A stretch of DNA of 43,404 nucleotides from a virus. The notes beneath the pieces were generated by a model. The model was not told where the DNA came from. It saw nothing but the letters and a program-made list of their open reading frames with translations, and searched no databases. Position numbers and translations under genes: made by a program. This document shows positions 1 through 43,404 of the stretch, one piece after another. How positions within the stretch are numbered: the first letter of the stretch is position 1; every line of letters begins with the position of its first letter. The stretch spans positions 1 to 43,404 of the IMG/VR virus record IMGVR_UViG_3300036850_000204. The stretch is one strand, 5' to 3'.

Positions 1-1
1 G

Positions 2-592
2 CGGGCTGACCTAACTGGTCTCGACCAGGAGTGCGCCAACGTGGAGGTCGTGTTCGACATGGAGCGCTCGGGCGCGACGCTGGCGTGGGCACGCATGCAC
101 GGCGACAAGCCTTGCTGGCTCGTCGACTACGCCGAGGATCGCGACTTGTGGCGCCACAAGCTGCCGCGATCGCGTGAAGTCAACGCGTACTTATCCGCGG
201 CGCCCAAGACGTTCGCGGCCTACGACAAGGCGTTTGAGGCTGGTCCAGATGTCGTCGCCGGTTGGGGCGAAGGGTGCTTGACGTGGATCCGCTACTACGT
301 CGACTCGGTCAAGCAGCTGCACCGCCGTATGCCGTTCCTCGGGTACGACGACATCCCGGTGGTCAACGCGCCATACACGGCCACGTCAGAGGTTGTCGGC
401 GAACTGGCGGAAGACGCGCTGTTCGCAGTTGGCTGGCACGTGCGCGCTGACGGCAAGGTGGTCTACAGCCTGCGGTCGCGCGGCGACTTTAGCGTCGAAG
501 CGCTGGCCAAGACGATGGGCGGCGGCGGGCACGTCAAGGCAGCTGGGTTCCAGTCCAGCAAGACGCCAGACGCACTTGCGGAAGCCATCTGA
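2..592 (+). CDS. DHH/DHHA1-family phosphoesterase, C-terminal part (5' truncated)
   Basis: This is the C-terminal part of a DHH-superfamily phosphoesterase. The frame is open to the left edge, so the N-terminal DHH catalytic motifs lie outside the window. Visible motifs are FDMERSGATLAW near the start, a linker typical of nanoRNase/oligoribonuclease-like DHH proteins (LVDYAEDRDLWRHKLPRSREVNAY), and the DHHA1 signature GGGGHVKAAGF near the C-terminus, which binds the nucleic-acid or nucleotide substrate. Relatives degrade short oligonucleotides, single-stranded DNA or cyclic dinucleotides; which one applies here cannot be decided without the N-terminus. It ends in a TGATG overlap with the next gene. 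A GTG at 41 could serve as a start, but it would leave only half a domain, so I treat the gene as partial. Confidence 0.8.
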   Translation, partial: RADLTGLDQECANVEVVFDMERSGATLAWARMHGDKPCWLVDYAEDRDLWRHKLPRSREVNAYLSAAPKTFAAYDKAFEAGPDVVAGWGEGCLTWIRYYVDSVKQLHRRMPFLGYDDIPVVNAPYTATSEVVGELAEDALFAVGWHVRADGKVVYSLRSRGDFSVEALAKTMGGGGHVKAAGFQSSKTPDALAEAI

Positions 593-1074
593 TGCCATCC
601 CCCCGCAAGCTCCTCACCGCGCACGGCCGGTCGCAGACGGCCTCCGAGTGGCAACGCGAGCTCGGCCTGTGCCGCGGTCGCCTGTACGAGCGCCTGAAGT
701 CCGGCATGACGCTGGAGGAAGCGCTGACGTCTGATCGCTTCGAGTGTCACGTCACGCGGCGGTACGCGCAGCAGACGCGGCCGACGACCGAGGCTTACGC
801 TGGCGCTCGCGACTTGCCGTGGGCGGAAGACCGCGTGGCGCAGCGTCTGGTGAGTGAGTGCGGGCCGCTCAGCCTCGAAGACATCGCGCGAATCCAGGGA
901 TGCTCGCGGGAGTACATCCGCCAAATCGAGGAGCGTGCACTGCGGAAGCTGCGAATACAGTTCACCGGACGGGCGTTGCACGGGCGGGTTATGGAATTGC
1001 TGGCGGGCATGGACGAAGAACGTTCGCGGCGCCAGCAGACATGGCCGGCGATGGATGTGGAGGACGCAGCGTGA
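592..1074 (+). CDS. Sigma-70 region 4-like helix-turn-helix protein (first of two)
   Basis: 160 aa. Residues about 93-121 (LSLEDIARIQGCSREYIRQI then ERALRKLR) closely match the sigma-70 family region 4 helix-turn-helix that binds the -35 element, including the REYIRQIE recognition-helix pattern. The protein has no region 2, so it is not a complete sigma factor. An N-terminal module (about residues 14-45, SEWQRELGL...RLYERLKSG...LEEAL) looks like a second small HTH and recurs in the protein at 2575-3027. The likely role is transcription control or a structural DNA-binding function. The start ATG overlaps the stop of the upstream gene. The DNA-binding assignment is firm and the regulatory target is unknown. 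Confidence 0.75.
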   Translation: MPSPRKLLTAHGRSQTASEWQRELGLCRGRLYERLKSGMTLEEALTSDRFECHVTRRYAQQTRPTTEAYAGARDLPWAEDRVAQRLVSECGPLSLEDIARIQGCSREYIRQIEERALRKLRIQFTGRALHGRVMELLAGMDEERSRRQQTWPAMDVEDAA

Positions 1075-1370
1075 GTAAGAAGGAAACCGATGCGGTGGCT
1101 GCGGTTGTGCATCTCATGCTGGCGCCGTGTCTTTGGTGCTGGGAAGGCTTCGTCCTGACCAAGTTGTGGTCCTGGCACGTGACGGATCTGGGGCTGCCGT
1201 CGATCGGGCTTGGTGCGGGCGTCGGCATCATGGCGATCGCAGCCCACCTTACACATCAGTTGCCGCCAAAGAGCGGCGTCGAAGCGTCCAACGCGGACAA
1301 CATCTTGCGTCTGATCTCCAGTGCGCTGACGGCGGCTCTCTTGCTGCTGATCGGCTGGATTGCGGCGTGA
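1071..1370 (+). CDS. Small membrane protein, about three transmembrane segments
   Basis: 99 aa. The GTG start at 1071 overlaps the previous stop as GTGA. There are three hydrophobic stretches: residues about 8-28 (AAVVHLMLAPCLWCWEGFVL), about 38-55 (LGLPSIGLGAGVGIMAIAA) and the C-terminal ISSALTAALLLLIGWIAA. The N-terminus is short and charged (SKKETD). It is probably an inner-membrane protein. A holin is conceivable from size and topology, but no endolysin is nearby and the gene sits in the early block, so no function is assigned. Confidence 0.65.
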   Translation: MSKKETDAVAAVVHLMLAPCLWCWEGFVLTKLWSWHVTDLGLPSIGLGAGVGIMAIAAHLTHQLPPKSGVEASNADNILRLISSALTAALLLLIGWIAA

Positions 1371-1558
1371 CCAGTAAGCAGCAGACCGCCCCGCGCGTTT
1401 ACACGAGCGACCGTGAGCGCGCAGAGACGTTTGTGCGAAGCCTGGACGAGGCCGACGACTGGACTGAGGCGCTTGTGCGGGCGTTCGACGAAGTGCGTGA
1501 GGATGAGCGCCGCGCGGTTGGCATGAGCCGGCTGGAGTGGCCTAGAGGAGGCGAGTGA
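1367..1558 (+). CDS. Small hydrophilic protein, unknown
   Basis: 63 aa with a GTG start in a GTGA overlap. The protein is highly charged with alternating Glu/Asp and Arg (DRERAETFVRSLDEADDWTEA) and is probably helical. No family is recognised. It is accepted because it fills the gap in the operon exactly, its third codon positions are GC-rich, and the next gene begins at its stop codon. Confidence 0.55.
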   Translation: MTSKQQTAPRVYTSDRERAETFVRSLDEADDWTEALVRAFDEVREDERRAVGMSRLEWPRGGE

Positions 1559-2376
1559 TGGATTTGCAGAGTCGTCGTTGCGGTTGTGGATCGGTGTTCA
1601 GACTCCCGAATCTGATGAGCCGGGAGACGCGGTGTGTGACCTGCACCAGGTCGTTGGCGGTGGCGGTCATGAAGGCGCGTGCCAACGAGGCAGCGCCGTA
1701 CGGCCGCAGCATGGTAGCGACGCTGGGCACCGGCCGTGACGTTCACGCCGTGGGCGCCCGACAGCCGCACGACAACGGCGCCGTACGCATCACGGCAAAG
1801 CAGCCAGGGTCGCCGACGCCGGGTCTGGTGGCGGTGGTTGGGGGCGACATCGATCCGACGTGCGAGTGGCGCGACGCCCCGAACGGCTGGCAACGTGGGG
1901 CGCAGTGGCGCGTGGTATCGGACAGCCGAGTTCTCTACGCGCACACAACCGGGCAGTGGGGAATCCTGGATACGACCGGCCTGCCGCACGGCGGCTGGCG
2001 CTCAAACGTTAAGCGCGGTCTAGTCGGCGCAGGCGACATGCGAGGGTCGCCGGCCCGCCTTCGTCAGGCGCAGGAGGCTGTCGACACCGCGTGGCGCGAG
2101 ATGCAGAGTCCGGCCGAGGCCAGGCGCGTGGATGTGATGCGCGATCCGGTGCCGGCGGCGCCGACTACTCTCGTAGAGTCCATCGCGCTGATGGAGCGTG
2201 GTTGGTGGCTGGCGCTGTCAGACTCGCCGAAGGCGGCCAAGCGCCGCATCGTTGCCGGCGAGTCGCAATACTACCAGCACGATCGCGGGTGGTATGCCAA
2301 GGGGCTAGACGAGCCAGGCTTCACGGTCAGCGTTACGCACGGCAGTTATAGGCCCGTCCGCCCGGAGCACCCGTGA
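1558..2376 (+). CDS. Unknown protein with N-terminal zinc-ribbon-like cysteines
   Basis: 272 aa. The N-terminus carries CGCGSVF...CVTC, a CxC...CxxC arrangement suggesting a small zinc ribbon at residues about 8-32. The rest is not recognised: a Gly/Arg-rich middle and a C-terminal segment rich in aromatic residues (ERGWWLALSDSPKAAKRRI, then YYQHDRGWYAKGL). The ATG at 1558 is preferred over the in-frame GTG at 1555 because GAGGAGGCG lies at a good distance upstream. Confidence 0.65.
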   Translation: MDLQSRRCGCGSVFRLPNLMSRETRCVTCTRSLAVAVMKARANEAAPYGRSMVATLGTGRDVHAVGARQPHDNGAVRITAKQPGSPTPGLVAVVGGDIDPTCEWRDAPNGWQRGAQWRVVSDSRVLYAHTTGQWGILDTTGLPHGGWRSNVKRGLVGAGDMRGSPARLRQAQEAVDTAWREMQSPAEARRVDVMRDPVPAAPTTLVESIALMERGWWLALSDSPKAAKRRIVAGESQYYQHDRGWYAKGLDEPGFTVSVTHGSYRPVRPEHP

Positions 2377-2594
2377 TCGACGACAGCGACGCCGACTTCG
2401 CGCTGCTGGCGTCCATGGGCTCGACCGGCTGGGTCGGCTTTCTGCTGCTCGTGCTGGCCATCGTGCTGTACGTGGTGGCAGCCGACAACGCGGCTGAGTG
2501 CGCCGAGCGGTCGTGCCGCGTCGGTGTCGCCAAGCTCATCGACCACGAGTGCGTTTGCGTGGAGGCGCCAGCAAGTGAAAGGCGTCGCCCCTAA
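2373..2594 (+). CDS. Small single-pass membrane protein
   Basis: 73 aa with a GTG start in a GTGA overlap. The N-terminus is acidic (IDDSDADFALL). It is followed by one strong transmembrane helix at about residues 19-36 (VGFLLLVLAIVLYVVAAD) and a Cys-containing C-terminal domain (AECAERSC...HECVCVEAP). The predicted topology is a short periplasmic N-terminus with a cytoplasmic tail, or the reverse. No function is recognised. Its end overlaps the next gene by 20 bases. Confidence 0.55.
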   Translation: MIDDSDADFALLASMGSTGWVGFLLLVLAIVLYVVAADNAAECAERSCRVGVAKLIDHECVCVEAPASERRRP

Positions 2595-3027
2595 GCTACT
2601 CGTGGTCCGCGGCCGGGCCCTGTCGGTCAAGGACTGGGCCGCCGAGGCCGGCGTCTCGCCGTTCACGCTGTACGGCAGGCTACGCAACGGCGAGTCGCCG
2701 GAGGACGCCGTCGGCGCCGCCAGGCCAGCGGGAAGGCCGTCAAGCGGCACCGAGATGTGGGACGGCGCGCGGCAGCTCCGGTACGCAGACGACCTGGTCG
2801 CGCAGACGCTGGTGGGCGTGCGGGCGTACACGCAGCAGGAGGTTGCGGACATGCTCGGCGTCACGCGTCAGCGGGCACAGCAGCTCGAGGAAGACGCGCT
2901 CAAGGCGTTCGCGAGGCGGGCGCTGTCGATGGGGCTGACGGCGGACCTGTGCGGCGGTCTGGTGGCGCTGGACGAGGCCAGGGACGCACGGGCGGCGCGG
3001 TGGCCGGTCGATGAGGGGGATGAGTGA
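2575..3027 (+). CDS. Sigma-70 region 4-like helix-turn-helix protein (second of two)
   Basis: 150 aa. The GTG at 2575 is chosen because it sits only 20 bases inside the previous gene; the longer frame would start at 2524 and overlap far more. Residues about 85-114 (YTQQEVADMLGVTRQRAQQL then EEDALK) form a region-4-like HTH. The N-terminal module (residues about 18-46, VKDWAAEAGVSPFTLYGRL) parallels that of the 592-1074 protein: SEWQREL-type helix, LY-RL core, then a Glu-Asp-Ala helix. The two are therefore diverged paralogues. They probably bind different promoters or act in sequence, but this is inference. Confidence 0.72.
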   Translation: MKGVAPKLLVVRGRALSVKDWAAEAGVSPFTLYGRLRNGESPEDAVGAARPAGRPSSGTEMWDGARQLRYADDLVAQTLVGVRAYTQQEVADMLGVTRQRAQQLEEDALKAFARRALSMGLTADLCGGLVALDEARDARAARWPVDEGDE

Positions 3028-3179
3028 CCGCCGCGCGCCACGCCTTCTGGTCGCTCGCGTTCGCGGTGGTGCTGTCGGCGCTGCTGTGGGCGTTCTGCTG
3101 GGGCCTGTTCGTCTGCGGCTACGCGATGGGCGTGCTGGCCGGGCAGCAGGAGTGCGGGGAGGGTGGTGACAGTAAGTGA
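3024..3179 (+). CDS. 51-aa membrane peptide
   Basis: Reading from the GTG at 3024 (GTGA overlap) gives a 51-residue peptide. It has a positively charged start (TAARHAF), one long hydrophobic helix (WSLAFAVVLSALLWAFCWGL, continuing into FVCGYAMGVL) and a short polar tail (AGQQECGEGGDSK). The next gene starts at its stop by another GTGA overlap, so it fills the gap exactly. It is likely a small single-pass membrane protein of unknown role. Confidence 0.55.
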   Translation: MTAARHAFWSLAFAVVLSALLWAFCWGLFVCGYAMGVLAGQQECGEGGDSK

Positions 3180-3961
3180 CGTGGTTCAAGGTCGACGATG
3201 GGTTCTATGACCACCCCAAAGTCAACGATCTGAGGTCTGGGTCGTGCTACTCCGACGCCATCGCGCTGTGGCTTTTGGCTGGCTCGTGGAGTTCCAGGTA
3301 TCTGACTGACGGCGTTGTCCCAGAGAGCCAGGTGAGGCGATTCGGGCTCAAGCGGCCGGCCGCCGCGGAGCTTGTAAGGGTGCGACTCTGGTACGAAATC
3401 GATGACGGCTACGCGTTCCACGAGTGGGCCGAGCACCAACCAACCCGCGACGACGTACGGACGCGGCGCAAGTCTGCAACCGATCGTCAACGCAGACACC
3501 GTCACGGCGTGACTAACGAGTCACAAGGTATACGCGCGCGTTCTCCCGTCCCGACCCGTCCCGACCTACCAGAAAAACCTGAGACGCACTGCGTCATAAG
3601 CGGGCACGACCGCGTCAACGCTGCGCTCGACTCCAACGGTCTGCTCGTTGCCGACATGGCCTGGCTGGACACGCCAGAAGAGACAGCACGTCGTGCATCG
3701 GTGGACGCGGCGCCGTCAGTGGTCGCAAGCGGCGACAGCGACGGCACGGACTCGTTGCTTGGCGAGCTGGTAGACGCTGCGCTGCGCGAAGGCGTCAGCG
3801 TGCCGCAGCCGGCGACGTGGGATGGGCTGCGTGAGGCTGCGCGGCGCGTAAGGCTGGGCAGCGACGACCGGAGGCTGGTGGAGGCCTTCGACGAAGTGAC
3901 GGGCACGCGTGACCCGATGGCGATGCCGCCGCGGGTGCGCAAGGCGAGGAGGAGCGAGTAA
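3176..3961 (+). CDS. Replisome-organiser/DnaD-N-like DNA-binding protein
   Basis: 261 aa with a GTG start in a GTGA overlap. The N-terminal 100 residues (TWFKVDDGFYDHPKV, DAIALWLLAGSWSSRYLTDG, VVPESQVRRFG, FHEWAEHQPTRDD) have the layout of the winged-helix domain found in many phage replication-initiation or replisome-organiser proteins. A basic, low-complexity linker follows (RRKSATDRQRRHRHG). The C-terminal 150 residues are acidic and Ala-rich with no recognised ATPase or helicase motif. The likely role is origin binding or helicase loading. The assignment rests on the N-terminal pattern only. Confidence 0.6.
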   Translation: MTWFKVDDGFYDHPKVNDLRSGSCYSDAIALWLLAGSWSSRYLTDGVVPESQVRRFGLKRPAAAELVRVRLWYEIDDGYAFHEWAEHQPTRDDVRTRRKSATDRQRRHRHGVTNESQGIRARSPVPTRPDLPEKPETHCVISGHDRVNAALDSNGLLVADMAWLDTPEETARRASVDAAPSVVASGDSDGTDSLLGELVDAALREGVSVPQPATWDGLREAARRVRLGSDDRRLVEAFDEVTGTRDPMAMPPRVRKARRSE

Positions 3962-3962
3962 C

Positions 3963-4517
3963 ATGTCGAGTGTTGCTAAGCAGTTGGGCGTTTCCGACGA
4001 TGACTACGAGTGGCTGTGCGACCTCGGCCACGGAGTCTGCTGGATATGCGCCAACGAAGAAAGAACCGACCGCCGCATGGCGATCGACCACGACCACGTT
4101 ACGGGGGCTGTCCGCGGACTGCTTTGCACGTCGTGCAACCGCCGTCTTGGCGGCACTCGTGACCCTAAGTGGCTGCGACGAGCGGCGCTGTACCTGGAGT
4201 CTGCTGCCCGGGCATTCGGCGACCAGTGCGACGCCTGCGGTGAGGCGGCGCCAAGCCATGTCGTTGGCGACGGCATCCACGAACACCGCTGCTGCGGCAA
4301 GCGGTGGAGGGTCGGCTATCAGACCAATGGCGTACCTTTCGCGTGGTCACATTACGGCGTCAACCCGGCACCACCTCGGCGCGCGCCTCTGGACGGGCAA
4401 GGCTCCGTTGGACATCCGGGGTCCGGCGCCGGCTACTTGCGGGCGCTGTCGGACGAGATGGGGCTGAGCGTGACGGCGTTTACCGGTGAGGACGACGATG
4501 GCAAAGACGCGAAGTAA
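3963..4517 (+). CDS. Recombination endonuclease VII-like HNH (His-Me finger) nuclease
   Basis: 184 aa. The zinc site and catalytic core are clear: C26-x2-C29, then IDHDHVTGAVRGLLC (H43, D44, H45) and C55-x2-C58-N, followed by the usual helix DPKWLRRAALYLE. This is the endonuclease VII fold, which in T4 resolves branched DNA before packaging. A second Cys cluster at CDACGEA...HRCCGKRW suggests another zinc knuckle in a C-terminal extension. The ATG at 3963 directly follows the previous stop; the longer in-frame start at 3909 would overlap it heavily. In phages of this kind the nuclease may process replication intermediates or assist packaging. Confidence 0.85.
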   Translation: MSSVAKQLGVSDDDYEWLCDLGHGVCWICANEERTDRRMAIDHDHVTGAVRGLLCTSCNRRLGGTRDPKWLRRAALYLESAARAFGDQCDACGEAAPSHVVGDGIHEHRCCGKRWRVGYQTNGVPFAWSHYGVNPAPPRRAPLDGQGSVGHPGSGAGYLRALSDEMGLSVTAFTGEDDDGKDAK

Positions 4518-5160
4518 GGCAGACGGCAAGGCTGCAGAACCTGTGACGACGCCTGAAACTGCGGAAAGCGCGGCGGCTGAGTCAACAGACAAGCCGGGGG
4601 CTGAAGACCCCATTCCCGTCCCTCGCGCGCGCGCGCGAGCCGGCCGGCCTCGCGTCGTGACCGTCGAGGTGGCTGAGGAGTTCGCTAAGGCGATGCTCAG
4701 CGACGTCACGCACTCGGTGACGAGCGCTGCGCACGCGGTGGGGGTGCACCCGAAGACCGTGCTGGACTGCCTGAACCGCTTTGAGCGCGGCGAGAGCGAG
4801 TCGGAGGTGGACGAGGAGGTTGGCGCCATCCTGAGCGCAGCCCGCGCCGAGCACGTCAGGGAACTGCGGCGTAAGGGGGAGTTGGCGAGCGACGACGCGA
4901 ACGGTCCGGGCGTAGCGTGGGTCAAGTGGCGTCTGGAGACTGGCGCGCCGAAGGAGCACCCGCGCACGACTGCGACAAGCGTCGAACTCACCGGCAAGGA
5001 CGGCGGCGCCATCCAGGTGGCAGCCCGCCCGATGACGCGCGCGGAGGCGTTGGCAGCGCTGAAGGACGACCCTGAGGTCGTTGCGCTTTTGAGGGGAATG
5101 GCTGGCGAGGCTAAGGGGTTGTTGGGGACGGGAGATGGTGGTGAGGATGGCGAAAGGTAA
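4498..5160 (+). CDS. Terminase small subunit-like HTH protein
   Basis: 220 aa. After a low-complexity Ala/Glu/Thr N-terminus and a basic stretch (RARARAGRPR), residues about 60-100 hold an HTH (SAAHAVGVHPKTVLDCLNRF). The tail has the feature I associate with terminase small subunits: a conserved Trp-rich helix (WVKWRLETGAPKEHP) followed by VELTGKDGGAIQ. It would recognise the phage packaging site and load the large terminase. It lies about 15.6 kb from the large subunit, which is unusual. A transcription regulator is the alternative. The start at ATG 4498 overlaps the previous gene by 20 bases; an in-frame GTG at 4486 also exists. Confidence 0.5.
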   Translation: MAKTRSKADGKAAEPVTTPETAESAAAESTDKPGAEDPIPVPRARARAGRPRVVTVEVAEEFAKAMLSDVTHSVTSAAHAVGVHPKTVLDCLNRFERGESESEVDEEVGAILSAARAEHVRELRRKGELASDDANGPGVAWVKWRLETGAPKEHPRTTATSVELTGKDGGAIQVAARPMTRAEALAALKDDPEVVALLRGMAGEAKGLLGTGDGGEDGER

Positions 5161-5254
5161 GAGAGCAAAGCGTCGCTACTACTTCCCTGGCAGCAAGTGG
5201 GCGTTCAGGCTGGCGTACTACAGGCGCCGGGCCTGTAGTGAGGGGCGAACGTGA
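5147..5254 (+). CDS. 35-aa basic peptide
   Basis: The ATG at 5147 follows GGTGAGG and opens a 35-codon frame ending at 5254, where the next gene starts by a GTGA overlap. The peptide is very basic and aromatic (MAKGKRAKRRYYFPGSKWAF, then RLAYYRRRACSEGRT), suggesting nucleic-acid binding. Because of its size the call rests on the exact fit between neighbours. Confidence 0.4.
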   Translation: MAKGKRAKRRYYFPGSKWAFRLAYYRRRACSEGRT

Positions 5255-5580
5255 CCAACGCCGACCTAATCGCCCGCATCGCCCGCTGGCAGAACGCCGG
5301 CACCGTTCACCCTCTGACCTGCGGCAACGACAGTCGGCACGCGGTGCTGGTGGCGCGTGAACGCGATGACGGCAGCGTCTATCTGGCCTGCCCGGACTGC
5401 ACGTACACGCAGACGCACATACCAGGCGCGGTGCGCAGTGGCGAGCCGCCGTTCCCGGACTTCGCCACGGCGCTGCGAGCGTGGGCCAACCCACTCGCTG
5501 GTGCAGAGAAGGCCTACGCAGCTCGCCCGCGCCCCAAGCTCGGCGCCGGCACGGTCGGCTACGCACGGAGGCGGCGGTGA
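5251..5580 (+). CDS. Small Cys-containing protein, unknown
   Basis: 109 aa with a GTG start in a GTGA overlap. A probable zinc-binding core comprises HPLTCGND...H and a later CPDC (LACPDCTYTQTHIP). The pattern resembles the common phage zinc-ribbon protein family in which a CPxC knuckle follows a short beta strand. The C-terminus is basic (ARPRPKLGAGTVGYARRRR). It is likely a nucleic-acid-associated small protein of unknown function. Confidence 0.6.
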   Translation: MTNADLIARIARWQNAGTVHPLTCGNDSRHAVLVARERDDGSVYLACPDCTYTQTHIPGAVRSGEPPFPDFATALRAWANPLAGAEKAYAARPRPKLGAGTVGYARRRR

Positions 5581-5699
5581 GCTATCCGGACCCCGATCAC
5601 GAAGACGTCGACCGCTGGGCTGCGTTGCCCGCGATTCTGCTGCTGATGTCGCCCTTCATCTTTGTGGCGGCCATCGCGCTGGCGGAGTCGTGTAAGTGA
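5577..5699 (+). CDS. 40-aa membrane peptide
   Basis: The GTG at 5577 overlaps the previous stop. The peptide has an acidic N-terminus (SYPDPDHEDVDRW) and one transmembrane helix (AALPAILLLMSPFIFVAAIA). It is one of several very small membrane proteins in this block; no function is assigned. Confidence 0.45.
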   Translation: MSYPDPDHEDVDRWAALPAILLLMSPFIFVAAIALAESCK

Positions 5700-5718
5700 C
5701 CAGCGCACGGAGGCGTCG

Positions 5719-5946
5719 GTGAAGAAGTCAGACGTCGTGGCGGCGTGCGGTCTCGCGCTGTTCGCTGGCTTCTTTGGTTGCGTGTGGCTGTACAGCTCCA
5801 TCCTGTACCGCGCTTGCGAATCGGGCCGTGCCGAGTGGCGACGCCAGTGCGTGCAAACGCATCCTGACGCTGGCCGTGCCACGAACTGGTGTGAGTCGCG
5901 GGCTGACGAACTGTTCTGCTACCGGCGCTCGAAGGTTGGTCAATGA
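5719..5946 (+). CDS. Small membrane-anchored Cys-rich protein
   Basis: 75 aa with a GTG start at 5719. A short basic N-terminus (KKSDVV) leads into a hydrophobic helix (AACGLALFAGFFGCVWLYSS), giving a signal-anchor pattern. An extracytoplasmic-looking domain follows with three spaced cysteines (YRACESG, RRQCVQTH, WCESRADELFC) that could form disulphides. The gap to the previous gene is 19 bases and contains ACGGAGGCG as a ribosome-binding site. Unknown function. Confidence 0.55.
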   Translation: MKKSDVVAACGLALFAGFFGCVWLYSSILYRACESGRAEWRRQCVQTHPDAGRATNWCESRADELFCYRRSKVGQ

Positions 5947-6145
5947 TGACCGCCCGCTGCGCCAAGTGCGACTCCATCCAAGCTCACGCCGCCGAGCGCC
6001 TCCAGGAAGAGCGCGCGCACCACGCGGCGACCGCGGCAGAGCTGACCGCGCTCAAAGAGAGCGTCACCGCATCCGCCAAGTACCGCGACGGCTACATCGC
6101 AACTGCACCAACGGCTGCAAGGCCTGGGACTGCAAGAACCTGTGA
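5943..6145 (+). CDS. Small Cys-motif protein, apparently frameshifted
   Basis: The ATG at 5943 opens a frame with strongly GC-biased third positions (MMTARCAKCDSIQAHAAERL and a following Glu/Ala helix) up to about 6098. From there that frame loses its bias. The -1 frame continues convincingly as RNCTNGCKAWDCKNL and stops at 6145, exactly where the next gene begins by the GTGA overlap used throughout this region. One missing C in ATC(C)GC at about 6098 would join the two parts as ...RDGYI-RNCTNG.... Either the gene carries a one-base deletion, or the assembly does, or a -1 shift occurs. The joined product would be about 67 aa with CxxC-type motifs at both ends. Confidence 0.5.
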
Positions 6146-6333
6146 GCTTCAACCACCGAGAGGCTGGCGGAGTTGTTTTGGCCACCCTGTGTACGCTAGC
6201 AGTTGCCGCGGTGGTCGTGTTCGCGCCGGCCATGTGGCTGATGGCTGAGGTCGGTCCGCTCGCCGGGCTTGGCTACACGGTCGTGTCCACGCTGGCCGGC
6301 TGCTACGCGTTGATCGGCTGGTCGTCTGCCTGA
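6142..6333 (+). CDS. 63-aa membrane protein, two transmembrane segments
   Basis: GTG start in a GTGA overlap. After SFNHREAGG come two hydrophobic helices: VVLATLCTLAVAAVVVFAPA and, after a short loop (EVGP), LAGLGYTVVSTLAGCYALIG. The size and two-helix hairpin would fit a class II holin, but no lysis gene adjoins and its neighbours are early-type genes, so the role is open. Confidence 0.55.
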   Translation: MSFNHREAGGVVLATLCTLAVAAVVVFAPAMWLMAEVGPLAGLGYTVVSTLAGCYALIGWSSA

Positions 6334-6366
6334 CGTGCCCGAGTAACCTAGTTTATGCGCGCACGA

Positions 6367-6388
6367 GTCTGCTATGCCGTATGCAGAC
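6367..6388 (+). repeat. Inverted repeat in the gap before the 6400 gene
   Basis: GTCTGC (6367-6372) and GCAGAC (6383-6388) form a perfect 6-bp stem around a 10-nt loop, just upstream of the GGAGGG ribosome-binding site. The 66-bp gap is one of the few breaks in the early operon, so this could be an operator or an RNA hairpin. No clear -35/-10 pair is visible. Confidence 0.3.
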
Positions 6389-6399
6389 TTGGAGGGCGG

Positions 6400-6792
6400 A
6401 TGGCTGACAAGGTGCCTTACTACGACTACGGCGGCGCACTCGAACTGGCCGGTGCCACGGTGCACCACTACAAGGCGTTCGGCGATTACCAGGGTATATG
6501 GCTGGCCAAGGTCACGTTCAACGACGCCGTGGTCTGGCTGCGCGACTACTACGGCAGCTGCTCTGGCTGCGACGCGCTGGAGGATGCCAACCACCCGTAT
6601 CGCTACGGCGATGACAGCGACGAAGAATGGGCCGCCAAGGTCGCGGCGTACGAGGCGAAGGTGCGCAAGGTCGGCGAGGACTGCTTGATGCGCGCGATGT
6701 CGCTGGAGGAACTGCGTGCTGAACTGGGTCCGGAGCCGTACGGCGATGACCTGGAAGCGTTTGAGTGGTTGAAGACGGTGGAGGGCGAGTGA
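6400..6792 (+). CDS. Conserved phage protein of unknown function (CSGCDA motif)
   Basis: 130 aa. The ATG at 6400 is preceded by GGAGGG, and an earlier in-frame start at 6355 lacks such a site. The features DYGGALELAGATVHHYKAFG, DYYGSCSGCDALED and a C-terminal helix with MSLEELRAELG match a phage protein type I recognise by pattern but for which no role is known to me. The CSGC pair may bind metal. Acidic overall. Confidence 0.6.
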   Translation: MADKVPYYDYGGALELAGATVHHYKAFGDYQGIWLAKVTFNDAVVWLRDYYGSCSGCDALEDANHPYRYGDDSDEEWAAKVAAYEAKVRKVGEDCLMRAMSLEELRAELGPEPYGDDLEAFEWLKTVEGE

Positions 6793-7874
6793 GCAAAGCC
6801 TACTGCAGCCGCCACTACGCCGCGTACGAGACCGCGGAGGGCTGCGAAGACTGCCGCGCGATGCCGGTCGCGAAGCCGGAGGCGCCGCGGTGTGAGGCGG
6901 GCAAGCCAGCGGCGACAATGGACGGCGCCAAGCTGAACGCGGCGATCAAGACGCTGTGGGGGCAGCGTACCGTGCCGTTGCGGGCGAGCCGGCCTCACCT
7001 GCGCCACATCGACGGCCACTGTGCGACGTGCGGCAAGGCCGACTGCGCGCTGCTGGCGTCGGTGCAGCCAGCGACCGCCACCGTCACCGCGATCGACCGC
7101 GACGCAGGCGTCATCACGTACACGCAAGGCACGAAGAAGACGCGCGTCCGGGTGGGCCGGGCTGGCGACCTTGAGGTGGGCGACGCAATCGCCGCCAGCG
7201 CTAGCGACGGCTGGTCGGTGCACAAAAGCGAGCAGCGGGCGGCCAACGAGGCGTACGCGGCCAAGATGGCGCCGATGCGCGCTGCGCTTGCGGACATGCA
7301 GCGGCAGGTCGACGGGCTGTGGAAGCGCATCGAGGAGGCCGAGGCAATGGCGTCGCCAGCCTGGCATCTCGAACTGGACGCAGGGCTGAAGGCGTGGCTG
7401 CCGCAGACGAAGCCGGAGTCGGAGTCGTTCTTCGGTGTCGACGCCAGCATCCGGCCAAGCTTCACGGTGGTGTCGGACTGGATCTGTCCGCCTGACAGCG
7501 CGTACATGCTTGGCGGCAAGCTGTTCATGCCACCCAGCATGGAGTCGGTGTTCGTGATGGCGGCTGAGCGGGCCAGGGCGGAGCCGTTCCCGGCGGTGTT
7601 GCCGACCGTCTGGGTCGATGACATCGACTGGGGCGACGCGCGGGCGGACCACGCAGACGCGATGCGACACGCTGCCCAGTACGCGGCTCGAGCGGCGCCC
7701 AAGCCAAGCGTAGTAGACCGCAACGAGCGCGCCTACACCAAGGCGCTCGACAGCGGGCTGCAGCCGCCATGGGCACGGTTGCCGGACGAGCCGGTGCTGG
7801 CCTGGGCGCAGCGGTCTGGCGTCGACCTGAGCGTGTATGGCGGGGATGCGTGGCCGTACGGGAGCGCCGGGTGA
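6789..7874 (+). CDS. Unknown 361-aa protein with zinc-binding N-terminus and capsid-like beta motif
   Basis: GTG start in a GTGA overlap. The N-terminal 90 residues contain C6-x-x-H, C19-x2-C22 and HCATCGKADC, suggesting one or two zinc knuckles. Residues 99-111 (VTAIDRDAGVITY) followed by LEVGDAIAAS form a small beta unit that is nearly repeated in the major capsid protein at 26414-27586. Residues 213-218 (SFFGVD) also echo the capsid protein (SFFGVN). A coiled-coil-like helix lies between (ALADMQRQVDGLWKRIEEAE). The C-terminal 130 residues are not recognised. Function unknown; the similarity may be convergent. Confidence 0.6.
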   Translation: MSKAYCSRHYAAYETAEGCEDCRAMPVAKPEAPRCEAGKPAATMDGAKLNAAIKTLWGQRTVPLRASRPHLRHIDGHCATCGKADCALLASVQPATATVTAIDRDAGVITYTQGTKKTRVRVGRAGDLEVGDAIAASASDGWSVHKSEQRAANEAYAAKMAPMRAALADMQRQVDGLWKRIEEAEAMASPAWHLELDAGLKAWLPQTKPESESFFGVDASIRPSFTVVSDWICPPDSAYMLGGKLFMPPSMESVFVMAAERARAEPFPAVLPTVWVDDIDWGDARADHADAMRHAAQYAARAAPKPSVVDRNERAYTKALDSGLQPPWARLPDEPVLAWAQRSGVDLSVYGGDAWPYGSAG

Positions 7875-8308
7875 GCGACGCCCTGCCCGACATTTCGCTC
7901 GGCGGGTTCCGCATCGACAGCATGCGCGTCGTCATCGGTAGTGCGCCCGCGTTCGAGGCCGACGACAGTCTGGTCATCGCGGTGAACGCTCGGGTGGCCG
8001 AGGCGGGGCGGCCCGAGAAGACGATCATGGTCCACAATCGCGAGGTCATCCCGCGCATGGCGGTAGAGCGCGGTGGCCGCCGCTTGCTGGTAGAGCAGGC
8101 GATGCATTGTGTTAGGCGCATGCTTGAGCACGAGATGGAAGAGTGGTTCAGCGTGGACGGCAAGCGCTGGCGCGACCCGCACCCGCCGACGCCAGGAGCC
8201 TGGACACAGCACGGCGTAGTGCAAGTGCTAGATCGCGACCAGCGTCGGTTCATGACGAACGACGGCCAGTGGTTCGACTGGGATGCTGGAGAAGGCGACG
8301 TGCGGTGA
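7871..8308 (+). CDS. Unknown 145-aa protein
   Basis: GTG start in a GTGA overlap. It looks like a compact alpha/beta protein: beta segments FRIDSMRVVIGSAP and DSLVIAVNARVAEAG, a helix RLLVEQAMHCVRRMLEHEME, and an aromatic C-terminus (WTQHGVVQVLDRDQRRFMT, then WFDWDAG). No family is recognised. Third-position GC and operon fit support it as real. Confidence 0.55.
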   Translation: MSDALPDISLGGFRIDSMRVVIGSAPAFEADDSLVIAVNARVAEAGRPEKTIMVHNREVIPRMAVERGGRRLLVEQAMHCVRRMLEHEMEEWFSVDGKRWRDPHPPTPGAWTQHGVVQVLDRDQRRFMTNDGQWFDWDAGEGDVR

Positions 8309-9066
8309 GCAGCCCAAGCATGCACCTCGGCTACTTCGCGTGCGCAGAGGAGGCACTCACGTGGATGTGGAGCTGTGGTCTGCAGGCGTTCTTCCGCTCT
8401 CCCAGCGGCGCAATGCTCGAGCGCCAGCACGCCATGCGCGTCGTTTACCGGCCATCCGCCGAGTTGGTCCGTGAGCGCTTCGACCGCGCAGCACGCATCC
8501 GGGCGACGGGCCTGCACGAGCCCCCCGTCGGCGGCATCACCGCGCAGCCAACGGCCGAGTTCGTCAGCTCCAGCCGCGAGCCGCCCAACGACGCCGATCT
8601 GGTCAGGTTTGGCGCCGTCAGCTCGCACCGTGAGAAGGTCAAGGCGCACAGCTCGCTCGCCGTCGAGGCGCTGGACTTGGCGTTCGGCGCTGAGGGCGCG
8701 CGCTGGTCATGGTCAGAACAAGGCCGCGCCGTGGCACTGTTCCCGCTGGTGCCCGCCGGCATCGCGCTGATAGCGGGCGCCAAGGCAGCCGAGTTGTGCG
8801 GCCGGTGTAAGCACGCCCGGCGCAGGCACGTTACGGTGTACGTGACGCCGCGCGAGTCGTGGTGCTGTGCTGGCAAGGGCTGCGCGTGCGGCGAGTTCGT
8901 GGCGACGCTCGAACTGAGCGACGCGGACCGGTTGAACGTGGCGGTGCAGGTGGACCAGGTGACCGGCGGCAGCGACCGGGAACGCAGGGGGTTGATCGTG
9001 AGGGCGAAGAGGGAGGCGGAAGAGTTGCTGGCGAACGCGCTGGCGACGTGGACGAGGTTGGCATGA
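8305..9066 (+). CDS. Unknown 253-aa protein with a Cys/His cluster
   Basis: GTG start in a GTGA overlap. The first two thirds are unremarkable. At about residues 172-196 a cluster CGRCKHARRRH...WCCAGKGCACGEF provides a likely zinc or metal site, with a CxxC and a later CxC. The C-terminal helix (RERRGLIVRAKREAEELLAN) is charged. The next gene starts by an ATGA overlap. Function unknown. Confidence 0.55.
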   Translation: MSSPSMHLGYFACAEEALTWMWSCGLQAFFRSPSGAMLERQHAMRVVYRPSAELVRERFDRAARIRATGLHEPPVGGITAQPTAEFVSSSREPPNDADLVRFGAVSSHREKVKAHSSLAVEALDLAFGAEGARWSWSEQGRAVALFPLVPAGIALIAGAKAAELCGRCKHARRRHVTVYVTPRESWCCAGKGCACGEFVATLELSDADRLNVAVQVDQVTGGSDRERRGLIVRAKREAEELLANALATWTRLA

Positions 9067-9329
9067 GGTACTTTAGAGCCGACGACGACGTCGCGCTGTT
9101 GGTGGCCGGTGACCCAGTTTCCTCGGTCGACGAGGTGGTAATCAGACACGCTCGCGCGCATGGCGTCAGGCTGGCGGGGCCGCATGTGATGTGCCGCAAG
9201 CACCCGCGCTACACGGCGATGCGCAAGCCGCGATGCACCCGCGACCATCCGACGGGATGCAACGTTTGTTGGGCGCTCTGGTCGGCCAAGCACAACGAGG
9301 CGTGTGTGGCGCTGCAGAGGCTGGCATGA
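9063..9329 (+). CDS. Small Cys-rich protein, unknown
   Basis: 88 aa, ATG in an ATGA overlap. After an acidic beta-like start (RYFRADDDVALLVAGDPV), the C-terminal half has C..H..C..H..C..C spacing (MCRKHPRY, RCTRDHPTGCNVCWALW), a likely zinc-binding domain. The next gene also starts by an ATGA overlap. Confidence 0.55.
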   Translation: MRYFRADDDVALLVAGDPVSSVDEVVIRHARAHGVRLAGPHVMCRKHPRYTAMRKPRCTRDHPTGCNVCWALWSAKHNEACVALQRLA

Positions 9330-9529
9330 GCGCCGACCCCTGGGCAGATGCGCGCCAGGAGGCGGCTCGCCGCGAGCGACTGCGCAAGGCCGCGGTTCGC
9401 CTGCTGGAGTCCATCGACGGCTGCACCGGCGGCGGTCCGTATCGCTACGAGGACCGCGCTGATGAGGTTGTGGACGCGCTTGCCGACATCTTCGACGAAC
9501 TGAGCGAGCCGCCCGGGGGAAGCTTCTGA
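9326..9529 (+). CDS. Small acidic protein, unknown
   Basis: 67 aa, ATG in an ATGA overlap. A charged helix (DARQEAARRERLRKAAVRLL) is followed by an acidic helix (DRADEVVDALADIFDELSEP). No family is recognised. Its last codons contain GGGGGA, the candidate ribosome-binding site for the next gene. Confidence 0.5.
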   Translation: MSADPWADARQEAARRERLRKAAVRLLESIDGCTGGGPYRYEDRADEVVDALADIFDELSEPPGGSF

Positions 9530-9885
9530 CCACCGCCCTCCCCGAGCTCATCCGCCCCGCGTGGCTGGCCCGCAAGCTCAGCACGCCCGCGCACCGCGTG
9601 CACCCGACGGTGATGCTGCGCATGCTGCGGCGCGTCGAGGCCCTGACACGCGTGGGCAACCGGCCTTACACGACGCCCGGCTTGTTGGCCGAGCACGCGC
9701 CCGCGCTGCTGACGGCGCTGGCTCGGGTGCTGGCGGCGGGAACAGACGTGCCGGTGCGGACGTTTGGTGGTGACGATGAGTGCGAGGGCTGCGACCAGTT
9801 GAGGGCTCGGCTGCTCGAGCGTGACAGGCAGTTGAGCGAGCTGGCGACGCGGTTGGCGAATGCTGAGGCGGCGAGAAAGAGGTAG
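9526..9885 (+). CDS. HTH-like DNA-binding protein, probable CTG start
   Basis: The frame codes convincingly from 9526. LIRPAWLARKLSTPAHRVHP, then TVMLRMLRRVEALTRVGNRP and YTTPGLLAEHAPALL look like a winged-helix/excisionase-type DNA-binding domain. The only conventional start is the GTG at 9598, which would cut the domain. At 9526 a CTG overlaps the previous stop as CTGA, in the same geometry as the GTGA junctions here, and GGGGGA lies 5 bases upstream. I therefore propose CTG initiation, giving 119 aa. A central CEGCDQLRARLLERDRQLSE coiled coil ends the protein. If the GTG is used the product is 95 aa. Confidence 0.55.
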   Translation: MTTALPELIRPAWLARKLSTPAHRVHPTVMLRMLRRVEALTRVGNRPYTTPGLLAEHAPALLTALARVLAAGTDVPVRTFGGDDECEGCDQLRARLLERDRQLSELATRLANAEAARKR

Positions 9886-9888
9886 GGC

Positions 9889-11358
9889 GTGCAGGTATCA
9901 CCGATTCTGCTTGTGGACGGGTACAAGGTTGGGCACCGTCAGCAATACCCAGCAGACACCGAAGAGGTGTACAGCAACCTGACTGCCCGCAAGGGGCGGG
10001 ACGGGTCGTTCGACGGCGTCGTGTTCTTTGGCCTGCAGTACTTCTGCATCGAGTACCTGGAGCGCCAGTTCAACGCGTGGTTCGCGCGGTCCGAGGGCGC
10101 GGTGATGGCGGAGTACGAGCGGCGCATCGGCGGTTACCTCGGCAAGGACGCGATGACGTACGAGCACATCCGCGCGCTGCACCGTCACGGCAGTCTGCCG
10201 GTGCTCATCAAGGCGGTGCCGGAGGGGGCGTATGTGCCGTACGGCGTGCCGATGCTGACCATCCGCAACACGCGGCCCGAGTTCTTCTGGGTCACGAACA
10301 TGCTTGAGACCGTCATGTCGGCGGTGCTGTGGAAGGCATGCACGTCGGCGACCAACGCGCGCGCATACCGCCAAGCCTTCGAGCGCTACAGCCGCGATAC
10401 CGTGGGCGACACGAACCCGTTCGTTCCGTGGCAGGGGCATGACTTCTCGTTCCGTGGCATGAGCGGTGTTGAGGACGCCTGCGTGAGCGGCGCGGCTCAC
10501 CTGCTGTCGTTCACGGGCAGCGACACGGTGCCGGCTATCGACTTCCTGGAGGAGTACTACGGCGCCGACTCCGACCGCGAACTAATCGGAGGCAGCGTGC
10601 CTGCCACTGAGCACAGCGTGATGTGCATGGGCATGGAGGAGGGCGAGCGCGAGACGTTCCGCCGGCTCATCACCGAGGTCGTGCCCAAGGGCGTCGTGTC
10701 GATCGTCTCGGACACGTGGGACTACTGGAAGGTCGTCACGGAGATCCTGCCGTCGCTGCGCGAAGAGATTCTGGCGCGCGATGGCAAGGTCGTCATCAGG
10801 CCCGACAGCGGCGTGCCCGAGCACATCATCAATGGCGACCCGAACGCGACCGCTGGCAGCCCGCAGCGCAAGGGCACGATTCGGCTTCTCGACGAGATCT
10901 TCGGGCACACGCTGACGCCACGCGGCTACAAGGTTCTCGACTCGCACATCGGGCTAATCTACGGTGAGCAGATCCACCGCGAGCGGCAAGAGAAGATCCT
11001 GGCCGGTCTCAAGGCCAACGGTTACGCCAGCGACAGTGTGGTGCTTGGCATCGGGTCATACAACTATCAGTACGTGACGCGCGACACTCACGGTTTCGCC
11101 ATCAAGGCGACGTTTGGGCGCACGACGTCTCGCGGCGACGTGGCCATCCACAAGGACCCGAAGACCGACGACGGCACGAAGAAGTCCGCGAAGGGCCTGC
11201 TACGCGTCGACCGCGTCGACGGCAAGCTGACGCTGCGCCAGGGCGTGACCCGCGAAGAGGAGTCCGGCGGCGCGCTTGAGCCGGTGTTCGAAGACGGCTA
11301 CTTGCTGCGACGCCAGACGCTGGCCGACATCCGAGCGCGAGTGGAGGCCGAACTGTGA
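9889..11358 (+). CDS. nadV: Nicotinamide phosphoribosyltransferase
   Basis: 489 aa, typical length for NAMPT. It condenses nicotinamide with PRPP to give NMN and pyrophosphate, the first step of nicotinamide salvage to NAD+. Active-site motifs are intact and align with the human enzyme at a nearly constant offset: HDFSFRG (R189, human R196), GSDTVPA (D212, human D219), SVPATEHS (H242, the phosphorylated His 247 of human), IVSDTWD (D275, human D279) and VIRPDSG (R304 and D306, human R311 and D313). The C-terminal GIGSYNYQYVTRDTHGF and KDPKTDDGTKKSAKG loops are also family features. The GTG start is 3 bases after the previous stop and the gene overlaps prs by GTGA. No NMN adenylyltransferase is seen, so NAD+ formation would need the host enzyme or a gene outside the window. 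Confidence 0.95.
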   Translation: MQVSPILLVDGYKVGHRQQYPADTEEVYSNLTARKGRDGSFDGVVFFGLQYFCIEYLERQFNAWFARSEGAVMAEYERRIGGYLGKDAMTYEHIRALHRHGSLPVLIKAVPEGAYVPYGVPMLTIRNTRPEFFWVTNMLETVMSAVLWKACTSATNARAYRQAFERYSRDTVGDTNPFVPWQGHDFSFRGMSGVEDACVSGAAHLLSFTGSDTVPAIDFLEEYYGADSDRELIGGSVPATEHSVMCMGMEEGERETFRRLITEVVPKGVVSIVSDTWDYWKVVTEILPSLREEILARDGKVVIRPDSGVPEHIINGDPNATAGSPQRKGTIRLLDEIFGHTLTPRGYKVLDSHIGLIYGEQIHRERQEKILAGLKANGYASDSVVLGIGSYNYQYVTRDTHGFAIKATFGRTTSRGDVAIHKDPKTDDGTKKSAKGLLRVDRVDGKLTLRQGVTREEESGGALEPVFEDGYLLRRQTLADIRARVEAEL

Positions 11359-12203
11359 AGATCCTCAACCTCATCAACGCAGGCCGCGGCGACATCGCGT
11401 TCAAGCGCTTCCGCTTCCCCGACGGGCAGGCTCACATGGAGCTGGAGTCAGAGGTTGGCGAGTGGGAGCACGTGCAGATCCTGGCACGCCTGCGCAGCGC
11501 CGAGGACATCCTCGAGTTGGGCATGGCGGTAGACTGCGTGCGCTCGTACGTGCGCGGTCGCATCAGCGTCAACATCGCGTACATGCTGGGCGCTCGCATG
11601 GACCGGGCGATCGGCGCAGGGAAGCCGTTCACGCTGCAGACCATCGCGGGCATGGTCAACGCCGCGTGCGCCGAGGCGAACGACGTGCGCATCCTGGACC
11701 CGCATTCGCCGGTGACGACGCAACTGGTGAAGCGGTCGACGCACATCGACCCGACCACGCTGGTCGAGTCGTCGCTATCGTCTGACGACGTGGTTGTCAT
11801 CCCTGACAAGGGCGCCATACCGCGCACGACCGAGATCCTGCGGCTAATCAAGTACGGCGCACGGCCCATCGCGACGTGCGACAAGGTGCGCGACCCGGCG
11901 ACCGGCAAGCTGAGCGGGTTCACGTTGGTGTGGGGCGACGTCAAGGGCCGGTCGTGCCTCATTGTGGACGACCTGTGCGACGGCGGCGGGACGTTTGCTG
12001 GCGTGGCCGGTGTGCTGCGTGAGGCGGGGGCCACGGCGGTGAAGCTGTGCGTGACGCACGGCGTGTTCTCTCGCGGCCTGCCGATTGCCGGCATTGACTG
12101 CGTGTACACGACCGACTCCTACCAGAGCAGGTCGAGCGTTTGGCATGGCGCGGTGGACGTTGCGGAGGACTACCTGCTCAAGTGGGTCACGGGGTCGAAG
12201 TGA
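11355..12203 (+). CDS. prs: Ribose-phosphate pyrophosphokinase (PRPP synthetase)
   Basis: 282 aa, shorter than the roughly 310-aa bacterial enzyme. It transfers pyrophosphate from ATP to ribose 5-phosphate, making PRPP, the co-substrate of the adjacent NAMPT. Motifs: FPDGQ (residues 21-25; bacterial FPDGE), YMLGARMDRA (bacterial Y-P-x-x-R-x-D-R), DPHS (115-118), and the PRPP-binding loop LIVDDLCDGGGT with D205-D206, where bacterial enzymes usually have DDxxDTGGT. The flexible catalytic-loop region around VIPDKGA is diverged from the canonical SPD-G form. The GTG start overlaps nadV by 4 bases, so the two are translationally coupled and probably made in fixed ratio. Confidence 0.92.
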   Translation: MKILNLINAGRGDIAFKRFRFPDGQAHMELESEVGEWEHVQILARLRSAEDILELGMAVDCVRSYVRGRISVNIAYMLGARMDRAIGAGKPFTLQTIAGMVNAACAEANDVRILDPHSPVTTQLVKRSTHIDPTTLVESSLSSDDVVVIPDKGAIPRTTEILRLIKYGARPIATCDKVRDPATGKLSGFTLVWGDVKGRSCLIVDDLCDGGGTFAGVAGVLREAGATAVKLCVTHGVFSRGLPIAGIDCVYTTDSYQSRSSVWHGAVDVAEDYLLKWVTGSK

Positions 12204-12259
12204 CCGCCGACCTAGCCGCAATCGCCTGGACCGCGTACCGCGCAGCGTACGAGAATTGA
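12200..12259 (+). CDS. Possible 19-aa peptide between prs and the YggL-like gene
   Basis: The GTG at 12200 overlaps the prs stop as GTGA and opens 19 codons (TADLAAIAWTAYRAAYEN) ending one base before the next start region. The junction geometry matches other coupled genes. The peptide may be a translational relay between prs and the next gene, or chance. Evidence is weak. Confidence 0.3.
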   Translation: MTADLAAIAWTAYRAAYEN

Positions 12260-12260
12260 G

Positions 12261-12572
12261 ATGCGCAAGCGCCTACGCAAGAAGCTTCGCCGCGGCGAGT
12301 TCACGGAGTACGGCTTTGCGCTTGCCGGCGTGCACTTATGCTTGAACGACGCCGCGCGCGACCTACTCACGGACTCGCTCTGCTACTTGGCCGAGCGGCA
12401 GGGGCTTGCGATCGGCGGTGGCGTTGGCGAGCACGTGTTCGATCTGTTCGTCACGAAGGCTGGTCGCGGAACGGTCACGCCGAGGCAGCGCGACGTCTAC
12501 ACGTCGATGGTTGGAGCTTGTGTGATGGTGGTGGCCGTCGAGGCGAGTCCGCTGGTGGACGCGTGGCGCTGA
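12261..12572 (+). CDS. YggL-like (DUF469) 50S ribosome-binding protein
   Basis: 103 aa, close to the 108 aa of E. coli YggL. The N-terminus MRKRLRKKLRRGEFTEYGF matches the family hallmark (basic RRLRKK, then x-EF-x-E-x-GF) that marks DUF469/YggL, a protein reported to bind the large ribosomal subunit. The rest (LNDAARDLLTDSLCYLAERQ, GGVGEHVFDLFVTKAGRGTV and a final helix ending DAWR) keeps the family order: helix, Gly-rich strand pair, helix. The ATG is preceded by GAGAATTGAG. A phage copy could bias or protect host ribosomes during infection; that role is inferred. Confidence 0.75.
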   Translation: MRKRLRKKLRRGEFTEYGFALAGVHLCLNDAARDLLTDSLCYLAERQGLAIGGGVGEHVFDLFVTKAGRGTVTPRQRDVYTSMVGACVMVVAVEASPLVDAWR

Positions 12573-12823
12573 CGCGCGTCCTAAGCGCCCACGTCGTCAA
12601 AGGCCGCGGCAAGGTCGTGGCGGTAGAACTCGGCGCCGATTGCGCGCTGTGCGTGGTCGGCGGGTCTGTGACGCACGACGGCGACCGCTACGTCATCGCA
12701 GGCGTCGAGCGGCACCGCGTGAACCGCGAACTGCGGCCGGGCGACCGCGTGGGGCTGCTGCTGCGGCCTGAGCCGTGGTGGGGCGAGGGGGCGGAGGTTG
12801 AGTTTGCGGGGGAGACGCCGTGA
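12563..12823 (+). CDS. Small beta-rich protein, unknown
   Basis: 86 aa. The GTG at 12563 is used, overlapping the previous gene by 10 bases; a CTG at 12569 in a CTGA overlap is an alternative. The sequence alternates beta-type segments (RVLSAHVVKGRGKVVAVELG, CALCVVGGSVTHDGDRYVIA, GDRVGLLLRPEPWW), suggesting a small barrel. No family recognised. Confidence 0.5.
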   Translation: MALTRVLSAHVVKGRGKVVAVELGADCALCVVGGSVTHDGDRYVIAGVERHRVNRELRPGDRVGLLLRPEPWWGEGAEVEFAGETP

Positions 12824-13308
12824 GGCTCGCGTGGTCGCGGCAGGAGCAGGCGGTGGAGGCGTGCCTGCCGGACCGATGCGTGCTGGACGGTCGCCCGGCC
12901 AACGGCGACGTGTGCTGCCGCTGCCGGCACCGCGCGGGCAGGTTCGCCGGCCGCGGCGCGGAGCAGGCGTGGGGCCCACGCATCGGCCCGCGGGTCCGCC
13001 TCTGGCAAGCCCGCGACGTTCCCGAGGCCGTCGTCCTCGAGTTGCTGCGCCGCAGGCCCGGCACGTGGTGGGCGATCGACAACCCGCGGGGCGGCGGACC
13101 CGGAGGCGCAAGCATGCCCGGCATGGTCCAGCACGCGCCGGAGCTTGCCGAGTCTCCGTGGGCCGTCATCAACGCCAAGCTGACCAGCATGCATCGCCGC
13201 GGGCTCGTGGACGGCTGCTCGTGCGGGTGTCGAGGCGACTGGCACGTGTACGGCGAGGACGAGCGGCGATACTGGGAGTGGGTGTCGAAGGCGAGGCCTA
13301 AGACGTGA
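12820..13308 (+). CDS. Unknown protein with winged-helix-like segment and Cys clusters
   Basis: 162 aa, GTG in a GTGA overlap. The N-terminal domain has CCRCRHRAG, a likely metal site. The middle reads like a winged helix: VPEAVVLELLRRRPGTWWAI, then SPWAVINAKLTSMHRRGLV. A C-terminal CSCGCRGDWHVYGEDE may add a second metal site. It may be a DNA-binding regulator. It is the last gene before the first real gap in the early operon. Confidence 0.55.
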   Translation: MRLAWSRQEQAVEACLPDRCVLDGRPANGDVCCRCRHRAGRFAGRGAEQAWGPRIGPRVRLWQARDVPEAVVLELLRRRPGTWWAIDNPRGGGPGGASMPGMVQHAPELAESPWAVINAKLTSMHRRGLVDGCSCGCRGDWHVYGEDERRYWEWVSKARPKT

Positions 13309-13329
13309 GAGCCGGCTAACCAAACTGGC

Positions 13330-13359
13330 CGATTGCGCATTTAGCGATTGCGTATTCAA
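13330..13359 (+). promoter_or_regulatory. Tandem 15-nt direct repeat upstream of the 13383 gene
   Basis: Two adjacent 15-nt units, CGATTGCGCATTTAG and CGATTGCGTATTCAA, match at 12 of 15 positions. The second unit places TATTCA 30 nt before the ATG at 13383. The same arrangement (TTGC-R-TAWTCA) occurs at the same distance before the 14667 gene. These are candidates for a phage promoter or operator. No good -35 element at standard spacing was found, so the polymerase involved is open. Confidence 0.4.
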
Positions 13360-13382
13360 GTCGAAGGGCGCAGACTCTTCTT

Positions 13383-13883
13383 ATGACGAACACGACGATC
13401 GAGACGCGAGTCCACAAGTTCGAGACGGCTGGCCTTGGCAAGGCCCCCTACGCCATCCTCGGCGTATCCGAGATGAAGTTCCAGGCGTGCCAGGGCGCGC
13501 CCATCCAGGCCGGCGGAAGCTGCGACTATTGCGCCGCGGCCATCATGTACGCCGTGCGCCTCCGCAGCGCGGACGGCAAGACGTTCAAGGTGGGCTGCGA
13601 CTGCGCAGAGTCGATTGGCGACGCTGGTCTCAAGCGCGTTGTGAGCGACTGGCAGCGCAAGCACGAGCGCAAACTCCGTGAAGCCGCCAAGGCCCGCAAG
13701 GCGGTGCGCAACGTCGAGAGGTTCGCGGGGCTACTTGTGACGCTCGACGAGATGGCGGCTGGCCCGGCTGGCTTCGCGGCTTCGTTTTCCGGCGACCTCG
13801 CCGCCCAGATCCGTCGCGGTGGCAAGGTGCCCAGTGAGAAGCAGCTGGCGCTGGTGGGAAAGCTCCGCGCCGAGGTGGCCTGA
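13383..13883 (+). CDS. Conserved phage protein with zinc-ribbon core
   Basis: 166 aa. The N-terminal domain (THKFETAGLGKAPY-like pattern, then YAILGV, FQACQGAPIQAGGSCDYCAA and GKTFKVGCDCAESIGDAGL) contains C-x-x-C and C-x-C pairs separated by a beta hairpin, a phage hypothetical-protein type I recognise by pattern. A basic helix (WQRKHERKLREAAKARKA) and a C-terminal helical tail follow. Function unknown. It starts at an ATG with no Shine-Dalgarno sequence after a 74-bp non-coding gap. Confidence 0.65.
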   Translation: MTNTTIETRVHKFETAGLGKAPYAILGVSEMKFQACQGAPIQAGGSCDYCAAAIMYAVRLRSADGKTFKVGCDCAESIGDAGLKRVVSDWQRKHERKLREAAKARKAVRNVERFAGLLVTLDEMAAGPAGFAASFSGDLAAQIRRGGKVPSEKQLALVGKLRAEVA

Positions 13884-14623
13884 TGGCCACGGGCCGCAAG
13901 CCCACCGCTGCCACCGTACGCCGGCTGCTCAAATCCGGCACGGTGGTCGTTCGCGTTGACGCCAGCGCCGAAGGCGTCGTGCTGCCCGGCTACCTCATGC
14001 GGCGTGGCGTTGCTTGCATTTCGTTCGCCGCTGACAACCCCGCCAACTTGCGCATCACCAAGACCGGAATCGCCGGCACGATGACATTCTCCAAGCGCGC
14101 GCCATGGAGTCGCCGTCTCGGTCGCCGCCGCATCCTGAACGTGCCGTGCGTCATCCCGTGGGCGTCCGTGACCGCCGTCGAGCGGATGGTCGTTCCGGAG
14201 CCCGCGCCGGACCCCGTCGAGCCGTGGCGCCCGCCGCCGGCCCGCGACTTTGCCGGCAAGTGGCATTGGGACGACGCGCGCGCGAGCGTGGACGCCGTGA
14301 TCGCGTGCCTGCCCGACGACGACAGCATCGCGGGTGTGTTTTCAAGGCGGCTCGACAAGCACGACACCGATTCGCGCGCCGACAGCACCCTGGTCTACAG
14401 GTGGGGCGTGGAGCTTGGCAAGCTGTGGGAGCTTCCGGACCCGTGCGCCTACGCCTCGGCGCTGACCAACAGCAGCGCCATCCACCGGCCGTCGCTGGCG
14501 ACTCGCGAGGACTGTGCCGCAGGCGTCGTCCACCACGTGAGCGAGCGGGTGCGGCTTGAGTTGGAAGGCATGGCTGAACTTGCGCGCATCAGGCGCGGCT
14601 TGCCATTGGCCGACGGCTGGTGA
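13883..14623 (+). CDS. SspB-like protein (possible ClpXP adaptor) with C-terminal extension
   Basis: 246 aa, ATG in a TGATG overlap. Residues about 10-100 follow the pattern of the SspB fold: a starting helix (TVRRLLKSGT), strand VVVRVDASAEGVVLPGYLMR (family V-x-VDAR-x-x-GV-x-VP-x-x-L), a second strand pair ending in ITKTGIAGTMTFS, and CVIPWASVTAVE (family C-x-x-PW-x-x-V). SspB delivers tagged proteins to ClpXP. Here a 20-residue basic insert (KRAPWSRRLGRRRILN) interrupts the usual final hairpin. A 145-aa extension of unknown fold follows, replacing the flexible ClpX-binding tail. It might redirect or block ClpXP adaptor function. The fold assignment is by motif only. Confidence 0.5.
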   Translation: MATGRKPTAATVRRLLKSGTVVVRVDASAEGVVLPGYLMRRGVACISFAADNPANLRITKTGIAGTMTFSKRAPWSRRLGRRRILNVPCVIPWASVTAVERMVVPEPAPDPVEPWRPPPARDFAGKWHWDDARASVDAVIACLPDDDSIAGVFSRRLDKHDTDSRADSTLVYRWGVELGKLWELPDPCAYASALTNSSAIHRPSLATREDCAAGVVHHVSERVRLELEGMAELARIRRGLPLADGW

Positions 14624-14629
14624 TTTAGA

Positions 14630-14666
14630 GGTTGCATAATCATGATCCGTCTGGCACCATCTACTT
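14630..14666 (+). promoter_or_regulatory. Upstream element of the 14667 gene, matching that before 13383
   Basis: GGTTGCATAATCA begins exactly 37 nt before the ATG, as does GATTGCGTATTCA before 13383 (10 of 13 identical). Both genes also begin CTT-ATGACGAAC and lack a Shine-Dalgarno sequence. TAATCA/TATTCA at -30 could be a -10 element giving a leader of about 19 nt. Confidence 0.4.
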
Positions 14667-14852
14667 ATGACGAACGCCAAGACGAACGCTGCCGAGTCCA
14701 CCCTGGCCCCGCAGGTCTGCCGCCACTGCAAGGGCTGGAGCAATAGCCGCCGCTGCGGCTGTGACGCAGCCCGCGTCGAGCGCGGCGAGCCCACCAACGC
14801 CGAGGTTATGGCCAGCATCCCCGGCTTCCGCGGTGCGGTGGAGGTGTGGTGA
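14667..14852 (+). CDS. Small Cys-rich protein, unknown
   Basis: 61 aa. The sequence QVCRHCKGWSNSRRCGCDAAR contains CxxC and CxC pairs, a likely zinc knuckle, followed by a short helical tail. It begins a transcription unit after a 43-bp gap and overlaps the next gene by TGATG. Confidence 0.5.
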   Translation: MTNAKTNAAESTLAPQVCRHCKGWSNSRRCGCDAARVERGEPTNAEVMASIPGFRGAVEVW

Positions 14853-15178
14853 TGGCCACCAAGTCGAAGGAGCGCCGCGCGTTCGAGCGCAGGCTGGCGC
14901 GCCTGTATAGGGCGCTGGACCGCACGGTCGGCGACGCGTACGGGCTGGTCGGCGAGGCGCGCGACCTGGGCCTGGAAGACTACCAGGTGGGCGCCACGAT
15001 GATGGCCGTCGAGGCGCTGCTAAAGGCTCGCTCGCGAGTGGCTGGGGTCCAGCGCGATATGGAAGAGCGCGCGGTCACGGACGCCGAGCCGGAGCTACCA
15101 GCCCAGGAGCAACCGCTGGCGCTTGCCAAGTACGTGCCTGGGCAAGGTTACGTACTCAACGGACGGGTGGTGGGCTGA
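14852..15178 (+). CDS. Small helical protein, unknown
   Basis: 108 aa. The ATG at 14852 is preceded by GGTGGAGGTG. Two upstream in-frame GTGs (14846, 14849) are less likely. Helices ERRAFERRLARLYRALDRTV and MMAVEALLKARSRVAGVQRD dominate, ending in a polar tail (YVPGQGYVLNGRVVG). Unknown function. Confidence 0.5.
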   Translation: MATKSKERRAFERRLARLYRALDRTVGDAYGLVGEARDLGLEDYQVGATMMAVEALLKARSRVAGVQRDMEERAVTDAEPELPAQEQPLALAKYVPGQGYVLNGRVVG

Positions 15179-15417
15179 TGCCACGCCGCAAGCCAACCCA
15201 CGGCGGCGCCCGCGAAGGCGCAGGCCGACCGCTCGAGCGCGGCGTGTGTGCCGTCAGCGCCTCGTTACGCCTCTACCCGGACACGTGGGCTAGGCTGGCC
15301 GCGCTGGCCTGGCGCCACGGCAAGACGCGGCGCGAGGTGGTCGAGGCGCTGGTGTGGCTGGGGGAGAAGCGCGGCATCCGCGAGGCCCTGGAGACGTTGG
15401 CCGACGAGGACGCTTAG
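15178..15417 (+). CDS. Ribbon-helix-helix-like regulator
   Basis: 79 aa. A basic N-terminal arm with the GGAREGAGR motif leads into a strand (VSASLRLYPDTW) and two helices (ARLAALAWRHGKTRREVVEA and the following WLGEKRGIREALETLA). This order fits a ribbon-helix-helix DNA-binding domain of the CopG/Arc type, which binds operators as a dimer. Its 3' end overlaps the convergent minus-strand lipoprotein gene by 4 bases, so it closes this transcription unit. Confidence 0.55.
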   Translation: MPRRKPTHGGAREGAGRPLERGVCAVSASLRLYPDTWARLAALAWRHGKTRREVVEALVWLGEKRGIREALETLADEDA

Positions 15418-15929
15418 TCCGGCGCCACGCACCGCGTCTCGTACTCGAACCCGCCGATCCACCGGCACACTCCGCCCAGGGCCCAGCACGCCTGCTCGTG
15501 GATGGGCGCCCACCGCATCGTGTCTGGCGCCCCGGCGTGGCCCTGGTCGGTGACCAGGATGCCGCACGCAAACGTGCACTGGTTGGCGCCCTCGCTGGCC
15601 GACGAGCCAGGCTCGACGGGGCCAAGGCGGCAGGTGCCCGTCGTCCCTTCGGGCGCGAGCTCGGCGCACTGCTCGTGGGCGTCGCAGGGAGTGGCGTAGT
15701 ACGGCGGCGGCCCGGCGTCGTAGCCGGCGTCCACCTCGACATCCACGGGCGGTGCTGAGGCGTCAGGCTCGTCAGGCGGGGCCGCGTCGGCATCGTCGAC
15801 GCCAGCGTCCCGCTCGACGTCAGCCGGCGGCATGTCTTCGCCGTCGCCGTAGACTAGGTCGGCATTCACGGGTGCGTTCAGCGAGCACGCGGCGGACAAG
15901 GTAGCAAGCAGGGCCAGGGTCGTGCGCAT
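15414..15929 (-). CDS. Cys-rich lipoprotein with Asp/Ala/Pro spacer (possible moron gene)
   Basis: 171 aa on the minus strand, opposite to nearly everything else. The N-terminus is a lipoprotein signal (MRTTLALLATLSAAC), with cleavage before C15 in the lipobox S-A-A-C. A long acidic, low-complexity spacer follows (residues about 30-78, rich in DAG, DDAD, APP), typical of secreted lipoproteins of myxobacteria such as Sandaracinus. The C-terminal domain holds eight cysteines (82, 88, 100, 118, 122, 148, 155, 167) that could form four disulphides. It would be displayed on the outer membrane of an infected or lysogenic host. The ATG at 15929 is chosen; a further in-frame ATG at 15938 would add MAP. 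Surface exclusion or conversion is possible but unproven. Confidence 0.75.
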   Translation of the reverse strand: MRTTLALLATLSAACSLNAPVNADLVYGDGEDMPPADVERDAGVDDADAAPPDEPDASAPPVDVEVDAGYDAGPPPYYATPCDAHEQCAELAPEGTTGTCRLGPVEPGSSASEGANQCTFACGILVTDQGHAGAPDTMRWAPIHEQACWALGGVCRWIGGFEYETRCVAPD

Positions 15930-15981
15930 GGGGGCCATTGTGGACCAGATCAGGGTGGGCTGGCTAGGCCTACAGCGGCCC

Positions 15982-16251
15982 CTAAACAGTGCGTACTCGC
16001 TGTTTTGAAGCGTACTCACTCCAAAACACGCCGTAGGCGCTAAGGATAGGAGCGCCGAGGATTGCGGCAGCTGCGTTGAGCGGGGCGGCGGACGAAGGGA
16101 TGATGCCGCCTGCGACGCGTCCGGCTCCTACTAGGTGCGCCAGGCTGACCTTGCAAGTCGCTTGGGGTGGGCCGCAAACGTAGCCGAGTGTTCCGCGCGG
16201 GACCTCGGCGGCGTCTACCAGCGGATGCGAAAGCCGTGGACGGTCAGTCAC
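15982..16251 (-). CDS. Possible minus-strand membrane peptide
   Basis: A minus-strand frame ending at 15982 contains a plausible hydrophobic segment (AGRVAGGIIPSSAAPLNAAA, then AILGAPILSAYGVFW) after CGPPQATCKVSLAH. The start is uncertain; a GTG at 16251 gives 89 aa. Third-position bias is weaker than in neighbouring genes. It shares orientation with the lipoprotein and could belong to the same inserted cassette. Confidence 0.25.
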   Translation of the reverse strand: MTDRPRLSHPLVDAAEVPRGTLGYVCGPPQATCKVSLAHLVGAGRVAGGIIPSSAAPLNAAAAILGAPILSAYGVFWSEYASKQRVRTV

Positions 16252-16299
16252 GCCAACCTGACCCGCAGATGTTCGCAGGACCCGCCCCGGTAAGCCGGA

Positions 16300-16475
16300 C
16301 CAGCGTCGCCTGCCGCCTCGCCACTGCCCTCGGGCAGCAGCGCGAGGCTCCATTCTCTGCCCAGTTCGCTGGGTGTCGCTGGCGAGGTTACGAGACCTCG
16401 GCTGAACTGCGTGGCTCCGCCGGTGAAACGCAGCAGTGCCGTGCTTGGGGGTATTAGCACGCAAATACGCCCCCC
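16300..16475 (+). ncRNA. Hairpin-dense non-coding block (candidate structured RNA)
   Basis: Consecutive strong stems occur here. GCCTCGC (16315-16321) pairs with GCGAGGC (16342-16348) and encloses CTGCC/GGCAG (16324-16337). CCCAG/CTGGG closes a TTCG loop (16360-16373). CGAGGT/ACCTCG spans 16383-16400. CTGCGT (16407-16412) pairs with ACGCAG (16428-16433). GGGGGTATT (16447-16455) pairs with AATA-CG-CCCCC (16464-16474). No convincing gene occupies 16252-16599 on either strand. The order suggests a folded RNA of about 160 nt on the plus strand, or the leader of minus-strand transcripts. It matches no RNA family that I recognise (not tRNA, tmRNA, SRP or RNase P). Confidence 0.35.
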
Positions 16476-16599
16476 ACCGGCAACTCTAAGGGCTGCTCGT
16501 CTAGCAAGTCAGGACACCGTGCGCACCCGTCAGAACGACGCGCGGAGACGGCGGCGCAAATCCGCTTCGGCCCACCCCATTCCACCCAAGGCCCACCCA

Positions 16600-16764
16600 A
16601 TGCGCGACCCTGACGATCACGAAGGTTACATGGTCGCGGTCGAGTTGTGCGCGTACCCCGACGACGAGACGCTGGCCGACGCCGAAGCTTACGTCGACTT
16701 CCTCAGCACGTGGGTGCGCGACGTCGACATGCTGTTCGGGCGCGACCCGACCGGCCAGGCCTGA
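16600..16764 (+). CDS. Small acidic protein, unknown
   Basis: 54 aa from the ATG at 16600. The protein is acidic and helical (DPDDHEGYMVAVELCAYPDD, then ADAEAYVDFLSTWVRDVDML). A longer frame reaches upstream but is Arg/Pro-rich and runs into the hairpin block, so the short form is preferred. It is the first gene after the insertion-like segment. Only a weak AAGG lies upstream. Confidence 0.5.
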   Translation: MRDPDDHEGYMVAVELCAYPDDETLADAEAYVDFLSTWVRDVDMLFGRDPTGQA

Positions 16765-16770
16765 GCCCGC

Positions 16771-17199
16771 GTGGAGCCGCTTGAGATACGCATCGAGGAT
16801 GCGCGCGAAGGCGATCTCGACCTCGTCAAAGATTCTTGGCGCAAGTCGTTCAAAAACAGCCCGCTGACGGCGAAGTGGCCGGCCGCTGCCTATGCGCCGT
16901 TCATTGCAGCGCACATGGACCGCGTGCTTCCGCGCTGCGTGATCCGCGTGGCTCGCCCAGAAACGTGGGACGAGGGCGTGCTTGGCTGGGTAGCCGCCGA
17001 GCAACTTCCCGACGTGTTTGTCCTCCACTGGGCGTGGTGTCGTGACGAGTTCCGCCGCCAGCGTGTGCTGAGCCGCCTCGTGCAGAGCTTCGAGCCTCGC
17101 GGCCAGCGCGTGTTCACGCACCTAAGACCCCCCTTTTCGGACTGCCTAAAGCGGCCGTCCCTTGGCTTCACGTGGTCCCCCGACCACGCGAGCCGCTGA
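16771..17199 (+). CDS. GNAT-like N-acetyltransferase
   Basis: 142 aa, GTG start 6 bases after the previous stop. The order fits a GNAT fold: N-terminal strand and helix (IRIEDAREGDLDLVKDSWRK), strand CVIRVARP, strand VLGWVAAEQLPDVFVLHWAW, and the acetyl-CoA-binding turn region (CRDEFRRQRVLSRLVQSFEP), where GNATs carry R/Q-x-x-G-x-G/A. The Gly residues of that turn are replaced here (RRQRVL), so CoA binding may be weakened. Phage GNATs of this length modify unknown targets. The C-terminus (FTWSPDHASR) is short. Confidence 0.55.
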   Translation: MEPLEIRIEDAREGDLDLVKDSWRKSFKNSPLTAKWPAAAYAPFIAAHMDRVLPRCVIRVARPETWDEGVLGWVAAEQLPDVFVLHWAWCRDEFRRQRVLSRLVQSFEPRGQRVFTHLRPPFSDCLKRPSLGFTWSPDHASR

Positions 17200-17256
17200 C
17201 CTCACCAGTACAACGGCGGCCCTTTGCCGCAAGCCAACGAGCGAGACCACAGACAC

Positions 17257-17655
17257 ATGGCAACGATCGACTACAGTTCCCTGTTCTTCACCGGCAGCGT
17301 TCACTTGAACGGCGGCCACAAGCAGACGCGCATCAGCGCCAGCCCCGGGCGAGTACGCCTCTACCGCGACATGGAGACCGACCCGTTCAGCGTCGTGATC
17401 CACAACGTGAGCCGCGGCGTGCGTGACATCGTGCCGTGGTCTCACGTCGAGACGGCGCGTCCGCTTGGCGCTGGCAGCGTGGTTCAGCCGCCGAGCGTTT
17501 CCGAGCCTGAGAACGGCAACGCCGACGAGCCCGACGTGCTCGAGCCGGAGGCGCCTGTCGCCGAGGCCGCCGTAGCCACCCGCAGCGTGAACGCCGCCGG
17601 TGAGCCCGTCGTGACGCTGCCCAGCAAGCCGGCGCAGCGTGGGGGGAAGCGCTGA
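17257..17655 (+). CDS. Unknown 132-aa protein
   Basis: The ATG at 17257 is preferred over the TTG at 17224. The N-terminal 70 residues look like a beta domain (SLFFTGSVHLNGGHKQTRIS, VRLYRDMETDPFSVVIHNVS, RDIVPWSHVETARPL). An acidic, Pro/Ala/Val-rich tail ends in a basic stub (KPAQRGGKR). This layout is common among small DNA-associated phage proteins but is not diagnostic. Confidence 0.5.
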   Translation: MATIDYSSLFFTGSVHLNGGHKQTRISASPGRVRLYRDMETDPFSVVIHNVSRGVRDIVPWSHVETARPLGAGSVVQPPSVSEPENGNADEPDVLEPEAPVAEAAVATRSVNAAGEPVVTLPSKPAQRGGKR

Positions 17656-18143
17656 TGGCCGAGGCGTGTCAGCCGCTGCCGCGCGCCCATGAGGACTGCC
17701 CGCTTCTAGCCGAGCCTGGCACGAAGTGGGTGACCTGCGCCGGCACCATCGCCCGAGTCGGCGACGCGGCCCGCGCCGGCAAGGCCCCCGTGTTTATTGT
17801 CGTCGCCGTGCACGATCGGAACTACTCGCTTGACGCGTCGGTGAGTGGCGAAGACCCGCGAACCGGTCAGCGGTACGGCTTCAAGATGAGCGATCTGGAT
17901 GTGGTTTGGCGGCTCGACACGGGCGAGCGCGAGCGCGTGGTCAGAGGCCTAACCGGGACCAAGAGCACGAGCGACCGCGTGAACCTCGGCATCACCAAGC
18001 TCCGCCGCATCAAGGTCCAGGCCGCCCGCCGCCAACTCCAAGCCCGCACCGCGATCATCGACAGCATTGAGCGCGCCGAGCTCGAAGACAGTTCGCTGCG
18101 CCGCTGGCTCGTGGAAACGCTGGACGACGGCCTGCGCCGATGA
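17655..18143 (+). CDS. Unknown 162-aa protein
   Basis: ATG in a TGATG overlap. An N-terminal beta-type domain (KWVTCAGTIARVGDAARAGK, VFIVVAVHDRNYSLDASV) is followed by a basic helical C-terminus (LRRIKVQAARRQLQARTAII, then SLRRWLVETLDDGLRR). It ends by an ATGA overlap. No family recognised. Confidence 0.5.
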   Translation: MAEACQPLPRAHEDCPLLAEPGTKWVTCAGTIARVGDAARAGKAPVFIVVAVHDRNYSLDASVSGEDPRTGQRYGFKMSDLDVVWRLDTGERERVVRGLTGTKSTSDRVNLGITKLRRIKVQAARRQLQARTAIIDSIERAELEDSSLRRWLVETLDDGLRR

Positions 18144-18577
18144 CCGTCTGGAACCCCAAGCGCGCCCAAGAGCAGGGCATCGACGTGGCCCAAGTGGTCG
18201 AGTCGTACGGCCACCACATGCTCAAGGGCCGTCAGCGCGTCCGCGACAACCCCCGCCAGCTCGCCGTCAACGCCCCGCCCGCCTCCTACGCGCTCACCGT
18301 AGCGCAGACCTCGACGGCATCCGGCGTCGGCTGGAAGACGCTCGGCACCATCGACGGCGTCGACGCTGTCAACGTGGCCGCGACTAGCATGGACGCGGCG
18401 CGCAACAAGATCACGCTGCGGCAGCTGCTCGAGCAGCGCTACCGGGCCGCGTTCGCGACGGCGCTGCAGCGGGCGGGGCTGTACCAAGCTGACCTAGAAG
18501 GCAGGCGCGCGGCGATGGCCGTGGCGATTGCGTCGCCGATCACGGTGGCTGACGTGGGCGATTTGGGGGTTGCGTGA
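18140..18577 (+). CDS. Unknown 145-aa protein
   Basis: ATG in an ATGA overlap. Helical segments (KRAQEQGIDVAQVVESYGHH and TLRQLLEQRYRAAFATALQR) flank a Gly/Ala-rich middle (TASGVGWKTLGTIDGVDAVN). No motif recognised. It is coupled to the next gene by GTGA. Confidence 0.5.
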   Translation: MTVWNPKRAQEQGIDVAQVVESYGHHMLKGRQRVRDNPRQLAVNAPPASYALTVAQTSTASGVGWKTLGTIDGVDAVNVAATSMDAARNKITLRQLLEQRYRAAFATALQRAGLYQADLEGRRAAMAVAIASPITVADVGDLGVA

Positions 18578-18870
18578 AGCTAGACCAGGACCCTGTAGAG
18601 GCCGCCGCCGCCCTGCTCATTCACGCGTTGCAGCATCCAGCCAGCACCGGCGCGACCGCTCCTGAATGCAAGCGCGCCCATCGCGACTTCGCACGCATTG
18701 CTGGCTGTTCGTGTTGTGCAACGGAAACCTGGCGTCAGGACGCAGAGCGCTGGCTGCGCGAAGACTATCAGCGGCATGTGCGAGGCGCCTACGCATGGCC
18801 AGGGCCCTATAAGGCTCCAGAGAATGAGCCGGCTGCCGACGTTGGCAAATGCTTGCGGAACCTGCCGTGA
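18574..18870 (+). CDS. Unknown 98-aa protein
   Basis: GTG in a GTGA overlap. There is an N-terminal helix (DPVEAAAALLIHALQHPAST), a central Cys cluster (APECKR, AGCSCCATETW) and an aromatic C-terminal part (RHVRGAYAWPGPYKAPENEP). Cys spacing could support metal binding. Function unknown. Confidence 0.5.
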   Translation: MKLDQDPVEAAAALLIHALQHPASTGATAPECKRAHRDFARIAGCSCCATETWRQDAERWLREDYQRHVRGAYAWPGPYKAPENEPAADVGKCLRNLP

Positions 18871-19133
18871 CCGCCAAGACCGTCTGCCCGACGCACGAGC
18901 GTGCGCACGACGTCGGCAAGCCATGCGACTGGTGCGCGCCGGCAGACGCCGAGCCCGACACCGACCGCATCACACTGCCTGACCTGGACGACTGGCTCAA
19001 GCAGTACATCGGCGGGCATGGTTTTGATGCCAGCGGCATGTACCACCAGCCATGCGAGCCGAGCGTAAGACTCGGCTACTACACCAGCGACACCCACGCG
19101 GCGATTCGGATGATGCTGGAGAGCGACACGTGA
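18867..19133 (+). CDS. Unknown 88-aa protein with Cys/His pairs
   Basis: GTG in a GTGA overlap. The N-terminus TVCPTHERAHDVGKPCDWCA has C..H..H..C..C spacing, suggesting a zinc finger. An acidic linker precedes a helix (TLPDLDDWLKQYIGGHG) and a C-terminal segment with DTHAAIRMMLESDT. Coupled by GTGA to the next gene. Confidence 0.5.
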   Translation: MTAKTVCPTHERAHDVGKPCDWCAPADAEPDTDRITLPDLDDWLKQYIGGHGFDASGMYHQPCEPSVRLGYYTSDTHAAIRMMLESDT

Positions 19134-19396
19134 ACGACGAATGGCGCGTCCACTTCGAATCCGAGCGAACCTGCTACACCGACGGCGCGCGGTTCTTTCT
19201 GGCGTCCAGGGGCGCCGACGCCAGCAAGGATCTCGACAAGGCGCTGGCCAACCCGCGATTCCCGTGGCTGCTCAGCGAGCCGACGTGGGCCAGGGCCCAG
19301 GTTGCCGACGAAGGCGACCGGCCAGCGGTCAAGTCGCCAACGTGCTTCATCTGCGGTCGGCTGCGCGGCGTCGAAACCGACGCGGAGCACTTCTGA
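19130..19396 (+). CDS. Unknown 88-aa protein
   Basis: GTG in a GTGA overlap. NDEWRVHFESERTCYTDGAR and a C-terminal CFICGRLRG pair are the visible features; the CxxC could bind zinc. The next gene starts at its stop (TGATG). No family recognised. Confidence 0.5.
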   Translation: MNDEWRVHFESERTCYTDGARFFLASRGADASKDLDKALANPRFPWLLSEPTWARAQVADEGDRPAVKSPTCFICGRLRGVETDAEHF

Positions 19397-19587
19397 TGGC
19401 ACGCGCAACGTTCTTCAAGCCGCCGGTGCTCAAGCGCCCGCTGCGCAAGGTGCACGACGCCATAGTCTGTGCCGTGCGCGACGGCGACCTGCGGCGCGCT
19501 GAGCGGCATTTCGCCGGGGCGCCCGCGACGTACCGCGCGATGACGCTGCTGTGCGCGTTCTTTTCGGCAGAGAGGTGGCGTAAGTGA
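19396..19587 (+). CDS. Small basic protein, unknown
   Basis: 63 aa, ATG in a TGATG overlap. Basic (RATFFKPPVLKRPLRKVHDA, DLRRAERHFAGAP) with a short hydrophobic stretch near the end (TLLCAFFSAERWRK). It is coupled to the next gene by GTGA. No function suggested. Confidence 0.45.
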   Translation: MARATFFKPPVLKRPLRKVHDAIVCAVRDGDLRRAERHFAGAPATYRAMTLLCAFFSAERWRK

Positions 19588-19949
19588 GAACGTTTGAGCA
19601 GTACGCTTGCAGCAGCTGCGGTGCACGAGCCGTGGAAGAACTGGGCAGCGACATGCACGCCGACTGGGTGCGCATCCTGGGCGCCAACGGTCAGGCGGTG
19701 TTCTGCCCTGGGCACGCCGACGAGGCGCTTGCGAAGGCTACCGCCGACGCCGCAACGCCATCTGTCGCCGACCGCTGGAAGCGCGAGGCCGCCGAACTCA
19801 ACGGCAAGAACCAGTTGGCGCATGAACTGCTGACGTGGTCGCTCGTGCAACTGATCGGCGGCACGTCTCTGAAGGAAGCGCTCGACCGGTACGCCGAGGG
19901 CGCCATGCGCGACGCTGAGCACGAGGCGAAGCGCGACAAGCAAGGCTGA
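19584..19949 (+). CDS. Unknown 121-aa protein with N-terminal CSSC
   Basis: GTG in a GTGA overlap. The N-terminal part (YACSSCGARAVEELGSDMHA... then VFCPGHADEALAK) has a CxxC and a later C..H, consistent with a small treble-clef-like zinc domain. The C-terminal half is helical (RWKREAAELNGKNQLAHELL; LKEALDRYAEGAMRDAEHEA). It is the last gene before the tRNA and the late module. Confidence 0.5.
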   Translation: MRTFEQYACSSCGARAVEELGSDMHADWVRILGANGQAVFCPGHADEALAKATADAATPSVADRWKREAAELNGKNQLAHELLTWSLVQLIGGTSLKEALDRYAEGAMRDAEHEAKRDKQG

Positions 19950-19952
19950 CAA

Positions 19953-20028
19953 CCACGGTAGAGGTCCGGTCGATCCGGCGCGCCTGATACGTGTGCTGTG
20001 CCTGGTTCGACTCCAGGACTGTGGACCA
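19953..20028 (+). tRNA. tRNA-Ile (anticodon GAT), CCA encoded
   Basis: 76 nt. The acceptor CCACGGT (19953-19959) pairs with ACTGTGG (20018-20024, one G-U pair), followed by discriminator A and genomic CCA. The anticodon arm CGCGC/GTGTG (two G-U) closes the loop C-T-GAT-A-C, with U33 in place and anticodon GAT at 19986-19988. The variable loop is CTGTG. The T arm CCTGG-TTCGACT-CCAGG is perfect. The D arm (19960-19978) has the normal length and a GG in the loop, but only two convincing base pairs, and position 8 is A instead of U. The gene may be functional or partly decayed. It would read ATC and ATT codons in late transcripts. Confidence 0.75.
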
Positions 20029-20036
20029 TTTGACGA

Positions 20037-20070
20037 TGCAGAATCAGGACGCATGCGTCCAAGATCTGCA
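20037..20070 (+). promoter_or_regulatory. 34-nt dyad-symmetric element downstream of the tRNA
   Basis: GGACGCATGCGTCC (20047-20060) is a perfect 14-bp palindrome. It is flanked, symmetrically about the same centre, by TGCAGA (20037-20042) and TCTGCA (20065-20070). The geometry fits a binding site for a dimeric or tetrameric protein, or a cruciform/RNA hairpin, at the boundary between middle and late genes. Confidence 0.45.
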
Positions 20071-20339
20071 CTGACACGAGGGAAAGACCCGAAGAGCCGG
20101 CATGTGGTTCCGACCAGTCATGCCATAGAACGTCGCTGGCCCATTCGGCGTGACAGTCGGGAGAGACCGGCGCACTACTTTCGCACGCGGCCCTCTCACC
20201 GCGCGCACGGGCCAATCGCCGCGAGGCTCGCGAAACACGGCGTGCTGACGGGCAAGCCGTCTTTCATCCACCACCCAACCAGAAACGCCCTCACCGGGCG
20301 GCGGCGCGCAAGCGTTCGCGTCGCGGAGGACTTACTCGC
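20071..20339 (+). other. Non-coding gap before the late module
   Basis: No credible gene was found here on either strand. One strong hairpin is present: GGCATG-TGGT-TCCG-ACCA-GT-CATGCC at 20099-20124 (10 bp, 2-nt bulge). Further short GC stems (GACGG/CCGTC near 20250) are no more than expected at this GC content. The gap may carry a late promoter or packaging site. The ribosome-binding site for the next gene is CGGAGG just before 20340. Confidence 0.35.
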
Positions 20340-20510
20340 ATGGCGAAGAAGACGAAGCACGGCGGCAAGGGCTGCAAGCGCGAACTCCAACTGCAGACGG
20401 TGGAACACGACAACGACGCCAGCGAGTGCGACGACGATGTGGTGCGCACGCAGATCCTGAACGGCGCCGACGCGCTCATGTACGCGTTCGGCTTCCGGCG
20501 AGTCCAGTGA
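20340..20510 (+). CDS. Small Lys-rich protein, unknown
   Basis: 56 aa from the ATG at 20340, with GGAGG upstream. The N-terminus is Lys-rich (AKKTKHGGKGCKRELQLQ), the middle is acidic (EHDNDASECDDDVVRTQ) and the C-terminus is NGADALMYAFGFRRVQ. It is coupled to the next gene by a GTGA overlap and opens the late transcription unit ahead of terminase. Confidence 0.5.
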   Translation: MAKKTKHGGKGCKRELQLQTVEHDNDASECDDDVVRTQILNGADALMYAFGFRRVQ

Positions 20511-20755
20511 GCGAGCCGCGCCGCATCCGGCCGTTCACGAACGACGAGGACGATGCCGGCGACGAGGGCTCGCAGAACGTCGGCAACGGGTGCGCTGAGT
20601 TTGTGGCGGCCGAGGACGACGGCGGAGCGCAACTGGCGCACGCGACCAAGTTCTTTCTGCGCATGCGCAGAGCCGGCGCGACGTACGTGAAGTGCGGCGA
20701 GCTGGAGGCGCAGTTCGGGTTCCCGCCGCCGGCCGTCTGCAAGTCAGAGGGCTGA
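20507..20755 (+). CDS. Small protein upstream of terminase, unknown
   Basis: 82 aa, GTG in a GTGA overlap. An acidic N-terminus (PFTNDEDDAGDEGSQNVGNG) precedes a helical C-terminal part (ATKFFLRMRRAGATYVKCGE then LEAQFGFPPP). Its position directly before the large terminase is that of a small terminase subunit, but no HTH or terminase motif is visible. It is a weak alternative to the 4498-5160 protein. Confidence 0.5.
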   Translation: MSEPRRIRPFTNDEDDAGDEGSQNVGNGCAEFVAAEDDGGAQLAHATKFFLRMRRAGATYVKCGELEAQFGFPPPAVCKSEG

Positions 20756-22207
20756 TTGACGCTGTCCGCTGCCGAGCGCCTTGCCCAGTACATGGGGGCG
20801 CTGAAGCCTAAGCCGTGGATTCAGGCGCTGCACCCATTGCAGCGCGAGGTGGCTCTAAGCTCGGCGCGATGGAAGGCCGTGACGACCGCCCGCCGAAGCG
20901 GTAAGACGGTGCTCGACACGGCGCTTGCGGCGGACGCTCTCGAGGAGAGCGACCACGACGAAGCCACGCTCTACATCGCGCGCAACCGCGGCGTAGCCAA
21001 GAAGCTGTTCTGGCCGAAGATCCGCGGACTGCAGCGCCACTACAAGCTCGCCTGGCATCCCAACGAGACAGAACTGAGCATCACCACCGAGCGTGGCGGC
21101 ATCCTGTACGTGGTTGGCGCCGAGGGCGGCGACCCCGAAGAGGAGATGGAGAAGCTCCGCGGCCTGAAGATGCGTCGCGTGATCTGCGACGAGCCAGGCA
21201 CGTACGCCTACACGCTACGCAGGCTGCTCAAAGACATCATCGAACCTGGCCTCGGCGACCTACGCGGCGACTGCATCGTCAACGGAACGCCGGGCATCGT
21301 CTGCACCGGCGCGTGGCACGAGATCAGCACGGGCATACTGCCGAAGGGCGACAAGCGCCCTGCCAAGTCGCTAGAGAAGTGGCGGCGCTGGCAGTGGGAC
21401 ATTCGCAACAACCCATTCTTCAGGGACTCCGCTCAGTACCTCGCCGACGTGCTTGAGGAGAACGGGTGGGACGAGGAAGAGCCCACGTTCCAGCGCGAGT
21501 ATCTCGGTCGCTGGGTCGTTGATCCATCCGCGCAGGTCTACCGATACGCAGCCAGCCGCAACGCTGTCACTGAGGTTCCGGGCTACGACGTGCATTCGTG
21601 GGTGCACACGGTTGGCACCGACTTCGGAGTCAACGACTCGAGCGCTTGGGCTGTGCTTGCAAGCCATCCGCACAAACGCGATATCTACGTGATCGAGTCC
21701 ATTGCGCGCAAGGGGCTGCTGCCTGAGAAGGCCGCTGAACTGACTCGCTCGCTGGTGAACAAGTATCGACCGCACGCGCTGGTCGGCGACTCAGGTGGTC
21801 TCGGCAAGCCATACGTGATGGCCTACAACGAGCGCTTCGACGCGGGCATCCGAATGGAGCCAGCCGAGAAGACTGAGAAGCGCGCCAACATCGAGTTGAT
21901 CAACGGCGACTTCACGAGCGGTCGCCTCAAGATGCTGATGCCTGCGTGCATGGACCTCGGCGGACAGCTCGAGAATCTGCCGTGGCACAAGGAAGACCGC
22001 GAGCACGAGCACCCAGGCTACGCGAATGACCGCGCAGACGCGATGAATTATGGGTGGAGGGCGCACCGCGCTTTCACGCATGAGGAGCCTGACAAGGCGT
22101 CTCATCGTACGCCCGTGCCCGGCGAGTCCAACTACGAGAGCTGGCTGCTCGAGCAAGAAGAACAGCAGTCACGCGACAAGCATAGCCGCCCTTGGTGGGC
22201 GAGCTGA
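20756..22207 (+). CDS. terL: Terminase large subunit
   Basis: 483 aa with a TTG start immediately after the previous stop. This is the ATP-driven packaging motor and nuclease. N-terminal ATPase: Walker A ARRSGKT (residues 45-51) and Walker B RRVICDE (D145-E146). C-terminal RNase H-like nuclease: GTDFGVND (D289), ALVGDSGG (D345) and NDRADAMNYGW (D425, D428), which supply the metal-binding acidic residues. Length and motifs are typical. A TTG start with no strong ribosome-binding site suggests low, coupled translation. It sits at the head of the structural genes and would act on the portal encoded 280 bp downstream. Confidence 0.95.
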   Translation: MTLSAAERLAQYMGALKPKPWIQALHPLQREVALSSARWKAVTTARRSGKTVLDTALAADALEESDHDEATLYIARNRGVAKKLFWPKIRGLQRHYKLAWHPNETELSITTERGGILYVVGAEGGDPEEEMEKLRGLKMRRVICDEPGTYAYTLRRLLKDIIEPGLGDLRGDCIVNGTPGIVCTGAWHEISTGILPKGDKRPAKSLEKWRRWQWDIRNNPFFRDSAQYLADVLEENGWDEEEPTFQREYLGRWVVDPSAQVYRYAASRNAVTEVPGYDVHSWVHTVGTDFGVNDSSAWAVLASHPHKRDIYVIESIARKGLLPEKAAELTRSLVNKYRPHALVGDSGGLGKPYVMAYNERFDAGIRMEPAEKTEKRANIELINGDFTSGRLKMLMPACMDLGGQLENLPWHKEDREHEHPGYANDRADAMNYGWRAHRAFTHEEPDKASHRTPVPGESNYESWLLEQEEQQSRDKHSRPWWAS

Positions 22208-22230
22208 GCCAACCCAAACCGGAGCCCATC

Positions 22231-22491
22231 ATGAACGACGCACATCAGTCCGCGCTCGCCGTGGTCCGGGAGCTTCACGCCATGGGCGCGACCTACGCCC
22301 AAGTCGGCCCCGAGCACGTCGCAGCCAAGTTCGATCGCGTGTTCGTGCCAGCCCCGCGCAGCAGCCTGCCGGTCACGCTCGAGAGCGGCGACGAAGTGCG
22401 CGTGTCTGCAGACGACGTGCAGGCGATGCGCGACGAGCTTGAGGCGCTGCGGTCGATGCAACGCGAGCTGATGGATCGCGGTGTGCTCTGA
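22231..22491 (+). CDS. Small protein between terminase and portal
   Basis: 86 aa. The ATG at 22231 with CGGAG upstream is preferred over the GTG at 22192. It has an N-terminal helix (NDAHQSALAVVRELHAMGAT), a beta middle (VFVPAPRSSLPVTLESGDEV) and a C-terminal coiled coil (ADDVQAMRDELEALRSMQRE). It overlaps the portal start by TGATG. It may be a small virion or packaging accessory protein; not recognised. Confidence 0.55.
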   Translation: MNDAHQSALAVVRELHAMGATYAQVGPEHVAAKFDRVFVPAPRSSLPVTLESGDEVRVSADDVQAMRDELEALRSMQRELMDRGVL

Positions 22492-24362
22492 TGAGCGACA
22501 AGCGGATCGAGCGTTGGCACACGGCCGACGCTGACAACGTCCACCGCGCTGTGAACGCCACGGTCGACCACATCAGGTCGCTGCAGCGCAGCCGGCTCGA
22601 GCGCGACAGGCTTCACCTCCGGCTCTATTGTCCAGACGTCTCCGGCAACGGCGAAGACGCGCTGTCCGTGCTCAAGCGCGACCGGCCGCAATTCAACCTG
22701 ATCAAACAGGGCGTCGACACGATGGCGTCGCAGGTCGCCACGCAGAAGTACCTGCCGCAGTACGTGATCACGGAAGGCGAGTTCACCTTCCAGCGCACGG
22801 CGCGCCTCCGGACCCGCGTGCTCGAGGGACAGGCCTACGACATGGGTCTGCACGAGATGATGGCCGCTGCCTTTCTTGGCGCCGGCATCACCGGGACCGA
22901 TCACCTGGTCGGCTTCCTGGATGAGAAGAACGAGCCGGCCGTCGAGAAGGCGCTGCCTGGCGAGATCCTGGTAGACCCGCGCGCTGCCATCACCGGCGAC
23001 GTGGTCGAGATCTTCCGCGACCGCGGCGTGTCGCGTGACGCCATCGCAGCGCTCTACCCGGACGCGTCGGAGGCGCAGATCGGCTCGGCAGCGCCGCCCC
23101 ACGACAACGGTCGCAACCTGCTGTTCATGCCGCGCGACCGTCTGCTGGACGAAGTGCAGGTGCGCGAGGCGTGGTACTGGGGCCCCGGCAAGGGACGCCA
23201 CGTCATCGCGCTGTCGACGTGCGTGCTGGTCGATGAAGAATGGGAGTGGGGCAACCCCACGGTGCCCGTGCGCTACCAACGCCGGCCCGTCGGCTACTGG
23301 GGACTCGGTCTTGCCGAGATCGGCCGCGACTCGCAAGCGCGCATGGACGAGTTGCTGACGCGCATCACGGACTGTCAGCGCATCGGCTCTACGGCGTGGA
23401 TGGTCATCGACCGCAACGCCAAGATCCGCGTAGAGACGCTGAGCAACCAGCCGCTGTCGATGATCCAGGGAGACTTCCGCGCCGGCAACTATCCGCGCGT
23501 CGAGGTGTTCAACGCGACGCCGCCGGAACTGTTCGCAGAGGTCGATCGCATTCGCGAGCGCTTCCTCAGCGAGACCGGCATTTCGGCGATGGCCGCCGAG
23601 TCCAAGAAGCCTGCGGGGCTCGACAGTGGTCGCGCGCAGCTCGTTTTCGAAGACCTCACCAGCAAGCGCCATCAACCGATCGCCGACGGTTACAAGGCGG
23701 CTTGGCACAAGCTTTTCGAACTGCTCGAGCGTCTCAACGCCCGCGCGCAAGAAGCGAACGGCGATTACAGCGTGGTGGCTCGCACGCAGCGCGGACTGGT
23801 GCCGCTCACCAAGATGGTGAAGTGGAGCGACGTCGGCATGCCCGAAGAGTCGTACCGCTTGACGATGCTGCTCAGCTCGGATCTCCCGTACCAGCTGGCC
23901 GGCCGCATGCAGGCTGTCTCTGAGTACCTGTCCAGCAACATGCTCCAGCGGCCCAACGCCCAACGCGCCGTGATGGACGGGCCCGACGCCTCGCTGCAGC
24001 GGCTCGAGCTGGCAGACACCGACGCAGTGATGCACGACGCCGAGGAAATCTTGGACGGCCGCGACGCGCAGCCGGACCCCTATCAGAACCTCCAGATCGC
24101 AGCGGACGTCATGCGGCGTGTCTACCTGCAGACGAAGACGCAGGGCGCGCCCGAAGACACGCTGGCCAAGTTGCGCAGGTACGTCGACATCGCACTGGCC
24201 GAGTCTCGCGTCGCCGCCAATCCGTCACTAGCCTCTGAGCAGCAGATGGCCGCGACAGTGGCGGCCCAAGCGGCCCAAGCTAAGCCGACCATCGGCGGAA
24301 TGACGGCGGCGAGTGGCGGCGAGTTGGCGCCGATGGAACAGACGCCGCCGTCTGCTGGTTGA
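22491..24362 (+). CDS. Portal protein
   Basis: 623 aa. The dodecameric portal forms the DNA entry channel and docks terminase and tail. The pattern is that of large podoviral (P22-like) portals: an N-terminal region with DRPQFNLIKQGVDTMASQVA, a wing/stem region with VDPRAAITGDVVEIF and YWGLGLAEIGRDSQARMDEL, the conserved FLSETGISAMAAE segment, SGRAQLVFEDLTSKRHQPIA, and a helical C-terminal barrel. The Ala/Gln-rich tail (SEQQMAATVAAQAAQAKPTI) may reach into the capsid. Position between terminase and scaffold supports the call. The start ATG overlaps the previous stop. Confidence 0.88.
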   Translation: MSDKRIERWHTADADNVHRAVNATVDHIRSLQRSRLERDRLHLRLYCPDVSGNGEDALSVLKRDRPQFNLIKQGVDTMASQVATQKYLPQYVITEGEFTFQRTARLRTRVLEGQAYDMGLHEMMAAAFLGAGITGTDHLVGFLDEKNEPAVEKALPGEILVDPRAAITGDVVEIFRDRGVSRDAIAALYPDASEAQIGSAAPPHDNGRNLLFMPRDRLLDEVQVREAWYWGPGKGRHVIALSTCVLVDEEWEWGNPTVPVRYQRRPVGYWGLGLAEIGRDSQARMDELLTRITDCQRIGSTAWMVIDRNAKIRVETLSNQPLSMIQGDFRAGNYPRVEVFNATPPELFAEVDRIRERFLSETGISAMAAESKKPAGLDSGRAQLVFEDLTSKRHQPIADGYKAAWHKLFELLERLNARAQEANGDYSVVARTQRGLVPLTKMVKWSDVGMPEESYRLTMLLSSDLPYQLAGRMQAVSEYLSSNMLQRPNAQRAVMDGPDASLQRLELADTDAVMHDAEEILDGRDAQPDPYQNLQIAADVMRRVYLQTKTQGAPEDTLAKLRRYVDIALAESRVAANPSLASEQQMAATVAAQAAQAKPTIGGMTAASGGELAPMEQTPPSAG

Positions 24363-24372
24363 GACTGTAGTC

Positions 24373-25086
24373 ATGCCAGCAGCATTGGACATCAGTGGAA
24401 CGAGGTTCGGCAGGCTTGTGGCGCGCCAAGCGGTCTCTGACAAACGAGGACGGCGAGTTTGGCTGTGCGACTGCGACTGCGGCGCGGAATCGGTGGTCGC
24501 AGCCAACACCCTTCGCAGCGGCAACACCAGTTCGTGCGGGTGCGTTGGCCGAGAGACGTCGCGCGCGACGCTGACTGCTCGTCTGGCCTCTCGGCGCCGG
24601 CCTCTGATCGACAACGGCGATGGCACCCACACTGTTGTGCTTACGCGTGGTAAGCGGTCTGTCATAGACAGCGCCGACGCTGAGCTGGTGTCCGGCCTTG
24701 CCGCCATTGCCGCTGACCGCGTAACAGGTGTGCGCCCGCGGATGACTGGCCACCTGCCAGCTAAGGTTCTACTGCTTCATCGCGTCATTACGTCGGCGCC
24801 ACCCGGCTTTGACGTCGACCACATAAACGGCAACGGACTGGACAACAGGCGCTCAAACCTTCGCGTTTGCACAACCTCAGAGAACTGCATGAACAGCCGG
24901 ACCCAGGCCAGCAGCAAGACTGGAGTCAAGGGTGTCCATCTGACGCGGTCCGGCAAGTTCGTCGCGCACATCGGCTTGAACGGCGAGCACAGGCACCTTG
25001 GCACATTCGCAACCCTCGAAGAGGCCCGCGAGGTCCGCGCTAGAGCAGCCGCCGATCTACATGGTGAGTTCGCCCGCGCCGACTAA
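24373..25086 (+). CDS. HNH homing endonuclease with AP2-type domain
   Basis: 237 aa. Domains in order: a zinc-binding N-terminal module (GTRFGRLVA...WLCDCDCGAE...SCGCVGRET, residues 9-61); an HNH core with LLHR (H136) and FDVDHINGNGLDNRRSNLRV (D149, H150, N162), of the HNH_3 type; and a C-terminal AP2/ERF-like DNA-binding domain (SKTGVKGVHLTRSGKFVAHI, residues 181-230). The gene interrupts the portal-scaffold junction, and its spacing lacks the overlaps seen elsewhere, as expected for an inserted selfish endonuclease. Its zinc module is closely related to that of the minus-strand enzyme at 39836-40492. Confidence 0.85.
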   Translation: MPAALDISGTRFGRLVARQAVSDKRGRRVWLCDCDCGAESVVAANTLRSGNTSSCGCVGRETSRATLTARLASRRRPLIDNGDGTHTVVLTRGKRSVIDSADAELVSGLAAIAADRVTGVRPRMTGHLPAKVLLLHRVITSAPPGFDVDHINGNGLDNRRSNLRVCTTSENCMNSRTQASSKTGVKGVHLTRSGKFVAHIGLNGEHRHLGTFATLEEAREVRARAAADLHGEFARAD

Positions 25087-25218
25087 CCGCTAGTCACCGC
25101 CACCAACTCTCGCGACCAGCACTGAAGGCCACTCGGCCGACGGTGTGTCCGCAATTTGCCCCCAGCAAACCGGCTCCGGCGCACGCCTGAGCAAGCCAAC
25201 CCGAGGCCACGCAACCAC

Positions 25219-26385
25219 ATGTCCGATCCCGTCACTGCACCGTCCACCGAAGCGCCCGCGACCACCGCTCCCGCCGCTCCCACCGCACCGTCAACGCCAT
25301 CCATCCCCGGCACCGCCACGATCCAGCGGCGCTTCGACAAGGCGGCTACCTTCCTTGCCGGCCGCTCGGCGCCTGCTCCGGCCGCTGAGCCCGTCGCCGT
25401 GGCCGAGACCGTCCAGGCCGAGACCACGCCCGTCACGGACCCCGAGAAGCCAGCAGACCCGCCCGAGACGGCCAAGCCCGACCCGAGGGCGGCAGACCGG
25501 CAACTGGCGAAGGCTCAGGCCGCCCTGCTGCGCCACCAGCAAGAGGCCGTCGAGGCCAAGAAGCAGGCGAAGGCCCTCGAAGAGCGGCTCAAGTCTTACG
25601 GCGACTTCGAAGGCGTCGATCTCAAGGCCGCGGCCGAGGCGTTCAAGTCGCTCAGCAGCAAGGACGCGAAGGCTGTCCACAAGCTGCTCAAGCAGTCCGG
25701 CCTGACGGTCGAAGACATGGCGCGCGTAACGCTGGACGAGCCTGACCAGCCTGAGGACCCCAAGGATCTTGAGCTCAAGGCCCTGCGCGCCGACATGGAG
25801 CGCATCAAGGCCGAGAAGGAAGCCGAGATCGCCGAGGCCAAGGCCGAGAAAGAGCGCCTGGAAGCAGAGCGCGAGGCAGCTGCCGCGACTGCCGAGACCG
25901 AAAAGGTCTACCAGCACAACGTCTCGTACGTGACCGACATCCTCAAGCACGACGCTGCGAAGTACCCGGCGCTTGCGAGCTTCCAGCGCGCGCCCGCAGA
26001 GGCGGTGCGGCGGTTCAACGCGCACATCGAGGAGCACGGCGCCCCCAGTGACGCGGCCGGCGTGAACGAGCTGCTAGGCGGCATCCTCAAGTCTTTCAAC
26101 GACGCGGTTCTGACCGACGTCACCAGTATTTTGGCCGACGACAGTGCGCTCAAGGCGTACCTGGATCGGCCCGAGATCAAAATCCGGGCCCTGAGTCTTC
26201 TCGGGGTCAAGCAATCGGCCACTAGCCCGGCGAGCACTGAGGGCGACGCGGGACAGCGCAAGGGTGCGCCGTCCGCAATCCCGTCAACAGCAGCGGCAGA
26301 CGCAGGTTCGCGTAAGTCGCGACCCCTTACTCAAGACGAGAAGGTCGCCGCTGCACTCCGGTCACTCAGCGAAAAGACGCGCTGA
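25219..26385 (+). CDS. Capsid scaffolding protein (probable)
   Basis: 388 aa from the ATG at 25219; an earlier in-frame start at 25156 is less likely. The N-terminus is Pro/Ala/Thr-rich. The centre is a long charged coiled coil (RHQQEAVEAKKQAKALEERL; DMERIKAEKEAEIAEAKAEK) and the C-terminus is basic (SRKSRPLTQDEKVAAALRSL). Composition, length and position just before the capsid gene are those of a scaffold, which shapes the procapsid and then leaves. No protease domain is visible, so the scaffold is probably released intact. The 132-bp region upstream of it (25087-25218) has no gene and only a weak ribosome-binding site. Confidence 0.75.
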   Translation: MSDPVTAPSTEAPATTAPAAPTAPSTPSIPGTATIQRRFDKAATFLAGRSAPAPAAEPVAVAETVQAETTPVTDPEKPADPPETAKPDPRAADRQLAKAQAALLRHQQEAVEAKKQAKALEERLKSYGDFEGVDLKAAAEAFKSLSSKDAKAVHKLLKQSGLTVEDMARVTLDEPDQPEDPKDLELKALRADMERIKAEKEAEIAEAKAEKERLEAEREAAAATAETEKVYQHNVSYVTDILKHDAAKYPALASFQRAPAEAVRRFNAHIEEHGAPSDAAGVNELLGGILKSFNDAVLTDVTSILADDSALKAYLDRPEIKIRALSLLGVKQSATSPASTEGDAGQRKGAPSAIPSTAAADAGSRKSRPLTQDEKVAAALRSLSEKTR

Positions 26386-26413
26386 TCGGAGAGCTCGCTA
26401 GAGGTAACGTTTC

Positions 26414-27586
26414 ATGGCTGCAACTCTCGCTTTTTCCGACGTGCAGGCTGCCCTGCGCATCATGTACGACGACTCGGACGTCGATCAGACTCTCAAGACT
26501 CACCCCCTCCTCGCCATGCTCGACCGCGAGGAGAACTTCCACGACCAGACCTGCCGCCTTCCCGTGAAGCTCGGCAACCCGCAGGGCGTGGCCACCACGC
26601 TTGCGGTTGCGCAAAGCCAGGCGCTGGCAACTGCGCCGACCGCGTTCGACCTGACCAAGGTCAACCTCTACCACACGCCGAAGATCGCTGGCGAGCTGGT
26701 TGAGGCTGCGGCCTCCGGCGGCGCCGAGCGCTTCCTGAAGGACACCGCGAACATCATCGACGCCGCCAAGGCCGAAGTGATGAACGCGATGGGGCGCAAT
26801 GCGTACCGCGCGCTTGCCGGCGTCTTTTCGCAGGTCTCTGCCGGCACGTCGTCGCCCGTCACGGTGACCTATCCGCAGGATCTGTACGAGATCGAGGTCA
26901 ACCAGACGATCGTCTTCTCGCCGAACGCTGACATGTCTTCGCCGCGCTCCACGGTCGCGGTCGTGACGGCGGTCGACAAGGATGCCGGGACCATCACGTA
27001 CTCCGGCACGGTGACTGCGCTGGCCGTCGGCGACTACATCGCCGTCAGCGGTCAGACCGCGGTGGCTTCCGGCCTGCTCGGCTGGTCGCCCACGTCGGCG
27101 CCCGCGTCGACGTCGTTCTTCGGCGTCAACCGCACCACGTCTCCGTATCTCGCTGGCCGTCGCATCAACGCCAGTCAGATGGCTCCGGAAGAGGTGTGGG
27201 CGAAGGTCAACGCCGAGATCATCGGTATGGCCGAGCGTCCCGACTGCTTCTTCATCAACCCCACCGACCTCGCGAACTTCGAGGTCGGCATCAGCGGTCA
27301 GCGTCAGATCCAGAGCCGCAAGTACGACTTCGGCTTCGACGCCCTGACCATGTACGGTCGCGACATCATCCCGGATCCGGACTGCCCGCGTGGCTACGCG
27401 TTCGGCGTGCCGCTTGACACGTTCAAGCTGTACTCGCTCGGCGCTGCGCCGAAGGTGCTCGACAGCGACGGCAACGTGCTGCTCCGCATCTCGAACGCGG
27501 ACGACTACGAGGCGCGCGTCGGCGCTCGCTTCCAGTTCGGCACCAAGGCGCCCTACGCCCTGATGACGATCACCCTGCCGACCTGA
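26414..27586 (+). CDS. Major capsid protein, HK97 fold
   Basis: 390 aa, ATG with AGAGGT upstream. It follows the scaffold and shows the podoviral major capsid pattern: an N-terminal helix (LAFSDVQAALRIMYDD), TCRLPVKLGNPQGVATTL (E-loop-like), the long spine helix with ANIIDAAKAEVMNAMGRNA, then an inserted beta unit (VTAVDKDAGTITY 184-196 with ALAVGDYIAVSG), the P-domain with PEEVWAKVNAEIIGMAERPD and FFINPTDLANFE, and a C-terminal A-domain ending FQFGTKAPYALMTITLPT. No N-terminal delta domain for cleavage is evident. It should be the most abundant virion protein. Confidence 0.85.
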   Translation: MAATLAFSDVQAALRIMYDDSDVDQTLKTHPLLAMLDREENFHDQTCRLPVKLGNPQGVATTLAVAQSQALATAPTAFDLTKVNLYHTPKIAGELVEAAASGGAERFLKDTANIIDAAKAEVMNAMGRNAYRALAGVFSQVSAGTSSPVTVTYPQDLYEIEVNQTIVFSPNADMSSPRSTVAVVTAVDKDAGTITYSGTVTALAVGDYIAVSGQTAVASGLLGWSPTSAPASTSFFGVNRTTSPYLAGRRINASQMAPEEVWAKVNAEIIGMAERPDCFFINPTDLANFEVGISGQRQIQSRKYDFGFDALTMYGRDIIPDPDCPRGYAFGVPLDTFKLYSLGAAPKVLDSDGNVLLRISNADDYEARVGARFQFGTKAPYALMTITLPT

Positions 27587-27591
27587 GCGGA

Positions 27592-27617
27592 CTCCTGATC
27601 TGACCACCAACCAGGAG
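27592..27617 (+). promoter_or_regulatory. Hairpin overlapping the ribosome-binding site of the 27626 gene
   Basis: CTCCTG (27592-27597) is perfectly complementary to CAGGAG (27612-27617), which is the Shine-Dalgarno sequence for the GTG at 27626. The 6-bp stem closes a 14-nt loop and begins 6 bases after the capsid stop codon. Pairing would hide the ribosome-binding site unless a terminating ribosome opens it. Confidence 0.4.
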
Positions 27618-27625
27618 AACACTCA

Positions 27626-28351
27626 GTGACCGTAAACACTAGCCGATTCCCGCTCAAGTCGCCGAACGCCAACCAGAAGCTATATTCTGGCAAGTTTGTC
27701 GGCATCAACGGTGCAGCGCCCACTTCGTACACGCTCGACAACGGCGTGGCGGTGACGCGCTCCAGCGAGGGCGTTCACGTCATCACCCTGCCTTCGCCCA
27801 TGAAGGCGTTCCACTCCGTGATCGTTCAGGCCGTCGACAATGACGGAAACACCCATGACTGCAACTGGGTCCTGAGCGACTCGGCGCGCACCATCACGGT
27901 CACGCACCGCACGGCAGCTGGCACCACGCTTGGCAGCGTCGCTGTCGACGCCACCATCACCGACGTGGCGGCTGCAGACGCGGCGACCACCAACCGCGGG
28001 TACGCTGCGGCGCCCATCGCCGGCACCATCACCAAGATCCAGGCGCAGATCCAGAGCGGCGGGCCGCTCAACGCGGCTGCGGTGGTGACCTGCAACATCA
28101 ACGGCACGCCGATCACCACCGGTGCCATCACCATCCCGGACACCACCGCGGCTGGCACGGTGACCGCCGTGACGCCGACCGCGGCGAACGTCGTGGCGGT
28201 TGGTGACATCCTCACGGCCGTCACGGACGCGGGCGGCAGCACCACGGCAGCCGTCGAGGTGCAGTTCACCATTGCCCCCACCAGCCTTGCAGTCGAGGAC
28301 GTCATCGACGTCATCAGCTTCATGGCCGTCGTGGATCTGGCCGACATCTGA
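27626..28351 (+). CDS. Capsid decoration/stabilisation protein (probable)
   Basis: 241 aa, GTG start with CAGGAG upstream. Two beta-rich halves are visible. Residues 1-105 include KLYSGKFVGINGAAPTSYTL and IVQAVDNDGNTHDCNW. Residues about 115-230 have the alternating pattern (GYAAAPIAGTITKIQAQIQS; GAITIPDTTAAGTVTAVTPT; VVAVGDILTAVTDAGGSTTA) that I associate with phage capsid decoration or head-fibre domains. Its place directly after the capsid gene supports a head protein. The next gene begins at its stop. Confidence 0.65.
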   Translation: MTVNTSRFPLKSPNANQKLYSGKFVGINGAAPTSYTLDNGVAVTRSSEGVHVITLPSPMKAFHSVIVQAVDNDGNTHDCNWVLSDSARTITVTHRTAAGTTLGSVAVDATITDVAAADAATTNRGYAAAPIAGTITKIQAQIQSGGPLNAAAVVTCNINGTPITTGAITIPDTTAAGTVTAVTPTAANVVAVGDILTAVTDAGGSTTAAVEVQFTIAPTSLAVEDVIDVISFMAVVDLADI

Positions 28352-28626
28352 TGAAGGCGCCTCCTAGCATGCTCATCGCGCTCGGCGTCGGTAAGCCCAG
28401 GGACGGTAAGTCCAGGGGCAAGCCGGGGCCGATGATGCTGGGCAAGGAAGACGACGAGTCGGCAGACGACGGCGCGAAGGAAGGCAAGCTGGCTGCGGCC
28501 CGCACGCTAGCCAGCGCCGTGAAGTCTGGCGACGACGAAGCCATCGCCGACGCGTTCCAGGACATGTACGACCTGTGCGCAGCGTCCGCTGGTTCTGCCG
28601 AGTCCGACGAGGACGAGGACTACTGA
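28351..28626 (+). CDS. Small acidic head-region protein
   Basis: 91 aa, ATG in a TGATG overlap. A basic Gly/Lys-rich start (GVGKPRDGKSRGKPGPMMLG) is followed by an acidic stretch (KEDDESADDGAKEGK), a helix (AARTLASAVKSGDDEAIADA...DMYDLCAASA) and an acidic end (ESDEDEDY). Small proteins of this design commonly sit between capsid and connector genes in podoviral genomes. Role unknown, possibly capsid assembly. Confidence 0.55.
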   Translation: MKAPPSMLIALGVGKPRDGKSRGKPGPMMLGKEDDESADDGAKEGKLAAARTLASAVKSGDDEAIADAFQDMYDLCAASAGSAESDEDEDY

Positions 28627-28639
28627 GCATCCACTGACG

Positions 28640-28679
28640 AGCCCGCTGATCGCGCCACTCCCGACGCGGTTGGCGGGCT
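28640..28679 (+). terminator. Possible terminator after the head gene cluster
   Basis: AGCCCGC (28640-28646) pairs perfectly with GCGGGCT (28673-28679). The 26-nt loop contains a further CGCG...CGCG pairing. A short T run only partly follows (TTGCTGTC). It lies in the 82-bp gap between the 28351 and 28709 genes, so partial termination or messenger processing is possible. Confidence 0.4.
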
Positions 28680-28708
28680 TGCTGTCTATCTGCGTTTTGG
28701 GGTGAGGC

Positions 28709-29413
28709 ATGAGCAGGACCACGACTTTTGCGTTGCTCAAAGAGGCGATTCGCACCCGATACGATTTGCCAGCGTTCTCCTCCACGACGCATATCACGAC
28801 TACTCAGATCAACGCCCTTACGAATGACTCGCTGCAGGGCTACTACGCGCTGCTGCTCAGCCTCTACGGCGACGAATACTACTCGACCAGCTCCACGATC
28901 ACGGCGAGCAGCGCCACTACGGCGGTGCCCACGCGCTGCCTCAAGATCCTGAATCTGTGGTGGCTGCGCGGCACCGACGACGTTGTGCGCATTCAGCGCG
29001 GCAGTGCAGACGACCTACTGCTGGCCAACTACGCGTCCAAGACGTGGACCGAGTACGGTCCGAAGTATCGGCTGCAAGGCACTGGCACGATCCTGTGGCT
29101 ACCGACGCCAAGCACCAGCTACAACGTTCGCTGCGACCACGTAGCGCTGCCCGCCGACCTGTCTGCAGACGGCGACACGCTGTTTTCGGGAGCCGGGTGG
29201 GAGCAGTGGGTCATCGCTGACGTGTGCCAGAAGCTGGCCCAGCGCGAGGAGAAGGACCCCAGCGTGTTCATGGCCGAGCGCGCCGGCTGGGAAGCGCGGA
29301 TTCTTGCGCAGGCCCCCGACCGCACGGAGGGTGAGCCGCTGCAGTTGCGCGACGTGACCAGCGCCGGCATGAGCGCTTACGCGTTGCGCAATCTTCTCTC
29401 GCAGCGGTACTGA
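28709..29413 (+). CDS. Head-tail connector/adaptor protein (probable)
   Basis: 234 aa from the ATG at 28709. It starts with a helical region (TTFALLKEAIRTRYDLPAF, ITTTQINALTNDSLQGYYAL) followed by a beta middle (TRCLKILNLWWLRGTDDVVR; TGTILWLPTPSTSYNVRCDH) and a C-terminal helix (QWVIADVCQKLAQREEKDPS). This helix-beta-helix design, size and position after the capsid match gp4-like head-to-tail adaptors that sit under the portal. No single diagnostic motif is present, so the assignment rests mainly on architecture and gene order. Confidence 0.55.
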   Translation: MSRTTTFALLKEAIRTRYDLPAFSSTTHITTTQINALTNDSLQGYYALLLSLYGDEYYSTSSTITASSATTAVPTRCLKILNLWWLRGTDDVVRIQRGSADDLLLANYASKTWTEYGPKYRLQGTGTILWLPTPSTSYNVRCDHVALPADLSADGDTLFSGAGWEQWVIADVCQKLAQREEKDPSVFMAERAGWEARILAQAPDRTEGEPLQLRDVTSAGMSAYALRNLLSQRY

Positions 29414-29416
29414 CGC

Positions 29417-30208
29417 TTGACCGCCGCGCGCCCAAAGCCCTCCTACGATGGCGGCAAGAAGCCTCCGTACGGGCAGTTCTTGGACTGGCTTGACCGCATG
29501 GTCGGCAGCACCCTGGGTGACACCTACGCCAACCTTGCGGCCATGGCAGCGGCCATCACGGCGGCGGCCACCACGGCTTCGTCCGCGGCTGCTGCTGCGA
29601 TCGCGGCACAGTCCACAGCCAACACGCACGCATCGCGCCACATCCACGGCGGCGCCGACGTGGTCGACGGCGACAGGCTCGATGTCGACTACGTGCCGAC
29701 CAACTACACGCGGAACCCAGGCTCGAACGGCACCGTCGACAACGACGAATTGACGTCGCACCTGGAAGGCATCGACGACGCGTTGGCGTCGTTCACGGCC
29801 GCCAAGACGACGATGTTCATGGGCTCCACAAACCAGCTGGGGACCGCTGCGTCCACTACTTACTACCACCATGTCAGCGGGTACTTCGAGGACCCATCGC
29901 CGGTGACTGCTATCGAAGAAAAGGCCATGATCTGGGGCCGCGCCGGCACGATAAAGAACCTGCGCTACCAGAACATGGAGTCGGTTGCAGACAGCGACAC
30001 GTATAGCTGGACGCTGAACAAGAACGGGTCAGATACGACCCTTACGATCACTGGTATTTCGCCAGCCAACACGACGCTGCTCGGGGACACGACGCACACG
30101 GTTACCGTGGCCGTGGGGGATGTCCTGGTGTTCAAGCAGGTCAACGGCGCAAACACCCTGACGGGCAACTGCAACCCGTCATGGACGTTCGACTTCGTGG
30201 AGGCTTGA
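29417..30208 (+). CDS. Tail or fibre structural protein with collar-like and jelly-roll parts
   Basis: 263 aa with a TTG start 3 bases after the previous stop. There is an Ala-rich helical stalk (NLAAMAAAITAAATTASSAA), then the fibre-like motif THASRHIHGGADVVDGDRLD...DNDELTSHLEGID seen in many phage fibres. A C-terminal beta sandwich (MIWGRAGTIKNLRYQNMESV; YSWTLNKNGSDTTLTITGIS; DVLVFKQVNGAN) resembles tail-fibre head domains. It is likely a trimeric virion protein attached near the connector. The weak start suggests low stoichiometry. Confidence 0.6.
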   Translation: MTAARPKPSYDGGKKPPYGQFLDWLDRMVGSTLGDTYANLAAMAAAITAAATTASSAAAAAIAAQSTANTHASRHIHGGADVVDGDRLDVDYVPTNYTRNPGSNGTVDNDELTSHLEGIDDALASFTAAKTTMFMGSTNQLGTAASTTYYHHVSGYFEDPSPVTAIEEKAMIWGRAGTIKNLRYQNMESVADSDTYSWTLNKNGSDTTLTITGISPANTTLLGDTTHTVTVAVGDVLVFKQVNGANTLTGNCNPSWTFDFVEA

Positions 30209-33200
30209 TGGCGCTCGTTCCGCAGGAGATCGAAATTGGCCTCAACTTGGGCATGGACACGAAGCAGAGCGACGAGCTGCAAGCGCCGTCGTCCATGCGC
30301 CTCGTTGAAAACCTGCACTGGCGCGGCCAGGGGCAGATCGAGAAGCGCCCAGCGCACGACGTAAGCGCAGCCATTGCCGAGCCGACGGGCAGTCTCTACG
30401 ACGAGGCCGACGCCTGCGGTCTCGTGACGCGAGACAAGTCTCCGATCGTCGTCACCGGCAAGCATGGACTCGCGGTCTACTCCAGCAAGGTGGGGGCGAT
30501 CCTTGCGTCGCCGATGCAGTTCACGCGCGCCCGCGACGACGTCGCGAACAGTCCCAGTACGACCGGCACCCTCAACTACTGCCCCGTGTCGTACGACGTG
30601 TCGCGGCGGTTCGTCGAGCGGTCGCAGGGCAACTCACTGGACGCCGGCGTGTTTCACGTGGCATCGGCCCAGTACAACGGCGTTCACGTCATTGCCTGGA
30701 TCACCAGCGGAACGACCTTTCGCCTGTGCTGCAAGGCCATCAGCGCCGACACCGGCGAGACGGTTGCGACGACTGAATACGACGCCATTGCTTCAAGCGC
30801 CAATGCGCTCATGGTCCAGGCCTGCGAGTATACGGAGAGCGGCAAAGAGGGCGTCCTAATCGCGTACGTTGACGACGCTGCATCTCCTTACACGGTCAGC
30901 ACGATCCGATGGAACTACGCGACTAACCAGTTCGTAGCAGACTCGGCGCTTGCCACAAACGCCGTTACGCAGACGTTCGCGATCGTCAAAAATGGCACGC
31001 GCATCTACTTCGCGTATCATGATTCATCCTCCGGGTTTCTAAAGGTAGAAGACCGCACGATAGGCTCGATCTCGTCTACACACACGGCGACGCATGGCGC
31101 GCTTGGCGTAGACATCGTGGTGGGCGCATCGCGCACGCTGATCGTGTCATGCACGGCGACAACCGCCTACGCCGAGGTGTTTGGGCAAGCGGCGGCATCC
31201 ACATCTATCGCCGCCTCGAGCGAGGAGTTTTTCAAGGTAACGGCCGCAGCTGAGACGCGCACGGCCACATCCGACGACGCCGTGTGGCTGATCACATCAT
31301 TGACGTCGACAGCTCCATACTCAACACGCGTGCGCGTTTACGAAGTCAACTATACAACCGACACGCCGACGACGCCGAACACTCTGGTGCTGCCGCACTG
31401 CGTGACGGTGGCCAACGCATTCACGCTGCGCAGCATGGCGCACGCCGTCCTGGTAGTTTACGACCGCGTCAACACGGGAGCTTCCGACGGCAGCCCCAAG
31501 TCGTGCTACGTGGCGAGGTTTCGCTCAAACGGAACCGGTTGGATTCGCATGGACGCCGTGGCCAAACTGGCGCACGACCGATTCTACGCAACCAACCGGC
31601 TGTCTTACGACGCCACCACGCTGGGCCCGGCGATGCAGGGCAACTCGGCCTACGTCGACAGCAGCAATAACGCGTGGCTGGCGCTGACGGCCGACCCATC
31701 TCCTGATTTCGCCCCAGATCGCAGCGGTTTTCACTATCCCCAGTCGATCTTTCTGGCGCGCATCTCGGCCGCTCGTCCAATGCCCATGGCACACGTGGAA
31801 CCCGAGCCCGGCGTCGTGTTTTCTGCTGGTGGCGTGCCGTGGGAGTTTGACGGCGACGCGGCGAGCGAGGCCTCTGCCCTGTGCGCTCCAGTGGCCATCG
31901 TTGATGTGTCTAGCGGTACTGGCCGAACCGGCACGTTCGGAATCATCCCCATGTACAAGTGGATCGACGCAGCGGGGCGCATCCACCGCATGCCTGGATC
32001 TGCGGTGTCAACCGGCGCGATCGTCAACAAGCAGATCGACGTCTACGTATCTAAGTGCCCCATGCGCGCCTACGGCCACGCGTCGTCCGTGGCTCTCGAC
32101 ATGGAGCCAGAGTTGTACATCACAGAAGACGACGGCTCGACCTACTACCTGGCGCAGGACCCGACGGGCGGCGGTGCCGAATACTTCGACTCGTCAACGA
32201 GCGACGGGCTTTGGTACAAGTTCACCAACGTGTTCCAGGCGGACACGTCGATGTCGCCTTATCCGTTCGGGTCGGCGCCGCTTGAACTGAGCCCGGAACC
32301 AACGCCGGCATTCTTCCATGTCGCGAAGGTGGTTGATCGCCTGTGGGCCATCGACGCCGAGGACCGTACGCGCATCTGGTACAGCAAGCCGCTCGTGGCC
32401 GAATACGCCGTTGAATGGTGCACGTCGAACACGCTCACCATCGGCGATCAGGCTACGGCCGTCGTCGACATGGGTGGCGGCGCCTGCATCCTCGCGCGCA
32501 ACGGCATCTACCTCGTCGACGGCGAGGGCCCGGACGCCACCGGCGCTGGCGGGTTCGCGCCGGCACGCAAGCTCAACCACGCCGTCGATTGCATCGACCC
32601 AGTCAGCGTGTGCCGCACTCCGCTCGGCGTCGTGTTTCGTGGCCGGCGCGGCTTCTATCTGCTGGACAACGGGTTTCAGGCGCAGCCGTTCGGCGTGCCG
32701 ATCGATCCAGAAATCCTCACCGACCCAGCGCTCGATCCAAGCGTCAGTTCTTCGTACCGCATGCGCGTGGTCTACCAAGAGCAGACCAGCGAAATCCACA
32801 TCTGCGGCGTGCCAGGAAGCGTGTCGGGGTCCAGCGGCCACCGTCTCGTCTACAACATCCTCGAGCAGAAGTGGTCTCGGTACGCCGTTCCGAGCAACGG
32901 GGGCGCCGCGTCGACCCTTGAAGACGTGCGCGACCTGGCGGTGGTGCGCGGCAAGGCGTGGCGTATGGCGCGCGTCAACGGCGCCGACTTACTGCGCGGC
33001 GACAACCTCTATTCTCACGAGTCGACATACAACGTCGAGGCGGTCGCGCAGATGCAGATCGACACGCCGTGGTATCGCCTCGACGAAGTGAACGGTATGG
33101 TGCGGCTCTGGCGCGCGTGGTTCGCGTTCAAGCTGCCGAGCGACATCGCCGACGTGGCGACGTTCACGATCCGCTACTACGTCGACAACAACGACACCGT

Positions 33201-33435
33201 GGCGCAGACCGTGACGTTCACCGGCTCGGAACTGGCCACGATATTCAGCACCACGAGCGAAGTGGCGCGACTTCCGTTCCAGCCGAACGTGCAAGTGGTT
33301 CGCTCGTTCAGGTTCTCTCTGCAGTGGGCGACCACCGGCACAGCATCCGCGGGCCCGAAGCCGCTCTCGATGCGCCTGCAGTTCGGCGTGCGGCCTAGCA
33401 AGGGCAAACAATCAAAGACCACGGTGAAGGGGTAA
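30208..33435 (+). CDS. Large tail nozzle/DNA-stabilisation-like protein
   Basis: 1075 aa from the ATG at 30208 (TGATG overlap). The N-terminus (NLGMDTKQSDELQAPSSMRL; VENLHWRGQGQIEKRPAHDV) is the type seen in podoviral DNA-stabilisation or tail nozzle proteins, which start by describing a pose-and-plug strand before a large beta-propeller-like body. The body consists of repeated beta blades. The segment LWAIDAEDRTRIWYSKPLVA, VVDMGGGACILARNGIYLVD and GVVFRGRRGFYLLDNGFQAQ is especially typical. It would extend the portal-connector channel and plug packaged DNA. It is more than twice the length of P22 gp10, so extra domains are present. The C-terminus is a beta sandwich ending in a basic tail. 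Confidence 0.65.
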   Translation: MALVPQEIEIGLNLGMDTKQSDELQAPSSMRLVENLHWRGQGQIEKRPAHDVSAAIAEPTGSLYDEADACGLVTRDKSPIVVTGKHGLAVYSSKVGAILASPMQFTRARDDVANSPSTTGTLNYCPVSYDVSRRFVERSQGNSLDAGVFHVASAQYNGVHVIAWITSGTTFRLCCKAISADTGETVATTEYDAIASSANALMVQACEYTESGKEGVLIAYVDDAASPYTVSTIRWNYATNQFVADSALATNAVTQTFAIVKNGTRIYFAYHDSSSGFLKVEDRTIGSISSTHTATHGALGVDIVVGASRTLIVSCTATTAYAEVFGQAAASTSIAASSEEFFKVTAAAETRTATSDDAVWLITSLTSTAPYSTRVRVYEVNYTTDTPTTPNTLVLPHCVTVANAFTLRSMAHAVLVVYDRVNTGASDGSPKSCYVARFRSNGTGWIRMDAVAKLAHDRFYATNRLSYDATTLGPAMQGNSAYVDSSNNAWLALTADPSPDFAPDRSGFHYPQSIFLARISAARPMPMAHVEPEPGVVFSAGGVPWEFDGDAASEASALCAPVAIVDVSSGTGRTGTFGIIPMYKWIDAAGRIHRMPGSAVSTGAIVNKQIDVYVSKCPMRAYGHASSVALDMEPELYITEDDGSTYYLAQDPTGGGAEYFDSSTSDGLWYKFTNVFQADTSMSPYPFGSAPLELSPEPTPAFFHVAKVVDRLWAIDAEDRTRIWYSKPLVAEYAVEWCTSNTLTIGDQATAVVDMGGGACILARNGIYLVDGEGPDATGAGGFAPARKLNHAVDCIDPVSVCRTPLGVVFRGRRGFYLLDNGFQAQPFGVPIDPEILTDPALDPSVSSSYRMRVVYQEQTSEIHICGVPGSVSGSSGHRLVYNILEQKWSRYAVPSNGGAASTLEDVRDLAVVRGKAWRMARVNGADLLRGDNLYSHESTYNVEAVAQMQIDTPWYRLDEVNGMVRLWRAWFAFKLPSDIADVATFTIRYYVDNNDTVAQTVTFTGSELATIFSTTSEVARLPFQPNVQVVRSFRFSLQWATTGTASAGPKPLSMRLQFGVRPSKGKQSKTTVKG

Positions 33436-33439
33436 GGGC

Positions 33440-34546
33440 ATGGCAAAGAAGCCAGTCACTGAAGATCGCAGCGTTGCTGCCAAGGCGTCGGGCGGAAAGA
33501 TCCCGCTTTCGCCCGTTGGCTACGCGTCTACGTACACCAGCGACGCAGCAAAGAAGGCCAGTGCCGCGTCTGACCAGACGCCGTTCCTCGGGCAAGAGGG
33601 CGAGCAGATCATCCAGACCACGGGCGGAGCCACACAGCTCACCGGCGGCATCCTTCGTGGCAGCAAGAAGGACATCAAGGAAGGCGCTTCCAACCTCGGC
33701 AAGGGCATCCTAAGCGCCGTAACGGCCGAGCCGCTACGCAGCCTCAACAAGCCGCCTCCGCAGCAGTTCTCCGGCGGCAGTCCGGAGGCGCTCGCGGCCA
33801 ACCGCGCGCAATACGACCAGGGCATCCTGTCTGGCTACGACATGACGGGCCGCGGCGAAGCCATGGCCGGCGTTGGCATCAATACCGCCAACGCCGCCGC
33901 GAACATGGGCGGCGGCCTGTACAACGCCGGCATGGGCATCGGTGCCAGCGGCATCTACGGCCAGGGCTCGGCGATCGACGCATCCATCAACGCGGCTCAG
34001 CGCGACGTGGGGTCCGTGGCTGCTCAGCAACAGAAGATGGCCAACGATGATCTTGCGCGCCGCATGATGGGTCAGGCCTCTGCGGCGCGCGGCGGCAATC
34101 AGGCGGCGGCGATGCGCAACGCGCAGGGCGCGGCGAGCCAGAACGCGCTGGTCACTAACCAGCAGATCGGGCTTATGCGTCTGCAGGAGGAGCAGGCCAA
34201 GCGCGCTGGCGAAGTGCAGGCTCAGCAGTTCGCCGCCGGTCAGTACGGCGACCGCGCCGCGCTCGGCTACGGCACCGCCAACCAGGGAGCTGGGCAGGTC
34301 AACACGGCAGGCTCCACCATCGGCGGCATTGGCGGAAACATCATGGACGCCGGCAACACGCAGACCAAGACATTCGTGGACGCCGAGACCGAGCAAAACA
34401 AGGCTCAGCTCGACGCCGACACCAAGTGGGCCAGCGCCAAGAAGGCTAGTCAGGGCGGCGTGGGCGGCGTGGTCAAGAACTTCATCGGTGGTCTGTTCGC
34501 ACTAACCATGGCATTCGGGCTCGACAGCCTGACGCAGGTGTTCTGA
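33440..34546 (+). CDS. Internal virion / DNA-ejection protein (probable)
   Basis: 368 aa. It is rich in Gly, Ala, Gln and Asn with repeated patterns (NTANAAANMGGGLYNAGMGI; QRDVGSVAAQQQKMANDDLA; RGGNQAAAMRNAQGAASQNA), the composition of phage ejection proteins that leave the capsid ahead of the DNA. The C-terminus has a hydrophobic segment (GVVKNFIGGLFALTMAFGLD) that could insert in a membrane. It is the first of three consecutive genes of this style between the tail and adhesin genes, the usual location for such proteins in podoviruses. Confidence 0.65.
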   Translation: MAKKPVTEDRSVAAKASGGKIPLSPVGYASTYTSDAAKKASAASDQTPFLGQEGEQIIQTTGGATQLTGGILRGSKKDIKEGASNLGKGILSAVTAEPLRSLNKPPPQQFSGGSPEALAANRAQYDQGILSGYDMTGRGEAMAGVGINTANAAANMGGGLYNAGMGIGASGIYGQGSAIDASINAAQRDVGSVAAQQQKMANDDLARRMMGQASAARGGNQAAAMRNAQGAASQNALVTNQQIGLMRLQEEQAKRAGEVQAQQFAAGQYGDRAALGYGTANQGAGQVNTAGSTIGGIGGNIMDAGNTQTKTFVDAETEQNKAQLDADTKWASAKKASQGGVGGVVKNFIGGLFALTMAFGLDSLTQVF

Positions 34547-36580
34547 GTGGCTCTTCCCGACGACACCATCCGCGCCATCGCCAAGGAGCGCGGTCAGCCT
34601 TACGAGCAAGTGGCTGCCGAGTTTGGGCAGCCCGTGCTCGAGCCGGCTGTGCTGCGCGGCCCGCCCGGCGTGCCAGAGCCTATCCCTGTCGCGCAGGCCG
34701 ATGCCGCGCCAGTCTTTGAATTGGCCAATGACGTCGACGCTGCCATCGCCACGCCCGTTGGCGTGCAGGCAGACCTAGCTCCCGTAGACGCCGCTCTGGC
34801 CGCCCCGCTCGGTGCACAGGTCGCCGCCGAGCCGGTCGCGCCTGTGGCCGCTCCGGAGCCCGTCCAGCCGGTGCAGGTTCAGCCCGCCGACGCGACCGCT
34901 CCGGCGGATGCCGGACAGCCGCGCAGCATGGCGCAGTTTCTTGGCGGGTTCGGCGGTGAGGCCGCGCCGGCCGCCCCGCAAGCGCCAGAGGTGGCTGAGC
35001 AGACCGAAGCGCCCGCTGCGACGACCGACGCCACTGAGACCGAACAGGCCCCGGCCGAGACCGAAGAACTCGCCCCGCTATCACTGCAGCCGTCGCTCAC
35101 CAGTTCGCAGGAAGACCTCGCTACCATCGAGCGCGACGCGACCGGCGCTACCATGCGCATGGCCGAGGCCGACGAGGCTGCGGCGAAGGAGCGCGCGGCG
35201 TCTGCCAAGAAGTTCTTGGCTGAGTTCGATGCCGACATGGCCAAGGGCATGTCTGAGATCGATGCCGCTCGCGAAGGCATCAAGCGCAACCAGGAAGAGC
35301 TGCGCGCTGCAAACGAAGAAATCGCCAAGCTGCCGCCCATCAAGGACAGCCGCAGCGGCCTCGAAAAGGTGTTCGGCGCGCTCACCATGGCTATCGGCGG
35401 CATGCAGGACCAGAACAACCTTGTGGCCGGCCTCATGCAGGGCATGAACGTGCAGACCAACAACGCCGAGCAAGCGGCGGCGCGTGTGCGTGAGTCGGTC
35501 GAGCGCGACATCAGCCTGCAAAAGACGAACTACGAGAAGGTCCGCGACAAGCGCGAAGCCAAGCTCACCGAGTACGGTATCGCGCGGCAGCTGCTAGGCG
35601 ACTCACAGCAAGCGCTCAGGTACGCGACTGCCATGCGCGGCGAGCGGTTCGCCGCAGAGATGGAAGCGCAGGCGGCTACGCTCAAGAGTCAGACCGCGCG
35701 CGACGCTGGCGTTCTCAGGTCGAGCGAACTGCGCATGAAGTTTCACGAGTCGCGCAACGACATCCTGAAGGCGGAGCTAGGCGTGAAGGGCTACGCCATG
35801 CAGGCCATCGCGCTCGGCAAGATGACGGCGGCTCAGGCGGCGGAGTTTATTGCGAGCGGCGGGTCGGCAGACGGCGCTCCGACGAAGGCCGAACTGGCCG
35901 CTCAGGAGCGCAAGCGCCAGGCCGATCTTCTCAAGCTCAGCGGTGGCAACGCCACGCAGCGCGGCTCCAACCAAGTCGAAGACGCTGAGTCCAGCTACGA
36001 CGACTTCGTGAAGACGAAGCCGGCCGACTGGTACAACGAGAAGCGCACGACCAAGGCCGACGATGCGCGGTCCAGCTACTCGCAACTCAACGTGGTGTAC
36101 ACCGACGCTGCCAACGCGCTCAAGACCATCAAGGACCCGAAGGCGACGTCAGAAGAGAAGCTGGACGCGCTCACGACCTACAACGAGGCGCGCGAGGCTG
36201 TGCCTCAGCTGCTTGTCGCGGCACTTGGCGGCGGCGCGGCGGCCGAGGGCGAGGCGGCGCGAGCGTCCAAGAACTGGCCGACCGTGCCAAACCCCAACCT
36301 CGGAGACGGCGTTGTCGGGAGCGCAGACGACTACCTGAAGGAGAACTACGACTCTATTGTGCGCAACATCGACGCCCGCCCGCGCGCCATCGAGGTTTCG
36401 CTCAACAGCGTGACGCGCCGGCACTACGCCGTGATGAGCGAGCTGGGGCATAGGCACAAGAGCTTGGCCGGCGCACAGCCGCCCGCGGCCGACACGCCCG
36501 CGTCGCCAACTCCGGCTCAGCGACCCAGCCCAGCACCCAGCGCCGCTCCCAAGCGCCGCCTCACCGCAGCGGACCTCTGA
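34547..36580 (+). CDS. Internal virion protein with long coiled coil (probable)
   Basis: 677 aa with a GTG start directly after the previous stop. The N-terminal 200 residues are Ala/Pro/Val/Glu-rich low complexity. Residues about 200-470 are a long charged coiled coil (MRMAEADEAAAKERAASAKK; INAAREGIKRNQEELRAANE-type repeats; SVERDISLQKTNYEKVRDKR). The C-terminal 200 residues are mixed helical and end basic (APKRRLTAADL). The first residues (PDDTIRAIAKERGQPYEQVA) look like a small helical module also found at the N-termini of other ejection proteins. The likely role is in forming the ejection channel; no enzymatic motif is seen. Confidence 0.6.
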   Translation: MALPDDTIRAIAKERGQPYEQVAAEFGQPVLEPAVLRGPPGVPEPIPVAQADAAPVFELANDVDAAIATPVGVQADLAPVDAALAAPLGAQVAAEPVAPVAAPEPVQPVQVQPADATAPADAGQPRSMAQFLGGFGGEAAPAAPQAPEVAEQTEAPAATTDATETEQAPAETEELAPLSLQPSLTSSQEDLATIERDATGATMRMAEADEAAAKERAASAKKFLAEFDADMAKGMSEIDAAREGIKRNQEELRAANEEIAKLPPIKDSRSGLEKVFGALTMAIGGMQDQNNLVAGLMQGMNVQTNNAEQAAARVRESVERDISLQKTNYEKVRDKREAKLTEYGIARQLLGDSQQALRYATAMRGERFAAEMEAQAATLKSQTARDAGVLRSSELRMKFHESRNDILKAELGVKGYAMQAIALGKMTAAQAAEFIASGGSADGAPTKAELAAQERKRQADLLKLSGGNATQRGSNQVEDAESSYDDFVKTKPADWYNEKRTTKADDARSSYSQLNVVYTDAANALKTIKDPKATSEEKLDALTTYNEAREAVPQLLVAALGGGAAAEGEAARASKNWPTVPNPNLGDGVVGSADDYLKENYDSIVRNIDARPRAIEVSLNSVTRRHYAVMSELGHRHKSLAGAQPPAADTPASPTPAQRPSPAPSAAPKRRLTAADL

Positions 36581-36583
36581 CGC

Positions 36584-39500
36584 ATGGCCGACAAGCAAAT
36601 CAGCATCGTCCACCCCGAGAAGGGCGAGGGCGCGGTAGGCCCCGAGCTGCTGCGCGAGGCCATCTCCAAGGGCTGGAAGCTGGCTGGCGACGTCGACATC
36701 GCGCACCCCGACAAGGGCGCTGGCGTCATGGGGCCTGGTCAGGAAGACCTGCTCAGCGCCGCGTTCGGCAAGGGGTGGTCCGTTGCCGGTGATGAGCCTG
36801 CGGCGGCGCCGACGGTGCCAGACGAGCCGCCGCCAGAGTCGATCTCGACCGCGTACGACATGCGCGCCGACGTCGCCGAGCCTGCGCGCGACTTCGTGCC
36901 GCCAGAGGTGCAGCCCGACAGTTCTGCGATCGCCGCCGCCATGGCCAGCGAAGCGCCGCCGACAGACGACCAGTTGGCCATCGCCGCCGCCGAGCAAGGC
37001 CAGCATGCCGGGCCGCGCTCGTTTGTCGACATCGACACGGCACTGGCAGATCCGGAACGACTCGACCGCGAGCGCGTGGCCCGCGAACAGCAAGAGGCCG
37101 CCGAGGCAGAGCGCCAGCGACGGTATGGGGCGGAGCACAGCGCCACGACCGCCGCCGCCGCCGTTGGCGAGGCCCTCGGGCGCGTCCCCACGCTTGGCCT
37201 TGACGCTCCGCAGATCGCCCTCCAGGCGGCCGGCGATTGGGTCGGCCATCGTGTGCCGGTGCCAGACTCGACCACTTGGGAGGCGGTCACGGCTAGCCCG
37301 TTCGACCCCAGCGGTCAGCCGCTTGTTGACCTGGGACCGGGCGACGGCCGACTGGCCAAGCTTGACGAGCAGCGCGATGAGCAACCACTGGTTGACGCGC
37401 GGTTCAGTGCCGGCGGCGGCGACGCTGAGACCGCGCCAGCTCCGACCTATGCCGAGCTGTTCGACGCAGCAAAGGAGGGCGTCGCCGGTCGCCGCGAAGC
37501 AAATCCGATGCTCTCCGGCGGCGTAGAGCTTGCCGGCAACGTCGGTCTGGCGCTGGCCAGCGGCGGCAGCAGCCTTGCCGCACGCGGCGGCGCCACCGGC
37601 CTAATCACGCGCATCGCCGCCAAGACGCCGACCGGCACCCTCGCCCGCAAAGCCGCGCAGGCCGGCATCTGGGCAGGCGCCAAGGTGGCCGCCAAGGCCG
37701 AGGCGCCAGGACTCGCAGGTTCGCTGGCGCGCATCGCTGCGCCAGCCGTGGCGCTTGGCACCGAGGGCGCCGTCGGCGGCGCTGTTGCCGGAGCCGTCCA
37801 GGAGGCCAACCAAGCGTGGCTGGCCAACGACTACGACAGCGTGTGGGACCTGGCCAGCGCGGCCGGCTGGGGCCTGCTCAAGGGCGGCGCCATCGGCCTG
37901 GGACTCGGCACCGTGATCGGCGCCGGCAAGGGATTGCTGGCCGAGCGTGGCGGCGCTGAGGCTGGCAAGCAGGCGCTGCGCGAAGGCGGGCTGGTCCCGG
38001 AAGACCTTACGCAGATGGCAGACGACCTGCCGGTCCCACCGGAAGAGGCCTCCATGGCCTACCCGAAGCCTGAGTCTAGCGGCGGACTGGCGCAGCGCGC
38101 GCTCAAACTGACGCCAGAGCAGTCCAAAAAGCTTCGCGATGGCACGTACGGGCGCGTCCGCGACAAGTTCAACCGCTTCGTGCGCCTCGACGACGAGCTT
38201 GCGGAGACGCTCGACATCTCGGCCAAGCGCCAGTACGCGGTATCTAACGGATCCGAGGTTGCGCCGACCGACTTTCACACGGTGCGCGAGGAGCTTGGTT
38301 TCGACACCGGCTACTTCAAGCGCCTGATGAGCGACCCGGCCATCGCCGCCGACCAGTCGTCAATGCGCATCCTTCGCAGGCTCGACAAGCAGTTGGAGGG
38401 GCTCGAAAAAAAGCAGTTCGAGGCGGCGTCAGGCGGTTTCGAAGACGTCAAGATTCCGGCCTGGAACACCGACGAGATGTCTGTGCTTCCGTCTTCCGCA
38501 GCTCGTCGAGCCAAGCCGTTGTCAGAGGGCGCCGTCTACATGGACGTCGACCAAATGAAGCGCTTTGTCCAGCGCGCGCGCGCGGACGCCAACGACCAAA
38601 ACCTGGGGCTGCTCTATGACGAGCTTGCTCCGGTCGACGAGACGCTGGTGGACTATCTGCAGTCCGATGTCGCGTGGTCGCCAAAGCTCGCCGAAATCAA
38701 CCGCATCACGAATCCAACGTGGGCCAAGTCGATCACGGCAAAGTCCGACGGCCAACTGTCTGGGTTCACGCTGCGCAAGGGCGAAAAGCTAGACGCCAAT
38801 GCCTACGAGTACCAGCGCCAGGTAAACGACGGGTGGCTCGATGGCCACATGTCGCGTGTTGGAGTGCCACAAGAAGAGCAGCGAGCATTGGCCATGCAGC
38901 GCATGCTCAACGCCGCCTCTGACGATGCGCTGACCAGGGCGCGCGTCTACGGATCCAAGGAGATGCGCAAGGCGGCCGACGAAATGGTCAAGCTGCGGCG
39001 CGAGATCGAGGCCGACCTTGGCCAGATCACGCAGTGGAACACGAACACCGAGGCCGCTGGCGAAACCGCCAAAAACCTCGGCGTGCTGGCGCAGGTGCCG
39101 GGTGCCGCGTGGGCTGTTGAGTCCGCCGCCAACAAGGCCAGAGAGAGGGCCTACAAGTCCACCGTCGACAGCATCGACGCCATCGACAAAGCCGCTGCGA
39201 TGCGCGGCCTGTTCCGCGCCGCCAGCCCGAATCGCACGCTGAACGTCGCGCTCAAGTCTGCGCCGATGGCGGCCGAAAACCTGCCAGAGGTTGCCGGCTA
39301 CATCGAGCGCATGGTTGCTGGCGGTCCCGAGCAGATGGACGACGAAGACAAGTCGATTGCCGAACTAGAGCGCGTGTTCGGGCCGGAAATGGCCGCTGTC
39401 CACTCGGCGAAGATGGAAGCGCAGCGCCAGTTCTTGCTCGCCCGCGCAGGCAACCCTGACAGCCCCGCTGACCGCGCCAAGCTCTATCGCTACGGCGACG

Positions 39501-39832
39501 CCGCACTGAGGCCGCTCAAGGCTATCGACCGCGTGGCCGCAGGCGTCGGCACCGCAGAAGACCGCGAGGCCGTGCAGGCGCTGTATCCGGCGCTGTGGAA
39601 GCGCTTCGTTGACGGCGCCATCCGCACCATGAACAAGCGCGAACGCACGTACGACGACCGCCTCAAAGCCTCCCGCGCACTCGGCCTGCCTGTCGACGCG
39701 TCGCTGCAGCCGCAGAACCTGAGCGCACTGCAGCAACTGGCCAACACCGCCGCCGGACCCGAAGCGCAGGGCGCCATGCTGTCACCGTCGCAGACCCGCC
39801 CGCCAGACATGGCGAGCATTCAGGGCCGCTGA
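36584..39832 (+). CDS. Largest internal virion protein with N-terminal tandem repeat
   Basis: 1082 aa. It begins with two copies of a module of about 30 residues: HPEKGEGAVGPELLREAISK-GWKLAGD (10-36) and HPDKGAGVMGPG...AFGKGWSVAGD (41-70). This resembles short modules that precede phage ejection or channel proteins. A low-complexity region follows, then Gly/Ala-rich amphipathic segments (LAGNVGLALASGGSSLAARG; AVALGTEGAVGGAVAGAVQE; LLKGGAIGLGLGTVIGAGKG) that could cross membranes, and a long helical C-terminal half (EQSKKLRDGTYGRVRDKFNR and beyond). No lysozyme or transglycosylase motif was recognised. It is probably ejected to form part of the trans-envelope DNA channel. Confidence 0.62.
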   Translation: MADKQISIVHPEKGEGAVGPELLREAISKGWKLAGDVDIAHPDKGAGVMGPGQEDLLSAAFGKGWSVAGDEPAAAPTVPDEPPPESISTAYDMRADVAEPARDFVPPEVQPDSSAIAAAMASEAPPTDDQLAIAAAEQGQHAGPRSFVDIDTALADPERLDRERVAREQQEAAEAERQRRYGAEHSATTAAAAVGEALGRVPTLGLDAPQIALQAAGDWVGHRVPVPDSTTWEAVTASPFDPSGQPLVDLGPGDGRLAKLDEQRDEQPLVDARFSAGGGDAETAPAPTYAELFDAAKEGVAGRREANPMLSGGVELAGNVGLALASGGSSLAARGGATGLITRIAAKTPTGTLARKAAQAGIWAGAKVAAKAEAPGLAGSLARIAAPAVALGTEGAVGGAVAGAVQEANQAWLANDYDSVWDLASAAGWGLLKGGAIGLGLGTVIGAGKGLLAERGGAEAGKQALREGGLVPEDLTQMADDLPVPPEEASMAYPKPESSGGLAQRALKLTPEQSKKLRDGTYGRVRDKFNRFVRLDDELAETLDISAKRQYAVSNGSEVAPTDFHTVREELGFDTGYFKRLMSDPAIAADQSSMRILRRLDKQLEGLEKKQFEAASGGFEDVKIPAWNTDEMSVLPSSAARRAKPLSEGAVYMDVDQMKRFVQRARADANDQNLGLLYDELAPVDETLVDYLQSDVAWSPKLAEINRITNPTWAKSITAKSDGQLSGFTLRKGEKLDANAYEYQRQVNDGWLDGHMSRVGVPQEEQRALAMQRMLNAASDDALTRARVYGSKEMRKAADEMVKLRREIEADLGQITQWNTNTEAAGETAKNLGVLAQVPGAAWAVESAANKARERAYKSTVDSIDAIDKAAAMRGLFRAASPNRTLNVALKSAPMAAENLPEVAGYIERMVAGGPEQMDDEDKSIAELERVFGPEMAAVHSAKMEAQRQFLLARAGNPDSPADRAKLYRYGDAALRPLKAIDRVAAGVGTAEDREAVQALYPALWKRFVDGAIRTMNKRERTYDDRLKASRALGLPVDASLQPQNLSALQQLANTAAGPEAQGAMLSPSQTRPPDMASIQGR

Positions 39833-39835
39833 ACA

Positions 39836-40492
39836 TTAGGACGAGATAGTGTCGGCCCAGTACTTGAGTTCGCCATCGGCGCGGGCTCGGATGGCGTCCT
39901 CGATCTTGTCAAAACCGCCCAACTCAATGGTCCGACTGTTTACGGCAATATAGGCCACGTACTTTCCGCGACTCTTGCTCCAGGACACCCCGCGGTGACC
40001 AGAAGTGTTGTCCTTGCGCACTCTCGTGTTGCGAGCCTGCACTTTATACGTTGCCCATCTGCAGTTGCTCGGCTCGTAGACGCCGTTGACGTCGATGCGG
40101 TCGATGGAGTGCCGGGCGCTTGGCTTGCGTCCCATGTCGGTCAGGAAGTTGTCGTAGGACTCGCGCCACCGGTCGCAAACCGAGATGCCGCGGCCGCCGT
40201 AGTGCTCAAACGCGTGAGCGTTGGTGTTGTGGCATCGGTTTACCATCTGCTGCCATGACACGTACTCAGGCTGCACGTTATCGACGCGGCAGTCGCCGTG
40301 GGTGACCCGGGTCTCTCGTCCTGCGCAGCCGCACGACTTGGCCAGCCCAGTTCTTAGTCTGATGGACGACCGAGTGGTCTCCGCGCCGCAGTCGCACTCG
40401 CAAAGCCACCGCATCTGGCAACCGCGCCTGCCAAGGCGTCGCAGGACAACCAGATTCCCGAATCTCTGACCAGTAAGGTCAATCAATCGCAT
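39836..40492 (-). CDS. HNH-type homing endonuclease with AP2 domain (minus strand)
   Basis: 218 aa on the minus strand. Domains: an N-terminal zinc module (GQRFGNLVVLRRLGRR...WLCECDCGAE...SCGCAGRET, residues 8-61) nearly matching that of the 24373-25086 enzyme. The nuclease region (YVSWQQMVNRCHNTNAHAFE; HYGGRGISVCDRWRESYDNF; SIDRIDVNGVYEPSNCRWAT) is the phage type in which D/H-R-I-D...N-C-R-W-A stands for the HNH core. A C-terminal AP2-like domain covers residues 161-214 (DNTSGHRGVSWSKSRGKYVA). It ends 3 bases beyond the convergent internal virion gene, so its insertion left the flanking virion genes intact. It needs its own promoter or read-through. Confidence 0.82.
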   Translation of the reverse strand: MRLIDLTGQRFGNLVVLRRLGRRGCQMRWLCECDCGAETTRSSIRLRTGLAKSCGCAGRETRVTHGDCRVDNVQPEYVSWQQMVNRCHNTNAHAFEHYGGRGISVCDRWRESYDNFLTDMGRKPSARHSIDRIDVNGVYEPSNCRWATYKVQARNTRVRKDNTSGHRGVSWSKSRGKYVAYIAVNSRTIELGGFDKIEDAIRARADGELKYWADTISS

Positions 40493-40526
40493 TGGCCGAC
40501 GATAACCACGTCTGTCGTTCTGTCTA

Positions 40527-40549
40527 GTGGCGCCACGGTTCAGCGAACC
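40527..40549 (+). repeat. Palindrome and adjacent hairpin upstream of the adhesin genes
   Basis: GTGGCGCCAC (40527-40536) is a perfect 10-bp palindrome, followed immediately by GGTTC-AGC-GAACC (40537-40549). They lie in the 106-bp gap between the divergent minus-strand endonuclease and the first adhesin gene, so they may be an operator or part of a promoter region. The ribosome-binding site AAGGAG for the 40599 gene lies downstream. Confidence 0.35.
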
Positions 40550-40598
40550 TGGCTAATAGCGTCTGGTGCAATCGCCACTGGACAAGGAGAATTGCTAA

Positions 40599-41705
40599 GT
40601 GCTCCAGTCTCAATTCTATGACCTCGCGGCTCCGGTGCCGGGCCAGGTATTTTCTCTAGCCCACTCGCTTACCGCCGCAACCTACGCAATTCCACCGCAG
40701 TGGCGAGGCAAGATCGTTGACTTCACCAGCACCGGAGCAGACCTCTACGTTCTGATCGGCGACGCCAACACGCTGATCGAGTCTGCAGAGGTTGCCGTGT
40801 CTGTTGGTGGCACGCTGGCGTCCAACTGGGCGTCGGGCGACATCGTCCCGGCTGGCGCAACCAAGCCGATTCCCATCCCGGAAGATCCGCTCATCACCCA
40901 CTTCGCGGTCGACTCGTCGGTGGCTGCCGGGCAGTGGTCGGCGCGCGTGTCGAGCGGCAACCCCGCGTACTGGGGAGAACAACTGCCAGCCGCTGTCGGG
41001 AGCCCGCTCCTGTGGATCGACGCCGGATACCGCAGCCTGCTCGCCGTCGACTCTGGTGCGGTCACGGTGTCGAGCGCCAAGAGTCGGCCGAACGGCTACC
41101 AGTTCAGCGAGGCGTCCGCAAAGCCCGATCTGCTAACCGCCGCCGGTTCGGGCGCAGGACTCATCCGCCCCGCGCTCAGCTTCGTAGCCGGCAGCTCCGA
41201 AAAGCTGCTGTGCGCAGACGCGGCGCTGGCAGCCGCGCTTGCCGGCAACGTCTCGTTCACGCTGTTTGTGTCGCTGCGCCGCGCCACCACCGGCGCCAAC
41301 CACACCATTTTCAGCGTCAACACCAGCGGCTCGGCGAACGGTCACTTCGACCTCGCGGTGGACAGCAGCGACGACCTGGTGATGACGCGCGTCGACTCGT
41401 CAGGCAACTCGGCGACGGCAACTTACACAGCGTCGCTCAACACCGCGTACAGCATCGTCATCACGTACGACGGGACCACCAACGTACTGTACGTCGACGG
41501 CACCGCCGACACGTTCACAGCGTCTGGCACGTTCGCGACCATCGGCACGCCCACGCACGTGTCGATCGGCTCGCGCTTCATCAACGCCACCCACGACCGC
41601 TACGCAACGATGGAGTTGTGCGACCTGATGCTGTTCAACGAGGCGTTCACCGCTCCAAAGCTGACGGCTCTACAGGACTGGGTTCGTCGTCGGACCGGGA
41701 AGTAA
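40599..41705 (+). CDS. Tail adhesin with LamG/concanavalin-like domain (first)
   Basis: 368 aa with a GTG start and AAGGAG upstream. The N-terminal 130 residues are beta-rich (DFTSTGADLYVLIGDANTLI; AVSVGGTLASNWASGDIVPA) and probably anchor the protein to the tail. Residues about 135-365 form a LamG-like jelly roll: SPLLWIDAGYRSLLAVDSGA, ALSFVAGSSEKLLCADAALA, NVSFTLFVSLRRATTGANHT, SIVITYDGTTNVLYVDGTAD and a terminal helix (TAPKLTALQDWVRRR). Such domains bind glycans, so this is a likely receptor-binding protein. It is followed after 3 bases by a second LamG-like gene. Confidence 0.7.
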   Translation: MLQSQFYDLAAPVPGQVFSLAHSLTAATYAIPPQWRGKIVDFTSTGADLYVLIGDANTLIESAEVAVSVGGTLASNWASGDIVPAGATKPIPIPEDPLITHFAVDSSVAAGQWSARVSSGNPAYWGEQLPAAVGSPLLWIDAGYRSLLAVDSGAVTVSSAKSRPNGYQFSEASAKPDLLTAAGSGAGLIRPALSFVAGSSEKLLCADAALAAALAGNVSFTLFVSLRRATTGANHTIFSVNTSGSANGHFDLAVDSSDDLVMTRVDSSGNSATATYTASLNTAYSIVITYDGTTNVLYVDGTADTFTASGTFATIGTPTHVSIGSRFINATHDRYATMELCDLMLFNEAFTAPKLTALQDWVRRRTGK

Positions 41706-41708
41706 TTC

Positions 41709-42491
41709 GTGAGCCGCCGCAACCGCGCTCGCTCGCGCTACGGCTCACGGGCAACCGTAGAGGCCCCGCAGCAGGTCGCTGGCCTCAAGGCCTGGTGGGA
41801 CGCCCGCACGAACGCGTACATGACGATCGCCACCGGCGTATCCGCGTGGTTGTCGCGTGCAGGCTCGATGGGAAGCGTTGCGTTGTCTCAGGCCACCGGC
41901 GGTAACCAGCCTGCGTACGCTACTGCCGTTGCGTCGCTGAACGGAAAGAACGCTGTGCAGTTCGATGGCACAGACGACTTTCTGCAGGCCGCCACCGAGT
42001 CTGACTGGATCTTCACGCACGACAATACCGGCGCGACCATCTTCACGGTCGAGCGCGTCGATAGCACCGGTGGCGCCGACCAGTTTTTCATTTCCACGCA
42101 GGAACTGCTCGCAACGACGGTTGGCACTTGTCAGCGGATGCGCCTGGCCTCGCTGGAGGCCGTGGTCGCCAATGGCAGCGGCACGCTTCAGAACAACTGG
42201 GTCAATAACACCGCAGGGCACTTTGCGCGCGACGTCTCGAGGTGGCGCGCGTGGTCGTACGGCGGCGGTGCGCTGACCAGCGCAATCAGCGGAAGCACCG
42301 TCACGAACAACGATACCGGCGGCCAGACACCGTCTACCAGCGCGCCGCTTCGCGCGCTGCGGCTGAGTCGCTCTACGTCACCGCTAAAGGGCTACATCGC
42401 GCAGGTCATCATCTACAACCGCGTGCTGTCCGCTGGTGAGCGCGCTCAGCTCGCTGCGTGGGCGGCGGCCATCTACGGCGTAACAGCGTGA
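41709..42491 (+). CDS. Tail adhesin with LamG/concanavalin-like domain (second)
   Basis: 260 aa with a GTG start. A short basic N-terminus (SRRNRARSRYGSRATVEAPQ) precedes a single LamG-like domain: GLKAWWDARTNAYMTIATGV, GKNAVQFDGTDDFLQAATES, GATIFTVERVDSTGGADQFF, LKGYIAQVIIYNRVLSAGER and the final helix AQLAAWAAAIYG. The order of elements matches the domain in the preceding protein, so the two may be tandem duplicates that diverged. It lacks the first protein's anchor domain, so it may bind to another tail protein. It overlaps the next gene by GTGA. Confidence 0.68.
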   Translation: MSRRNRARSRYGSRATVEAPQQVAGLKAWWDARTNAYMTIATGVSAWLSRAGSMGSVALSQATGGNQPAYATAVASLNGKNAVQFDGTDDFLQAATESDWIFTHDNTGATIFTVERVDSTGGADQFFISTQELLATTVGTCQRMRLASLEAVVANGSGTLQNNWVNNTAGHFARDVSRWRAWSYGGGALTSAISGSTVTNNDTGGQTPSTSAPLRALRLSRSTSPLKGYIAQVIIYNRVLSAGERAQLAAWAAAIYGVTA

Positions 42492-43404
42492 CAGCAGTCT
42501 TCGACATCACGGATTACGGTGCGCTGGGGGATGACTCCGGCAGCACCGTTGATCAGTGGCTTTCTGGTGGCGCTTTAGACAGAGGCCTGGGCTGGACCAC
42601 GCTGGCGAATATCCAGTCTGCGTACCCGCAAGTCACGTCGCTGGCCAACACGATCGATGAGGCGGCGTTTCGCAAGGCGTTCGTCGCGGCTGGCGCTGCC
42701 GGCATGGCCAAGCTGCGTATGCCTGCTGGCGGATACGTGTTCACGCGAGCTGCGGTCGGACTCAGCCTGCCAGCGGGGTCGGTTATCGAGGTGTGTGGCG
42801 ACGGTCCATCTGCAACGCTACTCAAACGCGCGCCCGGCGCCGTCGACGGCGATCACCAGTACATGCTCTACTTCACGACCGCGGCGGCGGCTAAGTCGCT
42901 CGTGTTTCGAGACTTTGCGCTTGACGGCGGTGGCGCGACCAACCCACAGCCCCCGACGCCATACGCCTGGGAGCACTCGACCACGCTGAGGGTTGTCGCT
43001 CTCACGGGTGGCACGCTCGACAACCTCGAGTTTCAGAACCTGCGTTTGCGGGATCCGATCGCGGATCAACTTGCGCCTGTGTTCAACACGACCACCATCT
43101 CGAACAAGCGACTGGCGTTTCGCGACATCTGGGCCGAGAACCGAGAGCGCACGCGCGCCGACTTGATCTTCTACCCCGGCACCGAGCACACGCTGATCGA
43201 GAACGTGCGCGCGCCGACCGTCGAGTGCGAGTATGGGAGCATTCAGCCGGCCGACCGCAGGCACGTCACGATCACGAATGTTCAGTGCGACCTGCTGGAC
43301 CTCGGCGGCAAAGGCGTCGACAGATGCTTGGTCACGGCGACTGCTGTCGTCGCCAAGAAGACGCTGCTGTGGCTGATCGGCGGGTCGTTCTCAAACTGCG
43401 ACCT
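42488..43404 (+). CDS. Right-handed beta-helix tail spike, pectate-lyase-like (3' truncated)
   Basis: The GTG at 42488 overlaps the previous stop, and the frame is open to the right edge (305 codons). The N-terminus follows the pectate lyase superfamily pattern: ITDYGALGDDSGSTVDQWLS, TIDEAAFRKAFVAAGAAG, LRMPAGGYVFTRAAVGLSLP and IEVCGDGPSATLLKRAP. Rungs of a beta helix follow (SLVFRDFALDGGGA; LDNLEFQNLRLRDPIADQLA; HTLIENVRAPTVECEYGSIQ; HVTITNVQCDLLDLGG). Such spikes cleave host surface polysaccharide. The catalytic residues and C-terminal trimerisation domain lie outside or cannot be assigned. The first 55 residues contain an insert before the helix starts, which may tune attachment. Confidence 0.75.
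   Translation, partial: MTAVFDITDYGALGDDSGSTVDQWLSGGALDRGLGWTTLANIQSAYPQVTSLANTIDEAAFRKAFVAAGAAGMAKLRMPAGGYVFTRAAVGLSLPAGSVIEVCGDGPSATLLKRAPGAVDGDHQYMLYFTTAAAAKSLVFRDFALDGGGATNPQPPTPYAWEHSTTLRVVALTGGTLDNLEFQNLRLRDPIADQLAPVFNTTTISNKRLAFRDIWAENRERTRADLIFYPGTEHTLIENVRAPTVECEYGSIQPADRRHVTITNVQCDLLDLGGKGVDRCLVTATAVVAKKTLLWLIGGSFSNCD

Follow-up and report, generated by a model that had tools for sequence, protein, structure and literature searches.

A putative NARP1 gene pair of divergent sequence and Namat-first order in a 43,404-base virus contig

Two adjoining genes of an IMG/VR virus contig very probably constitute a NARP1 module, composed of a nicotinamide ADP-ribose transferase (Namat) and an ADP-ribose pyrophosphate synthetase (Adps), as judged from the residues and motifs of the encoded proteins. 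The pair is most likely a new and divergent example of this already known system. The window, i.e., the whole stretch of DNA analysed, comprises the entire source record IMGVR_UViG_3300036850_000204 (43,404 bases, classed as ‘linear’). ORF 1 (9889–11358, plus strand) has a GTG start and encodes a Namat-like protein of 489 amino acids from the NAMPT superfamily, while ORF 2 (11355–12203, plus strand), also with a GTG start, encodes an Adps-like protein of 282 amino acids from the Prs superfamily. The genes follow one another on the same strand in the order Namat–Adps, an arrangement consistent with NARP1, and the start codon of ORF 2 lies inside the stop of ORF 1 in a 4-base GTGA overlap (11355–11358, plus strand). 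Both the gene limits and the overlap had been correctly reported in the initial annotation. The unusual points of the pair are its Namat-first order, its nearest relative, which is a bacterial chromosomal locus, and a YGEQIH motif in ORF 1.

In NARP1, Adps turns ADP-ribose into ADPR-PP, which Namat then joins to nicotinamide to give NAD+ (PMC12774641). The two enzymes are homologous to Prs and Nampt, respectively, and are usually annotated as such. Synthesis of NAD+ from ADP-ribose has been demonstrated for homologues from SPbetaL1 and P. foliorum (PMC12774641), as well as from DyoEdafos, and the same chemistry is proposed for the window pair by analogy with these biochemically proven enzymes. 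ORF 2 would use ATP to pyrophosphorylate ADP-ribose at its ribose end, and the adenine of the resulting ADPR-PP would be gripped by ORF 1 between Arg37, Tyr391 and Tyr395. Nicotinamide would then be joined to ADPR-PP, yielding NAD+ directly with no NMN step. ADP-ribose and nicotinamide are the leftovers of NADase defences (TIR, SIR2 and SEFIR effectors), and the phage could thus refill the emptied NAD+ pool.

In profile searches, ORF 1 matched phrog_448, a family of phage nicotinamide phosphoribosyltransferases (1.5e-184), PF04095 (6e-27) and PF18127, and ORF 2 matched phrog_619 (2e-64), PF00156 (4e-11) and PF14572; full-length family matches of such strength are beyond chance. The best PDB sequence matches of ORF 1 were 9W5X and 9W5W (1e-143), both of which represent SPbetaL1 Namat, as indicated by a 100% match to OQ921341 and by the data statement of PMC12774641. 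The same entries were the top Foldseek match of the ORF 1 AlphaFold model (pLDDT 86; TM 0.93), compared with TM values of 0.90 for NadV from Haemophilus ducreyi (HdNadV) and about 0.86 for human NAMPT. The alignment showed that the catalytic core of ORF 1 is kept (D10, Y12, F186, R189, D212, H242, R304 and D306), with the catalytic His242 of the Nampt/Namat core (10612–10614, plus strand) residing in a TEHSVM motif. The SPbetaL1 Namat core residues used for comparison (F189, R192, D215, R306, D308 and the catalytic His) all have their counterparts in ORF 1, and the six NAMPT residues listed in the initial annotation (R189, D212, H242, D275, R304 and D306) were likewise all present.

Namat and Nampt are told apart by residues of the selectivity clamp, which was defined in the solved structure of SPbetaL1 Namat by Lan et al. 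2026 (PMC12774641) and consists of loop Arg40 together with helix residues Phe392 and Tyr396. In Namats the adenine is stacked between a loop residue (Arg, Lys or Tyr) and an aromatic helix pair, and the clamp helix bears the signature GSX-phi1-X-phi2-X-phi3-TRD (PMC12774641). The corresponding helix of ORF 1, GSYNYQYVTRD (11053–11085, plus strand), fits this signature, with Asn at phi1, as in L125 and L065, in place of the commoner Thr or Ser. In the alignment, Arg37 (9997–9999, plus strand) is the counterpart of clamp-loop Arg40, for which the role is described in PMC12774641; Y391 and Y395, the predicted adenine-stacking residues, stand for F392 and Y396, respectively, and T397 and D399 are kept. 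In contrast, four Nampt references (Xcc 7YQO, Matisse, GAP32 and D525) contain A, G, K, G at one of the clamp-helix positions and K, E, E, Q at the other and, unlike ORF 1, do not have the complete set of R37, Y391, Y395, T397 and D399. The presence of this set separates ORF 1 from canonical Nampt, which carries no aromatic adenine clamp.

In the phylogenetic tree, 194 Namat-side sequences were split from the four Nampts with a support of 1.0, and ORF 1 was placed on the Namat side. The same side contains HdNadV, which branches beside SPbetaL1 Namat but is employed in published work as an NMN-forming enzyme of the NadV type; its aligned helix reads GAQTYQRNTRD, and the loop Arg is lacking. Since an NMN-forming enzyme falls among the Namats, clade membership alone is no proof of donor choice, and its use as sole proof was dropped once HdNadV fell there. 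The argument for ORF 1 as a putative Namat is carried by its residues, not by its clade alone.

Several variations on the clamp were observed among the related sequences. A supposed clamp-less Namat subgroup (GAVTPDAIITRD) was rejected as partly an artefact of the motif pattern, as the alignment revealed GSFTYQ...I[I/V]TRD with an insertion in the clamp helix. Nine viral Namats that adjoin Adps (L039, L042, L059, L066, L067, L069, L070, L072 and L074) bear this GSFTYQ...I[I/V]TRD helix, a clamp variant in which several residues are inserted and Ile replaces the second aromatic residue. Another locus, L071, encodes two Namat-like ORFs (189 and 496 amino acids) with a single Adps upstream. In Chitinophaga, three ‘NAMPT’ homologues (L128, L139 and L145) carry the Namat clamp GS[Y/F]TYEYVTRD, with Adps downstream. 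The C. pinensis enzyme, which is in industrial use for NMN and has a reported Km near 5 mM, may thus be a Namat acting on a poor substrate.

ORF 2 was assessed by comparing motifs in 207 Adps-side sequences with those of 11 canonical Prs sequences, from E. coli and ten bacterial genomes in which NARP1 is also present; the Adps motif criteria were derived in the present analysis and are not published ones. Adps-side sequences mostly contain DxHS, KxRDxx[T/N]G and DD[I/L]C[D/A]GGxTF, while canonical Prs is characterized by D[L/V]HA and DDMIDTGGTL-type loops. ORF 2 carries DPHS (11697–11708), KVRDPATG (11883–11906; DKRRPxAN-type in Prs) and the ribose-phosphate loop DDLCDGGGTF (11967–11996), all on the plus strand, and displays neither the D[L/V]HA motif nor the DDxxDT-type PRPP loop of canonical Prs. 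The PRPP-synthetase motifs that had been called intact in this gene are thus, at the DxHA and ribose-phosphate-loop positions, Adps variants. Adps and Prs were split in the tree with a support of 1.0, and ORF 2 fell on the Adps side, apart from the 11 Prs sequences. The AlphaFold model of ORF 2 (pLDDT 89) adopts a Prs fold, with TM values up to 0.76 (Thermoplasma PRPP synthetase); a solved Adps structure was not found in the PDB.

The more conventional interpretation, in which ORF 2 is a PRPP synthetase and ORF 1 a NAMPT that together provide NMN, with a host NMN adenylyltransferase completing NAD+, appears very improbable. The superfamily matches of both ORFs are in keeping with it; SPbetaL1 Namat also yields NMN from PRPP in vitro at approximately half the rate of human Nampt (PMC12774641), and NadV from either H. 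ducreyi or S. oneidensis produces NMN in E. coli. ORF 1 may similarly form NMN as a second or side product. As the leading interpretation, this route was nevertheless rejected on the basis of the clamp residues of ORF 1, the Adps motifs that replace Prs motifs in ORF 2 and the positions of both proteins in their trees. An Adps-type partner is moreover present in nearly all relatives: of the 80 viral and 80 bacterial-contig relatives of the Namat locus, 77 in each set (154 of 160 in all) carry an Adps on the same strand, and in the three viral loci without one the matches reach or approach the contig end. The assignment as NAMPT plus Prs making NMN in the initial annotation is, in the light of these residues, motifs, trees and conserved partnership, most likely wrong; its proposal that the second enzyme feeds the first still holds, although the enzymes are more likely Adps and Namat than Prs and NAMPT.

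No NMN adenylyltransferase (PF01467, CTP_transf_like/HxGH) was found at E ≤ 10 across the 43,404-base, possibly incomplete record, which bears out the earlier remark that none was visible and also disfavours the NMN route. In NARP2, NMN is produced from PRPP, and an NMN adenylyltransferase is needed; with no PF01467 match at this threshold in the possibly incomplete record, a NARP2 assignment was rejected. For a NARP1 pair such a gene would be missing because NAD+ is made directly and no adenylyltransferase is needed. A RyDEP-type partner with a RyR domain, as in mycobacteriophage DyoEdafos, was also rejected, as no RyR-domain gene (PF02026) was found in the window.

One deviation from the known Namats merits consideration. 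The YGEQIH motif of ORF 1 (10960–10977, plus strand) is a variant of YGD[S/A]I[T/N], in which E360 and Q361 occupy the places of D361 and A362 in SPbetaL1 Namat. In the latter enzyme both residues contact the AMP phosphate, residue 362 reportedly through its backbone (PMC12774641). The Asp361 position is near-invariant: the relatives of ORF 1 carry YGD[S/A]I[T/N] or close variants, and ORF 1 alone, among 198 aligned sequences including Nampt, contains Glu. The substitution could have no effect, or it could adjust how the donor is used. That it impairs or alters the enzyme, such that the module is decaying or uses another donor, is suggested by its uniqueness at a position in contact with the AMP phosphate, but seems very unlikely: the remaining contact residues are all kept, Asp to Glu is a conservative change, the contact at the neighbouring position is through the backbone, and the two reading frames are uninterrupted and overlap as one unit. 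Even less probability is assigned to a bacterial-type, Namat-first pair in which Glu360-Gln361 shifts the donor to a different ADP-ribose-derived compound; were this the case, the pair would act against another signal or another depletion than the known NARP1. Glu360-Gln361 provides a natural variant for probing donor specificity.

The putative NARP1 pair also differs from most of its viral relatives in gene order. Namat followed by Adps is the minority arrangement, observed in 2 of 77 other viral loci (L012 and L013) and in 29 of the 77 loci on bacterial contigs, and Adps is first in every annotated phage pair (SPbetaL1, JH2, AhSzw-1, VMJ710, Calm, SAML-150, VEcB, LCK69 and a 42.6-kb Manatee Spring phage). 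In the trees, the nearest relative of both ORFs is L125, a chromosomal locus on a contig from the metagenome-assembled genome of a betaproteobacterium; identities are 71% for Namat and 43% for Adps. A search of plasmid DNA produced merely weak partial matches to ORF 1.

Within the fetched flanks, an NrtR-like Nudix regulator was detected at 76 of the 80 bacterial Namat loci (L125–L204), a KptA/Tpt1 RNA 2'-phosphotransferase near 25 and an ADP-ribosylglycohydrolase near 13, while such genes were near only one of 107 viral loci. Such neighbours point to ADP-ribose, not to ribose 5-phosphate. The bacterial loci that combine Namat with the NrtR-like regulator, KptA and ADP-ribosylglycohydrolase have the appearance of a chromosomal ADP-ribose salvage cluster. 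This setting suggests that NARP1 also serves in cellular ADP-ribose salvage, a possible origin of the phage pairs.

The bacterial setting bears on the role of the pair. With the same NARP1 chemistry, its main function might be general recycling of NAD+ and ADP-ribose, during infection or in a lysogen, as opposed to counter-defence. The chromosomal location of the nearest relatives, with their NrtR-like regulator and ADP-ribose-handling neighbours, would fit such a role, as would the host-centred reading of bacterial NARP1 in the literature and the fact that no known anti-defence neighbour was recognised in the window. The tested phage pairs, on the other hand, counter NAD+-depleting defence, as documented for SPbetaL1 (PMC12774641) and for ICP1 NrsAB, which restores NAD+ against Nezha as judged by NAD+ levels. 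General recycling as the main role is thus considered rather unlikely, and we infer an anti-defence role for the pair in the window phage. The initial annotation had pointed to the right area, phage NAD+ rebuilding versus NAD+-depleting defence, but cited NARP2 and missed NARP1.

The remainder of the window includes a recognisable large terminase (20756–22207) and a replication-initiation-like protein (3176–3961). Comparisons of the terminase and portal region revealed no close phage relative or host, and the record showed no long repeats, either terminal or internal. At the left edge (41–592), a DHH/DHHA1 phosphoesterase matches its profile from position 110 of 363, so that truncation of this gene at the contig end, and with it an incomplete record, is probable. 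Two proteins (592–1074 and 2524–3027), possibly paralogues, each combine weak matches of two kinds, HNH-endonuclease and sigma-70 region 4-like. A short distance downstream of the pair, a YggL-like 50S-ribosome-binding protein is encoded at 12261–12572 (PF04320, 5e-16). A tRNA-Ile (GAT) gene (19953–20028) is positioned immediately ahead of the packaging genes, and two adjoining proteins with laminin-G/concanavalin-like domains (40599–42491) are located past the tail region. In Pfam scans that covered most of the remaining window ORFs, no NAD-related domain came up, and the NrtR-like, KptA and ADP-ribosylglycohydrolase neighbours of the bacterial loci were likewise absent as far as these scans reached. 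A sigma-70-like site was not found near the pair, scans of this kind being weak evidence either way.

The pair illustrates a misleading annotation, in which adjoining phage ‘Prs’ and ‘NAMPT’ genes are more likely Adps and Namat. With the new labels, the predicted product is NAD+ instead of NMN, and ADP-ribose takes the place of ribose 5-phosphate as the substrate. As a divergent, Namat-first and bacterial-like example, the pair widens the known range of NARP1.

Among the known systems, the NARP2-type Nampt of GAP32 shares the Nampt superfamily core and nicotinamide use with ORF 1; in contrast to the window, where a clamp and an Adps partner are present and no adenylyltransferase was found, it is without the aromatic clamp and has an NMN adenylyltransferase nearby. 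HdNadV (PDB 9KE8 and 9KEO) has about 44% identity, the same fold and the same side of the tree, and differs in its helix, which has no aromatic pair, and in the missing loop Arg. The phages JH2 (Felixounavirus), VMJ710 (ICP1-like; NrsAB), Calm and Manatee Spring (MW202524) encode both Adps and Namat with the same clamp signature as the window, but place Adps first and otherwise exhibit no synteny with it. In the Bacillus phage SPbetaL1, the Adps and Namat genes likewise overlap or abut, and its Namat is about 50% identical to ORF 1 in the structural alignment, with the same core and clamp residues. The SPbetaL1 order is nevertheless reversed (Adps at 2659–3477 followed by Namat at 3477–4952 in L205), its Adps is only 32% identical to ORF 2, and E360-Q361 belongs to the window. 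The chromosomal NARP1 of L125 has the Namat-then-Adps order and the identical GSYNYQYVTRD helix, and is distinguished by cellular flanks (sulphite reductase and ATP synthase), the NrtR-like regulator and the sequence YGDSIT in place of YGEQIH.
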